Of a stretch of 45,632 bases of DNA, positions 1 to 45,632 are shown one piece after another (positions within the stretch are counted from its first letter, which is position 1; every line of letters begins with the position of its first letter). Under the pieces are notes generated by a model that saw nothing but the letters and a program-made list of their open reading frames with translations, did not search any database and was not told the origin of the DNA. Origin of the DNA: a virus; IMG/VR virus record IMGVR_UViG_3300042934_001363, positions 1 through 45,632 of that record. One strand, written 5' to 3'. Position numbers and translations under genes: made by a program.

Positions 1-1068
1 TCAGCGGGTAGGATCAACCACTTCGCCGACGCGCCGGTAGACGGTCTCGGTGATGCGCTTGTCGGTGTGGCCGAGGAGCTTCGAGGCCCGGCCCAGGTCC
101 TCTATCTCGGACGCTGCTTTCGGCCGGATGTCCCGGAACTGGAACTGGCGGATTGCGGCCGCCAGCATCTCATCGAGGCTTTCTAGCGCTGCCGCTGCTG
201 CCTCTATTCGCGCCTCATCGAAGCGGATCCGGAGCATGCTCGAAGTCAGTCGGCGACCGTCTGGCGTGGTGACCAAATACGGCCCTACCACTCGCCGCTC
301 CTTCCGCTGTTCCAGTAGCTTCTCGACCAGCACGCCCAGGGCTGTCGGTACCTCGCCGGCCAGTAGCCTGATCCGCAGCTTCTTGGACGTCTTGCCTTGG
401 GCAACCAGTAGGAACCCGTCCTGGATGTCGGCGGCGCGAGCCACCAGAACGTCGCTGGGCCGCTGTGCCGTCAGGTAGGCCAGGTCCATGGCGTCGCGCA
501 GCTCGATACAGGCGTGGGCGTAGACCGCATTCCATACCTCGTCCCGCGCATAGAAATCCCGCGGCGTTTCCTTGTTCTTTCGCACGCCCTTGGCCGGGTT
601 CTCCATGTTGGTGACTCCCCATTCCCTGGCGATGTTGTAGACGTGGGATAGCAGGGCGATCTCTCGATTCGCCCGAACCTTCGCCGTCCGCTTGTCCCGG
701 TACTGGGCGATAACCTGCGGCGTCACCGCTTCGACTGGTGCATCGGAGAACGCTGCACGAAGTTGCTTCAGCGATAGCAGGTTGTCCCGCTGTGTCCGGG
801 CTGCCTTCGACGGGACGATCTCCCGCTCGTATCGATCGAACACATCTCCCAGGCGCTTCATGGACTTCGGCATAGTCGTCCGTTCGAGCCGCGCCCATTC
901 CGCTTTCGCCTCATCGAGGTCCCCGCCAAGCGGAATTTCTTTCTGTCCTCCTCCTGGCAGAGTCTGGTTGTAATAGTAGGCCACCCAGATCCTTCCCGAC
1001 TTCAGCTTCCTCATCCTCCTGATCATCCTTGGCGGTAAATCCCTATTGCCTGGCTCCTTTGGGCGCAT
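1..1068 (-). CDS. int: Tyrosine recombinase (prophage integrase)
   Basis: Site-specific recombinase that would integrate and excise the prophage. The 355-residue product has an N-terminal DNA-binding part and a C-terminal catalytic domain with Arg203 (TAQRPSD), Lys229/230 in the beta-hairpin, Arg315 in FRDIR, His334 in LLGHTD and the nucleophile Tyr344. The first His of the usual HxxR box is Arg312 here, a substitution I believe occurs in other phage integrases of this type. The stop codon is the first base of the window, so the left attachment site lies just outside it. The gene follows the DUF4224 gene with almost no gap, as is usual for this integrase class. A tRNA-Ser fragment at 44285-44346 is the matching right end. 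Confidence 0.95.
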   Translation of the reverse strand: MRPKEPGNRDLPPRMIRRMRKLKSGRIWVAYYYNQTLPGGGQKEIPLGGDLDEAKAEWARLERTTMPKSMKRLGDVFDRYEREIVPSKAARTQRDNLLSLKQLRAAFSDAPVEAVTPQVIAQYRDKRTAKVRANREIALLSHVYNIAREWGVTNMENPAKGVRKNKETPRDFYARDEVWNAVYAHACIELRDAMDLAYLTAQRPSDVLVARAADIQDGFLLVAQGKTSKKLRIRLLAGEVPTALGVLVEKLLEQRKERRVVGPYLVTTPDGRRLTSSMLRIRFDEARIEAAAAALESLDEMLAAAIRQFQFRDIRPKAASEIEDLGRASKLLGHTDKRITETVYRRVGEVVDPTR

Positions 1069-1069
1069 C

Positions 1070-1306
1070 TCAACTCACTCTCGACAGGTCCAGCGCCCAG
1101 GCGTCGGACGCAGCATTTGTGGCGTTCGGTTTCACACCGGCCAGCTTTAGCCGGGCATAGACGCGCCCTACAACCGGACGGCCGGCGGCGTTGCGCTCGT
1201 AGCGCCAACCGTGTGCGTCCAGCCAGGCGCATTGGGCAGCTTTCGATTTGCGGCCGATCATTGTGGCCAGCTCCTCGCCGTCGAGGAACTCAGATACTTC
1301 GGGCAT
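1070..1306 (-). CDS. DUF4224 family protein next to integrase
   Basis: A 78-residue protein with the pattern FLDGEELATMIGRKSK followed by AWLDAHGW, which matches the DUF4224 family. These proteins commonly sit directly upstream of phage integrases and are suspected excisionase-like or DNA-binding factors; the role is inferred. I chose the ATG at 1306 rather than the longer frame to 1378 because a GAAGGA ribosome site stands six bases before it. It is probably co-transcribed with the integrase, the two genes being separated by one base. Confidence 0.8.
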   Translation of the reverse strand: MPEVSEFLDGEELATMIGRKSKAAQCAWLDAHGWRYERNAAGRPVVGRVYARLKLAGVKPNATNAASDAWALDLSRVS

Positions 1307-1399
1307 GGGGAGTCCTTCGCCGGCCGGCGGCCAGCGGTGCGGGATGATAGGAGAGGATGAGCCGAATAGCGGACGCATTCGGCTCAGGTGATGAGGCGT

Positions 1400-1682
1400 T
1401 TACCGATCAGATAGGTAGGTAGCCTTGTAATAGCTGAAGACCTGCGGCGTGCAGCCCAGGAGCCTGGCGACTTCAACTCCTGAGAGTTCCTGTTCCAGCA
1501 AGGTCAGCACAAGCGGCCTTGTCTGTCTCACCTACTGTGACGGCTTGACCAGGTTCTTGCCGCGATTATCGGCTCGGTAGTACCGCTCGCGGATCGCTTG
1601 GTAGGGGATGCCGTAGCGGTCGGATATATCGCAGCGTGAGCCGCACGCCGCACACCAGGATTGTGACCGGGCGCGGCGCCAT
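1400..1682 (-). pseudogene. Broken small helix-turn-helix gene (frameshift plus in-frame TAG)
   Basis: Starting at the ATG at 1682 (GAGG eight bases upstream) the frame reads MAPRPVTILVCGVRLTL, then loses register. Removing one base there restores DISDRYGIPYQAIRERYY and runs to a TAG at 1532. In the same frame beyond the TAG comes VRQTRPLVLTLLEQELSG and a helix-turn-helix-like VEVARLLGCTPQVFSYYK, ending at TAA (1400-1402). The segment 1532-1682 is 151 bases long, one more than a multiple of three, which fits a single-base insertion. The tail could alternatively be its own 43-residue GTG-started gene (1400-1531), but it lacks a clear ribosome site. I read the whole as one decayed regulator of about 93 residues. 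Confidence 0.5.
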
Positions 1683-1926
1683 GTCAGGGACCTCGTATTT
1701 CGAAAGATGCGCCCGATGAGGTGATTCGCCGCTTGGAAGGGACGTCGATCAGCATCGGCCCGCTGTGGCTTGACTATGATCCTGGCGAGGTTTCGGACGG
1801 AGTCCGATAGAGTTATATGCCGGCGTGTCGTGGATCTGCTCCAGTTCGCGCGGTGCACTTGATGGGAGTGCGGGGGAGGAGCAAGGGGTGTATACCTTCA
1901 GCTCAGCCCGTGAAGGAGCAAGTACG

Positions 1927-2148
1927 ATGTTCGTCGACAGAAATAGGCCGCTGCGGCTTGAGATTAATGGCGTCGATTACATCGTCAGCTTTGGTTGGCC
2001 ATCGGACGCGGATGACACGCCGAACAAGGTCACGGTCTCTAGTGAAGACAAAATCATCTATCAAGCAGACATCGAAGCCGGTAGCCAGATGGAGGCCGAG
2101 CAGATAGCGGTGGATGACCTAAGAAAGTACCTCCAGAAGCGCTCCTAA
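1927..2148 (+). CDS. Small hypothetical phage protein (73 aa)
   Basis: A 73-residue acidic protein (LRLEINGVDYIVSFGWP, then EAEQIAVDDLRKYLQKRS). I do not recognise its family. The ATG at 1927 is preceded by GAAGGAG at a good distance, which decides it over the longer frame from 1825. It points right while its neighbours 1-1682 and 2478-6118 point left, so it is probably an accessory gene with its own promoter. The leading beta-strand-like segment and amphipathic C-terminal helix suggest a small folded domain; nothing shows a function. Confidence 0.6.
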   Translation: MFVDRNRPLRLEINGVDYIVSFGWPSDADDTPNKVTVSSEDKIIYQADIEAGSQMEAEQIAVDDLRKYLQKRS

Positions 2149-2250
2149 TCAGCCAGCTGCCGCGCCGTCGGTCAGGGCTTTTGGGCCAACGCGCCATATG
2201 GTCACGCGGGGGTGCTATACCTGAGGCTCGTCCCAGCCGAGGTATCAGCG

Positions 2251-2448
2251 ATGCTTATCGAAGACACAGTTCGCGATGACGAGATTGAGCCGACCTGTCC
2301 AAAGTGCGGGGGGACTGAATTCATGGTGGTGAACAACAGCTACGTGCTTCGCGCCGACTTTCCTATTGCGATGGTTACCTGTGCGGACTCTGAATGCCTC
2401 GCAGTTGTCGGTACCCTGCCAGCGGACAGCGTTTGGAAGTCCAGCTAG
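2251..2448 (+). CDS. Small zinc-ribbon-like protein
   Basis: A 65-residue protein with two cysteine pairs, CPKCGG near residue 17 and CADSEC near residue 44, which look like a zinc ribbon. The ATG at 2251 is chosen over the upstream frame (2212) because GAGGT precedes it by eight bases. Zinc ribbons of this kind often act in nucleic-acid binding or as adapters, but no function can be assigned. It lies in the same orientation as the 1927-2148 gene, about 100 bases downstream, and converges on the methyltransferase gene. Confidence 0.55.
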   Translation: MLIEDTVRDDEIEPTCPKCGGTEFMVVNNSYVLRADFPIAMVTCADSECLAVVGTLPADSVWKSS

Positions 2449-2477
2449 GGCGCTGGCCCTTCGTGGATCGGGTCTAT

Positions 2478-3539
2478 CTAGACCAGCAAGTCAGATAGGG
2501 ATGCGGGTTGCGATGAAAGAGAAGACGCCATTGCGGACTGGATGAAGGCTATTGCCGCTTCCGCGTTGATCGCGTTGCCGTAGGCGCGCAGGCGTCCTAC
2601 TCGGGAGGAAGCCCCATCAGCCAGCGGGAATGTGCCGGGTTCAACTGGCCGGAACTTGCCATCCCGGCATCCGAGCCAGTCAGCATCTCCCCAGAAGCCG
2701 TTAGCCGGACCGGGTCGACGATCGACGTCTGGTATGGCTGTGCCTGTCCCTTCGCCCTGGGTTCCTGCCTGTCGCCCTTGTGGTCCCGGCATGTTGGTGT
2801 AACCCACCCGGCCAGCTGCACCTGCAAGTTGAGCGGCGTCAGGCTCACGCCGCATTTGCCGCCGAGCTGACTCTTCCTCTCCAAAAACCGTTCGGTGCTC
2901 CCGCCGCACTCGCTCGCCGTCGGTGTCCCCCAGCCCGCCAGACAGGCGACTGCTGCCAGATCCGGTCCTCTCGATCGCATCGCTTCCCGAATGCCGCCCT
3001 CGAGCGAGCGGACGCCTTTGTGCGCGAGGCTGGCGGTCGGAGTGGGCCATCCAGTAGAGCCGGTCGCGGATGTTCGGAGCACCGACGCCCGCAGCCGGGA
3101 ACGGGATGGCCCCGAAGGAGTACGCCATGGCTTCCAGGTCAGTCTGTACAAGGTCGATCCAAGGGTCTGCGTCTTTGCTCGCAACCTGCTCTCCAAAGAT
3201 GACTGAAGGCTGGCGCTCGCGGATGAGCCAGTGGAAGTCCGGCCAGAGGTGCCGCTCGTCATCAAACCCAGCTCCCGCGCCTGCCTGGGAGAAAGGTTGG
3301 CAAGGACAGGAACCGGTCCAAACAGGTCGATCATCTGGCCAGCCGGCGCGGCGAAGAGCGTAAGACCACACCCCGATGCCGGCGAAGAAATGGCATTGGG
3401 TGTAGGCCTTGAGGTCGTCTGGTCTAACATCTCGGATGTCCCTCTCGTCGACGTCGCCAGGCGCGATGTGCCCGGCGGAAATTAGGGTGCGCAGCCACGC
3501 GGCCGCATACGGGTCGATCTCGTTGTAGTAGGCGGCCAT
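2478..3539 (-). CDS. DNA cytosine-C5 methyltransferase
   Basis: Transfers a methyl group from S-adenosylmethionine to C5 of cytosine in DNA, probably protecting phage DNA from host restriction. Motif I is FAGIG (residues 52-56), motif IV with the catalytic cysteine is GSCPCQPFS (76-84), motif VI is the variant GEQVAS in place of ENV, motif VIII is NIRDRLYW, and motif X is near LRAYGNAIN at the C-terminus. The N-terminus ([16 protein letters not shown]) is typical of phage-borne enzymes. The product from 3539 is 353 residues; the frame stays open to 3620 with plausible sequence, so a longer start is possible. No cognate nuclease lies nearby, so it looks like an orphan enzyme. The target site cannot be read from sequence. 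Confidence 0.9.
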
Positions 3540-3719
3540 GAAGTACTCGGGATACGTGCCAAGACGGCATGCCAGGGGGTATACATGCCAAGCACGAGTT
3601 GGTTTACGCTTGAGTCGCACCGCCCTGAAGCGTGGCTCTATCCATGTGAATAAGTGGTGTGTGAACGCCTGCGATGAAACCTTGCATAACTGCCAAGGTA
3701 GGGTCGCGGGCGTTTTCTT

Positions 3720-4190
3720 TTACGCCGCTTGCGTGCGCTCAACGTGCTGCCAAGCGCCCGTCACGTCGTAGATATGCGCCGCCTGCTCCTCGCTGAGGGA
3801 AACGCCGCAGGGGTTGGCTATCCAGGCGCTGCCTACGATGTGCCGGCGGTTGCAGGTGTCCATCAGGGCCCGGTAGTGCTCCTCGATCACCTCGGTGAGC
3901 TGGCCGGCCAGGTGGATGCCTGGTGTCGCGATCTCACTGGACTTGATGTAGTGCAGGCCGTTCTGGTCGATGCAGAAGGCGCTGAAGTAGATGACTCAGC
4001 GGTGTGCGATGTCGCAGACGGCGTTGACCAGGGCCACCCCGTGGCGGATCGGCTTGCCGGTCTTCAGGTGGACCAGGAACTGTCGGCCGTGAGGATCGAT
4101 GTTGATCACCCCGACGTAATTGGTGCTCAACAGGGCCCGGCTGGCGCGCTCAACCCGCGCGCGAGTGTTGTTCGGCTTGCGCTTGCTCAT
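3720..4190 (-). pseudogene. Small phage gene interrupted by in-frame TGA
   Basis: The ATG at 4190 has GGAGG upstream and opens MSKRKPNNTRARVERASRAL, continuing to CDIAHR and then TGA at 3996-3998. The same frame then continues without a break for 91 codons (VIYFSAFCIDQNGLHYIKSS to AWQHVERTQAA) to TAA at 3720-3722, with GC-rich codon use like its neighbours and no start codon just after the TGA. From memory of related Pseudomonas phage proteins of about 150 residues, a tryptophan stands at this point (HRW-IY), so TGG to TGA is the simplest explanation. The 64-residue N-terminal piece could still be made. Function unknown. Confidence 0.6.
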
Positions 4191-4260
4191 TGGGAGCCTC
4201 CAGCGTTTGCAGCAGGTCGGCGAAGGTGGCAGCGTGCTGATCGGCTGCCCGCTTCTTAGA

Positions 4261-4455
4261 TCAGGACTCAGCGGCGATACCCCGCACCCGGGGCGCGCTG
4301 CTGTTGAACTCGGCCGCCCGGGTCAGCTCACGCGGTGCCAGGTACGGCAGGGTGGCGATGCTGCCGCCGGCGGCCAGGTACTGCTCGACGGCATGGCCCA
4401 GGATGGCGCGCTGCGGCTCCCGCGCCCGGATGTCGTGGACGAAGTCGGGGATCAT
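4261..4455 (-). CDS. Small phage protein (64 aa), possibly truncated by TGA
   Basis: Begins MIPDFVHDIRAREPQRAILG, continues HAVEQYLAAGG and ends at TGA 4261-4263. The start overlaps the previous gene by four bases (ATGA), so translation is coupled. The frame stays open past the TGA for 36 codons (SKKRAADQHAATFADLLQ and on to EQHSRAG) to a stop at 4150-4152, overlapping the next gene's start at 4190; no start codon precedes that tail. This may be a second nonsense-truncated gene in the operon, or the tail may be chance coding. Unknown function. Confidence 0.6.
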   Translation of the reverse strand: MIPDFVHDIRAREPQRAILGHAVEQYLAAGGSIATLPYLAPRELTRAAEFNSSAPRVRGIAAES

Positions 4456-4655
4456 GCAGTGAGCTCCCCTTCAGTGCGCAGCAGGTTGTCCGCAGTGCGC
4501 CGTGCGGGCACCTTCTGGTCTGCCTTACGGTAGTAGTGGACCCAGGCGCCGTTGGCACGGCGCTCGGCGCGATAGGGCCAGCACTCGAAGCCCAGCATGC
4601 GGGCACGCGAAATCACTGCCGCCGGGCTACGCCCGATGATAGGTAGGGTGATCAT
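4452..4655 (-). CDS. Small basic phage protein (67 aa)
   Basis: A 67-residue, arginine-rich protein (MITLPIIGRSPAAVISRARM, then GFECWPYRAERRANGAWVHYY). I recognise the style of small early Pseudomonas phage proteins but no family. The basic charge would suit nucleic-acid binding. Its stop overlaps the start of the 4261-4455 gene by four bases. Upstream lies a 377-base stretch without a gene that contains the candidate structured RNA at 4786-4888. Confidence 0.6.
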   Translation of the reverse strand: MITLPIIGRSPAAVISRARMLGFECWPYRAERRANGAWVHYYRKADQKVPARRTADNLLRTEGELTA

Positions 4656-4785
4656 GATGATGGTCTCGGGATGGCGCCGAGCGGCGCGGGGGAATAGGTG
4701 CCGGCTTCAGGGTTGAACCGTGGCCGGCGGTGATGCAGTGCCAGTGCCTGTTGTGTGCTAACTGGCGCGACTCCGTCTTCCTGCA

Positions 4786-4888
4786 TCGGGGAGCGTCATG
4801 GGCTTCCTACGGCGCCCAGGTACTGAGGTCATGACACGGACCGGCTTCCCTGGGGTAGGTCGCAAGCGACCACCATGACGCTCTCCGA
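4786..4888. ncRNA. Candidate structured RNA (three-way junction) in a gene-free gap
   Basis: In the gap 4656-5032 the arm at 4786-4801 pairs with 4873-4888: sixteen positions, all Watson-Crick except one G-U if the plus strand is transcribed (an A-C mismatch on the minus strand). Within it, CCTAC plus CCCAGG (4806-4820) pair with CCTGGG plus GTAGG (4849-4859), enclosing GGTC...GACC; and a further small hairpin (GGTCG, loop CAAG, CGACC) sits at about 4858-4871. Together these form a closing stem with two internal branches. It lies inside the leftward operon, between the 86-residue and 67-residue genes. A riboswitch-like, attenuator or independent small-RNA role is possible; I match it to no known family. 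Confidence 0.5.
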
Positions 4889-5032
4889 TACAGTCCCCGT
4901 GACGTGGGGAATACGGCCTGGCCCTCGGCGGAGGTAGAAGCTGGTGACCAATGCCAGGCTGCCGGTGATGTGCGCTCCGCCGGCTGGCGCTCCTGGGTAT
5001 CCGCTGAGGCGGCCCGCCAGGGCGGGGCTAGA

Positions 5033-5293
5033 TCAGGTGGAGCGGGGTGGAGTGATCAGTTCGTTGAAACGTGACGTGTCACGCTGGGCGATCTGATCGG
5101 CAGAGTGAATCAGCAGGGTCAGCACCTCAGCGCGCTGCTCGAAGCCGCCAGCGGCGCAGATCCGGTCTAGCGCCTCGGCGGTGCGCTGGTACATCTCGAA
5201 CGGCATCACCTGGTGGCCCAGGGCGGCCAGGCGCTCGGCCTCGCGCTTTCGTTGGTCAGCCTTTCGCTCGGCGGCGGTCTTCGGTGTGGTCAT
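5033..5293 (-). CDS. Small phage protein with basic N-terminus (86 aa)
   Basis: Starts with a lysine/arginine-rich helix (KTAAERKADQRKREAERL) followed by a compact region with EALDRICAAGGFEQRAEVLT. The layout resembles small ribbon-helix-helix-like or plasmid-partition accessory proteins, but this is only resemblance. Its start overlaps the LuxR-like gene by four bases (ATGA), so it belongs to the same leftward early operon. After its stop a 377-base gap begins, with a GC-rich inverted repeat at about 5008-5026 (GCCCGCC-AG-GGCGGGG) and then the candidate RNA. Confidence 0.6.
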   Translation of the reverse strand: MTTPKTAAERKADQRKREAERLAALGHQVMPFEMYQRTAEALDRICAAGGFEQRAEVLTLLIHSADQIAQRDTSRFNELITPPRST

Positions 5294-5664
5294 GCGTAGA
5301 TCTCCGGGGCTTCAGCGCGGCGCATCATCCGGACCTGGGCGGTGCGGCGCTCCGGCGCGCGGCGGTCGCGGCGCATCGGGTCTTCATCAAGGGCGGCATG
5401 GGCAACCACCAGAGCAGCCAGCATCAGGCAGAGCGGGCTGATGATCTGGCGCTTCATGGCCTCGGCCACCAGCTGCGGGGCACGCTGGACGCCCAGCTTG
5501 AACATCGCGCTGCTCACCCGCTTGGTGACGGTCATGGGGGCGATCGCCATGTCACGGGCGATCTGCTTGTGGGTCAGGCCGCTGGCCAGCCCCATCACGC
5601 ATTCCAGTTCTCGGGGAGCCAGGCCCATGCCTAGGCGTCCTTGCCATTGCCCGAATTCGATCAC
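5290..5664 (-). CDS. LuxR-type HTH protein with C-terminal hydrophobic segment
   Basis: A 124-residue protein whose residues 15-65 (LAPRELECVMGLASGLTHKQ, IARDMAIAPMTVTKRVSSAM, FKLGV) form the LuxR/GerE helix-turn-helix. A hydrophobic segment near residues 75-90 (SPLCLMLAALVVAHAAL) could be a membrane anchor; there is no sensor domain. GTG at 5664 is the start, nine bases after AAGGA, and the upstream gene ends just before it. It probably regulates phage early transcription or a host promoter; the target is unknown. Confidence 0.75.
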   Translation of the reverse strand: MIEFGQWQGRLGMGLAPRELECVMGLASGLTHKQIARDMAIAPMTVTKRVSSAMFKLGVQRAPQLVAEAMKRQIISPLCLMLAALVVAHAALDEDPMRRDRRAPERRTAQVRMMRRAEAPEIYA

Positions 5665-5675
5665 GGTGTGGATCC

Positions 5676-5897
5676 TTACGCCGCCGCGGCGTGGTACTGA
5701 TACTGGTTGAGGAGGTCTTCAAAGCCGGCCAGCGTGCGCTGGAAGTAGAGCTTCAGGCCTGGAGTGGATGCCTGCCGCAGCTCGCGCCTGTAGATGGCCA
5801 CGAGTTCTTCAACGTGCGGCAGGATGTTCAGGTGCAGGGTGGTCGGTGTGGCGGCTTCGATCTGAGCGCGAAGCCAGGCGACGTAGTGCTGATTCAT
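5676..5897 (-). CDS. Small early phage protein (73 aa)
   Basis: A 73-residue mostly helical protein (MNQHYVAWLRAQIEAATPTT, then HVEELVAIYRRELRQA). I chose ATG 5897 because it overlaps the stop of the LexA-like gene by four bases; the longer frame to 6200 is out-of-register sequence of that gene. No family recognised. It ends 12 bases before the start of the LuxR-like gene, within the same operon. Confidence 0.65.
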   Translation of the reverse strand: MNQHYVAWLRAQIEAATPTTLHLNILPHVEELVAIYRRELRQASTPGLKLYFQRTLAGFEDLLNQYQYHAAAA

Positions 5898-6118
5898 GCT
5901 TGCGTCCTCTGCAGGCGAATGCCGCGGGAGATACCCGGCAGCAGCTTCAGGAATCCTTTCTTCTCCAGCGCCAGCAGGTGCTCGTGGGCGCCGTTGTGTG
6001 AGGTCATGCCCAGGGCCTTGGCCAGCTCGGCCCGGGTGGGAGGCATCTCGTGCTGCTGGATGAAGACCTCGACCGCCTCCAGCACCTGCAGCTGTCGCGG
6101 CGTTAGCTTCTCGGCCAT
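5894..6118 (-). CDS. LexA N-terminal-like winged-helix protein
   Basis: A 74-residue protein that consists only of a LexA-type DNA-binding domain: LTPRQLQVLEAVEVFIQQHE, MPPTRAELAKALGMTS and HLLALEKKGFLKLLPG correspond to the three helices and wing of LexA_DNA_bind. The peptidase half of LexA is absent, so it cannot self-cleave in the SOS response. It is the first gene of the PL transcript, with a 300-base leader between promoter and start. It could compete at SOS boxes or repress a phage promoter; that is inference. Confidence 0.75.
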   Translation of the reverse strand: MAEKLTPRQLQVLEAVEVFIQQHEMPPTRAELAKALGMTSHNGAHEHLLALEKKGFLKLLPGISRGIRLQRTQA

Positions 6119-6421
6119 GGCGGTCTCCTGTTCGTTTGTCTTCCCGGCTGGCCCTGACCATCCAAGGCCAGCGAGGAAAACTGCTCTCCGCCACGCGCAT
6201 CGCCGGGGTCGTCCCTCAGGCCATCGCGCCTACAGGGCGGTGGATGACTGGCTTGCGTGGCTTCGCTCGGCAGGGTGTATTGCCGAGGCCAGTACCAGAG
6301 CTGGCATGGGAGCCGAAATTTGTAGCCCGCGCTGTACGCCTGGTGGCGGATCGGCTCGCGGGGGTCTCGAATTGTGTAAAGAGCAGGGCGGCTTTCGCTG
6401 CCGGGCAGTTGTCGCTGCCTG
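6119..6421 (-). other. Long leader of the leftward early transcript
   Basis: About 300 bases lie between the predicted PL start point and the LexA-like gene. An open frame (6216-6440) crosses it, reading FGSHASSGTGLGNTP and CRAKPRKPVIHR, which I have the impression of seeing in Pseudomonas prophages. Its ATG lies upstream of the predicted transcription start, so it cannot be translated from PL as drawn. The leader may carry antitermination signals or a small RNA; I cannot define boxes by eye. Confidence 0.3.
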
Positions 6422-6471
6422 TGATTGAATAATCACGCATCGTGATTCATGAGTCAACACGTAATGTGATC
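6421..6471 (-). promoter_or_regulatory. PL promoter with two repressor operators (OL)
   Basis: On the minus strand TTGACT (6457-6452) is followed 17 bases later by GATTAT (6434-6429), a good sigma70 promoter. Operator 1, AATCACGCATCGTGATT at 6431-6447, is a perfect palindrome with seven-base arms covering the spacer and -10. Operator 2 at 6457-6471 (AACACGTAATGTGATC) abuts and overlaps the -35 by one base. Centres are 24 bp apart, about two helical turns. Both share CAC-N5-GTG with sites between cI and cro, so the CI-like repressor probably shuts PL as lambda CI does at OL. A third dyad, GTGATTGAATAATCAC (6421-6436), overlaps the start point. Confidence 0.75.
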
Positions 6472-6583
6472 ATTTTTTGCGGGCGTGATCGTCGGTACGT
6501 GCGGGCTGGTTACCCGATGGACCGCGATTCGAATGGATGGGTAGGGCTTATCATGGCCGCCGTATCAGATTAGGAGACGACCC

Positions 6584-6844
6584 ATGCCCCACAACCTCGC
6601 GAACCGATCAGCAGACGAGCGCCGTGCGATCGAGGATCACAAGGCTGAGCTGTTCGAGTTCTGGAAGGCAAACAAGGACCGCTGCAACGGTGACGCCGCG
6701 CGGATCTTCGGGGCGAAGGAGAAGAAGGGGAAGGGCTGGCGCGCCTGGGCCGACCTGGAGCTGGCCGGCATAGAGCCCCAGCAGTACCGCAACATGGTGC
6801 TCGCCGAGATGAACCGGCTGCAGAGCGGGAAGCCGCGGGAGTAG
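6584..6844 (+). CDS. Small hypothetical phage protein (86 aa)
   Basis: An 86-residue charged protein (RSADERRAIEDHKAELFEFW, then ARIFGAKEKKGKGWRAWADL). The start ATG at 6584 has AGGAGA eight bases upstream. Family not recognised; the lysine-rich central turn and helical flanks suggest a DNA- or protein-binding adaptor. It is transcribed away from PL, from a promoter I cannot place with confidence in 6472-6583, and begins a rightward accessory pair with 6951-7232. Confidence 0.65.
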   Translation: MPHNLANRSADERRAIEDHKAELFEFWKANKDRCNGDAARIFGAKEKKGKGWRAWADLELAGIEPQQYRNMVLAEMNRLQSGKPRE

Positions 6845-6892
6845 GAGCGAAAATCACTGCTCGCGAGCTTTGCTACAAGTCTTTTCCATTCG

Positions 6893-6920
6893 TTGCCAGC
6901 CTGCTACCAGCGACTATCTT
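6893..6920 (+). promoter_or_regulatory. Candidate sigma70 promoter for the 6951 gene
   Basis: TTGCCA (6893-6898) and TATCTT (6915-6920) stand 16 bases apart, 31 bases before the ATG at 6951, which has GAGGTGG as ribosome site. The surrounding 100 bases are more AT-rich than the phage average, as expected for an independently expressed accessory gene. Confidence 0.4.
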
Positions 6921-6950
6921 TCAAATAGTAAGACTTAGCTGAGGTGGCAT

Positions 6951-7232
6951 ATGGATAGGTTGAGAGATCGTCTCGCTGCGCTTCGTCCTCCTATTGGCCA
7001 TTTTCTGGAATGGAGAGAGGATGGCCTCCTGATCACGCTCCTAGATCCATCGCTACCGGCCAAGGTATCAAGGCTGGTTGATCGTAAGCACATGGCAGAC
7101 GCCCAATACCTCAACCTGATTGTGCTACATGCTGTAAACGAACTCCGGAGCAAAGGCTCATTGGTGCCCTTAGAGGCCGATACCGTCCTCGTCAAACAGG
7201 GGGCGGAGGCGTCGGCAGAAACTTATAGCTGA
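6951..7232 (+). CDS. Hypothetical protein, paralogue of the 43626-43877 product
   Basis: A 93-residue protein of unknown function. Its core (PPIGHFLEWREDGLLITLLD, VSRLVDRKHMADAQYLNLIV, LHAVNELR) is repeated almost position for position by the gene at 43626-43877 near the other end of the prophage; both share LHAVNELR-KGS and VPLEADTVLVK. No signal peptide or membrane segment is visible. Two diverged copies in one prophage suggest either duplication or acquisition from two sources and a selected accessory role. ATG 6951 is supported by GAGGTGG five bases upstream. Confidence 0.7.
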   Translation: MDRLRDRLAALRPPIGHFLEWREDGLLITLLDPSLPAKVSRLVDRKHMADAQYLNLIVLHAVNELRSKGSLVPLEADTVLVKQGAEASAETYS

Positions 7233-7317
7233 TGGCGCGATAGCAGAGCGTACGGCGCGCCTGGTGAGACGAGCCGACTGCAATACGGGCAGCTGCGGAG
7301 TAGGGCGGCCAGATACA

Positions 7318-7342
7318 GAAAGCCCGGCGCTGGGCCGGGCTA
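7318..7342 (-). terminator. Intrinsic terminator after the 42-aa secreted protein
   Basis: On the minus strand AGCCCGGC, loop CCAGC, GCCGGGCT is followed by TTCTGTATCT. It sits directly downstream of the stop at 7347-7349. With an A-rich flank on the other side it may also work weakly for rightward transcripts from 6951-7232. Confidence 0.65.
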
Positions 7343-7346
7343 GGCT

Positions 7347-7475
7347 TCAAACGCAGCTACCGCCTTTGTGGTGAGAGCCTGTGCCGCCAACTGGATGGGT
7401 ACCTTTGGGGCAGGCTTGGGCCAACATCGGGCCAGACAGAGCGAGCAGTAGGCCGAGCAGAACGACTTTCTTCAT
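7347..7475 (-). CDS. Small secreted protein (42 aa) with CPKGTHPVGG motif
   Basis: A 42-residue product starting MKKVVLLGLLLALSGPMLAQ, a clear signal peptide, followed by a short mature part ACPKGTHPVGGTGSHHKGGS-CV with two cysteines and a glycine/histidine-rich centre. GGAGG lies six bases before the ATG and a terminator follows the stop, so it is a self-contained unit. I have the impression of similar short secreted peptides in Pseudomonas genomes but cannot name a function; the histidines could bind metal. Confidence 0.65.
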   Translation of the reverse strand: MKKVVLLGLLLALSGPMLAQACPKGTHPVGGTGSHHKGGSCV

Positions 7476-7598
7476 TGTAATCCTCCGTAACGACCACAAT
7501 GGTCATGGAGGTTATCGGCTGATCAGACGTCTGCTAAAGGGCCAAGATTAGCCGTCTGAAGAGGCGGCAGAGCTGGAAGCCGCAGCACGAGGGGATAG

Positions 7599-7982
7599 TT
7601 ACAGCTGGCGCCAGGTGTAAGTGTCGGAGCTGATCACGCCACCGTCAGCACTTACGTAGTCTACGGTTACGGACTTGGCTCCTGCCTTGTACCGCAGCTT
7701 TTCGTCCGCCGGATCCGTACGCCATCGACCAGTTTTCGAAGCCCAGATAATCTCCGATCCTTCGATCTTACATCGATACTCCCAGAGCGTGCCGTCGTTC
7801 TCCCTGACGTAGCTGAGACGCACGATGTCGCCATTATCCTTGGCACGGACGATCTTGGGGTCTCGTCCCATCAGCGCGGCAATTCCTGCTTTGCAGATGG
7901 CTGCTGCTGTAGGGCCGTCCGCGGCCAGCGCGGGGCTGCCAGTCATAACTGCTACCGTTAGGATCAGTGCTGTTTCTTTCAT
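7599..7982 (-). CDS. Secreted hypothetical protein (127 aa)
   Basis: The ATG at 7982 opens MKETALILTVAVMTGSPALA, a signal peptide with a likely cleavage after ALA. The mature protein of about 107 residues contains two cysteines (AAAICKAG and WEYRCKIEG), spaced for a disulfide, and a beta-rich C-terminus. The longer frame to 8105 runs into the neighbouring gene and has no better start. It lies in the accessory block between PL and cI, with other small exported proteins on the same strand, and is probably a lysogenic-conversion factor; no family was recognised. Confidence 0.65.
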   Translation of the reverse strand: MKETALILTVAVMTGSPALAADGPTAAAICKAGIAALMGRDPKIVRAKDNGDIVRLSYVRENDGTLWEYRCKIEGSEIIWASKTGRWRTDPADEKLRYKAGAKSVTVDYVSADGGVISSDTYTWRQL

Positions 7983-8041
7983 CCTGCTTCCGTGCGATGT
8001 GGGATCAGATACCGAAAGCCCGGCGCTGAACCGGATTTTAA

Positions 8042-8800
8042 CTATGCAGCCTTGAGTGCCTTGGTGAGCTGCTCTGGAGACCGATACACCAGAACCGATG
8101 CGCACTCAGCCAGAGCCGAGGAAGCTTTTGCTATCTCGTTGGCTGCTGCTTCCTCAAAGATTACCGTTCGGCGAAGTCCGGGAATTGCGTTCTTCACGTC
8201 TATCATCTTGCCCAGTGCCTGGTAAACGGATGGCCAGTAGGGCGCATCTCCCACCGCGCTTATCGTCTGAATAACCTGGGCGTCAGCGGACTCAATTCCG
8301 ATTGCGAAGGGGAATTTAAGCTGATGCCCACTCGCTCCAGTAATAGTGAAATTACGCTTCACCTTTCCCTGGAATGACTGCCGAAGTGCCGTTGATACAA
8401 TCCGGTCGAATCGCGACTCCGATGTAACCTGCCATTGGCTACAGGCATAGCTGATGGCCGCCGCAGCGTCGATGATCTGCGTTAAATAAAAGGCAGCGTT
8501 TTCCCGGTCGCAAGCGACGAAAATCTCGCCAGCAGAAGACAGCTCAACGTGGTTTTCCAGCGCGATAGAGGCGAGGCGCTTTCCGCGCTGGGCAGTCGGT
8601 TGAATACCTACGGTCATCGCGTGGAAGAGGGTGTCTGCATTGTCAGAGATACGAACGCGTCCGCGCCCAATATCCTGGACGTAAGCACCGATCAGGTTGC
8701 CGTCATAGGGCACGGTCACATGGCTCTCCATGTAGACGACGTCATCAGTGACAGGAACGCAGGTCATCGCGAGCGCGTTCCCTAGCTCCGCGCAATTCAT
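8042..8800 (-). CDS. DUF1828-like domain protein, second gene of an accessory pair
   Basis: A 252-residue cytosolic protein. Residues 1-90 (VTDDVVYMESHVTVPYDGNL, GAYVQDIGRGRVRISDNADT) resemble the DUF1828 domain, and the rest resembles the DUF1829 type that often follows it (IESADAQVIQTISAVGD). Neither has an assigned activity. Its ATG overlaps the stop of the 172-residue gene by four bases, so the two are translated as a unit. Phage location next to the repressor, with no structural role apparent, fits an immunity, anti-defence or toxin-antitoxin function; this is inference. Confidence 0.65.
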   Translation of the reverse strand: MNCAELGNALAMTCVPVTDDVVYMESHVTVPYDGNLIGAYVQDIGRGRVRISDNADTLFHAMTVGIQPTAQRGKRLASIALENHVELSSAGEIFVACDRENAAFYLTQIIDAAAAISYACSQWQVTSESRFDRIVSTALRQSFQGKVKRNFTITGASGHQLKFPFAIGIESADAQVIQTISAVGDAPYWPSVYQALGKMIDVKNAIPGLRRTVIFEEAAANEIAKASSALAECASVLVYRSPEQLTKALKAA

Positions 8801-9315
8801 ATCAGCCTCAGCTGGCCGGTTTGGCCGCTATCGTCAGGTAGGTTCAAGGGGGGTGCACCACTGATATTGGCACGACTCAGGAATAGCTGCCATAACCCTT
8901 CGGCAGGCTCTCTAGGTATAGGCTCGGCGTAGCCGTAGGACGCTTCTAGTACCGGTATGTGCATGTGAGGGTGACCGATTATCTGCTGATAAAATGGAAG
9001 CCCCATGCCGACCTTGTTTTTGTGCCTAGTGAACCCCCCTTCGTCTACCGCAAAGGATCGTGCGCTTTGTACGAAAAGTCCGAAATATAGGCGCTCGGGT
9101 GCACCTGGTACCGTTCCCGCCTTGTACTCTAGCTGGACGAACAGGCCCTCAATCGTCGTTTCTCCAACGAGAAGCGGTGCTCTGTATTTATAGGTCGATG
9201 GCCAGCGATGGACCGTGGTCAAGACCCACTCGATACGGTCTAAGCCGAACCAGTACTTTGGCAGGTCGATACCATGAGTTGCATCTGCGTAAGGAATCAA
9301 GGCGGACAACCCCAT
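8797..9315 (-). CDS. Hypothetical protein, first gene of the pair with the DUF1828-like gene
   Basis: A 172-residue protein starting at 9315 after a strong GGAGGAAGG site. It contains WFGLDRIEWVLTTVHRWPST, a central LFVQLEYKAGTVPGAPERLY, the histidine cluster IGHPHMHIPV and YGYAEPIPREPAEGLWQLF. I have an unverified recollection that it resembles the family catalogued as DUF6978. The GHPHMH motif could be a metal site. The four-base overlap with the DUF1828-like gene and strong translation signal suggest the partners are made together. Confidence 0.65.
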   Translation of the reverse strand: MGLSALIPYADATHGIDLPKYWFGLDRIEWVLTTVHRWPSTYKYRAPLLVGETTIEGLFVQLEYKAGTVPGAPERLYFGLFVQSARSFAVDEGGFTRHKNKVGMGLPFYQQIIGHPHMHIPVLEASYGYAEPIPREPAEGLWQLFLSRANISGAPPLNLPDDSGQTGQLRLI

Positions 9316-9364
9316 CCTTCCTCCAAATCCATCTTCCTAACGTTGAGCCCGATCATACCTGCGT

Positions 9365-9694
9365 CTACCATTCCTTGCCCCTAAGCCCCTCCATGCACTC
9401 CTTCACGTCATCATCAATCACGCTGCCCGGCTTGATGCGCTCATGCATGGAGCGGCGAGGGCCACGGTTGTCGATGCGCTCCTGTCACCCTACCTGCGCC
9501 AGCGCTTGTTTGGCTCCGTCCCCCATTGGGCCTTTGCCAGCGGCCCAGCTTTGCAAGATGGATTTCTGGGTATAGCTCGTCGCTGCCTCGACTGCCGGGC
9601 GAATTGCGTTCGCGGCCTGGGCGAGGGCGGTGTCTTCGGCGAAGACAGGGGTGGCGAGAAAGAGGGTGACCGAGCTGGTCAGGAGGTATCGCAT
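9365..9694 (-). pseudogene. Secreted protein gene interrupted by in-frame TGA
   Basis: ATG 9694 (AAGGAAG upstream) opens MRYLLTSSVTLFLATPVFA, a signal peptide, and continues to ALAQVG then TGA at 9485-9487. The same frame goes on for 39 codons (QERIDNRGPRRSMHERIKPG, SVIDDDVKECMEGLRGKEW) to TAG at 9365-9367. The tail is GC-rich and reads like a real C-terminus with a cysteine and terminal tryptophan. TGG to TGA would explain the break. A truncated 69-residue protein may still be exported. The full-length form would have 108 residues. Confidence 0.55.
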
Positions 9695-9753
9695 ACAGGC
9701 TTCCTTGCTGTGTGATCACCAGGGGGCTTTAGCTGGTCGCTTCGAAAGCGGCG

Positions 9754-9858
9754 CTACCAGAGTTCAAAGAAGAAGAATGAGAGGATAACCAGCGCAATGG
9801 TCCCGAATACTGCAGCAAACAGGACGCCACCGACGTAGGCCGTGCTTTTTTTCGACAT
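9754..9858 (-). CDS. Single-span membrane peptide (34 aa)
   Basis: Reads MSKKSTAYVGGVLFAAVFGT followed by IALVILSFFFFELW: a short basic N-terminus and one strong membrane segment ending in aromatic residues. GGAGG precedes the ATG at 9858 by five bases. It lies immediately downstream of cI on the same strand and could be co-transcribed with it in the lysogen. A role in superinfection exclusion is possible for a membrane peptide expressed from the repressor transcript, but nothing in the sequence proves it. Confidence 0.55.
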   Translation of the reverse strand: MSKKSTAYVGGVLFAAVFGTIALVILSFFFFELW

Positions 9859-9883
9859 CGAAACCTCCAGCACCTGGCTGCCG

Positions 9884-10567
9884 TTACTCCATCTTCCTGA
9901 CGTTCAGCCCGATCAGCACCCGTGCGTGGATGCTGATGTCTGCCAGGTTGGCTTCCCAGTGGTCGTATTTCGCGCGATTGTCCGAGATGACTCGAACCAG
10001 GCCCGGGCCAATGTGCTGCAGACGCTTGATGTGCGCCATGTTGTCGAAACTGAAGACATACACTCCATCCTTGGTCATGCCCTCTACGCCGCGATCGACC
10101 ATCAGCGGATCCCCGTCAGAGAAGGTGGGCTCCATGCTGTCACCGAAACCAGTGATCACGGCTAGGTTCGGCACTCCGGTGTGATTCAGGCGCTGCTGTC
10201 GCACCCACTCCCGGTCAATCACCAACTGCTGGACGATCTCCATGTGGTCAGGCACGACGATCCCCGGGCCCATTGAGGCATGGATGTCGAACTGCGGGAT
10301 CACTAGAAAGCGCTCATCGACGATGGCAGCCAACGTCTCAGCGATCACTGGGCGCGCGTAGCTCTTGCCGTCTGATAGCAGCTGGGCTGGATCTATGCGC
10401 AGCACCTTCGCTATCAGGGATATGTCTTCCAGCGTTGGCTCGCGGGTGTCCTTTTCGTAGTTGGCTACCCGCGACTGAGATGCCCACCCGCAGGCCTGAG
10501 CCAGCTTCGCCTGGGACATCTTCGCCTCATTCCTATAGTGCGCAATGCGCGATCCGAGCGTCTTCAT
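9884..10567 (-). CDS. cI: CI-like prophage repressor with S24 peptidase domain
   Basis: Maintains lysogeny by binding operators at OR and OL and is inactivated by RecA-stimulated self-cleavage. Residues 5-60 are an XRE helix-turn-helix (LGSRIAHYRNEAKMSQAKLA). The C-terminal S24/LexA-type domain has the Ser144 nucleophile in GFGDSMEPTF and Lys181 in NMAHIKRLQ. The product from ATG 10567 is 227 residues, the usual length; the open frame extends to 10630 but across the operators. The ribosome site is weak, as is common for repressors transcribed from PRM. Divergent from the Cro gene. Confidence 0.92.
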   Translation of the reverse strand: MKTLGSRIAHYRNEAKMSQAKLAQACGWASQSRVANYEKDTREPTLEDISLIAKVLRIDPAQLLSDGKSYARPVIAETLAAIVDERFLVIPQFDIHASMGPGIVVPDHMEIVQQLVIDREWVRQQRLNHTGVPNLAVITGFGDSMEPTFSDGDPLMVDRGVEGMTKDGVYVFSFDNMAHIKRLQHIGPGLVRVISDNRAKYDHWEANLADISIHARVLIGLNVRKME

Positions 10568-10578
10568 GGGCGCGATGT

Positions 10579-10643
10579 TAATCACGGAGTGAAATGGTTT
10601 CCGCTCACTTATTGTGATTGCCTCAAACACGATATGTGATTAT
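10579..10643. promoter_or_regulatory. cI/cro operator region (OR) with PR
   Basis: Three dyads share half-site GTGAT. Site a: 10580-10596 (AATCACGGAGTGAAAT, imperfect). Site b: 10604-10619 (CTCACTTATTGTGATT). Site c: 10627-10641 (ACACGATATGTGATT). Centres fall near 10588, 10611 and 10633, about 22-23 bp apart, so they lie on one face of the helix. PR for cro is an extended -10, TGTGATTAT (10636-10643... reading TGT then GATTAT at 10638-10643), inside site c. The same CAC-N5-GTG code recurs at PL. Confidence 0.75.
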
Positions 10644-10673
10644 CCTGGGCATACCTATCACAGGAGTCCGTCG

Positions 10674-10898
10674 ATGAACCGCATCGCTGAGTTCAGGGAG
10701 GCCGCGGGCATCACTCAGGCGGCGCTGTACCGGAAGCTCAACTGGAAGCAATCCAGGTTGGCCAACTATGAGTCGGGTGCTCGTCCGCTAAAGCTCGACG
10801 ACGCTCGGTTGATTGTGAAGGCCCTCAACGCGCTGGGCGCGAAGTGCACCTTGGACAAGGTGTTTCCACCCAAGGCCCGGGCTCAAGAGGCCGCCTGA
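10674..10898 (+). CDS. Cro-like transcriptional regulator
   Basis: A 74-residue XRE-family protein divergent from cI: MNRIAEFREAAGITQAALYR carries the first helices, and KLNWKQSRLANYESGARPLK the recognition helix (QSRLANYESG) nearly identical in style to that of CI (QSRVANYEKD), as expected of proteins that share operators. ATG 10674 follows AGGAG by seven bases. It probably represses PRM and promotes the lytic course. Confidence 0.85.
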   Translation: MNRIAEFREAAGITQAALYRKLNWKQSRLANYESGARPLKLDDARLIVKALNALGAKCTLDKVFPPKARAQEAA

Positions 10899-10986
10899 CC
10901 ATGGAACCCATTATCCGCGTCATGGCGTTGCGCCAGCAGTCACGCGGGATAGCTGTGATTCCGTCCAGTACGCGAATCGCAGGCAC

Positions 10987-11010
10987 AAAAAAACCCGGCG
11001 GCAACCGGGC
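10987..11010 (-). terminator. Intrinsic terminator facing left, between cro and replication genes
   Basis: On the minus strand CCCGG, loop TTGCCG, CCGGG is followed by seven T. It would stop leftward transcription from the replication region towards cro and cI. The gap 10899-11081 otherwise holds only a doubtful 39-residue frame through the hairpin and a 17-residue frame (11040-11093, AGGTGA upstream) that could be a translational leader for the next gene. Confidence 0.65.
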
Positions 11011-11081
11011 TTCGAAGTAACGCAAACAGGTGACCATTATGAATCGTTTCGCTGCAGATTCAAGCGGCAAGGCAGAGCGCC

Positions 11082-11882
11082 ATGGCCGGTGACTGGATCA
11101 AGTTCGAACTGACCACCCTGGACAAGCCCGAGGTGTGCCAGATCGCCGATGAAGCCAACATCGATTCCGACGCGGTGGTGGGCAAGCTGCTCCGCGTATG
11201 GGGTTGGTTCGATCAGCAGACCTCCGAAGGTAACGCTCCTAGCGTTAGCAAGCGGTTACTGGATCGCCTGGTTGGCGTTACTGGCTTCTGCGATTTGATG
11301 CGCAAGGTCGGCTGGATGGTTGAGGCCGACGGCGTGATCAGCATCCCCAACTTCGAGCGTCACAACGGCAAAACCGCCAAGAACAGGCTTCTCACGGCCA
11401 AGCGCGTAGCCAACCACAAGGCCGCTAACGGTAAAGGTAACGCTCGCAGCGTTAGCGATGCGTTACCTAGAGAAGATGTAGAGAAGAGAGAGAAAGAGCA
11501 AGAGCCAAGAGCTGGCGCCGCAGCGCCGCAACACCATGCCGAAGCCGCTCCCGAGACCGATCAAGCCAAGACCCGGGCAAGCCGCCTGCCGAAGGACTGG
11601 GCTCTCCCTGAAGACTGGGCGGCCTGGGCTCTCACCGAACGTCCCGAGTTCAACGAGCAGCAGGTCCGTGCCATCGGCGCCACCTTCGCCGACTTCTGGC
11701 ACGCCAAGGCCGGGAAGGACGCCTGCAAGCTCGACTGGCTCGCGACCTGGCGCAACTGGATTCGCAACCAGAAGGCCCCAGGCGGCAACGTCCGTCAGCT
11801 GCCCAGCCGGCACGTCGGCCTGAACGAACAAGACTATTCCCGCGATCTGGAGGCCAACGGCGATGGCACCTACCGGTTTTAA
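11082..11882 (+). CDS. Phage replication initiator (O-like/DnaT-like)
   Basis: A 266-residue protein in the position of lambda O. Residues 1-105 form a winged-helix-like N-terminal domain (MAGDWIKFELTTLDKPEVCQ, GWMVEADGVISIPNFERHNG) as in phage and DnaT/DnaD-type replication proteins. A charged linker (EKREKEQEPRAG) follows, then a C-terminal domain (LPKDWALPEDWAAWALTE, FADFWHAKAGKDACKLDWLA, WRNWIRNQ) typical of helicase-loader partners. It overlaps the start of the DnaC-like gene by 20 bases. The replication origin may lie within this gene, where TAACGCT/AGCGTTA repeats occur at about 11230-11250 and 11435-11465. Confidence 0.8.
   Translation: MAGDWIKFELTTLDKPEVCQIADEANIDSDAVVGKLLRVWGWFDQQTSEGNAPSVSKRLLDRLVGVTGFCDLMRKVGWMVEADGVISIPNFERHNGKTAKNRLLTAKRVANHKAANGKGNARSVSDALPREDVEKREKEQEPRAGAAAPQHHAEAAPETDQAKTRASRLPKDWALPEDWAAWALTERPEFNEQQVRAIGATFADFWHAKAGKDACKLDWLATWRNWIRNQKAPGGNVRQLPSRHVGLNEQDYSRDLEANGDGTYRF
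11225..11466. repeat. Repeated GTTAACG/CGTTA motifs inside the initiator gene, candidate origin iterons
   Basis: Copies of GGTAACGCT.GCGTTAGC occur twice: GGTAACGCTCCTAGCGTTAG at 11229-11248 and GGTAACGCTCGCAGCGTTAG at 11436-11455, each an inverted repeat (TAACGCT, four bases, AGCGTTA). Further single GCGTTAC copies lie at about 11274-11281 and 11461-11466. In lambda the origin iterons lie within gene O; by analogy these may be initiator-binding sites. Confidence 0.5.
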
Positions 11883-12666
11883 CTCGTTGCTCGAACGCAC
11901 CCAACGCCTGGCAGGCATCGTCGGCCAGGAACAAGCCACCTGTGATCGCCATGGCGCCTACGAGGCCCAGGTATTCCGCGATGAGCGCCGCTCTGGTTGC
12001 CCGGCCTGTGCCGAGGAAGCCCGCGAGAAGCGCGAGGCGGAGGGGTGGGCCATCCAGCGCCGGCAGGGCGTCGTGGCCAAGCTGGAGCGCCGCCTGGGGA
12101 GCGCAATGATCCCGCCGCGCTTCACCGGCAAGACCTTCGAGAGCTACCGCGCTGAGACCGCCGAGCAGAAGAAGGCCCTGGCCTCCTGCCGCCGCTACGC
12201 CGAGCAGTTCACCGAGAACGCCCAGGGTGGCCGCTGCATGCTCCTGCTGGGTAAGACCGGTACCGGCAAGACTCACCTGGCCGCCGCCGTCGCCCAGTAC
12301 GTCATCCGCGAGCACGGCGCCACCGCCATTTACACCACCGTCAGCCGCATCTGCCAGCACATCAAGGGCAGCTTCGGTAGCGATGCCAGCTACACCGAGG
12401 CCCAGGCCATCGAGCTGTTCGCACAGGCCGACCTGCTGGTGATCGACGAGGTGGGCGCCAGCCGAGACAACGACTTCGAGCGCACGAGCATCTTCGAGGT
12501 GGTGAACAAGCGCTACGAGGAGATGAAGCCGACCGTCCTGGTTTCGAACCTCTGCGCCACCAAGTTCGAGGCGAGCGTAGGTGACCGCACCGCTGACCGG
12601 CTCCGCGAGGGTGGTGGCTTCGTCCTGCTGTTCGAGTGGGATAGCGCCCGCCGAGGTGCTGCATGA
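11863..12666 (+). CDS. DnaC-like helicase-loader ATPase
   Basis: A 267-residue AAA+ protein that probably loads the host DnaB helicase at the phage origin. An N-terminal cysteine cluster (CDRHG and CPAC, residues 27-49) suggests a zinc-binding module, as in some DnaC/IstB relatives. Walker A is GKTGTGKT (130-137), Walker B LLVIDEVG (191-198), and the C-terminal arginine region is DRTADRLREGG. It starts inside the initiator gene and its stop overlaps the next ATG, so the replication genes form one rightward operon. Confidence 0.88.
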   Translation: MAPTGFNSLLERTQRLAGIVGQEQATCDRHGAYEAQVFRDERRSGCPACAEEAREKREAEGWAIQRRQGVVAKLERRLGSAMIPPRFTGKTFESYRAETAEQKKALASCRRYAEQFTENAQGGRCMLLLGKTGTGKTHLAAAVAQYVIREHGATAIYTTVSRICQHIKGSFGSDASYTEAQAIELFAQADLLVIDEVGASRDNDFERTSIFEVVNKRYEEMKPTVLVSNLCATKFEASVGDRTADRLREGGGFVLLFEWDSARRGAA

Positions 12667-12788
12667 AGGCCTGCTGGTTCGTTCTGCTCCCAGGCCGCCC
12701 GCCGTTCGCAATGGTCGGCGCTCAAATCAACCGCGACGAGGCCCTGACCTGCGCTCGCATCATCTGGCCGGAGGCCGACGTAGCATGA
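12663..12788 (+). CDS. Small protein (41 aa) in the replication operon
   Basis: Reads MKACWFVLLPGRPPFAMVGA then QINRDEALTCARIIWPEADV. The ATG overlaps the DnaC stop by four bases and its stop overlaps the next ATG by four bases, so the spacing argues for a real coupled gene despite its size. No family recognised. Confidence 0.6.
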   Translation: MKACWFVLLPGRPPFAMVGAQINRDEALTCARIIWPEADVA

Positions 12789-13006
12789 TGTTCACCGAGC
12801 AAGAGATGACCGAGGCCCGCCGCCTGGCCTACGACCAGGGCTTCAACCGTGGCAGCGGTATGGACCCCAAGGTTCAGCACACCGAGGCCTACATCCACTT
12901 CCGCGAGCAGGAGCTGGCCCAGCCGGTGAAGCGCGAGCGCAAGGCTCCAGCACCGCGCCGCCCAATCGGCGACTGGCTGGGTGACGGGGAGGGCCGTAAC
13001 CAATGA
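12785..13006 (+). CDS. Small hypothetical protein (73 aa)
   Basis: A hydrophilic 73-residue protein (MMFTEQEMTEARRLAYDQGF, then HFREQELAQPVKRERKAP). The start at the tandem ATGATG (12785) overlaps the preceding stop, and the C-terminal stop overlaps the YbcO-like gene by four bases. The upstream open frame (to 12581) is a shadow of the ATPase gene. Function unknown; probably a nin-region-type accessory protein. Confidence 0.65.
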   Translation: MMFTEQEMTEARRLAYDQGFNRGSGMDPKVQHTEAYIHFREQELAQPVKRERKAPAPRRPIGDWLGDGEGRNQ

Positions 13007-13308
13007 GCCGCGCCCAGTCCAAGAAGCTCCGCGACAGCGCTCGTGGCCAGGAATGCACCCTGCGCATCCCGGGCGTCTGTAACTTCAACCCCGAGACTAC
13101 AGTGCTGGCTCACGTTGCCTGCGGCCAGAAGGGCATAGGCCTGAAGAGCCCGGACAACATGGCCGTGTTCGCCTGCATCTGCTGCCACGACCTGCTCGAC
13201 GGCCGCCGCCAGGGCGAGCTGGATCAGCGCGACGTGATCCGGGCCCTGGGCGAGACCCAGGCGATCTGGATCAGTCAGGGCCTGATGACGATCAAGGGTG
13301 CCGCATGA
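13003..13308 (+). CDS. YbcO-like (DUF1364) putative nuclease
   Basis: A 101-residue protein matching the YbcO/DUF1364 family: ARGQECTLRIPGVCNFNPET, LAHVACGQKGIGLKSPDNMA and CICCHDLLDGRR. The cysteine and histidine pattern (C..C and CxxCH) is that of a small HNH-like zinc protein. In lambdoid phages it sits in the nin region beside the resolvase, as here, where it directly precedes rusA with a four-base overlap. A DNA-processing role during recombination or packaging is presumed. Confidence 0.85.
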   Translation: MSRAQSKKLRDSARGQECTLRIPGVCNFNPETTVLAHVACGQKGIGLKSPDNMAVFACICCHDLLDGRRQGELDQRDVIRALGETQAIWISQGLMTIKGAA

Positions 13309-13655
13309 CCGGAATCGTGCTGCCCTGGCCTCCCAGCAACAACACCTACTACCGCCGCGTCGGTGCCAGGACCCTGATCAGCGAGAAAGGTCGCCAGTAC
13401 AGCCGCGCCGTGACCCAGCTATGCGCCGTGGCCAGATTGAAGCGCAGGGAAGGGCGCCTTCAAGTGGTCATCACGGCCTGCCCGCCAGATCGTCGTCTGC
13501 GCGACTTGGACAACATGTTCAAAGGGCTGCTCGACGCGCTCACTCACGGCGGTGCCTGGGTCGATGACAGCCAGATCGATGACCTGCGCATTGTCCGCGG
13601 CCCGGTGACTGCTGGCGGCGCGGTATCGGTTGAGATTCAGGAGATCCCGGCATGA
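13305..13655 (+). CDS. rusA: RusA-type Holliday junction resolvase
   Basis: A 116-residue endonuclease that resolves branched DNA made during phage recombination and replication. The N-terminal VLPWPPSNNTYYRR is the family signature; the metal-binding aspartates are in RRLRDLDNMFKGLLDAL (Asp67, Asp69) and in GGAWVDDSQIDDL (Asp87/88), matching those of E. coli RusA. It overlaps the genes on both sides by four bases. Confidence 0.93.
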   Translation: MTGIVLPWPPSNNTYYRRVGARTLISEKGRQYSRAVTQLCAVARLKRREGRLQVVITACPPDRRLRDLDNMFKGLLDALTHGGAWVDDSQIDDLRIVRGPVTAGGAVSVEIQEIPA

Positions 13656-14083
13656 ACCACCCAGCACAAGACCTGGCCGGCCTGGCCCGGCAGATCCTCG
13701 GCCACTCGCTGGTCGTCTTCCTGACCCACCACGACGAGGCTCACCAGGCAGCGCCGGAGAACGCACGCGAGCTGATCGCCGAGATCAATGCCCTGGCCGC
13801 CCAGCACCTGGCCACTGCCAGCGATGAGGACCTGCGCCGCCGGAAGATGGTGCTCCAGTCGCTCTACATGAACGCTGCCAGCACTGCGCACGCCTGTCGC
13901 GGCTACCAGTCGGCCCGACGCCCCGGCTCTCGCCTCGGTGGGCGCATCTGGAAAGACCGCTCCAGCGTCAACAAGTCAGGCGAGCAGAAAGCACAACGTG
14001 ACATGTCACACGCCCTCGGCGAGATGGAAGACATCCAGAAGGAGATCGACCGGAGGGCCAATGCGCAAGCAGCACGGGCCTGA
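13652..14083 (+). CDS. Hypothetical nin-region protein (143 aa)
   Basis: A mostly helical 143-residue protein (LAGLARQILGHSLVVFLTHH, then RKMVLQSLYMNAASTAHACR). It overlaps rusA by four bases and the following zinc-finger gene by 23 bases. No domain recognised. Its position between the resolvase and the late regulator candidate is variable in lambdoid phages and says little about function. Confidence 0.65.
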   Translation: MNHPAQDLAGLARQILGHSLVVFLTHHDEAHQAAPENARELIAEINALAAQHLATASDEDLRRRKMVLQSLYMNAASTAHACRGYQSARRPGSRLGGRIWKDRSSVNKSGEQKAQRDMSHALGEMEDIQKEIDRRANAQAARA

Positions 14084-14360
14084 CCTCACCCGGAAGGTGA
14101 TGCCGATTTCGCATTGCGTGACATGTCACGGGCGAGGCGTCACCAAGGGCGTCTTCTACGAGATGCAGTGCTACACCTGCGCTGGTACCGGCTGGGTCGA
14201 CTACACCACCGGCCAGGCAATGCCCGCCGAAGATCTGGTTTTCACCCTGAGTCACCGCCTCCTGCACCTGGAACAGCAGCTGGCCACCCTGCAGCGGATG
14301 CAGCCCTACGAATTGAGCAACCGCCGCGGCCCGCACGGCTCGCACCGCACCGGAGACTGA
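14061..14360 (+). CDS. DnaJ-type zinc-finger protein
   Basis: A 99-residue protein with CVTCHGRG and CYTCAGTG, the CxxCxGxG repeats of DnaJ zinc fingers, near residues 19-43, followed by a helical C-terminus (SHRLLHLEQQLATLQRMQPY). GGAGG lies directly before ATG 14061. Similar small proteins occur just before late antiterminators in phages; it may bind nucleic acid or RNA polymerase. The larger open frame from 13938 is not used because it overlaps the preceding gene. Confidence 0.7.
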   Translation: MRKQHGPDLTRKVMPISHCVTCHGRGVTKGVFYEMQCYTCAGTGWVDYTTGQAMPAEDLVFTLSHRLLHLEQQLATLQRMQPYELSNRRGPHGSHRTGD

Positions 14361-14362
14361 CC

Positions 14363-14917
14363 ATGCAGAGTTTCAGCAGTAGCAAGGTATCCACCCTGGT
14401 TCGCATCCTCCTCGCCGGCAGCGAGGGCAAGACCGCATCTGCCGCCTGGGTGGACGCTGACCAGAATGGAAGAGGGGGCTTCGGTGGCCTGTCGCGCCAG
14501 GAGCGCTTCGAGCTGGACTGCGAGTACCGGGCCTTCCTGCGCAAACACCTGAAGGAGCGCCACTGGGATGCCCTGATCGCTCGCTACACCATCGAGCCGA
14601 CCGACCGCGCCCCGGCGATCAAGCGCCTGGCCCGGATCATCGCCACCCCGGCGCACGACCACTTCAAGTCCTACGCCGTCCTGGCCTGGGCCATGCCGCA
14701 GCGCGCCGGTGTCGAGGGCAAGCGATCCACCATCGTGCTGCGCGAGAACATCTACGACATGGCGCGTTGGGACAACAATCGGGGCACCTCCGAGCGAACC
14801 ATGCGGCGCTGGCGGGGCTACATCCACGAGATGCTAAACGAGGCTCTGGATTTGGCGATTGCTGCTGCGATTCATCTGCTGGAAGGTCAGGAATTGTTCG
14901 AAAGAGAAGTTGCTTGA
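14363..14917 (+). CDS. Putative late-gene regulator in the Q position
   Basis: A 184-residue protein starting MQSFSSSKVSTLVRILLAGS, containing SRQERFELDCEYRAFLRKHL and a C-terminal segment with a possible helix-turn-helix (NNRGTSERTMRRWRGYIHEM). It is the last gene of the rightward early region and is followed directly by a promoter and two tandem terminators, the arrangement of lambda Q, PR' and tR'. I therefore propose a late antiterminator or activator; the sequence itself does not match a Q family I can name. Confidence 0.6.
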   Translation: MQSFSSSKVSTLVRILLAGSEGKTASAAWVDADQNGRGGFGGLSRQERFELDCEYRAFLRKHLKERHWDALIARYTIEPTDRAPAIKRLARIIATPAHDHFKSYAVLAWAMPQRAGVEGKRSTIVLRENIYDMARWDNNRGTSERTMRRWRGYIHEMLNEALDLAIAAAIHLLEGQELFEREVA

Positions 14918-14942
14918 CAGGAATGGCCGTTTGGCCGAACAT
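14914..14942 (+). promoter_or_regulatory. Candidate late promoter (PR'-like)
   Basis: A consensus TTGACA (14914-14919) is followed 17 bases later by AACATT (14937-14942), a weak -10, and then a T/C-rich start region. It overlaps the stop of the putative Q gene. A short leader would end at the terminators at 14992-15018 and 15039-15063, so the late operon would be expressed only when termination is suppressed. Confidence 0.5.
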
Positions 14943-14991
14943 TTCCCTATCTTGCCGATCCTGCGAATGATGAAGACGCGGTCGGAAACTA

Positions 14992-15018
14992 AGCCTGGCC
15001 ACCGAGCCGGGCTTTTTT
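14992..15018 (+). terminator. Intrinsic terminator 1 (tR'-like)
   Basis: AGCCTGGC, loop CACCGA, GCCGGGCT with one G-T pair, followed by six T. It lies about 45 bases beyond the predicted late promoter start. Confidence 0.75.
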
Positions 15019-15038
15019 ATGCCTGCTCCAAAAACAGA

Positions 15039-15063
15039 AGCCCCGCCAATGTGCGGGGCTTTT
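15039..15063 (+). terminator. Intrinsic terminator 2, in tandem
   Basis: AGCCCCGC, loop CAATGT, GCGGGGCT followed by TTT. The second of two terminators between the late promoter and the late genes. The following stretch 15064-15211 has an open frame (15019-15267) overlapping the Com gene, but I see no ribosome site for it. Confidence 0.7.
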
Positions 15064-15211
15064 GCGTATCTGGAGGGAAAAGAGGGCGACCACCGACGGT
15101 GTTACGAGCACCGCCGGCGGACACCAACCTGCAGTCGATACCTGCAAGCCAGCCAAGGCCCCCTGCTCGCGCGAGCGTGGCGGAGCCTAGCAGACCGAGG
15201 CTTTGCAGACC

Positions 15212-15403
15212 ATGTTGAAAGATTGCCGTTGTGGACAGTGCAACCGACTACTCGCCCGCATGGGTGAGTTCACCGAGCTCCAGATCAAATGTTCCCGCTG
15301 CGGGACGTTGAATCATGTGAAGGCCAAGAGCCTCGAGCAATCGCCTCTGAGCGACATGAGAGCAGCCCAAGCTGCACTACCTACTCATCAAGCAACGAGG
15401 TAA
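15212..15403 (+). CDS. com: Com-like zinc-finger translational regulator
   Basis: A 63-residue protein with MLKDCRCGQCNRLLARMG and LQIKCSRCGTLNHVKA, two CxxC knuckles matching the Mu Com family. In Mu, Com binds mom mRNA and allows its translation. Here no mom or DNA-modification gene follows; the next gene is an alginate lyase. ATG 15212 has GAGG eleven bases upstream; a TTG at 15203 is closer but too near the ribosome site. It may control translation of the late or accessory gene behind it. Confidence 0.85.
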   Translation: MLKDCRCGQCNRLLARMGEFTELQIKCSRCGTLNHVKAKSLEQSPLSDMRAAQAALPTHQATR

Positions 15404-15409
15404 CACCAG

Positions 15410-16135
15410 ATGGCTACTGCACCCTTTGATCTTCACTGGAGCCTGACCACTCCCAAAGTGGATACCAGTACTGGCAATGCGATCACCTATAAGCCTTCCG
15501 AGCTGCCCACTTTGGTCAGCGATTACTTCAAAATCACTGACTCCTATGTTCAGTTCATCGCGCCGGTCTTCGGCACGCCGACCAAACAGTCTACAAAGAC
15601 TCGTAGCGAGCTGCGCGAATACACGGCCGATGGCAGCGCTGAGCAGAACTGGAAGGCTATTGGTGGTACTCATTCGATCGGCGCGGCCCTTGTAGTGAAG
15701 GATCTTCCGGATTCTGACGGAAAAGGTGGCGCCTTCATCGGTCAAATCCATGTCGAAAACGGCAAAAATCCCCTGCTCAAATTCAAGTGTGAAGACGACG
15801 GGAAAGGAACTCGAAATCTGATCGTATCGTTCCGGGCGGACCCTAATCCTGACACTCCTACGGCGAACAGCACGCTGATGCATGGCGTAGCAAAGGATGC
15901 CCGAATCCAGTACTACGCCAAGGTCAATTCCTTGGGCCAGCTGTCTGCCTATTTCGAGGTAAATGGTGACCGGAGACCTTTCTCTGGAGACCTCTCGCTG
16001 TGGGTGGATGAAAACCCCAATACCGAGTTTTACTTCAAGGCGGGCGTCTACAACGATGTAGCTCCTGAGGCCTCTACCGGCGACAAGGATACTTCTGAAG
16101 CCTGGTTCTACAAGCTCACTACTACCCATTCTTAA
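15410..16135 (+). CDS. Polysaccharide lyase family 7 (alginate lyase)
   Basis: Cleaves alginate, the mannuronate/guluronate polymer of Pseudomonas biofilms, by beta-elimination. The three PL7 signatures are present in order: RSELRE (residues 65-70), QIH (112-114) and YFKAGVYN (208-215); the catalytic set would be Arg, Gln/His and Tyr214. The 241-residue length is that of a single catalytic domain with the jelly-roll fold. There is no signal peptide, so release would come with lysis, or the enzyme could be carried by the virion. It follows the Com gene by six bases and is closed by a terminator, making it a late-expressed accessory gene. Confidence 0.88.
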   Translation: MATAPFDLHWSLTTPKVDTSTGNAITYKPSELPTLVSDYFKITDSYVQFIAPVFGTPTKQSTKTRSELREYTADGSAEQNWKAIGGTHSIGAALVVKDLPDSDGKGGAFIGQIHVENGKNPLLKFKCEDDGKGTRNLIVSFRADPNPDTPTANSTLMHGVAKDARIQYYAKVNSLGQLSAYFEVNGDRRPFSGDLSLWVDENPNTEFYFKAGVYNDVAPEASTGDKDTSEAWFYKLTTTHS

Positions 16136-16150
16136 TGGGTTAGCAGCACA

Positions 16151-16176
16151 AGCCCAGCCATAGCGCTGGGCTTTCT
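16151..16176 (+). terminator. Intrinsic terminator after the lyase gene
   Basis: AGCCCAGC, loop CATAGC, GCTGGGCT followed by TTCTG. The arms are identical to those of the terminator at 17351-17375. Confidence 0.75.
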
Positions 16177-16230
16177 GATTTCTAAGCTTTTGGACGGCTT
16201 AAATTTGCGCATTCGCTGGTTAAAAGTCGA

Positions 16231-16572
16231 TTAACTCGACCTGTTTTTCTTTTGGAATGGGACTACATTAGCCCGCCCGATGAATTTTCTCCGTTCTACG
16301 TAAGTTTTTGAGTCTGGCTGTTCCGGCAATTGGGTGGGGCCAGCCTTAATGCAACTCATCAAGCTAGCGGCAATGTCTGCCATCGCACATACATCCAATA
16401 TGGTGCTTAAGAGTTGCTCAGAAGCTGCGGCGCGATAAGTGATGGAGTCAGTCACCTCAATGCGCCAACATTTGTGGTAAACGTCTGGCTGTATAAGATT
16501 AACCTCGAAGTTACAGGGAAAGAATTCTTTAACATACGAAGCTGTGGCTCGGGCGTGCTTGTTATTTTTCAT
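16231..16572 (-). CDS. Leftward accessory gene (113 aa), unknown
   Basis: A 113-residue protein starting MKNNKHARATASYVKEFFPC, with a beta-rich centre (FEVNLIQPDVYHKCWRIEVT) and a helical region (LLSTILDVCAMADIAASLMS). GAGGAG seven bases before ATG 16572 decides the start. It runs against the late operon, has lower GC content than its neighbours and is flanked by terminators, all signs of a recently acquired moron. Candidate anti-defence or immunity gene by position only; no family recognised. Confidence 0.6.
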   Translation of the reverse strand: MKNNKHARATASYVKEFFPCNFEVNLIQPDVYHKCWRIEVTDSITYRAAASEQLLSTILDVCAMADIAASLMSCIKAGPTQLPEQPDSKTYVERRKFIGRANVVPFQKKNRSS

Positions 16573-16720
16573 TCTTGTCTCCTCGTATTCCATGTGCCGC
16601 CCTCGGATATTTGCATGGCACTGTACGGCTCGCTCAAGCGCTAGCGACGATAACCGGTGTGGGCATCGGCGTTGAAGCGCTAAAAGCGAGCCGCTATGTT
16701 CGGACGATTCATGGGCCTTC

Positions 16721-16748
16721 GGACCACTGGTGATAGTGGCCACTGAAC
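16721..16748 (+). repeat. 28-bp dyad repeat, copy A
   Basis: GGACCACTGGTGAT followed by AGTGGCCACTGAAC: a hyphenated palindrome (CCACT, six bases, AGTGG) that matches copy B at 16993-17020 in 24 of 28 positions. It lies 56 bases before the ATG at 16804. Confidence 0.6.
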
Positions 16749-16803
16749 AGAAAACTCTCGGACGCTTCTTATGACGGGCAAATTCCGCGAAACGAGAGCT
16801 AAA

Positions 16804-16986
16804 ATGGCTGAGAAATTAATAGGTACAGTGGAGGGTGGCACCACTCCGGAGTGCGTGCCGTCTACATTGGAAGAGAGACAGCGTGGAAAAGCTGAAATAC
16901 GCAAGCAGAAGGCCGAAAAACTACGGCGGCAGAGCCTTTTGGCGCGCCCTCTAGTAGCTGATAGGGCCGACAAGCTGGTGCCGTGA
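16804..16986 (+). CDS. Small basic protein (60 aa)
   Basis: Reads MAEKLIGTVEGGTTPECVPS then a lysine/arginine-rich helix (EERQRGKAEIRKQKAEKLRR). ATG 16804 has GAGAG upstream at a suitable distance; an in-frame ATG at 16771 lacks one. The gene follows dyad repeat copy A. No family is recognised, and coding status rests on the start signal and the shared upstream element. Confidence 0.45.
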   Translation: MAEKLIGTVEGGTTPECVPSTLEERQRGKAEIRKQKAEKLRRQSLLARPLVADRADKLVP

Positions 16987-16992
16987 TAATCA

Positions 16993-17020
16993 GGACCATT
17001 GGTAATAGTGGCCCTTGAAC
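16993..17020 (+). repeat. 28-bp dyad repeat, copy B
   Basis: GGACCATTGGTAAT followed by AGTGGCCCTTGAAC. Differs from copy A at four positions and lies 62 bases before the ATG at 17083, about the same distance as copy A from its gene. Probably a duplicated promoter or operator element. Confidence 0.6.
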
Positions 17021-17047
17021 CAGTATCTGCTTTCCACCTCAAATTAA

Positions 17048-17069
17048 GTGAGACCACTTACGGTCTCAC
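17048..17069. promoter_or_regulatory. Perfect inverted repeat, possible operator
   Basis: GTGAGACC, six bases ACTTAC, GGTCTCAC: eight-base perfect arms just upstream of the 17083 gene. No T-run follows, so it is more likely a protein-binding site or mRNA hairpin than a terminator. Confidence 0.45.
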
Positions 17070-17082
17070 CGCGAGGTGGCAA

Positions 17083-17331
17083 ATGATCATTCCGACCAAA
17101 AGGTGGCGAACATTCAGTTCGCCGGACGCTTCAGCCTTGCTCGCAAGATCACTGCATGGACCATATGTAATGCCCTTGGAATTCATGAGTGCGCAGGCGG
17201 CTAACCCAGACCAAGCCGAGCCATTAGGTCCTGATGATATGGATCCGGTCGACCAGACTGATGTGGATCCAGAGGTTTTCGATGAGCCGGTGACTGGTGA
17301 GAACGACGACCAAGAGCCAGCTCCTCAGTAA
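17083..17331 (+). CDS. Small protein with acidic tail (82 aa)
   Basis: Begins MIIPTKRWRTFSSPDASALL after GAGGTGG and ends in a strongly acidic tail (DPVDQTDVDPEVFDEPVT). An internal ATG at 17185 (MSAQAANPDQ) is an alternative start that would leave just the acidic part. It is closed by a terminator at 17351-17375. Acidic tails of this kind occur in DNA-mimic inhibitors, but that is speculation. Confidence 0.5.
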   Translation: MIIPTKRWRTFSSPDASALLARSLHGPYVMPLEFMSAQAANPDQAEPLGPDDMDPVDQTDVDPEVFDEPVTGENDDQEPAPQ

Positions 17332-17350
17332 TTCGTAGAAAATGAAATTT

Positions 17351-17375
17351 AGCCCAGCCATTGCTGGGCTTTTTC
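17351..17375 (+). terminator. Intrinsic terminator after the acidic-tail gene
   Basis: AGCCCAGC, loop CATT, GCTGGGCT followed by TTTTT. The next 190 bases up to 17563 contain a 38-codon frame (17400-17516) with no ribosome site and nothing else I can support. Confidence 0.8.
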
Positions 17376-17563
17376 ATTTCAGACGAATGCGTAGGCTTAT
17401 GCGCGAACATGTATCAACAAGCGCTGGCTTGAGGTCCAGGACGCCGAAAGTCAGCACCGGCTCCCTGTTCCAAGAATGGTGGCAGCACCCCTGTGTCCCA
17501 CAAAGTCGCGAATGACCGGGACGACAACATCTGCCCGCCGGGGAAGCGCCGGCATCACCCATC

Positions 17564-17590
17564 AAGGCTCGCATCTGCGGGCCTTTTTTT
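17564..17590 (+). terminator. Intrinsic terminator before the holin genes
   Basis: AAGGCTCGC, loop ATCT, GCGGGCCTT (one wobble pair) followed by further T residues. It separates the accessory genes from the structural and lysis operon, so late transcription must read through it by antitermination. Confidence 0.7.
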
Positions 17591-17625
17591 ATGCCTGGAA
17601 GAGGGCGCACCGCGAGGGCAAGCCA

Positions 17626-17931
17626 GTGAATTTCAGTCTGGAAGCCATCCTGCTCTGGTGCCTGCCAGGCTTTCTGGGTGGCTTCGGCGGCGTGATCGCC
17701 TACATCTCGAAGCTCACCACGAAGAACCGGTTCTCTGCCGGCATGTTCATCACGAAGTTCCTAACCGCCTTCTTCGTGGGGCGCGCGTTCGGCTACTTCT
17801 TCCCTGTCACCAGTGAAGTCCACTACGGCTACATCATGGTCCTTGGCTTCGCAGCCTCCCCGGTCATCGCGATCCTGGAGGACAAGGCCAAGGCCTGGGC
17901 GAGTCGACTCAGCCCGCCAGGAGCAAGCTGA
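17626..17931 (+). CDS. Holin-like membrane protein
   Basis: From the GTG at 17626 (GAGGG eight bases upstream) the product has 101 residues with about three membrane segments: SLEAILLWCLPGFLGGFGGV, FITKFLTAFFVGRAFGYFF and YGYIMVLGFAASPVIAILE, and a charged C-terminus. Size, topology and position just before the terminase genes fit a class I-type phage holin. The open frame extends upstream through the terminator to 17476, which is not used. Confidence 0.7.
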   Translation: MNFSLEAILLWCLPGFLGGFGGVIAYISKLTTKNRFSAGMFITKFLTAFFVGRAFGYFFPVTSEVHYGYIMVLGFAASPVIAILEDKAKAWASRLSPPGAS

Positions 17932-18260
17932 TGCTGCTGATCACCATCTTCGCCATGCTGACCTACAGCCTAGTAGTCGCACGATGCGGCTGGTTCATCT
18001 GGCAGGGAGGCATTTACCGGCAGGACGATCGGGCCGAGGTCGCGCATATCGTATGCGCCTCGCTGCTCTACCTGATCACGCTGGTGTCGCTCTGGGTGTT
18101 CGAGCCATGGAAGCTGATCAATAACAGCATCGTCGGCGCCATGGTCCTCGCCCACACAATCTTCTGTGGCAGCTACTTCTACCGTCGCATCGGCGCCCTC
18201 ATGGATGGCCGCGACCGGCGCAAGCTGTCTCATCGCCGCGCATCGAGGGCGAACCCATGA
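17931..18260 (+). CDS. Three-span membrane protein, possible holin partner
   Basis: A 109-residue protein with membrane segments near residues 1-25 (LLITIFAMLTYSLVVARCGW), 38-60 (AHIVCASLLYLITLVSLWVF) and 66-85 (NSIVGAMVLAHTIFCGSYFY), and a basic tail. It overlaps the holin-like gene by one base (TGATG). In Pseudomonas phages such second membrane proteins are often annotated as holin or antiholin; I infer a lysis-timing role. Confidence 0.65.
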   Translation: MLLITIFAMLTYSLVVARCGWFIWQGGIYRQDDRAEVAHIVCASLLYLITLVSLWVFEPWKLINNSIVGAMVLAHTIFCGSYFYRRIGALMDGRDRRKLSHRRASRANP

Positions 18261-18508
18261 AGCAGATCAAGAGCGGCGCCCGCTGGCTGCTGACCTGTAT
18301 CGCCCTGCTGGTTTTCGGTACCGGGCTTGGCTACTTCGGCCGCACCTGGGAATGCCGGTCCGGTACCCAGACGGTGTATGTCGCAGCACCAGGCTTCGAG
18401 TCCGGCGCCATGGACCTGCCCGCCAAACTGTACCGTCTGCAGGTCTCGTCCTGCACGCTGCCTGCCCAGTGGGGTGGCGATAAGCCGCCGTTGGAGGGTT
18501 ACCCATAG
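18257..18508 (+). CDS. Small membrane-anchored protein (83 aa)
   Basis: A single membrane segment (WLLTCIALLVFGTGLGYF) follows a basic start (MKQIKSGAR); the remainder, with cysteines at CRSG and SSCTLP, would face the periplasm. It overlaps the previous gene by four bases and so belongs to the lysis-like cluster. Family not recognised. Confidence 0.6.
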   Translation: MKQIKSGARWLLTCIALLVFGTGLGYFGRTWECRSGTQTVYVAAPGFESGAMDLPAKLYRLQVSSCTLPAQWGGDKPPLEGYP

Positions 18509-18549
18509 GCATGGCAGGATGAGACTCCAATCACACTGGAGTACATGCA

Positions 18550-18762
18550 ATGTCAGATTTTAAGAAGGGCGATGTGGTGCAGTTGAAGAGCGGCGGCCCG
18601 AAGATGACGGTATCTGAGGTGGATAATTGGTCGCCACATGGACCTGAAGAAGGCGCCAAATGCGTTTGGTTCGAGAAGACCAAATCGTTCGAGCAGATCT
18701 TCGATGTAGCGGTGCTTCAGCACTACAAGGCGCCAGGCGCCCTATTTATGGGTCGGGCATAG
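18550..18762 (+). CDS. YodC/DUF2158 family protein
   Basis: A 70-residue protein with the DUF2158 pattern: FKKGDVVQLKSGGPKMTVSE at the start, then KCVWFEKTKSFEQIFD. These small beta-barrel proteins occur in phages and bacteria without a known function. The start ATG is the fourth base triplet after a weak ribosome site (ACTGGAG), and 41 bases separate it from the previous gene. Confidence 0.8.
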   Translation: MSDFKKGDVVQLKSGGPKMTVSEVDNWSPHGPEEGAKCVWFEKTKSFEQIFDVAVLQHYKAPGALFMGRA

Positions 18763-18816
18763 CCTTCAGGTCGACGGCTCCTGGCCTAAGTCTGGAGTCG
18801 TCACTCTGGAGGTTGC

Positions 18817-19554
18817 ATGATCAAGATCACTGCCCAGGGCCTCACCGATCAGCTATCTGAGCTGACCGACCTTGAGCAGCGGCAGATACCCTTCGCTACA
18901 GCGCTCGCGCTCACCCGCACTGCCAAGGACGTGAAGGCCGCTATTGAGGCAGAGATGCCCACCGTGTTCGACCGACCCACGAATTGGACGCTGAACAGCC
19001 TGCGCCTGATCCCTGCTCGCAAGGACAGACTTCTGGCCAGGGTGTGGATCAAGGACGAGGCGGACAAGTCTTCGCCTGCGACCAAGTGGCTGGCACCCGA
19101 GGTCTACGGTGGTGATCGCCCAGACAAGCGCAGCGAAGCAATGCTGCGGGCTCGGGGCATCCTGCCTGCCGGCAAGTACGTGGTGCCAGGTGCAGGGGCT
19201 GACCTCGATCAGTACGGCAACATCAAGCGGGGTCAGCTGACCAAGGCGCTGTCCGGCATCCGAGGCTTGGGTGAGACGGGCTACAACGCCAACGCCACCG
19301 ACAGCAAGCGCAGCCTGGCCAAGCGGAACGCTCAGTCGTTCTTCGTGCTGACCAAGGCGGGCAAGCCCATTGGCATAGCTCGACGCAATGGTCGCAAGCG
19401 CGAGGACCTGAGCATCTTCCTGGCCTTCGTAGACAAGCCGACCTATCGCAAGCGCTTGGACTTCTTCGGCATCGGTGAGCGTGTGGCCAATGAACGGCTC
19501 GCGTTCCACTTCGAGGAAGCCATGTCGCAGGCCCTGCGAACCCGCCGCCCATAG
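18817..19554 (+). CDS. Hypothetical phage structural-region protein (245 aa)
   Basis: A 245-residue basic protein (QIPFATALALTRTAKDVKAA, NWTLNSLRLIPARKDRLLA, RKREDLSIFLAFVDKPTYRK). The N-terminal AxxxALxxTA pattern and basic nature are reminiscent of the lambda minor tail protein Z group, but position before the terminase genes is unusual for that. GGAGG before ATG 18817 supports the start. Virion association is an inference. Confidence 0.6.
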   Translation: MIKITAQGLTDQLSELTDLEQRQIPFATALALTRTAKDVKAAIEAEMPTVFDRPTNWTLNSLRLIPARKDRLLARVWIKDEADKSSPATKWLAPEVYGGDRPDKRSEAMLRARGILPAGKYVVPGAGADLDQYGNIKRGQLTKALSGIRGLGETGYNANATDSKRSLAKRNAQSFFVLTKAGKPIGIARRNGRKREDLSIFLAFVDKPTYRKRLDFFGIGERVANERLAFHFEEAMSQALRTRRP

Positions 19555-19693
19555 CAACGCACCACTATGGTGCGGGGTTGGGGTCTTGGGTCCTTCCCGT
19601 GGGAGGGCCCATTGGGGGTGATTCGAGCCCCGTTTTCTCTCTATTCACGGACCTTTTCTAGGACTTCCGTTTCCGGTTCCGGTTGGGCATCTC
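19555..19693. other. Candidate cos region upstream of terS
   Basis: A 139-base gap just before the small terminase gene, the place of cos in lambda-like phages. It is rich in G/C runs (GGGGTTGGGG at 19573-19582, then GGGAGGGCCCATTGGGGG), has a pyrimidine-rich stretch and a tandem near-repeat TTTCCGGTTCCGGTTGGG at about 19670-19687 that could be terminase-binding sites. No gene is seen. The nick position cannot be read by eye. Confidence 0.35.
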
Positions 19694-20221
19694 ATGGCAA
19701 CTCAGATCGAAGTGGCGAAGCACCTCGATCTCAGCGATCGTCAGGTGCGCAATCTCCTTACAGACGGCGTCCTGCCTGGATCCAAGGGAAAAGGCGGCTA
19801 TGACATCGAAGCCTGCCGCCTGGCCTACATCCGACACCTGCGGGGGCTGGGAAACAGCCAGGTCAAACCGGAAATGGACCCGGAGCAGGGCGACATCGAC
19901 CCGCTCATCGAGTACCGGCTGACGCAAGAGCGTCTGCGACTCACTGCGGCCCAGTCCGAGGCTCAGGAACTCAAGAACGAGGTGACCAAGAAGCGGCTGA
20001 TCCCGGCCGACTTCATCACCTTCGCCTTCGCCAAATTCATCCCGGCCGCCGGCTCGATCTTCGACACGGTGGTCATGACGCTGCGCCGTCGACATCCCGA
20101 CCTCACCCCGGGCCAGCTCGACTCCATTGGCCGAGAGCTGACCAAGGCGCGCAACACCATCGCCCAGGCGGCGGAACGCCTACCGGAGTGGCATGACGAG
20201 TTTATCGATAGCGCAGATTGA
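19694..20221 (+). CDS. Terminase small subunit (Nu1-like)
   Basis: A 175-residue DNA-packaging protein. The N-terminus has the winged-helix of Nu1-type subunits (ATQIEVAKHLDLSDRQVRNL, GVLPGSKGKGGYDIEACR), followed by a helical dimerisation region and a C-terminus that would contact the large subunit. It recognises cos DNA. It overlaps the large-subunit gene by 29 bases. Confidence 0.88.
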   Translation: MATQIEVAKHLDLSDRQVRNLLTDGVLPGSKGKGGYDIEACRLAYIRHLRGLGNSQVKPEMDPEQGDIDPLIEYRLTQERLRLTAAQSEAQELKNEVTKKRLIPADFITFAFAKFIPAAGSIFDTVVMTLRRRHPDLTPGQLDSIGRELTKARNTIAQAAERLPEWHDEFIDSAD

Positions 20222-22157
20222 GGCCTGCCAGGCGGCGATGTCTGCCGGCTTGCTGTCTCTGCGCCGCGATTCACCGCAGACGCCGGTGGCCTGGGCGGAC
20301 GATCACTTCTACCTCTCCAGCGAGTCGTCCTACCAGGAAGGCCGCTGGGAGACGCTGCCCTACCAGGTGGCCATCCTCAACGCGATGGGGAACGACGAGA
20401 TCCGGGTGGTCAACGTGATCAAGTCGGCCCGGGTCGGCTACTCGAAAATGCTGCTGGCGGCCTCGGCCTACCAGATCGAGCACAAGCGGCGGCACATCGC
20501 GTTCTTTCTGCCTGACGATGGCAGTGCGGACCTCTTCATGAAGTCCGAGATCGAGACAATGATCCGCGACGTAGGCGCTGTCCGTGAGCTAGCGCCCTGG
20601 CATGGCAAGAAGCACCGGGACAACACGCTCGACATCAAGAAATTCAGCCACGGCAAGCAGCTGTGGTGCCGCGGGGGCGCTGCGGGCAAGAATTACCGGG
20701 CGATCTCCGCTGACACCGTCATCTATGACGAACTGGCGGCCTTCGACCACGACATCGACAAAGAAGGCTCGCCGCTGGTCCTGGGCGACAAGCGTATCGA
20801 GGGCTCGACGTTCCCGAAGTCGATTCGAGGCAGCACACCGAAACTGCGCGGCCCCATCGACCGGGGTGGCTGTCAAATCGAAGGCGCCGTCCAAAAGTCG
20901 CCGCATTTGTTCCGCTTTCACCTGCCGTGCCCGCACTGCGGCGCCGAGCAGTACCTGAAGTGGGGTGGCAAGGACTGCTCCTTCGGGATCAAGTGGGATC
21001 CGGCCAAGCCCGATGACGCCTGGTATGTCTGCGAGGTGACCAGCTGCCTGATCCGCTATCCGGAGGCGCTGGAGGCTCAGCGCCTGGCGCGCTGGGTGTG
21101 CGAGAAAACCGGCATCTGGACCCGCGATGGCTTCGATTTCTTCGACGCCGAGGGCCAGCCGATCCCGACCCCGGAGTCGCTGAGCTTCCACATCTGGACG
21201 GCCTACAGCTTCTTCGTGTCCTGGGGCCGCATTGCCCAGGACTTCCTGCAGGCCAAGGGCAGCCGCAGCGACCTGAAGACCTTCGTCAACACCACCTTGG
21301 GCGAGACCTGGGAGGAAGACCAAGGCGAACGACTGGAATGGGACACGCTGCTGGGACGCCGCGAGGTCTGGCAGGGCGAGATACCGGCGCAGGCCGTGGC
21401 GCTCACCGGCGGCGGCGACACTCAGGACGACCGCTACGAGGGACGCGTCTGGGCCTGGGGCCCGAACGAGGAGTGCTGGCTGGTCTATCGCTTCGTGCTG
21501 ATGGGTGATCCTGGTGGGGAAGAACTGCGCCGCAAGCGAGATCTGGAGCTTCACCGGCAGTTCACCCGGGCCGATGGCCTGGTGATGAAGGTTGAGCGCT
21601 GGTGCTGGGACGCCGGCGGCCACTACATGGACCAGGTCTGCGACGACAGCAAGAAGAACGGCGTGCTCTGGATGATCCCCATCATCGGCGCGCCGATCTA
21701 CGGCAAGCCCATCGCGAGCTTCCCGACCAAGCGCAACAAGCACGGCGTCTACCTGACCACGGTCGGTACCGACAACGCCAAAGAGCTGTTCTACAGCCGC
21801 CTCCGGCTGCCGCTGGACGTGGCGAAGAGCCAGGCCGGCATCTCTCAGCCGCAAGTGGTTCACCTGCCAGCCAACGACCTCATCTGCGATGAGGCGGAGG
21901 TCAAGCAGATGACCGCCGAGAGCAAGGTGCTGAAGCTGGTCGGTGGCGTGCAGCAGTACCGGTGGGACAACAAGGGGCGCCGGAACGAAGCGGGCGACTG
22001 CTTCGTTTACTCCCTGGCCGCGCTGCGGATCAGCCAGCAACGCTTTGGCTTGGACCTGAACGCCCTGGTGGCCGCCCCCGAAGCCGGCGGCGACACCGCT
22101 GCAACCGAACAGCCCCGCGAGCGGGCGCGCAAGAAATCTGACTTCTGGAACCGATGA
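20193..22157 (+). CDS. Terminase large subunit (GpA family)
   Basis: Motor and nuclease that cuts cos DNA and pumps it into the prohead. The 654-residue protein has the GpA-family ATPase in the first half: a Walker A-like KSARVGYSK at about residues 75-83, Walker B VIYDELAAFD near 180, and a cysteine-containing insert (CPHCGAEQYLKW). The second half, with TGGGDTQDDRYEGRVWAWGP and CDEAEVKQM, is the nuclease domain. Length and order match lambda gpA. Confidence 0.95.
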   Translation: MTSLSIAQIEACQAAMSAGLLSLRRDSPQTPVAWADDHFYLSSESSYQEGRWETLPYQVAILNAMGNDEIRVVNVIKSARVGYSKMLLAASAYQIEHKRRHIAFFLPDDGSADLFMKSEIETMIRDVGAVRELAPWHGKKHRDNTLDIKKFSHGKQLWCRGGAAGKNYRAISADTVIYDELAAFDHDIDKEGSPLVLGDKRIEGSTFPKSIRGSTPKLRGPIDRGGCQIEGAVQKSPHLFRFHLPCPHCGAEQYLKWGGKDCSFGIKWDPAKPDDAWYVCEVTSCLIRYPEALEAQRLARWVCEKTGIWTRDGFDFFDAEGQPIPTPESLSFHIWTAYSFFVSWGRIAQDFLQAKGSRSDLKTFVNTTLGETWEEDQGERLEWDTLLGRREVWQGEIPAQAVALTGGGDTQDDRYEGRVWAWGPNEECWLVYRFVLMGDPGGEELRRKRDLELHRQFTRADGLVMKVERWCWDAGGHYMDQVCDDSKKNGVLWMIPIIGAPIYGKPIASFPTKRNKHGVYLTTVGTDNAKELFYSRLRLPLDVAKSQAGISQPQVVHLPANDLICDEAEVKQMTAESKVLKLVGGVQQYRWDNKGRRNEAGDCFVYSLAALRISQQRFGLDLNALVAAPEAGGDTAATEQPRERARKKSDFWNR

Positions 22158-22363
22158 CCATGGCCTTCACCCGCGAACAGCACCAGGCGCTGCAGGAGGC
22201 GATCGCCAATGGCGCGCTGACCGTGGACTTTAACGGCCGGCGCGTCACCTATCGATCGCTCGACGAGATGATCCGCATCCTGTCGCTCATGGAGCGCGAT
22301 CTGGGCGGCAACCAGGTACCCAACGACCGGCGGCGCTACGCCGGCTTCTCGAAAGGCCACTGA
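22154..22363 (+). CDS. gpW-like head-tail joining protein
   Basis: A 69-residue protein (TREQHQALQEAIANGALTVD, VTYRSLDEMIRILSLMERDL) matching the small gpW family that completes the head at the portal in lambda. The start overlaps the terminase stop by four bases and the portal gene starts one base after its stop, exactly the A-W-B order of lambda. Confidence 0.85.
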   Translation: MTMAFTREQHQALQEAIANGALTVDFNGRRVTYRSLDEMIRILSLMERDLGGNQVPNDRRRYAGFSKGH

Positions 22364-22364
22364 C

Positions 22365-23894
22365 ATGGGTGTGATCGACGACTGGTTTCCCGGCCTGGCC
22401 GCGAAGCGCGCTGAGCAGCGCCTGAAGAAAGCCCGCGCCGACACCGTGCGCGACATGCTGACCCGGCGCTTCGAAGGCGCCGCCGGCGGACGCCGCAATG
22501 AGGGATGGCGCAGCACCGGAACTGATGCCAACGCTGAGAACGCTCCGGCCCTGGCCAAGCTACGCAACCGCGCCCGCGACCTGCGCCGGAATAACCCCTA
22601 CGCCGAGCGGGCCATCACCGGCATCGCCGACAATGTGGTCGGGGCCGGTATCGTGCCGCGGCCCCTGGCTCGATCTGACCGGGCCAACAAGAAGCTGGGC
22701 GACCTCTGGCGTGTCTGGGCTGAGACCACTGTCTGCGATGCCGATGGCCTGGAGAACTTCTACGGCCTGCAGCACAAGGGGCTTGAAGTCGCTGCGGGTG
22801 ACGGCGAGGTGCTGCTGCGCCGTCGCCGCCGCTTCAGCTCCGACGGCCTGCCGGTCCCCCTGCAGATCCAGATGCTGGAGGCTGACTTCCTCGACGAGAG
22901 CAAAGACGGGCCGATAGGCGCGAATCGCATCATTCAGGGCGTCGAGTTCGACGTCATCGGGCGCCGAGTCGCCTACTGGCTCTTTGACGAGCATCCCGGC
23001 GCCAACGCTGCCTGGGGCTCGCTTACCTCCAAGCGGGTGCCGGCGGAAGACGTCATCCACCTGTACTTGCCCAAGCGCCCTGGTCAAGCCCGCGGCTTCA
23101 CCTGGCTCGCGCCGGTGATGCAGCGGATGCGCAGTCTGGACGAGATGGAAGACGCCGTGATGGAGCAGGCCAAGATCTCGGCTTGCTTCGCGGCGTTCGT
23201 CACTAAGGGCGACCAGGCGACCAGCAATACCAAGTCCCCGCTGATTGACCACGTCGAGCCCGGCATCGTGCAGGAGCTGGGCCTGGGTGAGAGCGTTAGC
23301 TTCGGCACGCCGCCCACCTTCAACGGGTACCAGCCCTATAGCTGGCAGAGCCTGCACGCGATTGCCGTTGGCCTGGGTGTCCCCTACGAGCTGCTGGCAG
23401 GGGACCTGAAGGGCGTCAACTTCTCCAGCGGCCGCATGGGCTGGCTGCACTTCGCCCGCCGGGTGGACGTTTGGCAATGGCGGATGCTGATCCCGCAGCT
23501 GTGCGAGGGCGTCTGGCGCTGGTTTATGGAGGCCCAGGCCTTGCTGCCGGGCGGCGTACTGGAAGATGCCCGCGCCGAGTGGGTACCGCCGCGCCGCGAC
23601 ATGGTGAACCCGAGCGAAGAGACCGAGAACCTCAAGGAGCGCATCCGCAACGGCCTGACTACCTGGCAGGACGGACTGCGGGAGCTGGGGGTAACCGATC
23701 CCGACGCCCACGCCGAGCAGATCGCCAAGAACAACGCCCTGCTGGACAAGCACGGCCTGATCCTCGACTGCGATCCGCGCCGCGTGGCCACCGCCGGCGC
23801 CGCCACTCCGGCGGATGCCAGCACCGATTCCACCGACGACAAAACTGACGAGAGTAAATCCGATGCCGGAAGCACTGACTCCCAAGACGCATGA
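22365..23894 (+). CDS. Portal protein (lambda gpB family)
   Basis: Forms the dodecameric ring through which DNA enters and leaves the capsid. The 509-residue sequence has the lambda-portal features RARDLRRNNPYAERAITGIA near residue 65, DGEVLLRRRRRF near 150, HLYLPKRPGQARGFTWLAPV near 225 and YELLAGDLKGVNFSSGRMGW near 345. The C-terminus is Asp/Ser/Thr-rich and overlaps the following gene by 32 bases, so the capsid gene starts inside it. Confidence 0.94.
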   Translation: MGVIDDWFPGLAAKRAEQRLKKARADTVRDMLTRRFEGAAGGRRNEGWRSTGTDANAENAPALAKLRNRARDLRRNNPYAERAITGIADNVVGAGIVPRPLARSDRANKKLGDLWRVWAETTVCDADGLENFYGLQHKGLEVAAGDGEVLLRRRRRFSSDGLPVPLQIQMLEADFLDESKDGPIGANRIIQGVEFDVIGRRVAYWLFDEHPGANAAWGSLTSKRVPAEDVIHLYLPKRPGQARGFTWLAPVMQRMRSLDEMEDAVMEQAKISACFAAFVTKGDQATSNTKSPLIDHVEPGIVQELGLGESVSFGTPPTFNGYQPYSWQSLHAIAVGLGVPYELLAGDLKGVNFSSGRMGWLHFARRVDVWQWRMLIPQLCEGVWRWFMEAQALLPGGVLEDARAEWVPPRRDMVNPSEETENLKERIRNGLTTWQDGLRELGVTDPDAHAEQIAKNNALLDKHGLILDCDPRRVATAGAATPADASTDSTDDKTDESKSDAGSTDSQDA

Positions 23895-25866
23895 GACCCC
23901 GCTTCGGGTGCTGCGGGCCGCGGTGCGCCCCGGCACCGTTGATACCGAGGCCCGCACCGTCGAGCTGGTATGGACCACCGGAGCCAAAGGCCGCCGCTGG
24001 GCCTGGGACGTGGGCAGCTACATGGAAGAGCTGGACCTGTCGCCAGATTCGGTCCGCCTGGAGCGGCTGAACAACGGCGCGCCGCTGCTCAACACCCACA
24101 GTACCTACGACCTGGACGACGTTCTGGGCGTGGTGGAGCGCGCCTGGATAGAAGGCGGGGAAGGCCGGGCCCTGGTCCGCTTCAGCGAGCGCGAGGAGGT
24201 GGAGCCCATCTTCCGCGACGTGAAGAGCGGGATCCTCCGCAACATCAGCGTCGGCTACGCCGTTCACAGCTACCAGGTGATCGAGGCGGAAGACGACAAG
24301 CTGCCGACCTACCGCGCCATCGACTGGGAGCCCCTGGAGCTCTCTCTGGTGCCGGTCGGCTTCGACGACGGGGCCAAGACCCGCAACGCGGAAAACCCCG
24401 CCGAGTACAAGGGCCCCCGTTTTCAAACCCAATTCAATGTCCGGGAGGCCCAAGCGCCTGCCGAGCAACCGGCCGCCGTGGCCACTACCCAAGAGGAACC
24501 TGTGATGACCGAAGAAGAGAAGCGCGCGGCCGAGCAGCAACGCCAAGCCGAGCAGCAGCAAGCGATCGATAACGAGCGCAAGCGCTGCCTGACCATCCGC
24601 CAGATGGCGCGCAAGGTTGGCCTGGGCGATGACGAGGTCGAAGGCCTGATCGAGCGCGGTGTGTCGGTGGCTGATGCCAGCGCTGCTCTGATCGACAAGG
24701 TCGCCGAGCGTCAGCAGGCCCAGCAAGGCCAGAGTCGCAACAGCCAGGCCACCGTGACCAGCACCACCGACACCGGCGTGCTGAATGCCAAGCGTGATGC
24801 CATGCAGGCCGCGCTGATCCATCGCTGCGATGCCAGCGCCCAGCTGCCGGAAGCCGCCCGCGAGTTCCGCGGCATGCGCCTGGTGGACATGGCTCGCGAG
24901 TTCGTGACCCTGTCCGGCGGTAACGCTCGCGGCATGACCGCTCAGGAAGTGGCCCGCGCCGCCCTGGGCTGCGATCGCCAGGCTGTACGCGCTGCCGGCA
25001 TGCACACCACCAGCGACTTCCCGCTGCTGCTGGGCAACACCGTCAACCGCACCCTGCGCGCTGGCTACGAGCTGGCCCCGCAGACCTGGCGCGTCCTGGG
25101 TCGCCAGACCACCGTGCCGGACTTCCGCGAAGTGACCCGCGCTGCCCTGGGCGACATCGCCGCTCTGGAGAAGGTGAAGGAACACGGCGAGTACAAGTAC
25201 GGCAGCCTGGACGAAGAAGGCGCCCCGCTGCGCGTCGTCAAGTACGGCAAGATCATCGCCATCACCTGGGAAGCCATCGTCAACGACGACCTGGGCGTCT
25301 TCACCCGGATCCCCACCGCGCTCGGCGCCGCCGCTGCGCAGACCGAGAGCGATGCGGTGTGGAGCCTGATCCTGGGCAACGCCAACTTCACCGACGGCAA
25401 GCCGTTCTTCGACGCCACCCACGGCAACGTGGCCGCCAGCGGCGGTGCGATCAACGCCACCACCCTGGCCGCTGCCCGTGCCGCGCTGCGCAAGCAGAAG
25501 TCCAAGGCTGGCCAGTTCCTCAACGTCGAGCCGAAGTACCTGGTGGTGGGCCCGGACAAAGAGCTGGAGGCCTACCAGTACACCAGTTCGCTGTACGTGC
25601 CGGCCAAGAACAGCGACATCAACGACCCGCGCAACGCCCAGCTGACCGTGATCGTCGATGCCCGCATCCCCGGCAACCAGTGGTTCCTGATCGCCACCCC
25701 CGGCCTGGTCGATACCTTGGAGTACGCCTACCTGGAAGGCGAGCAGGGCGTGTTCACCGAGACCCGCGAGGGCTTCGAGGTGGACGGCCTGGAGGTCAAG
25801 GCTCGCCTGGTCTTCGGCGCGGCCTGGATCGACTACCGCGGCGCCTACAAGAACCCCGGCAACTGA
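23863..25866 (+). CDS. Prohead protease / major capsid fusion protein
   Basis: A 667-residue fusion. Residues 15-185 resemble U35-type prohead proteases: RLNNGAPLLNTHS places a candidate His79 and ILRNISVGYAVHSY a candidate Ser129. Residues 215-320 are a glutamine/glutamate-rich helical scaffold region, and about 340-667 are the HK97-fold major capsid protein (TTSDFPLLLGNTVNRTLRAG, VGPDKELEAYQYTSSLYV). After cleavage the parts separate during maturation. An ATG at 24505 (residue 215) has AAGAGGAA upstream in frame, so a capsid-only product may also be made. ATG 23863 is used because the longer frame lies inside the portal gene. Confidence 0.92.
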   Translation: MPEALTPKTHETPLRVLRAAVRPGTVDTEARTVELVWTTGAKGRRWAWDVGSYMEELDLSPDSVRLERLNNGAPLLNTHSTYDLDDVLGVVERAWIEGGEGRALVRFSEREEVEPIFRDVKSGILRNISVGYAVHSYQVIEAEDDKLPTYRAIDWEPLELSLVPVGFDDGAKTRNAENPAEYKGPRFQTQFNVREAQAPAEQPAAVATTQEEPVMTEEEKRAAEQQRQAEQQQAIDNERKRCLTIRQMARKVGLGDDEVEGLIERGVSVADASAALIDKVAERQQAQQGQSRNSQATVTSTTDTGVLNAKRDAMQAALIHRCDASAQLPEAAREFRGMRLVDMAREFVTLSGGNARGMTAQEVARAALGCDRQAVRAAGMHTTSDFPLLLGNTVNRTLRAGYELAPQTWRVLGRQTTVPDFREVTRAALGDIAALEKVKEHGEYKYGSLDEEGAPLRVVKYGKIIAITWEAIVNDDLGVFTRIPTALGAAAAQTESDAVWSLILGNANFTDGKPFFDATHGNVAASGGAINATTLAAARAALRKQKSKAGQFLNVEPKYLVVGPDKELEAYQYTSSLYVPAKNSDINDPRNAQLTVIVDARIPGNQWFLIATPGLVDTLEYAYLEGEQGVFTETREGFEVDGLEVKARLVFGAAWIDYRGAYKNPGN

Positions 25867-25925
25867 TAGGTGAGGGCGCCTGCGGGCGCCCCTGCTGAGC
25901 CCTTCTCATCCAAGAGGAACGCTCC

Positions 25926-26276
25926 ATGAAGAACTTCATTCAAGCCGGCGACTGCATCACTCTGCCGGCCCCCACCGGCGGCACCGTGTCCGGCGATCTG
26001 TACAAGGTCGGCGGCCTGGTTGGCGTTGCGGCCACCACCGAGGCCGAAGGCAAGGACGTGGTGCTCAAGACCACCGGCGTCTTCGAGCTGGACAAGATCA
26101 GCGCCCAGGCCTGGGCCATCGGCGACGTGGTCTACATGAACGGCACCAGCCGCATGGCGACCAACGTCTCAGCCTCCGGCCTGTTCCGCATCGGTGTGGT
26201 TACCGAGGTCGCGGCCAACCCATCGGCCGTGGGCCGCGTCCGCCTGGACGGCACCTCCGTCACCGCGGTGGCGTGA
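25926..26276 (+). CDS. DUF2190 family capsid-associated protein
   Basis: A 116-residue protein (NFIQAGDCITLPAPTGGTVS, VVLKTTGVFELDKISAQAWA) of the DUF2190 type, regarded as a capsid decoration or cement protein that follows the major capsid gene in many siphophages. AAGAGGAAC precedes the ATG. It ends with a one-base overlap into the next start. Confidence 0.82.
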   Translation: MKNFIQAGDCITLPAPTGGTVSGDLYKVGGLVGVAATTEAEGKDVVLKTTGVFELDKISAQAWAIGDVVYMNGTSRMATNVSASGLFRIGVVTEVAANPSAVGRVRLDGTSVTAVA

Positions 26277-26590
26277 TGATGTTCGGCAAGCTCATCGAGC
26301 AGATGGAGATCATCGGGCATCGATGTCTTGCCGACTCCCGGGGCGACTACCTGGAAGCCGAAGCGCCGCCGGTGCGCGGCCTCCTGCTCCGGGTAGACCG
26401 CAACCTCCAGCAGAACGGCCCGGACGGGATCTTCCTGACCGGCCAGGCGGCCATCACCTGGCTGGTCAAGGATCTCCCGGCCGCCAACCGCGGGGCCTAT
26501 TTCGTCATCGGCTGCACCCGCTACCGGGTCGACGACATAGCCCGCGACGACGGCTACGAAATCATGGCCATCACCACTCCCGAGACCTGA
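26276..26590 (+). CDS. Head-tail joining protein (gpFII-like)
   Basis: A 104-residue protein (GKLIEQMEIIGHRCLADSRG, GIFLTGQAAITWLVKDLPAA) in the position of lambda FII, between the decoration protein and the tail terminator. Start options GTG 26273, ATG 26276 and ATG 26279 differ by one residue each; the ATG overlapping the stop (TGATG) is preferred. Confidence 0.65.
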   Translation: MMFGKLIEQMEIIGHRCLADSRGDYLEAEAPPVRGLLLRVDRNLQQNGPDGIFLTGQAAITWLVKDLPAANRGAYFVIGCTRYRVDDIARDDGYEIMAITTPET

Positions 26591-26593
26591 TCC

Positions 26594-27061
26594 ATGGCGA
26601 ACAAGCTGACGCTGATCCGGCACGCACTGCTGGCTCGGCTGGGCACCATCACGCCTGCCAACGACTACCGCACTGAGGCTGGTGCCAATGTCCGCTCTGG
26701 CTGGCTCAACGAGCTGGTGAAGGAGAAGGGCAGCGCTTTCCCCTTGATCGTCGTCCAGCCGGGCCGTGACCAGGCGCCGACGGCGGGCCCGGGCGCGATC
26801 AAGCTGGTGCGCGGCTACGACATCGTCGGCGCCGTCTCCACCCAGGTCGAGGATTACGAGGCGGTGCTGGATGAGCTGGAGCTGGACCTGCTGCAGGCAC
26901 TGACGCCGATTCCTGGCGTTCTGCTGCCCTGGGGCCGGCCGCACATCTCAGGCATCACCCTCGGTGCGCCGACGCATTACCCGCCTGGCGATGGCATGAA
27001 CGCCGCCGCTGTGCTGATCCCCATCTACCTTCACACCGTCATCGAGGGCCGCATGCCATGA
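26594..27061 (+). CDS. Tail terminator-like protein (gpU position)
   Basis: A 155-residue protein (NKLTLIRHALLARLGTITPA, FPLIVVQPGRDQAPTAGPGA, GVLLPWGRPHISGITLGAPT). Size, alpha/beta pattern and place between the joining protein and the tail tube fit a tail terminator. Its last four bases overlap the next gene. Confidence 0.65.
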   Translation: MANKLTLIRHALLARLGTITPANDYRTEAGANVRSGWLNELVKEKGSAFPLIVVQPGRDQAPTAGPGAIKLVRGYDIVGAVSTQVEDYEAVLDELELDLLQALTPIPGVLLPWGRPHISGITLGAPTHYPPGDGMNAAAVLIPIYLHTVIEGRMP

Positions 27062-27258
27062 CCGACAAGACCCAAGAAACCATTGATCGCGAGCCCCAGC
27101 GCTTCGAGGTCACGCTTATCAAGCCGCATACCCACGGCGGCGAAGAGCTGCAGCCCGGCGCCAAGATTCGCGTGACGGCCGAGCAGCGCGCCTGGCTGCG
27201 CGAGTCCGAAGTGATCGAAGAGCCCAAGCCCACCGCCGACATCTCGAAGGAGAAATAA
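27058..27258 (+). CDS. Small structural-region protein (66 aa)
   Basis: A 66-residue protein (RFEVTLIKPHTHGGEELQPG, VTAEQRAWLRESEVIEEP). It resembles a family of short proteins found just before tail tube genes (I recall it as DUF7210, unverified). It may fold as a small SH3-like domain. Four-base overlap upstream and one-base spacing to the tail tube gene. Confidence 0.6.
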   Translation: MTDKTQETIDREPQRFEVTLIKPHTHGGEELQPGAKIRVTAEQRAWLRESEVIEEPKPTADISKEK

Positions 27259-27259
27259 G

Positions 27260-28027
27260 ATGCCGCTGAAGAAAGAAACATTCGTTATCGGCGGTTGGCT
27301 GAAGGCTCGTGAGGCCGGCACCAACCTGCCTTTCCAGAAGTGCGGCCTGATCTCGACCATCCAGCATACCGTCGAAACCAACGACATCACCCTGGCCGAC
27401 ACCACCACCCCGCAGGGCGGCGAGTACGACTCGGTGTCGCGCGTCACCAGCGTGGGCCTGTCGGTCAACTTCCGCGAGCTCTACACCTGGGTGCTGGGCG
27501 CCTTGGTCTGGGGTGACACTACCAGCGTCCCGTCGACCACCCTGACCGATGAGACCCACCTGGCCGGCGTCGACGGCACCATCGCCCTGGCGCAGATGCC
27601 GTTGACCATCGCCAGTGTGGCCGCCGGCACCGGCTCCACCACCTTCAAGGAAGACGACGACTGGGTCATGACCGGCAGCGGCATCGAGCCGGTACCGGGC
27701 GGCGCCCTGGAAGCGGCCATTCTGGCAGCCGGCACCACGCCCTACAGCGTGAAGGTCAGCTACACCTCGGCCACGGTGGACGTCGTCCAGGCGCTGACCA
27801 ACAGCGGCAAGACCTTCGAATTCCTGTTCGAGGGTGAGAACGCCGCCGGCACCCAGAAGCGCATCGAGGCTCGCTACTTCCGCGTCCGCCTGAACCCGGC
27901 GTCCAGCTTCGACTGGATTAACACCGAGGACTTCATGGGCGCCGAGACCACCGCCAAGGTGCTGCTGGACTCCTCGAAAGTCGGCGCCGGTCTGTCGAAA
28001 TACTGCCGGATCCGCAAAGAGGTCTGA
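27260..28027 (+). CDS. Major tail tube protein
   Basis: A 255-residue beta-rich protein (CGLISTIQHTVETNDITLAD, SRVTSVGLSVNFRELYTWVL, DFMGAETTAKVLLDSSKVGA) in the position of lambda gpV, ahead of the tail chaperone and tape measure. It would polymerise into the non-contractile tube. AAGGAG lies before the ATG at 27260. A moron separates it from the chaperone gene. Confidence 0.8.
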   Translation: MPLKKETFVIGGWLKAREAGTNLPFQKCGLISTIQHTVETNDITLADTTTPQGGEYDSVSRVTSVGLSVNFRELYTWVLGALVWGDTTSVPSTTLTDETHLAGVDGTIALAQMPLTIASVAAGTGSTTFKEDDDWVMTGSGIEPVPGGALEAAILAAGTTPYSVKVSYTSATVDVVQALTNSGKTFEFLFEGENAAGTQKRIEARYFRVRLNPASSFDWINTEDFMGAETTAKVLLDSSKVGAGLSKYCRIRKEV

Positions 28028-28064
28028 AGGTCGCATTCATACGACTAAATCGACCCTTCATCAG

Positions 28065-28087
28065 AACCCTGCCCAGTGCTGGGTTTT
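28065..28087 (+). terminator. Terminator after the tail tube gene
   Basis: AACCC-T-GC, loop, GC-T-GGGTT followed by TTGG; one T-T mismatch and a weak T-run. It marks the left edge of the inserted accessory gene 28140-28589. Confidence 0.45.
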
Positions 28088-28139
28088 GGTGCTTTACCTA
28101 GATTGATACATTCCTCTCATTTTCTTGGGAGGAGCCGCC

Positions 28140-28589
28140 TTGAAAAAATCAGTTTTGTTGATCTTTCTGGCGCTGGGTCTCGGCCATCAGGCGAGCGCAG
28201 AGACGATATTCAAATGCGTGGATGATTCCGGGAAGATAACTTTCACCGCCCGTGCGAACTGTCCCGGCGGTCATGAGCTGGAATCTTCAGTGACAAAAGT
28301 AAACGTCAGGCCCAGCGGGGATGACGAGTCAGTTGTCATGGCTGATCCGTCGCGCCGGGCGGCAAGAGTCCCCCAGCAGCAAGTCGTCGTAGCGGGAAAG
28401 GTCCCTAAGCGCGTCGTTACTGACCCTAATGTTGAGCAGGCCTGGTCGAAGACCAGTACCTATCGGCGAGGCTATGTGCCTCCTGCCCGCGTCAGAATTG
28501 TCGAGAAAACCATCCGGTCTTCCGGCAGAAACAAGGATGGAAGTACCTGGGGATCCGCTACGAGGGTTCAGGTGCCAATTGTCGAATAG
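28140..28589 (+). CDS. Secreted DUF4124-like protein (moron)
   Basis: A 149-residue exported protein. The start is the TTG at 28140, five bases after GGGAGGAG, giving a signal peptide (KKSVLLIFLALGLGHQASA). The mature N-terminus ETIFKCVDDSGKITFT followed by CPGG resembles the DUF4124 domain of Proteobacterial envelope proteins. The rest is basic and low-complexity (VPQQQVVVAGKVPKRVV). It is inserted between tail tube and tail chaperone genes, bracketed by terminators and lower in GC than they are, so it is a lysogenic-conversion candidate. Confidence 0.75.
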   Translation: MKKSVLLIFLALGLGHQASAETIFKCVDDSGKITFTARANCPGGHELESSVTKVNVRPSGDDESVVMADPSRRAARVPQQQVVVAGKVPKRVVTDPNVEQAWSKTSTYRRGYVPPARVRIVEKTIRSSGRNKDGSTWGSATRVQVPIVE

Positions 28590-28597
28590 CGTCAACA

Positions 28598-28620
28598 AGC
28601 CCGCCTCGGCGGGTTTTTTT
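28598..28620 (+). terminator. Intrinsic terminator after the DUF4124-like gene
   Basis: CCCGC, loop CTCG, GCGGG followed by seven T. Ends the accessory gene and lies just before the chaperone ribosome site. Confidence 0.8.
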
Positions 28621-28637
28621 ATGCCCAGGAGAAAGCA

Positions 28638-28940
28638 ATGTCCGAACTATCCAGCTCCCGCGTTTTGAATCTGGACGGCCGCGAGGTGATCGTGCGAGAG
28701 CTGACAGTGGCAGGCGTGCGCCAGATGCTTATGGCTGAAATCGGTGAAGACGTGGTGAACCTGCAGCTCTTCAGTGACGTTCGCCTGGAGGATCTGGTGC
28801 AGATGACATCTCTGACCGCTGACCAGATTGACGCAATGCGACCCAGCCAGCTGGAGCAGGTCATCAAAGCGTGCAAGGAGATGAACCCGGATTTTTTCGG
28901 GATGCTGGTGCGCCTGGAGGCTCTCCGCGCCAAGCGTTAA
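28638..28940 (+). CDS. Tail assembly chaperone (gpG-like)
   Basis: A 100-residue chaperone (LNLDGREVIVRELTVAGVRQ, LEDLVQMTSLTADQIDAM, KACKEMNPDFFGMLVRLEAL) that coats the tape measure protein during tail assembly. As in lambda G/GT, a fraction of ribosomes should shift frame near the end at TTTTTTC (28892-28898), giving a longer GT form to 29038. AGGAGAAAGCA precedes the ATG. The tape measure gene follows immediately. Confidence 0.85.
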   Translation: MSELSSSRVLNLDGREVIVRELTVAGVRQMLMAEIGEDVVNLQLFSDVRLEDLVQMTSLTADQIDAMRPSQLEQVIKACKEMNPDFFGMLVRLEALRAKR

Positions 28941-29038
28941 ACCAGCTAGATCAAACCGTTTGCACGCTGATTCGCCTGGGGCATCACCAAGCATTCAGCT
29001 ACCCATGGCGGCTTTTCCTCCGATCTCTGAAGGCCTGA
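28892..29038 (+). other. Programmed -1 frameshift to the GT form of the chaperone
   Basis: Codons GAT TTT TTC at 28890-28898 contain T TTT TTC, a perfect X XXY YYZ slippery heptamer in the right phase. In the -1 frame there is no stop until TGA at 29036-29038, two bases before the tape measure ATG, and the encoded tail (RQALNQLDQTVCTLIRLG, then FSYPWRLFLRSLKA) looks like a genuine gpT-type domain. The frameshifted product would have about 133 residues. Confidence 0.85.
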
Positions 29039-29039
29039 T

Positions 29040-31988
29040 ATGACTGACGTAGAACTACGGCTTCAGGCCGATGTGAGCGGCGCCCAAACCAATCTGAGCG
29101 GCTTCCGAAAGGAATACCAAGCTCTGGTGCGCGAGGTGCAGAAGCCCTTGCAGCGGATCGACGCCTTCCGCGATATGGAGGCCTCTCTGGAAGGGACCCA
29201 GAAGGCTGCCAGCTCAGCTCGCGACCGCATTCGCGACCTGGGCAATCAGATAGCCACAGCCGTAGCGCCTAGCAAGGCACTGCAGCTGTCCTATCGCGAC
29301 TCGGTGTCAGAGCTTCAGCGCCTTGAGCGCGCAGAGGCAAAGCAAATTGTCACACTTGCCGCGATGCGTGCTGAGATGCAGGCCGCCGGCGTTGATACCA
29401 CCAAGTTGGCGGCGGAGCAGGCCCGCCTGCGCGCGCAGCTCAGCACTCGGCTAGGTGTTGCCGAGAGAGGGAGTGCCTTGCAGTCCGCCGCTCAGAGCCT
29501 GGGCGTAAATCGCTACCGGGAACTGGGCGCCGAGCTAGGTAGCCTGCGGGGGCAGTATGATCTGCTGCGCAAGTCGGGGGCGCTGAGCGCGGGCGAGCTG
29601 GCGATCGCACAGCAGACGCTGACACGGCGGATCAAGGAAACGAAGGCTGAGATGGATAGCCTTCAGGGCACCACCTCGCGCTTCAAGGTCACCGACGTCG
29701 GCACCGGTGCGCTGATCGCTGGCGCTACCGGTATCGCCGCTGTCGCCCAGATTGCGAAGATGACCGATGCCTACCAGCTTATGAACGCGAGACTCAGGCT
29801 TGCGACGGGCAGCCAGGAAGCGTTCAACACTGCGCAGGAATTGCTTAGGGATATCTCGGCCCGCGCGGCGGTACCCTTGGCCTCGATGGTCAACCTCTTC
29901 ACTCGCATCAACACGCCTATGAAAGAGGCGGGCGCCACCCAGAAGCAGACCCTGCAGATCGTCGAGGCGGTAGCGCTGAGCTTTAGAGTTTCTGGAGCGT
30001 CGGCTGAGGAAGCGTCCAATAGTGCCACGCAATTTGCCCAGGCTTTGGGTTCCGGCGCGTTGCGTGGTGATGAGTTCAATAGCGTGGCAGATCAGGCCCC
30101 GCGATTGATGCAGGCCTTGGCGAGGGGCCTGGGTGTTACCACCAGCGCACTCAAGAACATGGCCGATAACGGCATGTTGACTGCCTCCGTCGTGACCAAG
30201 GCACTCTCTGGTCAGTTGGAGACCCTGAGGGAAGAGGCTGCGAAAATGCCGGAGACGGTAGGCGGCGCCATGACCCAGCTGGGAGATGCGCTGAATGCGG
30301 CCGTGGGATCGTCTGACCTGAGTCCTTTGATCAGCCAGATTAAGGAGCTAACAGAGGTTGTAAAAGACCCGGAAGTTAAAGCGGGGCTTGTGGCTCTCGC
30401 GTCGGCTCTAGTTCAGCTGGCTAGTTGGGGCGTAAAAGGTGCAGTCGGTTTTGCAAAGTTCGGCGAAAGCATTGCTTATAACGCGGCGAAGATCACCGGT
30501 AATCTAGCCAAGATGGATTCCGTAGATAAGCAGATCGAGCATCTTAAGCAGGCTATCCAAAGTCCAGGACCTACGTCTGACCCGCTAGGTTTCTTCGGGG
30601 CCTTGATAAGTGGCAATGACGCCGCACTGGTTAGAAGCAAGGAACAAAACGAAGAACTGCTCAAGCAATATCAGGCATATCGGCAGAAGTTGCTGACCGA
30701 GATGACTGGACTGACCGAGGATGCCCGCACTGCGGCAGCTGAGCGAGCAGCTCTTGAGAAAAAGCATCAGGAAGACCTATTCGAAGCAAACGCCGAAGCG
30801 CTGGTAAGCAGGCGGACGCAACAGAAAGCAGGCCTAAACCTGCTTTTGGCGGATGCCAAACAGTACTTCGCCGCGCAGGAAAAGCTGGAGCAAGAACAGC
30901 TTTCCAAGATTGAGGCGATCGGCGAAAAGCGCAAGGAAATCAACAAGAAGTACTCGTCCACAGTCTCCCAGCTTCGCAATGGTACTGCTGAGCCGAGCTA
31001 TGGTGCCGCACAGGACCTCAAGGTCTCGGCTCAGAATGCCCTGCGCAGTGGCGACTTCAAGACGGCCATGGAGCAGGCCGAGGCGGCGCGCCAGATGCTG
31101 CTGGACATGCAGAAGGCCGGCCAGAGTACCTATGGCCTGGAAGGCTTCGCTAAGCAGCTGCAAGATATCGAGTTGGGCGCCAACGACCTGGAGAAAAGCC
31201 AGGCCGACGCCAAACTGGACAGCATCCGCAACAAGCTGGTGGAGCTGCAGCAGGAGGCGGCGCGCTTGCAGGACATTCAGGTCACCCCGCTCATGAACGA
31301 GGAGGCCGCAAGCAAGCTGCTAGACGACATGCGGGCTCTGGCGAAGAAGATCGGCAGCGAGGCCACGGTTGAACTGACATTCAATCTTCTTCCGCCTACC
31401 GACAACATGAAGTCGATGGGGCTGATGGGCACCCCGCTGGACTTTACTGGGAGCCTGAAAGGGCTGGGCGTAACAGTACAGCCAACGCTGGATCAACAGG
31501 CTGCCGCGCAAGCTCAGGCGGACATGCAGGCGCTCATCGAGCGGATCACCGCAGCGTCGAAGATCGTCATCACGCCGGTGGTGGCATCTGTCTCTGCAGG
31601 GGATCCTGCCGCAGCAGTTCCTGGCTTCGCCACTGGCGGCCAGATTTCCGGCCCTGGTACCGGAACCTCAGACAGCATCCTGGCGCGCCTCTCCAATGGA
31701 GAATTCGTTATGCGTGCTGCTGCGGTGCGGCACTACGGCCCGGACCTGCTGGAACAGCTGAACGCCCGACGCTTGCCGCGCTTCGCCACCGGTGGCGCGG
31801 TAGGTCGGGTGCCGGCTATTCCGCCGGTGGCTGCTGCACTGCTGCAGGGTGGCGACCAGGCCTTCCTTGGCACCATGGATCTGGCGCTGCCAGGAGGTGA
31901 CAGCCTGACCGTCTCGGTACCGGCCAACCAGCGCAGCGAGCTAGAGATCGCCCGGAAGAAGTTCGGACGACCCCGGACACGTGGATAG
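29040..31988 (+). CDS. Tail tape measure protein
   Basis: Sets tail length and is ejected with DNA. The 982-residue protein has an N-terminal coiled coil (residues 1-220), the tape-measure N-terminal domain around 235-395 (MNARLRLATGSQEAFNTAQE, FAQALGSGALRGDEFNSVAD), long helical stretches, and a C-terminal glycine-rich region (GFATGGQISGPGTGTSDSIL, LSNGEFVMRAAAVRHYG) typical of phage tape measures. By the usual 1.5 angstrom per residue rule the tail would be roughly 150 nm. It begins two bases after the -1 frame stop of the chaperone. Confidence 0.95.
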   Translation: MTDVELRLQADVSGAQTNLSGFRKEYQALVREVQKPLQRIDAFRDMEASLEGTQKAASSARDRIRDLGNQIATAVAPSKALQLSYRDSVSELQRLERAEAKQIVTLAAMRAEMQAAGVDTTKLAAEQARLRAQLSTRLGVAERGSALQSAAQSLGVNRYRELGAELGSLRGQYDLLRKSGALSAGELAIAQQTLTRRIKETKAEMDSLQGTTSRFKVTDVGTGALIAGATGIAAVAQIAKMTDAYQLMNARLRLATGSQEAFNTAQELLRDISARAAVPLASMVNLFTRINTPMKEAGATQKQTLQIVEAVALSFRVSGASAEEASNSATQFAQALGSGALRGDEFNSVADQAPRLMQALARGLGVTTSALKNMADNGMLTASVVTKALSGQLETLREEAAKMPETVGGAMTQLGDALNAAVGSSDLSPLISQIKELTEVVKDPEVKAGLVALASALVQLASWGVKGAVGFAKFGESIAYNAAKITGNLAKMDSVDKQIEHLKQAIQSPGPTSDPLGFFGALISGNDAALVRSKEQNEELLKQYQAYRQKLLTEMTGLTEDARTAAAERAALEKKHQEDLFEANAEALVSRRTQQKAGLNLLLADAKQYFAAQEKLEQEQLSKIEAIGEKRKEINKKYSSTVSQLRNGTAEPSYGAAQDLKVSAQNALRSGDFKTAMEQAEAARQMLLDMQKAGQSTYGLEGFAKQLQDIELGANDLEKSQADAKLDSIRNKLVELQQEAARLQDIQVTPLMNEEAASKLLDDMRALAKKIGSEATVELTFNLLPPTDNMKSMGLMGTPLDFTGSLKGLGVTVQPTLDQQAAAQAQADMQALIERITAASKIVITPVVASVSAGDPAAAVPGFATGGQISGPGTGTSDSILARLSNGEFVMRAAAVRHYGPDLLEQLNARRLPRFATGGAVGRVPAIPPVAAALLQGGDQAFLGTMDLALPGGDSLTVSVPANQRSELEIARKKFGRPRTRG

Positions 31989-31998
31989 GAGCATCAAG

Positions 31999-32181
31999 AT
32001 GAAAGAATCGGTATTAATAGAGCTGCGAAAAGCCCAACTAGCGTGCTTGAGGCATGATCTAGGCCGGCTAGGGGGCTTGCATGACGAAACGTCTGATTGG
32101 TCTCCGCGCCTTCAGCTTGCAAAGGCGCGGAGCGCTTACGTCAGATATGAAGCTGAAGGCTTAACGCGCGTCTTTGGGTAG
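31999..32181 (+). CDS. Small accessory protein (60 aa) after the tape measure
   Basis: Reads MKESVLIELRKAQLACLRHD then LGRLGGLHDETSDWSPR. AGGAG seven bases before ATG 31999 decides the start; the frame is also open from GTG 31981. It converges with and overlaps the leftward gene at 32161 by 21 bases. Inside it lies an 11-base perfect inverted repeat (32102-32132). Unknown function. Confidence 0.5.
   Translation: MKESVLIELRKAQLACLRHDLGRLGGLHDETSDWSPRLQLAKARSAYVRYEAEGLTRVFG
32102..32132. repeat. Perfect 11-base inverted repeat
   Basis: CTCCGCGCCTT, nine bases CAGCTTGCA, AAGGCGCGGAG. Very stable hairpin but without a T-run on either strand. It lies within the 31999-32181 frame and just downstream of the leftward 32161-32427 gene; it could be a terminator core, a mRNA stability element or a recombination relic. 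Confidence 0.5.
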
Positions 32182-32427
32182 GACGAAACGATGCATCTCT
32201 TCCTGAAGAACGAAGCGTATATCCTCGCTTTTCATCGACCTGACCTGTTCTGGTAACCAGCCGAACTTATGGACCAAATAGAAGTGGACGGCCTCAATGC
32301 CGTCCAGGCTTTTATATCCCTCTCTTTTAGCAAGCGAGTCACCAAATACATCTAGCGAGTAAGCCAGTTGGCCTTCCGCCGTTCGAAGGTTTCTGATGAT
32401 TTCGTAGTGTTCTTTGCTTTTGGCCAT
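32161..32427 (-). CDS. Leftward accessory protein (88 aa), moron
   Basis: A soluble 88-residue protein (MAKSKEHYEIIRNLRTAEGQ, LAYSLDVFGDSLAKREGY, HKFGWLPEQVRSMKSEDIRF). AAGGAGG five bases before ATG 32427 is a strong start. It runs opposite to the tail genes, is lower in GC and sits in a known insertion hot spot between tape measure and tail-tip genes. Anti-CRISPR or other anti-defence roles are typical of such morons, but no family is recognised. Confidence 0.65.
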   Translation of the reverse strand: MAKSKEHYEIIRNLRTAEGQLAYSLDVFGDSLAKREGYKSLDGIEAVHFYLVHKFGWLPEQVRSMKSEDIRFVLQEEMHRFVLPKDAR

Positions 32428-32512
32428 ACGGCCTCCTTGTCGATGGGGTGATCACCAGCAAGTAGCTCTGCTGGCACAAGCCCATCGGCGGCAATGTTGA
32501 TTTCTGAACCTG

Positions 32513-32534
32513 GCCCGCCTCGTGCGGGCTTTTT
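32513..32534 (+). terminator. Intrinsic terminator before the next tail gene
   Basis: GCCCGC, loop CTCGT, GCGGGC followed by six T. Separates the moron pair from the tail-tip operon. Confidence 0.75.
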
Positions 32535-32550
32535 CTTGATTGGAGTCGCT

Positions 32551-33060
32551 ATGGCCGTTGCGCGCGTGATGCTCGGCGGAATCCCGCTGGTTGCCCATGA
32601 TGGGCCGCCAAGCCAGCAGTACAAGGTCGGCGCTGAAGGCCGCGCCCGGGTTCGTTTGAGCCAAGGCGCGCTGGTGAACATGCGTCACTGGTCCAAGACC
32701 GCTATCACCGTCAGCGGAAGCGGGTGGATGGGCCCAGGCCTGGACGGCCTGAACTTCGACCAGCCGCTGGAGCTGCGCTGCACCCAGCCACGCTCGATCC
32801 GCGGCACTGGAACCAGCTTCACCCTGACCAGCACCCCGCGGCCCGACGTCGCGCCCTGGGCGCTGGCCCTTGTTGATACCGAGTGGGTCACGACGCCGGC
32901 CAGCGTTGCCGACCAGGTGGCCACCGTAACCCCGGTCGATGGTGCCACGCTCTACCAGGTGCAGTGGATGCCTATGTTCAGCGTCTACGTCGACCGCGAG
33001 GAGGCGATGGACGCCAGCGCTGCAACCTTCGACTGGACCCTGACCGCCGAGGAGGCGTGA
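32551..33060 (+). CDS. Tail-tip protein (169 aa)
   Basis: A beta-rich 169-residue protein (MAVARVMLGGIPLVAHDGPP, RARVRLSQGALVNMRHWSKT, LYQVQWMPMFSVYVDREEAM). It begins the distal tail cluster after the tape measure. GGAGT stands before ATG 32551. It overlaps the next gene by one base (TGATG). Probable distal tail or baseplate component; not matched to a named family. Confidence 0.6.
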   Translation: MAVARVMLGGIPLVAHDGPPSQQYKVGAEGRARVRLSQGALVNMRHWSKTAITVSGSGWMGPGLDGLNFDQPLELRCTQPRSIRGTGTSFTLTSTPRPDVAPWALALVDTEWVTTPASVADQVATVTPVDGATLYQVQWMPMFSVYVDREEAMDASAATFDWTLTAEEA

Positions 33061-34811
33061 TGCTCAACGCCTACCCGCTGGACACCGTCGAAATCAACAG
33101 CCTTAGAGCTGGATCTGGCACCGATCCAGACCCTGGTCCTGATCCAGACCCAGATCCTGATCCGGGTGGTGATCCCGTTCCCGTAGTGCCAGCCTTGTCG
33201 TTCTCTTGGCGCATGCTGCTGGTGATCGGCGGGGTGGACTTCTCGGCACAGCTCACTGGATCAGTCTCGGTTGACCGGGAGGAGGGCGCTGCGGGTCTCG
33301 CCACGGTCACCATCTTCCTGCCCCCTGGGCCGGTAGTACCCACTGACTGGATTGGCCGATCGGTCACCTTGGACTACGTCAGTGATCAGGCCGGCGGCGT
33401 CGTCCAATCTCGGCGCTTCACAGGCCAGGTCTCCGACCCGTCCTACGATGCGACCCAGCGCCTACTGACGCTGAATTGCAGCGACCAGCTCCAAAAGCGG
33501 ATCGAGGCCATGTCCATCGCGGACATCGATACGTTGGTGGGAGGGTATTGGTCCGAGGATGTCTTCGAGCCCACCGAGGGTCGCAGCCGGTGGGACTATG
33601 CTGGTGAGCGGCTGGGCACCATCCCCTCCAGCTTGGATGCTTCGGCTACCGGTACGCTGCGTGTAACGCGTTGGGCTGCCAGGTCGCCGGCATTCGAGTT
33701 TGGCGCCGGCACCACGGTTTATCAGAGCATCCGCGTCGAGCTGGCGCAGCTGGATCGGCTGACAAACGTGGTGGAGATCGAGGGCGGCTATCGGTACGCC
33801 AGGCTCTGGCAACAGAACAACGGTTATGTCTGGGTGCATCCGGAGACCAACGGCTCCACTGATCTGAACGGCTTCTGCCAGTGGCGGAAGGAGTCTTCGG
33901 AGACACCGGACGTCGAGATGATTGAGTCGGCAGTCAGCGGCAGTGGCCAAGCATTGATTTCCGGCAGCTACTACACCATTCCGCTGAGCATGCCGAACCC
34001 GTGCGGTGACGGCATCCCGTGGATCAACGTTTACGAGGGGCTGCTGCTATCCGCTAGCTTTTCCGGGGCTCGCCGCTGGACGCAGCAGGTGACCGAGGGG
34101 TTGAAGCTAAAAGTCTACGCGCCGGCCAGCGTGACCCAGGCCGGTGAGCAGGTCTCGCGTGAACGGCTGGCGGTCCAGATCGAAGACGACCGAGCTGATA
34201 GCTGGGAGAGCGATGCACCCACCGGCGGTACAGACGGATTTACTGACCTTGGCATCGCTTCGCGCCGTGCGGCGGCCATCATGGTTCTGTTGCAGCAGGC
34301 CCCGACTACGATCCTGAGCAGCCACCGCGATACCACGGTCAGCTGGGACTTTCCGGCGAGCATGTGCCTTGGCGCGGATCTGGCGCACACCCTTCGTCTC
34401 GCTGATCAAGGAGTGACGGCAGTAGGCAAGTGCCGGCGGCTAGAGGAGAGCTACGAGCTCGACTCTGGGAGCGCGCTGGTCACCGTCAGCATCGCAGTTA
34501 TGCGGGGCGGCGGCACCGCAGCGGACACTCTCCGCGCGCCACCAGAAACGACCAGCAGCCCGAGCACAGGTGGCAAAGGCTTCGCGCTTGGCACCCAGCT
34601 TGGCGGGCACTTTGATAGTGGCAAGTACGACGAGTCGCGTGACGGCTTCTCGGGCATGTACAGCAACGTGCAGGACAGCACGCTCGAAAAGTTTCCTCGC
34701 CGAATGAAGATCACTGCGCCTGAGATCCCGGCCGCCTTGCGCGATGAGCAGACCTATAGCACCACTGCGGAGTACCGGGTGGTCATCCCGAACGACACCC
34801 TGGAGCTTTGA
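33060..34811 (+). CDS. Tail-tip/hub protein with Asp-Pro linker
   Basis: A 583-residue protein. Residues 21-38 are a run of alternating Asp-Pro (DPDPGPDPDPDPDPGGDP), a stiff linker, followed by a folded part (SFSWRMLLVIGGVDFSAQLT, GLATVTIFLPPGPVVPTDWI) reminiscent of phage hub domains, and long beta-rich regions (FEFGAGTTVYQSIRVELAQL). It lies where lambda has its tail-tip genes and is of similar length to the gene two places downstream. Baseplate or hub role is inferred. Confidence 0.6.
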   Translation: MLNAYPLDTVEINSLRAGSGTDPDPGPDPDPDPDPGGDPVPVVPALSFSWRMLLVIGGVDFSAQLTGSVSVDREEGAAGLATVTIFLPPGPVVPTDWIGRSVTLDYVSDQAGGVVQSRRFTGQVSDPSYDATQRLLTLNCSDQLQKRIEAMSIADIDTLVGGYWSEDVFEPTEGRSRWDYAGERLGTIPSSLDASATGTLRVTRWAARSPAFEFGAGTTVYQSIRVELAQLDRLTNVVEIEGGYRYARLWQQNNGYVWVHPETNGSTDLNGFCQWRKESSETPDVEMIESAVSGSGQALISGSYYTIPLSMPNPCGDGIPWINVYEGLLLSASFSGARRWTQQVTEGLKLKVYAPASVTQAGEQVSRERLAVQIEDDRADSWESDAPTGGTDGFTDLGIASRRAAAIMVLLQQAPTTILSSHRDTTVSWDFPASMCLGADLAHTLRLADQGVTAVGKCRRLEESYELDSGSALVTVSIAVMRGGGTAADTLRAPPETTSSPSTGGKGFALGTQLGGHFDSGKYDESRDGFSGMYSNVQDSTLEKFPRRMKITAPEIPAALRDEQTYSTTAEYRVVIPNDTLEL

Positions 34812-34813
34812 GA

Positions 34814-35278
34814 ATGGCACTTGGAGACGCACGTCGCGCGAGCGGCAAAGCGATGGAGAGCGCTCGTCGCGCTATCGGCCAAGCCAATGAGGCCGAGCGA
34901 CGGTCTATCGGCGCTGCAATGGAGGCGTCCCGCCGCGGCACCACTGTCGACGACATAAACGCTGTCGTGGCGCCTTCCAGGCCGGCCAAGACATTGCCGG
35001 AAGTTCAATCACGTGGCGCAGTTCCAGCGACGACTGGCTCTGCTGATTTCAAACCCAAGGCAACCCCCAGTGCTGGCCGCGGTGGCGGCATTGCCAGCCC
35101 GTTGACGGAAAAGACCAAGGTAGTCGACGGCAAGACGCTGCCCGACCGTGAGTATTGGACCGGAGGCCTACCGAGTTCGGATGGGCTACTGATTTATCCG
35201 GCCGTGAAGACATTCAACTTTACCGATGCAACCGGCGCCGCCGTCCAGCTTCAGCTAGCCGACCCATCGGAGGAATGA
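34814..35278 (+). CDS. Tail-associated protein (154 aa)
   Basis: Starts with a charged helix of repeated Ala/Arg (LGDARRASGKAMESARRAIG, QANEAERRSIGAAMEASRRG) and continues into a flexible linker and a small C-terminal domain (REYWTGGLPSSDGLLIYPAV). ATG 34814 lies two bases after the previous stop. Probably part of the tail tip; unknown family. Confidence 0.6.
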   Translation: MALGDARRASGKAMESARRAIGQANEAERRSIGAAMEASRRGTTVDDINAVVAPSRPAKTLPEVQSRGAVPATTGSADFKPKATPSAGRGGGIASPLTEKTKVVDGKTLPDREYWTGGLPSSDGLLIYPAVKTFNFTDATGAAVQLQLADPSEE

Positions 35279-35280
35279 CG

Positions 35281-37032
35281 ATGGCAGATCGAGGCGCGGT
35301 ATGGGGATGCCCCTGGCATGGTCTGTTGCTCGACGTAAGTGCCAACAACGAGACAATCCGAGAAAACAGGCTGACGCTGACCATGCGCGGCGGACGGGTG
35401 AAGGAGTTATCGCCGGGCACCTCGGCGGCCTATAACTGGAGCTACCTGTGGGACATCGGGCTCCCTGACCTTGAGTCAACCGAGGATGAGTCGGACGCCG
35501 GCATGGAGTGGTGGGGGAAGGCCATTTTGTCGAGCAAGGACGGCGCGCGGTTGAGCGCCTATGGCTCGGTTGATTTCGGGCAAGGCTGGCCGGTGCTGCT
35601 CGATGGCGAGCTGGGTCGGGTTAATTACAGCATCACCAAGGAATCAGTATTCAACGATCCGGCTGAGCGTGCCGATTTTGTCTTTACCTTTATCCGCGCT
35701 CGGGACGGCCAGATACGAAAGGTGACCCTGTCACAGGTCGACCAGGGTCTAGGGACCTCCCAACCGACGGTCTACGCGTTTCGGCCGGATCGCGAACAGG
35801 ACAAGTACGTTGTCTACACCGGCGCTTATCGGCTGCTGGACATAACCAGGCGAGGTCAATTCGCCCTGCTGGGCATCGAATCCAATGTCTACGGATTCCA
35901 GGAAGGCGAACGGCTAGGCCGTTCGCAAAGGGGAGGTATTTGCTATTTCGGGCTGCTGGAGGTCGCCCTGGCCGGTACGTTCGACGATCCTAAAGTTTCG
36001 GTATCCGTCCTGCTCAACAAGACTCAGGCCCTGGGAACACTGGTGGACACCCGAACCGGCTCGCTCAGTGAGCAGCTCTATGAAGGCTTCCCGATGGAGG
36101 TCGTCAGCCAGGGGAAATGTGGTCCCGAGCATTGGCGTTACCCGGCCGGCTACAGGCTCACAAATGGAGACGTGTCTGCTGGATGGCGCGTCAAAACTGG
36201 CGGCCAGTCAATTACCTTCGGCCAAACCGGGGCCATGGCGGGCGCCTGGTACGGCCCGGACGGCGCGGTCCAGATCGCTACGTTTTCCCATGTTATCGAG
36301 TTGACCAATAGTGTGTCTTTCTCGCCCAGCGGAAGCGGGTCCCAGGACTTTTACGTCACCTTTGACGACGGCTGCCAGGTCACCGAAAACCGCTCTACTG
36401 ATACCTCAGCGGTAACGGTAGATGCTCATAGCGAATCGTCTAGGACGGAGACCATCACCCTCTACGGACCCGGCGGGGACCTAGTCGGGACGAATACGCA
36501 AAAGACCGTCTCAATACTGCATCTTGAGTACCGAAAGAGCGCCGGACAGATACAGCAGGGTAATAGCTACAGCCGTTCCTATGGCCTGATTAATGGTGCG
36601 GTCTACTTCGATGACACCACGAAGCGAAATGACTTAGAGGAAAACGAAAAGGTAGGCTCTGAAATCAGCGCACCGAAAAACGTTTATACCTTTGAGAACG
36701 GATTTGTCGGCGTGTCTGACCGCTATATATTCATCCACCGAGCCAGTAATAAAGCAATTCTCCTTGCGACAGCATTGCAAGGTAATCCGCGCACTAACGG
36801 TAGTAGATATGAGTATGATTACGATATTTTGTGTGGAGCCGTTTTAACCCCTGCCGGCATAAATAGTGACGGATATCGAATTATAGAATACAGATCTTCC
36901 GGTATCGCTGAGTTCGGTTCGTCATTATATCAATTCCGTACGCTGAGAGCCGCTTATAACCCGGTGACAAAGGCGCTGGCCCGAGCGCCAGATTTGAAAG
37001 AGGCCGCTAATTTTGACTTTGGGTGGATATGA
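35281..37032 (+). CDS. Large tail-tip protein (583 aa), C-terminus AT-rich
   Basis: A 583-residue beta-rich protein (ADRGAVWGCPWHGLLLDVSA, GWPVLLDGELGRVNYSITKE, SAGWRVKTGGQSITFGQTGA). The ATG at 35281 is preferred because GGAGG lies seven bases upstream; an ATG at 35275 is too close. From about 36500 the DNA becomes markedly AT-richer than the rest of the phage, so the C-terminal third was probably exchanged recently, as happens in receptor-binding proteins. Function inferred from place and size. Confidence 0.6.
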   Translation: MADRGAVWGCPWHGLLLDVSANNETIRENRLTLTMRGGRVKELSPGTSAAYNWSYLWDIGLPDLESTEDESDAGMEWWGKAILSSKDGARLSAYGSVDFGQGWPVLLDGELGRVNYSITKESVFNDPAERADFVFTFIRARDGQIRKVTLSQVDQGLGTSQPTVYAFRPDREQDKYVVYTGAYRLLDITRRGQFALLGIESNVYGFQEGERLGRSQRGGICYFGLLEVALAGTFDDPKVSVSVLLNKTQALGTLVDTRTGSLSEQLYEGFPMEVVSQGKCGPEHWRYPAGYRLTNGDVSAGWRVKTGGQSITFGQTGAMAGAWYGPDGAVQIATFSHVIELTNSVSFSPSGSGSQDFYVTFDDGCQVTENRSTDTSAVTVDAHSESSRTETITLYGPGGDLVGTNTQKTVSILHLEYRKSAGQIQQGNSYSRSYGLINGAVYFDDTTKRNDLEENEKVGSEISAPKNVYTFENGFVGVSDRYIFIHRASNKAILLATALQGNPRTNGSRYEYDYDILCGAVLTPAGINSDGYRIIEYRSSGIAEFGSSLYQFRTLRAAYNPVTKALARAPDLKEAANFDFGWI

Positions 37033-37742
37033 TGCAGAAATTTTTTAACAATTGGTCCACTACGATCACAACCGCGCTCGGTGTCGAAGACAATCAATTT
37101 GCGGTGCCACTGGCCGCCGCGCAGCTGCTAAAGCTTGGCAACGGTGATTTCTGCCAGCTCACGCTCAAGTCTGATTCGGCAACGGAAATTGTTAAAGTCG
37201 CCTTTATTCAAGAAAATATGTTGTACCTCGACAGCCGAGGCGAAGAATCCACCACCGTAAGCGCCTGGCCTGCCGGCTCCAAAGTCATGTGCTCCCTTAC
37301 TGCGGGAGCTTTGGAGGCCTTGCTGTACGCGGCCGCGCGTCCGGCTCTGGTTCAAGGTCAAGACGGGGACACTCTTTCAATTCGCGCCGGGGACGTTGCT
37401 CGTGTTCGGGCGAATTCAAACACTGCAACCAAAATTAAGCTGCTCGAAGAGGGACCTTTTACGGTTGAGCTGATCTGCGACGCTACTTCGCCACGGGTAA
37501 CCTTTATTGACTCCTACGGCGAAAAGGTTACCAGCGGTGCGGTTAATAACGTTCCCGAAAATGATTCGTCGGCGGCCTTTAAATGGGAAGTTATCGGAGA
37601 TTATGGGTTTAGTCTTTATCCCAAAGGCGTATCCACTATTTATCTGGCGGGAATTTTCAACTACGGCGACTTGATCCTGTACCAAATCTACGGGAAAGGC
37701 CAAGACGCGAGCGGAGGCGGGGGCTTGGGCGTCGGCGGATAA
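37029..37742 (+). CDS. AT-rich tail gene, putative receptor-recognition component
   Basis: A 237-residue protein (MMQKFFNNWSTTITTALGVE, FKWEVIGDYGFSLYPKGVST) that ends in a glycine run (ASGGGGLGVGG). Its codon use continues the AT-rich block of the previous gene, whose stop it overlaps (ATGATG). Similar proteins are found upstream of fibre genes in phages that exchange host-range modules. Role inferred. Confidence 0.6.
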   Translation: MMQKFFNNWSTTITTALGVEDNQFAVPLAAAQLLKLGNGDFCQLTLKSDSATEIVKVAFIQENMLYLDSRGEESTTVSAWPAGSKVMCSLTAGALEALLYAAARPALVQGQDGDTLSIRAGDVARVRANSNTATKIKLLEEGPFTVELICDATSPRVTFIDSYGEKVTSGAVNNVPENDSSAAFKWEVIGDYGFSLYPKGVSTIYLAGIFNYGDLILYQIYGKGQDASGGGGLGVGG

Positions 37743-37771
37743 CCACTTCCTCTCACACAAAGGAGCCAGCC

Positions 37772-38356
37772 ATGACGCCGGCCTGCATACCCCTGCGCAT
37801 CATTCAGGGAACAACGCTCAACAAGGTCCTGCGACTGATGCAGCCGGGCCGGATCTACCGCGACATCACCACCATCGCCGCCACGGCGCCGGTGCGCATC
37901 ACGGCTCCTGGCCACGGCCTCGTTGGTACCTGGCCGGCCTGGTTCGCCGGCGTGGTGGGGTTACCGAACCTGAACCGCGATCCAGCCAGCGCCCGGCCAC
38001 ACATGGTCAAGGTCATCGACCAGGACACGCTGGAGGTCAACGTCATTGATGCCAGCGGCGCCAAGCCCTCGGCGGGGCGCCTGATCTACCTGCCGCCGAT
38101 AGACCTGACCGGTGTGACCGGTCGCCTGCTGGTGCGGCCGGAGGTCGGCGCCGCGCCGGTGCTGGAGCTCACCACTGCGAACGGTGGGCTGGTCATTGAT
38201 GGCCTTGGCCTGCTGCGCATCCACCTCAGCGCCGCGGCGACCGCCGGGCTCGGATGGACGCGAGCCACCTGGGATCTGGAGCTCACCTTCGCCGACGGCA
38301 CGGTGACGCGCTTCGCCCAGGGCGAGGTGGAGGTCGGACTGGAGGGCTGCCCATGA
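37772..38356 (+). CDS. Tail-tip/fibre-associated protein (194 aa)
   Basis: GC-rich again. A 194-residue beta-rich protein (PLRIIQGTTLNKVLRLMQPG, PVRITAPGHGLVGTWPAWFA, DTLEVNVIDASGAKPSAGRL). AAAGGAG precedes the ATG. The pattern 'P-V-R-I-T-x-x-x-H-G-L-x-x' is a common opening of phage tail beta-sandwich proteins. The next gene overlaps its stop by four bases. Confidence 0.6.
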   Translation: MTPACIPLRIIQGTTLNKVLRLMQPGRIYRDITTIAATAPVRITAPGHGLVGTWPAWFAGVVGLPNLNRDPASARPHMVKVIDQDTLEVNVIDASGAKPSAGRLIYLPPIDLTGVTGRLLVRPEVGAAPVLELTTANGGLVIDGLGLLRIHLSAAATAGLGWTRATWDLELTFADGTVTRFAQGEVEVGLEGCP

Positions 38357-38607
38357 ACTGCGACTCTCCTGGCGTGATCGTCGTCGACGACGATCACTGC
38401 ATCGTCGTAGAGCCCGAAGCCGAGGTCCTGGTGGTTGCCTTCGGGGACCAGGGGCCTCCCGGGCCGCCCGGCAAGTCCGGCAGCGGCTCCGCGATGATCA
38501 GCACCGATCCAGACAACCAGCTCATCGAAGGCTCCGACGGGGGCCTATTCGTTCCCGAACCTACCGGCGCGGATTACCTCGCGCTCTATTACCTGGCCAG
38601 AGGCTGA
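38353..38607 (+). CDS. Small protein with collagen-like turn
   Basis: An 84-residue protein (PGVIVVDDDHCIVVEPEAEV) with a short GxxGPPGPPGKSG collagen-like element near residue 32 and a C-terminal EPTGADYLALYYLARG. Such short triple-helix elements join or stabilise fibre trimers. The start overlaps the previous stop by four bases. Confidence 0.6.
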   Translation: MNCDSPGVIVVDDDHCIVVEPEAEVLVVAFGDQGPPGPPGKSGSGSAMISTDPDNQLIEGSDGGLFVPEPTGADYLALYYLARG

Positions 38608-38612
38608 CCTGA

Positions 38613-39110
38613 ATGAACATGAACCAACGCATTACCCTGCTGGCCCAGGCCATCGCTGGCGACGTGAAGGCGCTCAAGACTGCTGCGGGAGACCTGACCG
38701 GCCTGAGCACGACGGCTAAGGGAAGCCTGGTGGCGGCGATCAACGAGATCTTCGGCCTGGTGCAAAACGCTGGCAGTGCCGTCATTGACGACACCAAGGG
38801 GAACGGCGATACCGGCTTCACTTGGTCGGCCGACAAGATCTACGACACCATCGAGGCGGCCAAGGCTGCCGTGAAGTCCGACATCTTGGGTGGGGCCGAT
38901 GCAGCCTACGACACGCTGAAGGAGCTGCAGGACATCATCAAGGCGGACGAGACCACCGCCGCTGCCCTGGCCGCCGCCGTGAACAATCGCGTGCGCTTCG
39001 ACGATGCCCAGACCTTGACCCAGCCCCAGAAGGCCCAGGCCTGCGCCAATATCGGCATCGGCGATCCGGACACCGACTTCGCTGCCGCCTATGCCACGGC
39101 AAAGGCCTAA
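38613..39110 (+). CDS. Tail fibre N-terminal-like protein (165 aa)
   Basis: A 165-residue alanine-rich helical protein (RITLLAQAIAGDVKALKTAA, FTWSADKIYDTIEAAKAAVK, AYDTLKELQDIIKADETTA). The opening matches that of the following gene (VTALAQAVAADIKALTTTVA), so both probably attach at the same point or one is a chaperone-like partner. Tail fibre or fibre-adaptor by context. Confidence 0.6.
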   Translation: MNMNQRITLLAQAIAGDVKALKTAAGDLTGLSTTAKGSLVAAINEIFGLVQNAGSAVIDDTKGNGDTGFTWSADKIYDTIEAAKAAVKSDILGGADAAYDTLKELQDIIKADETTAAALAAAVNNRVRFDDAQTLTQPQKAQACANIGIGDPDTDFAAAYATAKA

Positions 39111-39113
39111 GCC

Positions 39114-40169
39114 ATGGCCACTCTCGCTGCGCGGGTTACCGCGCTAGCCCAAGCGGTGGCCGCCGACATCAAGGCGCTCACCACTACGGTGGCTGCCCGC
39201 CTACCGCTTGCCGGAGGCACCCTGTCGGGAGCCATCAACGAAGCCACTCCGGTAACGCTGGCATCAGCTGCCACGATCAACATCGGCGCTGCGGCTGCCA
39301 ACACCATCAATATCAGCGGCACGACTACCATCACCGCCTTCGACACGATCACCGCAGGCGCCCGTCGTACGCTCCGCTTCTCTGGCGCGCTGACCCTGAC
39401 CTATGACGCCACTAAGCTGATCTTGCCCCGGGCAACTAACATCACGACCTTTGCCGGCGATGTGGCGGACTTCGTTAGCCTGGGCAGTGGTAACTGGGCG
39501 TGCATCGGTTATGAGCGTGCTACTGCAGCATCCGCTAAGGGCGATCTTGGCTTGGCGAAAGGTGATGTCGGTCTGGGTAATGTCGATAACACCAGCGACA
39601 TCAGCAAGCCAATCAGCACCGCTACCCAGAGCGCGCTCGACGCCAAGGCGTCGAAGACTTCGCCCCAGTTCACGGATGCCGTATCGGTCGGCGATAAGGG
39701 CACCTTCACTGCCCGCGGTACTCCCTCCGGCAACCAGACCGGGATCACGCTAAATCTGCCCTCCGCACCAGCCGACAAGCGTTCATTCGAAATTCTTTCG
39801 TCGACCTCGGAAAACGGCCGCCTGACATTCCGCACGATCAACGACGCTTACACCGCTGCTCATGAGTTCATGATCGCTTATCGCTCTACCGCCGCAGACC
39901 ACACGATGGACCGTGTGATCTTCCGAGCGGTGAACATGGTGGTTGGCCAGAGCGATCAGCTCAATAGCGCTTACCGGCTCCAGATACTTGGCGGTATCTA
40001 TGCGACCGGCCCTATCCGGCCCGGCCAGTACACCCTGGCGACATTGCCATCCGCATCGAGCAATTCTGGAGCGGAGATCGATGTGACCGACGCCAGCGGA
40101 GGCCCCAAACGGTGCCGCAGCAACGGCACAAACTGGATCATCCTCAACACGACCACCACGGTGTCCTGA
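39114..40169 (+). CDS. Tail fibre protein
   Basis: A 351-residue fibre: an N-terminal helical attachment part, a beta-rich shaft (LPLAGGTLSGAINEATPVTL, TINISGTTTITAFDTITAG), the fibre motif GDVGLGNVDNTSDISKPIS typical of phage fibres, and a C-terminal head (AEIDVTDASGGPKRCRSNGT). It probably binds the host receptor. Spaced three bases after the previous gene and one base before the next. Confidence 0.8.
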   Translation: MATLAARVTALAQAVAADIKALTTTVAARLPLAGGTLSGAINEATPVTLASAATINIGAAAANTINISGTTTITAFDTITAGARRTLRFSGALTLTYDATKLILPRATNITTFAGDVADFVSLGSGNWACIGYERATAASAKGDLGLAKGDVGLGNVDNTSDISKPISTATQSALDAKASKTSPQFTDAVSVGDKGTFTARGTPSGNQTGITLNLPSAPADKRSFEILSSTSENGRLTFRTINDAYTAAHEFMIAYRSTAADHTMDRVIFRAVNMVVGQSDQLNSAYRLQILGGIYATGPIRPGQYTLATLPSASSNSGAEIDVTDASGGPKRCRSNGTNWIILNTTTTVS

Positions 40170-40170
40170 C

Positions 40171-40860
40171 ATGACGACCCTCACCGCGCGGGACATCCCG
40201 TACGAAATCAAGATCCGCCTGGACGCCAACGGTATCCGTGGTGCCCAGTACCAGACCCTGCGCCAGTGGCTCCGCGAGGACGGCAGCGTGGACCAGGAGC
40301 GCGAAAACGACGTGGTTCCGTTATCGCTAGTCGACGACGGCGTAAAGACCCTGTTGGCTGAGGTTCTCGGGGAGGCGGCAGCCACGGCATTAACCCAGAA
40401 TGCCAAGCTCGCCGAGCAACTGGAGGCAGCCCAGCAGGTCGCCCAGGTTGATGCCGCAACACTGGCTGAAGCCCAGGCCACCATAACCAATCTGCAGGCG
40501 CAGATCGCCGATCTGACCCAGCCAGCCGAGTCCACTGCCCAGCAGCGCATCGCGGCGCGGCGGTACCAGGCCCAGATCGGCGGAACCACACTGGATGGCA
40601 TGCCAGTCGACACTAGCACCGACAGCCAGGCGCTGATCACCGGCGCCGCCCTGGCCGCTGTGCTCGACAGCACCTACGTCTGCCGCTGGAAGATGGCTGA
40701 TGGCACCCGGGTCGAACTGGACACCAAGATGATCATCGCCGTGGCGTCAGCCGTGCGCGACCACATCCAGGCCTGCTACGACCGTGAGGACGAGCTACTG
40801 ACTGCGGTTGCCGATGGCACCTTCACCGACGCCATGCTAGATCAGGGCTGGCCGGCATGA
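40171..40860 (+). CDS. DUF4376-type tail fibre assembly protein
   Basis: A 229-residue protein whose C-terminal half (AARRYQAQIGGTTLDGMPVD, TDSQALITGAALAAVLDS) matches DUF4376, a domain seen in proteins following tail fibre genes. A glutamine/alanine coiled coil (AKLAEQLEAAQQVAQVDAAT) precedes it. A fibre chaperone or tail tip role is inferred. Confidence 0.78.
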   Translation: MTTLTARDIPYEIKIRLDANGIRGAQYQTLRQWLREDGSVDQERENDVVPLSLVDDGVKTLLAEVLGEAAATALTQNAKLAEQLEAAQQVAQVDAATLAEAQATITNLQAQIADLTQPAESTAQQRIAARRYQAQIGGTTLDGMPVDTSTDSQALITGAALAAVLDSTYVCRWKMADGTRVELDTKMIIAVASAVRDHIQACYDREDELLTAVADGTFTDAMLDQGWPA

Positions 40861-41216
40861 ACCGATTCCCAGAGCCACTGCAGGCTGAACTGCAGACCGA
40901 CCGCAAGACGTGGCGCCTTCTGGCGCCATTTTCGTATCTGGATCCCGAGCAAGGCCTGCTGACGGTGCCGCCCGGCTTCGAGACCGACTTCGCCAGCGTG
41001 CCGCGCCTGCCGGTGGTCTTCGACCTGGTGGGTGCCTATGGCCACGCGGCTGCGGTGCTGCACGACTGGCTCTACAGGACCTGCCTGCTGCCGCGCGAGC
41101 AGGCCGACCGCGTCTTCTTCAATGCCCTGCGCTCGAGTGGAATCGCGAGGTGGCGCACCTGGCTGATGTGGGGCGGTGTCCGGATCGGTGGCGCCAGCCG
41201 CTACGGCGCCGGGTGA
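40857..41216 (+). CDS. DUF1353 family protein
   Basis: A 119-residue protein with the DUF1353 pattern: LLTVPPGFETDFASVPRL, AAVLHDWLYRTCLLPREQAD and FFNALRSSG. These occur in phage lysis or tail regions; the conserved His-Asp-Trp (LHDWLY) suggests a possible hydrolase-like site, but the function is unknown. Four-base overlap with the preceding gene. Confidence 0.85.
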   Translation: MNRFPEPLQAELQTDRKTWRLLAPFSYLDPEQGLLTVPPGFETDFASVPRLPVVFDLVGAYGHAAAVLHDWLYRTCLLPREQADRVFFNALRSSGIARWRTWLMWGGVRIGGASRYGAG

Positions 41217-41324
41217 AATCCTCACGCTTGTGCAGAATTGCCCACCGGATAGCACCACCAGTACCTGAATCCTCGCGCTCGTGAGGACGATCCAACTACC
41301 GAGGATTCCTAGGTAGTTCACCAG

Positions 41325-41345
41325 CCCGCCTAGCGCGGGTTTTTT
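41325..41345 (+). terminator. Intrinsic terminator before the lysis genes
   Basis: CCCGC, loop CTAGC, GCGGG followed by six T. Upstream, 41217-41324 holds a near-repeat (AATCCTC-CGCT-GTG) at about 41218 and 41269 and a CTACC...GGTAG dyad but no gene. Confidence 0.7.
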
Positions 41346-41361
41346 GTGCCCGGAGAAAACC

Positions 41362-41880
41362 ATGCGGACATCCGCCGAGGGCATTGCCCTCATGCACCAC
41401 TACGAGAGCTGCCGGCTGGCTGCCTATCCGGACCCCGGTAGCAAGGACGGCCGGCCATGGACGATTGGCTGGGGGCACACCGGTCCCGAGGTCAAGAGAG
41501 GACTGGTCTGGACCCAGGCACAGGCAGACGCTGCCTTCGTTCAGGACCTAGCCAAAACCGAGGCCGGAGTTCAGCGCCTGGTCAAGGTGCCCCTGACCCA
41601 AGGCCAGTTCGATGCCCTGGTTTCGTTCGCCTACAACGTGGGCCTGGACGAGAACAAGAACGGCAAGGCGGAGGGCCTCGGCGAATCAACTCTCCTGCGC
41701 AAGCTGAACGCTAAGGACTATGCCGGCGCAGCCGAGCAGTTCCTGGTTTGGAATAAGAACGACGGAGCGGTGATGTACGGCCTCACCCGACGCCGTACGG
41801 GGGAACGTGCCATGTTCCTGGGTGCCACTGCCCGAGTGGCCATCGTCACTGGAGGCCAGGCGAAGAGGTTGCCCGCGTGA
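41362..41880 (+). CDS. Endolysin, GH24 lysozyme family
   Basis: Degrades peptidoglycan to release phage. A 172-residue lysozyme of the GH24 type with Glu15 (MHHYESCRL), Asp24 (AAYPDPG) and the TIGWGHT motif (34-40). There is no signal-anchor sequence, so it depends on the holin. CGGAGAA stands eight bases before ATG 41362. The i-spanin gene overlaps its stop by four bases (GTGA). Confidence 0.92.
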   Translation: MRTSAEGIALMHHYESCRLAAYPDPGSKDGRPWTIGWGHTGPEVKRGLVWTQAQADAAFVQDLAKTEAGVQRLVKVPLTQGQFDALVSFAYNVGLDENKNGKAEGLGESTLLRKLNAKDYAGAAEQFLVWNKNDGAVMYGLTRRRTGERAMFLGATARVAIVTGGQAKRLPA

Positions 41881-42290
41881 GCGCGCTATTCGAGCAGTAC
41901 AGGACGGCCGTGCTCGCGGTCGCCGCAGTCGTGTTGCTCGGCCTGGGCGCGTTGGCAGGTGCCGGCGCTGCCTACTGGCTCACCGCCGACCACTACCGGC
42001 CCATCGTCCAGAAGCTGCAGGACAAGGTAGAGGCGTCGGCCAGCACCCTGGCGTCCTGCCGCACCACCAGCAGCACGCTGGAGGGGCAGGTTGGGCAGCA
42101 GAACCTGGCGCTGGCTGACCTGCGCCTGGCCGCCGAGAAGCGCACCAAGGACGCCGAGCCGATCCAGCAGCAGGCCGCCAAGGCCGCCGCCGGCAACTAC
42201 CAGGCAGCCAATCGCCTGCAGCAGGAGCGCACCGGGGGCGACCCGGCGACGGCCGCCGCGGCCATCATCGACAAGGAGTTGGGCCTATGA
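41877..42290 (+). CDS. i-spanin (Rz-like)
   Basis: Inner-membrane spanin that disrupts the outer membrane with its partner. The 137-residue protein starts at a GTG, has an N-terminal membrane anchor (AVLAVAAVVLLGLGALAGAG) and a long periplasmic coiled coil (VEASASTLASCRTTSSTLEG, LADLRLAAEKRTKDAEPI). The o-spanin gene follows with a four-base overlap instead of being nested within it. Confidence 0.85.
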   Translation: MSALFEQYRTAVLAVAAVVLLGLGALAGAGAAYWLTADHYRPIVQKLQDKVEASASTLASCRTTSSTLEGQVGQQNLALADLRLAAEKRTKDAEPIQQQAAKAAAGNYQAANRLQQERTGGDPATAAAAIIDKELGL

Positions 42291-42553
42291 GGTGGATCAT
42301 CGTGGGAATGGTGGTCGCGCTGGCGGGGTGCGCTGGCCAGCCCGTTGCCGAGCCTGAGCCGCGGGTGGTGCGCGTAGAGGTGCCTGTCCAAGTGCCGTGC
42401 CGGGTGATGGCGCCAGCGGTGCCGGCGTGGGTGGCAGAGGGGCTGCGTAAGGAGGACAGCTTGGAGGTGAAGGTCCGGGCGCTGCTGGCGGAGCGCCGGC
42501 AGCGGATCGGATACGAGAGGGAGCTGGTGGCTGCAGTTGTTGGTTGCCAGTGA
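42287..42553 (+). CDS. o-spanin lipoprotein (Rz1-like)
   Basis: Outer-membrane partner of Rz. The 88-residue precursor has a lipoprotein signal with lipobox VALAGC (Cys15), a proline-rich mature start (QPVAEPEPRVVRVEVPV) and a helical C-terminus (LEVKVRALLAERRQRIGYE). A decayed copy of its middle part occurs at 43291-43382. Confidence 0.85.
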   Translation: MRWIIVGMVVALAGCAGQPVAEPEPRVVRVEVPVQVPCRVMAPAVPAWVAEGLRKEDSLEVKVRALLAERRQRIGYERELVAAVVGCQ

Positions 42554-42707
42554 CAGGTCAACAAAGCCGAAAGCAGGCTGCTAGCTCGATACAGTACCTA
42601 TCGCCACGATCATTGCACTTGGCGTGAGGGAGGAAAGAGGCTGTTCGACGCGTTTACCGTCTGTGTTGATTGGCTGAGGTGGCGGCGTAGGTTTGCTTAC
42701 CTGGTAG

Positions 42708-42887
42708 TTACGCCGGGGGTCGAAAATTGTAATTGTCCTTGTTAAGAGATAGCGCAATCGAACGCTCCTTCCCGGCCTGAAGCCTAGGCTCTACGGTCCA
42801 TCCATTTGCGGAAATTATTGCGATGAAGAAGCCCGTTAGTAAGGCGAATGCTGCGCCACATGTCGCAAGCGCAACTACCTCAATCAC
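42708..42887 (-). CDS. Small single-span membrane protein (59 aa)
   Basis: From GTG 42887, six bases after GGAGAG, reads MIEVVALATCGAAFALLTGF then FIAIISANGWTVEPRLQAG: one membrane segment and a short periplasmic tail (SIALSLNKDNYNF). It resembles the product of 44834-45055, which lies beyond the attachment site. It is transcribed against the lysis genes. Function unknown; superinfection exclusion is a possibility for such proteins. Confidence 0.5.
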   Translation of the reverse strand: MIEVVALATCGAAFALLTGFFIAIISANGWTVEPRLQAGKERSIALSLNKDNYNFRPPA

Positions 42888-43156
42888 TTTTTTCTCTCCA
42901 TAACCACCTCGCTGATCTGTCAGCTGGCGCATCCATACGCGGCAGGATTTATCTGACAACACTGGATAAAGGGGGTAGGCATATCGCCCGGAGAATTGCC
43001 ATTGGTAGCGGAAAAGACAGCACTTCCATAAGCTGCCCAGACCATACTGGGGCGCTGCTCGAACGAAGAACCATCCTGCTCCCTCCGGGTGGTGCGTCAT
43101 AGCCGACGCCGTAGTTATTGCCAACTGGACCGCTTGGGATTATGCGGGCCTGGCGC

Positions 43157-43261
43157 TTAGCTCATAGCTATGAGCTGATATTGCTTTCCCTCGATACGCA
43201 TTAGGTCTTCAGTCTCGAACGCGCCGGCCACCCGGTACAGTCTCTCGTCCATTACCGTCAT
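43157..43261 (-). CDS. Doubtful short gene (34 aa)
   Basis: Reads MTVMDERLYRVAGAFETEDL then MRIEGKQYQLIAMS. The protein looks natural but there is no clear ribosome site, and the frame is open for eight codons upstream to a TGA. It may be the remaining C-terminal part of a larger lost gene. The surrounding region 42890-43290 otherwise shows nothing I can support. Confidence 0.3.
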   Translation of the reverse strand: MTVMDERLYRVAGAFETEDLMRIEGKQYQLIAMS

Positions 43262-43290
43262 GCGGCCGACGTCGTCATTGGCGGAGCTCG

Positions 43291-43382
43291 GAAGTCATCC
43301 ATCATGGGCATCGCAAGATCTGCGCAAAAAACAGTATGGAGGTGAAGGTGAGGGCGCTGCTGGCGCTGAACATCTGCCGAAG
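43291..43382 (+). pseudogene. Remnant of an Rz1-like o-spanin gene
   Basis: HPSWASQDLRKK in one frame and SMEVKVRALLALN in the next correspond to VPAWVAEGLRKE and SLEVKVRALLAER of the intact o-spanin. At DNA level 43331-43365 matches 42456-42490 in 31 of 35 positions. The remnant is frameshifted and lacks the lipobox and end. After it a short open reading (EHLRQELARAMAIDEKMDAN, HVRSQVSWLQGTR) runs to 43490, origin unknown. Confidence 0.6.
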
Positions 43383-43625
43383 GTGAGCGAGCACCTTCGG
43401 CAGGAGCTGGCCAGGGCGATGGCCATCGACGAGAAGATGGATGCTAATCACGTGCGCAGCCAGGTCAGTTGGTTGCAGGGAACGCGGTAGGCTATCGGAA
43501 GGCTCTAGGCCGCAAGAGTGCTGGATTCTTGTAGTAGCGGCCTGCGAAAAAATGACTCGTTTGGCATTTGCTAATGCGCTTTATGAAGCTATGGTCCATA
43601 TGGTAATACTGTTTGGAGAGGGCGC

Positions 43626-43877
43626 GTGGAAGGTTTAGCAGCCCGGCTGGCTTTGTTGGAGCCCCCTATCAGACACTTCATTGAGTGGAGAGGAGATGGT
43701 GGCTTGTTGTTGACTTTGATTGATCCGTCAGTGCCGGCGAGGGTATCTAGGCACATCGACCGGAAGCACCTGCAGGATGTTCATTACCTGAATCTGGTGG
43801 TCCTGCATGCAGTCAATGAACTACGCAGAAAGGGATCCCACGTTCCGCTGGAAGCAGATACCGTCTTGGTGAAGTAG
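43626..43877 (+). CDS. Hypothetical protein, paralogue of the 6951-7232 product
   Basis: An 83-residue protein starting at GTG 43626 (GGAGAG upstream): EPPIRHFIEWRGDGGLLLTL, VSRHIDRKHLQDVHYLNLVV, LHAVNELRRKGS. It is clearly homologous with the 6951-7232 product over its whole length; that copy has ten extra C-terminal residues. A candidate promoter (TTGGCA near 43560, TATGAA 15 bases later) precedes it. Unknown function. Confidence 0.65.
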   Translation: MEGLAARLALLEPPIRHFIEWRGDGGLLLTLIDPSVPARVSRHIDRKHLQDVHYLNLVVLHAVNELRRKGSHVPLEADTVLVK

Positions 43878-43904
43878 GAAGGAGGTCAGCTGGAGGGGCG
43901 TGCT

Positions 43905-44006
43905 TCACCAGAAATCGAACAGACGGACACAAAGGCCTAGGATCGCGAGAGCACCCGGTACTAGACAGAAGACCAGACCGAGCGCGAATGATGTGCTCTC
44001 TGGCAT
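43905..44006 (-). CDS. Single-span membrane peptide (33 aa)
   Basis: Reads MPESTSFALGLVFCLVPGAL then AILGLCVRLFDFW: one hydrophobic helix and an aromatic end. AGGAGA lies five bases before ATG 44006. Similar in size and build to the peptide at 9754-9858. Located at the extreme right of the prophage, a frequent place for lysogenic-conversion genes. The following 44010-44280 shows no supportable gene. Confidence 0.45.
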   Translation of the reverse strand: MPESTSFALGLVFCLVPGALAILGLCVRLFDFW

Positions 44007-44284
44007 ACGGTCTCCTGGACCGGTCATTCTCAAAGGTAGTCGACCGCCAGCGGGCAGAGCGGTTGCTTGGCGCGCTAGCTTTCCAGCTAAACCCCGACGA
44101 TTGACATCGAGATGGCTACGGATGAAACGGTAGGGGGGTATTCGGCAGAACGCCGGGGGAGTGAGAAAATCGTTTCCGTATCGGAGTTGGCATGCCGCGT
44201 CACTACTGGGCTGGAGCCCTATTCGACAGGTACAACTTACGGAAATGAAAAAGCTATGTAGGCCGCGCCGTTGCTGGATTTCTC

Positions 44285-44346
44285 GGCAGACTTGAAAACC
44301 GCCGACTCGCAAGGGTCCCAGAGTTCGAATCTCTGCGCTTCCGCCA
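44285..44346 (+). tRNA. 3' fragment of tRNA-Ser(TGA): attR of the prophage
   Basis: The anticodon loop CTTGAAA with its stem, a short variable arm, the T arm AGTTCGAATCT in its stem and the acceptor end GCGCTTCCG-CCA are present, but no 5' half (GGAAGC...) stands upstream. This is a displaced tRNA 3' end, as left by integration into a tRNA gene. The intact gene should be restored at the left end, just outside position 1 beside the integrase. The exact crossover within the fragment cannot be fixed without attL. Confidence 0.75.
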
Positions 44347-44352
44347 TCTTCG

Positions 44353-44377
44353 AAGCCCCGTTCCTACGGGGCTTTTT
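44353..44377 (+). terminator. Terminator of the tRNA-Ser gene
   Basis: AAGCCCCG, loop TTCCTA, CGGGGCTT followed by further T, directly behind the tRNA 3' end. Belongs to the host side of the junction. Between 44380 and 44830 I see no gene I can support; a leftward hydrophobic frame ends at 44704 without a good start. Confidence 0.75.
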
Positions 44378-44833
44378 GCTGTCTGAGGGGGCGGATTTCA
44401 AGGGTCGTTGGGCAGGTAGAAAGGAAGGTGTTCCGAAAATATCGCGGAACCGCTTCAACGCCCTGTCATGGATGGAGCCGAGCCCCTGACTCCAATCATC
44501 CCGGCAGCATGGCCTGCAGGGTCCCGTGGTCAGTCTGAAGCGCATGCGCTGCGCTGGATAGGCGAGCCAGGTGGCGTGGTTGTTCAAGGCTCGAAGGTAC
44601 CTGCCTCTTGGGATGAGCAATCAGGGCAACAGGCCTTGACTGCAAGGCGTCGACGACTGACTGGCCACTGGCGAACGCCGCAAGTGGAAGCATTCAGTGC
44701 TTATCAAGAAGCGATTATGGCGATCACGAAGATGGTAGCCAGGCCAACGCACATCGCGCTCAAAGTGACTGCCAGTAGGCCTTCATAGCTGGATAGCGAT
44801 CCTCGGCGAAAAGCTGCGGACCTCAGCGGGGCG

Positions 44834-45055
44834 CTACTTATCCGATAGTGGGGCCTGGGCTCGAAGAGCGTCACTGTCCTTGTTAGTTGATAGCGCAACT
44901 GAAATATCCTTTTCAGTCTGGGTGCTGGCCGGTGGGCGCCAGCTATTAGCAGCGATTGTGGCGTCAGCAAAGCTCAACAGCAAGACAATTGCTGATACGC
45001 AGGTTCCTATGGCAATCGCGTCGATCACCTTCTGTTCTTTCACAGGGGCATTCAT
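44834..45055 (-). CDS. Small single-span membrane protein, paralogue of 42708-42887
   Basis: From ATG 45055: MNAPVKEQKVIDAIAIGTCV, SAIVLLLSFADATIAANSW and a tail DISVALSTNKDSDAL. It matches the 42708-42887 product in plan and in positions (K-V-I-[DE], GTC/ATC, AANSW/SANGW, ISVALSTNKD/SIALSLNKD). A shorter GTG start (VIDAIAIG) with AGAAGG before it is possible. It lies beyond attR, so it is either host or left from an earlier element at the same tRNA. Confidence 0.5.
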   Translation of the reverse strand: MNAPVKEQKVIDAIAIGTCVSAIVLLLSFADATIAANSWRPPASTQTEKDISVALSTNKDSDALRAQAPLSDK

Positions 45056-45368
45056 GGTTGGTTGCTTAGCACGGGTTGCCGTCAATTGAAGTTGTCTGAC
45101 AATTGGGTTTGGCAGAAGTGCAGACAGCCTTTGATCCTTGATAACCAACCGCAGCCTTTATCACCGAGCATCATAGGAAAGGCGTCGCTTTTCGGCTGTA
45201 TGACCAGGGCGCGGGCGGCGACAGGGACGCAGCCTGGGTGGCTGACGGGAAAAGACTCGAAGCTACGTTTTGCGGTACTGGAAGCTTATCGATCTCTGGA
45301 TTCGGTCCAGATAGAGGGCAACGTTTGAGGATGGTAGACGCCCCGGGCCTTGCCCTGACCTGTACGGA

Positions 45369-45632
45369 CTACAGGGCTTTCTTGTATTCCTTGTCCGCCT
45401 TCTTGTCCTCGCGATGCCGCTCCTTGTCGAGGTGGTTATCGGTACGATCTGCTTCGTCGGCGGTATGGACAGCACCTTTGTCGACCTCCCTGGCGTCGTG
45501 GTGGGCATCCTTACGGGTATCACGTCCGTCCTGACGCACGCTCTTTTCCAGCGGGCTTTCCGCCAGTGCCACGCTGGTACCGAAGGCTCCAAGCAGGGCC
45601 AACAGGGCTGCCGCTTTAACAGATGGTCTCAT
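45369..45632 (-). CDS. Host exported highly charged protein (87 aa)
   Basis: The start ATG coincides with the last base of the window. MRPSVKAAALLALLGAFGTS-VALAES is a signal peptide; the mature part is an extremely charged, helical sequence of Asp, His, Lys and Arg (DGRDTRKDAHHDAREVDKGA, DNHLDKERHREDKKADKEY). It is complete, ending at TAG 45369-45371. Probably a periplasmic protein of the host chromosome; no family recognised. The stretch 45056-45368 shows nothing firm. Confidence 0.65.
   Translation of the reverse strand: MRPSVKAAALLALLGAFGTSVALAESPLEKSVRQDGRDTRKDAHHDAREVDKGAVHTADEADRTDNHLDKERHREDKKADKEYKKAL

Follow-up and report, generated by a model that had tools for sequence, protein, structure and literature searches.

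The gap between positions 4656 and 5032 of the window (the whole stretch analysed, 45,632 nucleotides, IMG/VR record IMGVR_UViG_3300042934_001363) holds 377 bases without a gene, and the question that this locus raises is what kind of element lies there and what it might do. The initial annotation had placed a candidate new structured RNA at 4786-4888, closed by arms of 16 nt with one wobble, and both the arms and the gene-free gap were found as it described them. The surrounding genes include those for an integrase, a cytosine methylase, a LuxR-type 'sigma factor' family member, a LexA-type protein and a CI repressor (phrogs and Pfam), and the terminase gene DNA is 82.7% identical to that of Pseudomonas phage LPPA33. 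As in most of the loci described below, the element sits among early genes in the leftward early operon. It lies ~5 kb beyond the CI gene, with ORF 4452-4655 directly downstream. The gene order recurs at other loci, where reading of the sequences assigned a CI-like gene upstream and ERF-like, YqaJ-like and SSB genes downstream.

Folding of 4786-4888 gave -57.3 kcal/mol (z -5.0) on the plus strand and -50.5 kcal/mol (z -3.4) on the minus strand, values that none of 200 shuffles equalled. The argument that helices of this length seldom arise by chance carries little weight on its own, since the best comparable inverted repeat in the window measures 21 bp and plain shuffles of the GC-rich window yield repeats of 18-20 bp (one mismatch allowed in both cases). 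The arm length is thus unremarkable in this window and the case rests on relatives. Nothing in the window reached gathering score in the Rfam search, and no Rfam family covers the element. A weak likeness to a cobalamin riboswitch core had also been suggested; a permissive search of 4640-5060 (up to E 10) returned no cobalamin family and nothing on the element.

Loci at the same site were fetched by means of two flanking genes, not by the pattern of the element itself, and were aligned on the minus strand. The flanks and the two ends (CUGYAUCGG and CCGAUGCAG) are conserved, and between them the interior is unrelated, with arms that match. At least six different arm sequences were present among the relatives found through neighbouring genes, all of them paired, and element length ranged from 86 to 130 nt. 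One inside is common to the window and loci L146, L145, L142, L080 and L118; other insides occur in L143/L147, L149, L157, L151, L156 and L144, where the inner arms differ and still pair in every case. L118 has the inside of the window in unrelated flanks, and L080 has it with the same 3' neighbour and a different 5' neighbour. Conservation of sequence with loss of pairing would have spoken against an RNA; the opposite was found, as homologues change sequence and retain pairing. A 44-aa ORF that starts in one arm (4652-4786, minus strand) was considered as a coding alternative and is not conserved, its ATG being lost in L144 and its frame shifted in L090; these two changes, together with the free variation in length, exclude it.

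The comparison also redrew the boundaries. The hairpin is real, but the extent of 103 nt fell short; the true element runs from 4781 to 4893 on the minus strand, is closed by a clamp of 20 bp and begins and ends in the window with CTGTATCGG...CCGATGCAG. The features at this site are as follows.

4957..5027, minus strand: divergent Proteo-phage-1 motif (RF03044, 27.2 bits), 46 nt upstream of hairpin b
4894..4910, minus strand: hairpin b, UCCCC-ACGUCAC-GGGGA, adjoining the 5' side of the clamp
4781..4893, minus strand: whole clamped element (113 nt), made up of the 20-bp clamp P1 and the head, as defined from same-site homologues and copies elsewhere
4874..4893, minus strand: 5' arm of clamp P1, nine conserved nt (CUGUAUCGG) and then 11 variable nt (AGAGCGUCAUG), pairing with 4781-4800
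4801..4873, minus strand: head (hypervariable insert), with hairpins P2 and P3 and a conserved single strand (CGCCGUAGGAAG), from RNAalifold of six homologues
4858..4871, minus strand: hairpin P2, GGUCG-CUUG-CGACC, one C-G pair being swapped to G-C in relatives
4815..4854, minus strand: hairpin P3, in which a covarying outer helix and a short inner one flank the internal loop GAA/AGUA
4781..4800, minus strand: 3' arm of clamp P1, 11 variable nt and then CCGAUGCAG
4729..4780, minus strand: 3' module, GAAGACGGAGUCGC-hairpin-CUGCAUCACC, which terminates in a further copy of the clamp end and is common to L080 and close relatives

RNAalifold on the six close homologues predicted a three-way junction on the minus strand (-54.9 kcal/mol, with four pairs showing compensatory changes), the plan originally proposed; the plus strand of the same six scored a weaker -50.0. 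The internal loop of P3 (GAA...CAGUA) is invariant in the six sequences, the inner helix being GGU/ACC or GGU/GCC, and the loop looks like a bulged-G (loop E) motif.

Scans based on the window's own arms recovered few homologues because the arms vary. When IMG/VR was scanned with a 14-mer from a single arm, most matches were due to chance, and three loci besides the window carried the element. A gapped scan with both arms gave 23 loci, five of them true homologues, and in bacterial and archaeal genomes it gave a single match, by chance. Viral contigs were therefore searched for the two ends with a gap between them. Two populations were obtained, chance matches with 9-13 paired bases versus ~190 matches with 18-28 (both strands counted), and removal of duplicates and orientation by upstream sequence left 106 distinct elements of 84-145 bp. 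They comprise 67 distinct arm pairs. The clamp measures exactly 20 bp: pairing stands at 91% at position 20 and 40% at position 21, against a background of about 23-51% deeper in. The outer nine pairs are fixed except for a C-G/U-G alternation at pair 4, and the inner eleven all vary, with three to six standard pair types at each. Overall 96.6% of cells are paired, and 235 cells are changed on both sides, compared with 59 +/- 7.5 in shuffled and at most 63 in slid arms. As a guard against circular selection, a set of 34 loci was retrieved by the upstream core only; in 30 of the 32 that were usable the 3' arm pairs at 16 or more of the 20 positions, and of the remaining two, one pairs on visual inspection with a one-base bulge. 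A mismatch near pair 7 is found in many of these loci and in the copies of phages MD8, Itty13 and Haboob. Directly 5' of the clamp, 105 of the 106 elements carry hairpin b, with varied and covarying stems and often GNRA or UUCG loops. Given this massive covariation of the closing helix in a region lacking an Rfam match at gathering score, the proposal of a new structured RNA is upheld, and the element is very probably a modular structured RNA. Judged from the sequences collected, it is widespread in temperate phages, and the named phages in which it occurs whole or in part (among them Itty13, Orimi01, Shamal, Haboob, MD8 and PS-1) are Pseudomonas phages.

Several features point to the sense strand. 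Outside position 10, arm wobbles comprise 43 G-U versus 8 A-C when read on that strand, of the 49 head clusters nine show T-arm-like motifs in the sense and none in the antisense orientation (0.075 expected), and the GNRA and UUCG loops of hairpin b are also read on it. The predicted biological strand in the window is minus, the direction of the operon. Clamp position 10, where the fixed part meets the variable part, is the exception to the strand bias: 25 of the 67 arm pairs have a directional A.C there, the A lying in the 5' arm in every case except one, and this would become G.U on the opposite strand, which counts against the assignment.

The 106 elements contain 26 5' clusters, 49 heads and 32 3' clusters in 79 different combinations, and the 3' module of the window is itself swapped for others elsewhere. 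One large upstream type is Proteo-phage-1 (58 of 144 copies by nhmmer), a motif reportedly defined in Weinberg et al. 2017; a full-text literature search found no mention of Proteo-phage-1 or RF03044. Matches to RF03044 were present in 30 of 50 element-bearing records, 19 of them above threshold, and in none of 14 controls. The match in the window has an E-value of 1.5e-4 for the whole record and lies under the gathering score of 42; its close relatives score 21-28 bits. In L160, L164, L266 and L271 Proteo-phage-1 is followed by a spacer of ~55-65 nt and then by the clamp, and the window has the same order on the same strand. Proteo-phage-1 is an orphan phage RNA motif a short way upstream of the element and on its strand, to which the element gives a context. 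The two differ in extent and occurrence: the Rfam model is only 82 nt long and stops before hairpin b and the clamp, stand-alone copies without a clamp exist, and many clamps have other 5' modules. High-scoring copies with no clamp after them were seen in L382 (G041:25483-25562) and L383 (G044:26474-26551), and in G044 a terminator-like hairpin comes after the copy, as does a coding sequence resembling a tail protein.

The head of the window is one of the 49 head clusters and itself lacks tRNA features; no tRNA was found by Rfam in the window or by ARAGORN near the element (L001). Five other heads, all inside clamps, pass the gathering score of the Rfam tRNA family (RF00005), namely those of L310 (45.6 bits), L259 (40.6), L290 (34.3), L361 (33.1) and L156 (29.9). 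ARAGORN called no tRNA gene in these five, in which reading of the sequence shows D- and T-arm-like parts and no normal anticodon arm. Such features are confined to about a fifth of the head clusters. Folded alone, heads are on average no more stable than shuffles (mean z -0.16), so that many may lack structure or have tertiary folds only. The 3' modules of L161, L201, L209, L306 and others have a pair of hairpins with complementary loops (GCUGA/UCAGC) that bracket a further variable stretch. This kissing contact between 3'-module hairpins is conserved and shows no covariation. The same bracket occurs inside some clamps, in the heads of L143, L269, L330 and L345, which indicates that modules nest.

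The combination of a constant clamp with phage-specific, sometimes tRNA-like heads suggests a fast-evolving RNA weapon or decoy. The best explanation, with a rough probability of 0.45 that averages a safe identity and a more speculative function, is a clamped modular RNA whose head has a decoy role. That the RNA offers host factors an exchangeable decoy, in many cases resembling a tRNA elbow, is a best guess only, possible though doubtful. Hairpin b and the 20-bp clamp would form a base that presents the head at a fixed distance, with the outer 9 bp fixed and the inner 11 bp, about one turn of an RNA helix, free in sequence provided that pairing holds. Heads, 5' modules and 3' modules are shuffled between phages. 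The RNA would be made in early infection or lysogeny. The head would act as a decoy or inhibitor by binding a host RNA-binding factor, one that in the case of tRNA-like heads may read the tRNA elbow or the acceptor end. Conflict with host defences or other phages would then drive replacement of the head on a constant base, and differing or changing targets would select for diversity among the heads. It is in this sense, tentatively, that the element may be a form of phage RNA display, a constant base and a sequence-free clamp carrying heads that are shuffled in the manner of variable domains and imitate or block host RNA-binding factors, for instance those specific for the tRNA elbow, in a defence conflict.

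The main rivals to the decoy reading are transcription-linked or RNA-processing roles. The element could be a cis-acting part of the early transcript, its clamp serving as an RNase III site or RNA antiterminator and its head being drifting filler, an account only slightly less probable than the decoy. Most loci lie inside the leftward early operon and the position between genes suits a role in cis. RNase III needs about two helical turns, and a clamp of exactly 20 bp regardless of sequence resembles this requirement; as an uninterrupted helix of ~20 bp or more it has the form of a substrate, with cleavage only putative. In addition, the putRNA of HK022, an RNA of ~70 nt with two stem-loops that is promoter-proximal, can modify polymerase (PMC9378689). 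The likeness to this two-hairpin RNA of lambdoid early transcripts is limited, since the element does not qualify as a putRNA, being a 113-nt structure with a 20-bp clamp and an exchangeable head that in the window lies ~5 kb past the CI gene, whereas put sites are promoter-close (PMC9378689). Mere filler, moreover, would not retain tRNA folds on one strand only or an internal loop (GAA/AGUA) invariant in six sequences, and the fixed outer 9 bp also argue against this account. Finally, some copies are not within a downstream operon. Itty13 has three tandem elements opposed to the strand of the neighbouring genes, and L224 has two copies directly after a tRNA-Asp gene with head genes beyond on the opposite strand, which indicates independence from any one gene.

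Recognition of folded single-stranded DNA, with the element as a palindromic cassette or recombination site (MITE-like or attC-like), is a good deal less probable. The terminal inverted repeats with conserved ends, the size of 84-145 bp, the same element in foreign contexts (L118) and the tandem arrays would all be in keeping with it, and integron attC sites likewise have conserved ends, paired variable stems and a similar size. The ends of the element (CTGYATCGG and CCGATGCAG) nevertheless lack the attC boxes R'' RYYYAAC and R' GTTRRRY, and scans with phrogs and Pfam identified no transposase or integron integrase among the neighbouring genes of the window. The ends of transposons do not normally covary with each other. 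The evidence favours RNA: every element that could be oriented has the same direction with respect to its upstream module, G.U pairs are biased to one strand, hairpin b has RNA tetraloops and the tRNA features are sense-only.

A riboswitch, T-box-like leader or attenuator for ORF 4452-4655, as the initial annotation had entertained, is improbable in spite of the element's position directly upstream of that ORF. No conserved aptamer is present, the putative sensing part being the very part that is replaced wholesale among phages, and no riboswitch family matched in Rfam at permissive settings. The 3' modules and downstream genes vary, and no terminator lies nearby. Some copies stand in tandem or next to a tRNA gene, where that strand carries no gene downstream. 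In many members, repeats of the clamp ends on either side (CCGAU upstream, CUGCAUC downstream) would permit alternative, attenuator-like pairings, but the upstream repeat in the window is degenerate (CCGUAU), and the repeats, although common, are invariant, so that covariation is uninformative about the pairing. That the family is a diverged phage tRNA array, decayed genes kept by accident, is scarcely credible despite the tRNA-like heads and the position of the L224 copies, as most heads lack tRNA features and decay would not conserve hairpin b or a compensating, covarying 20-bp clamp.

Among described RNAs the nearest analogues of the clamped modular RNA are GOLLD and ROOL, from which it differs in architecture and size. 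These too are RNAs of phages and prophages that lack an assigned function and have a variable linker set in a conserved frame, and the linkers can hold tRNAs (PMC12286853). The element is far smaller, its variable part is a head on a clamp of fixed length, its modules are exchanged, and neither family gave an Rfam match. As a working idea only, RNA anti-CRISPRs and decoy RNAs offer the parallel of a host RNA mimicked by a phage, but here the likeness is to tRNA and concerns some heads only. No description of a hypervariable or tRNA-like phage RNA was found in the literature searched, though a prior description elsewhere is possible, and the phage RNA element is apparently undescribed. What normally identifies a structured RNA is conservation of its sequence or of a core fold. 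In this family the part that looks functional is the part that is replaced, and the clamp preserves only length and pairing; such a design implies that diversity of the RNA itself is selected for, something that is known for phage proteins and of which no description was found for phage RNAs. Dozens of natural head variants are available, some of them in isolated phages of Pseudomonas aeruginosa and P. syringae, so that function could be tested by simple deletion or exchange of heads. If the heads are decoys, the list of heads is also a list of unknown host targets.

Further variation was seen around the element. Past the second copy of CUGCAUC, the short stretch of the window is replaced in L142, L143 and L145 by ~230 nt of other sequence with more hairpins, and this is a second exchange point. 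L147 has a short ORF (MKDLTATIITIALMLSSFG...), by appearance a membrane protein, inserted between the upstream gene and the Proteo-phage-1-like motif. L145, a close relative of the window phage, carries another orphan motif, a strong DUF3800-VII RNA (RF02967, 75.5 bits, L145:1256-1342, minus strand), a few kb from the element, and in Pseudomonas phage Haboob (L373, locus 6018-7127) a gene for an RNA-directed DNA polymerase lies ~2 kb downstream on the same strand. In the window, the 3' module is directly followed by a 6-bp hairpin (GCCGGC...GCCGGC, 4700-4728, minus strand) whose loop holds GGTTCAACCC and resembles a tRNA T-loop, possibly by chance.
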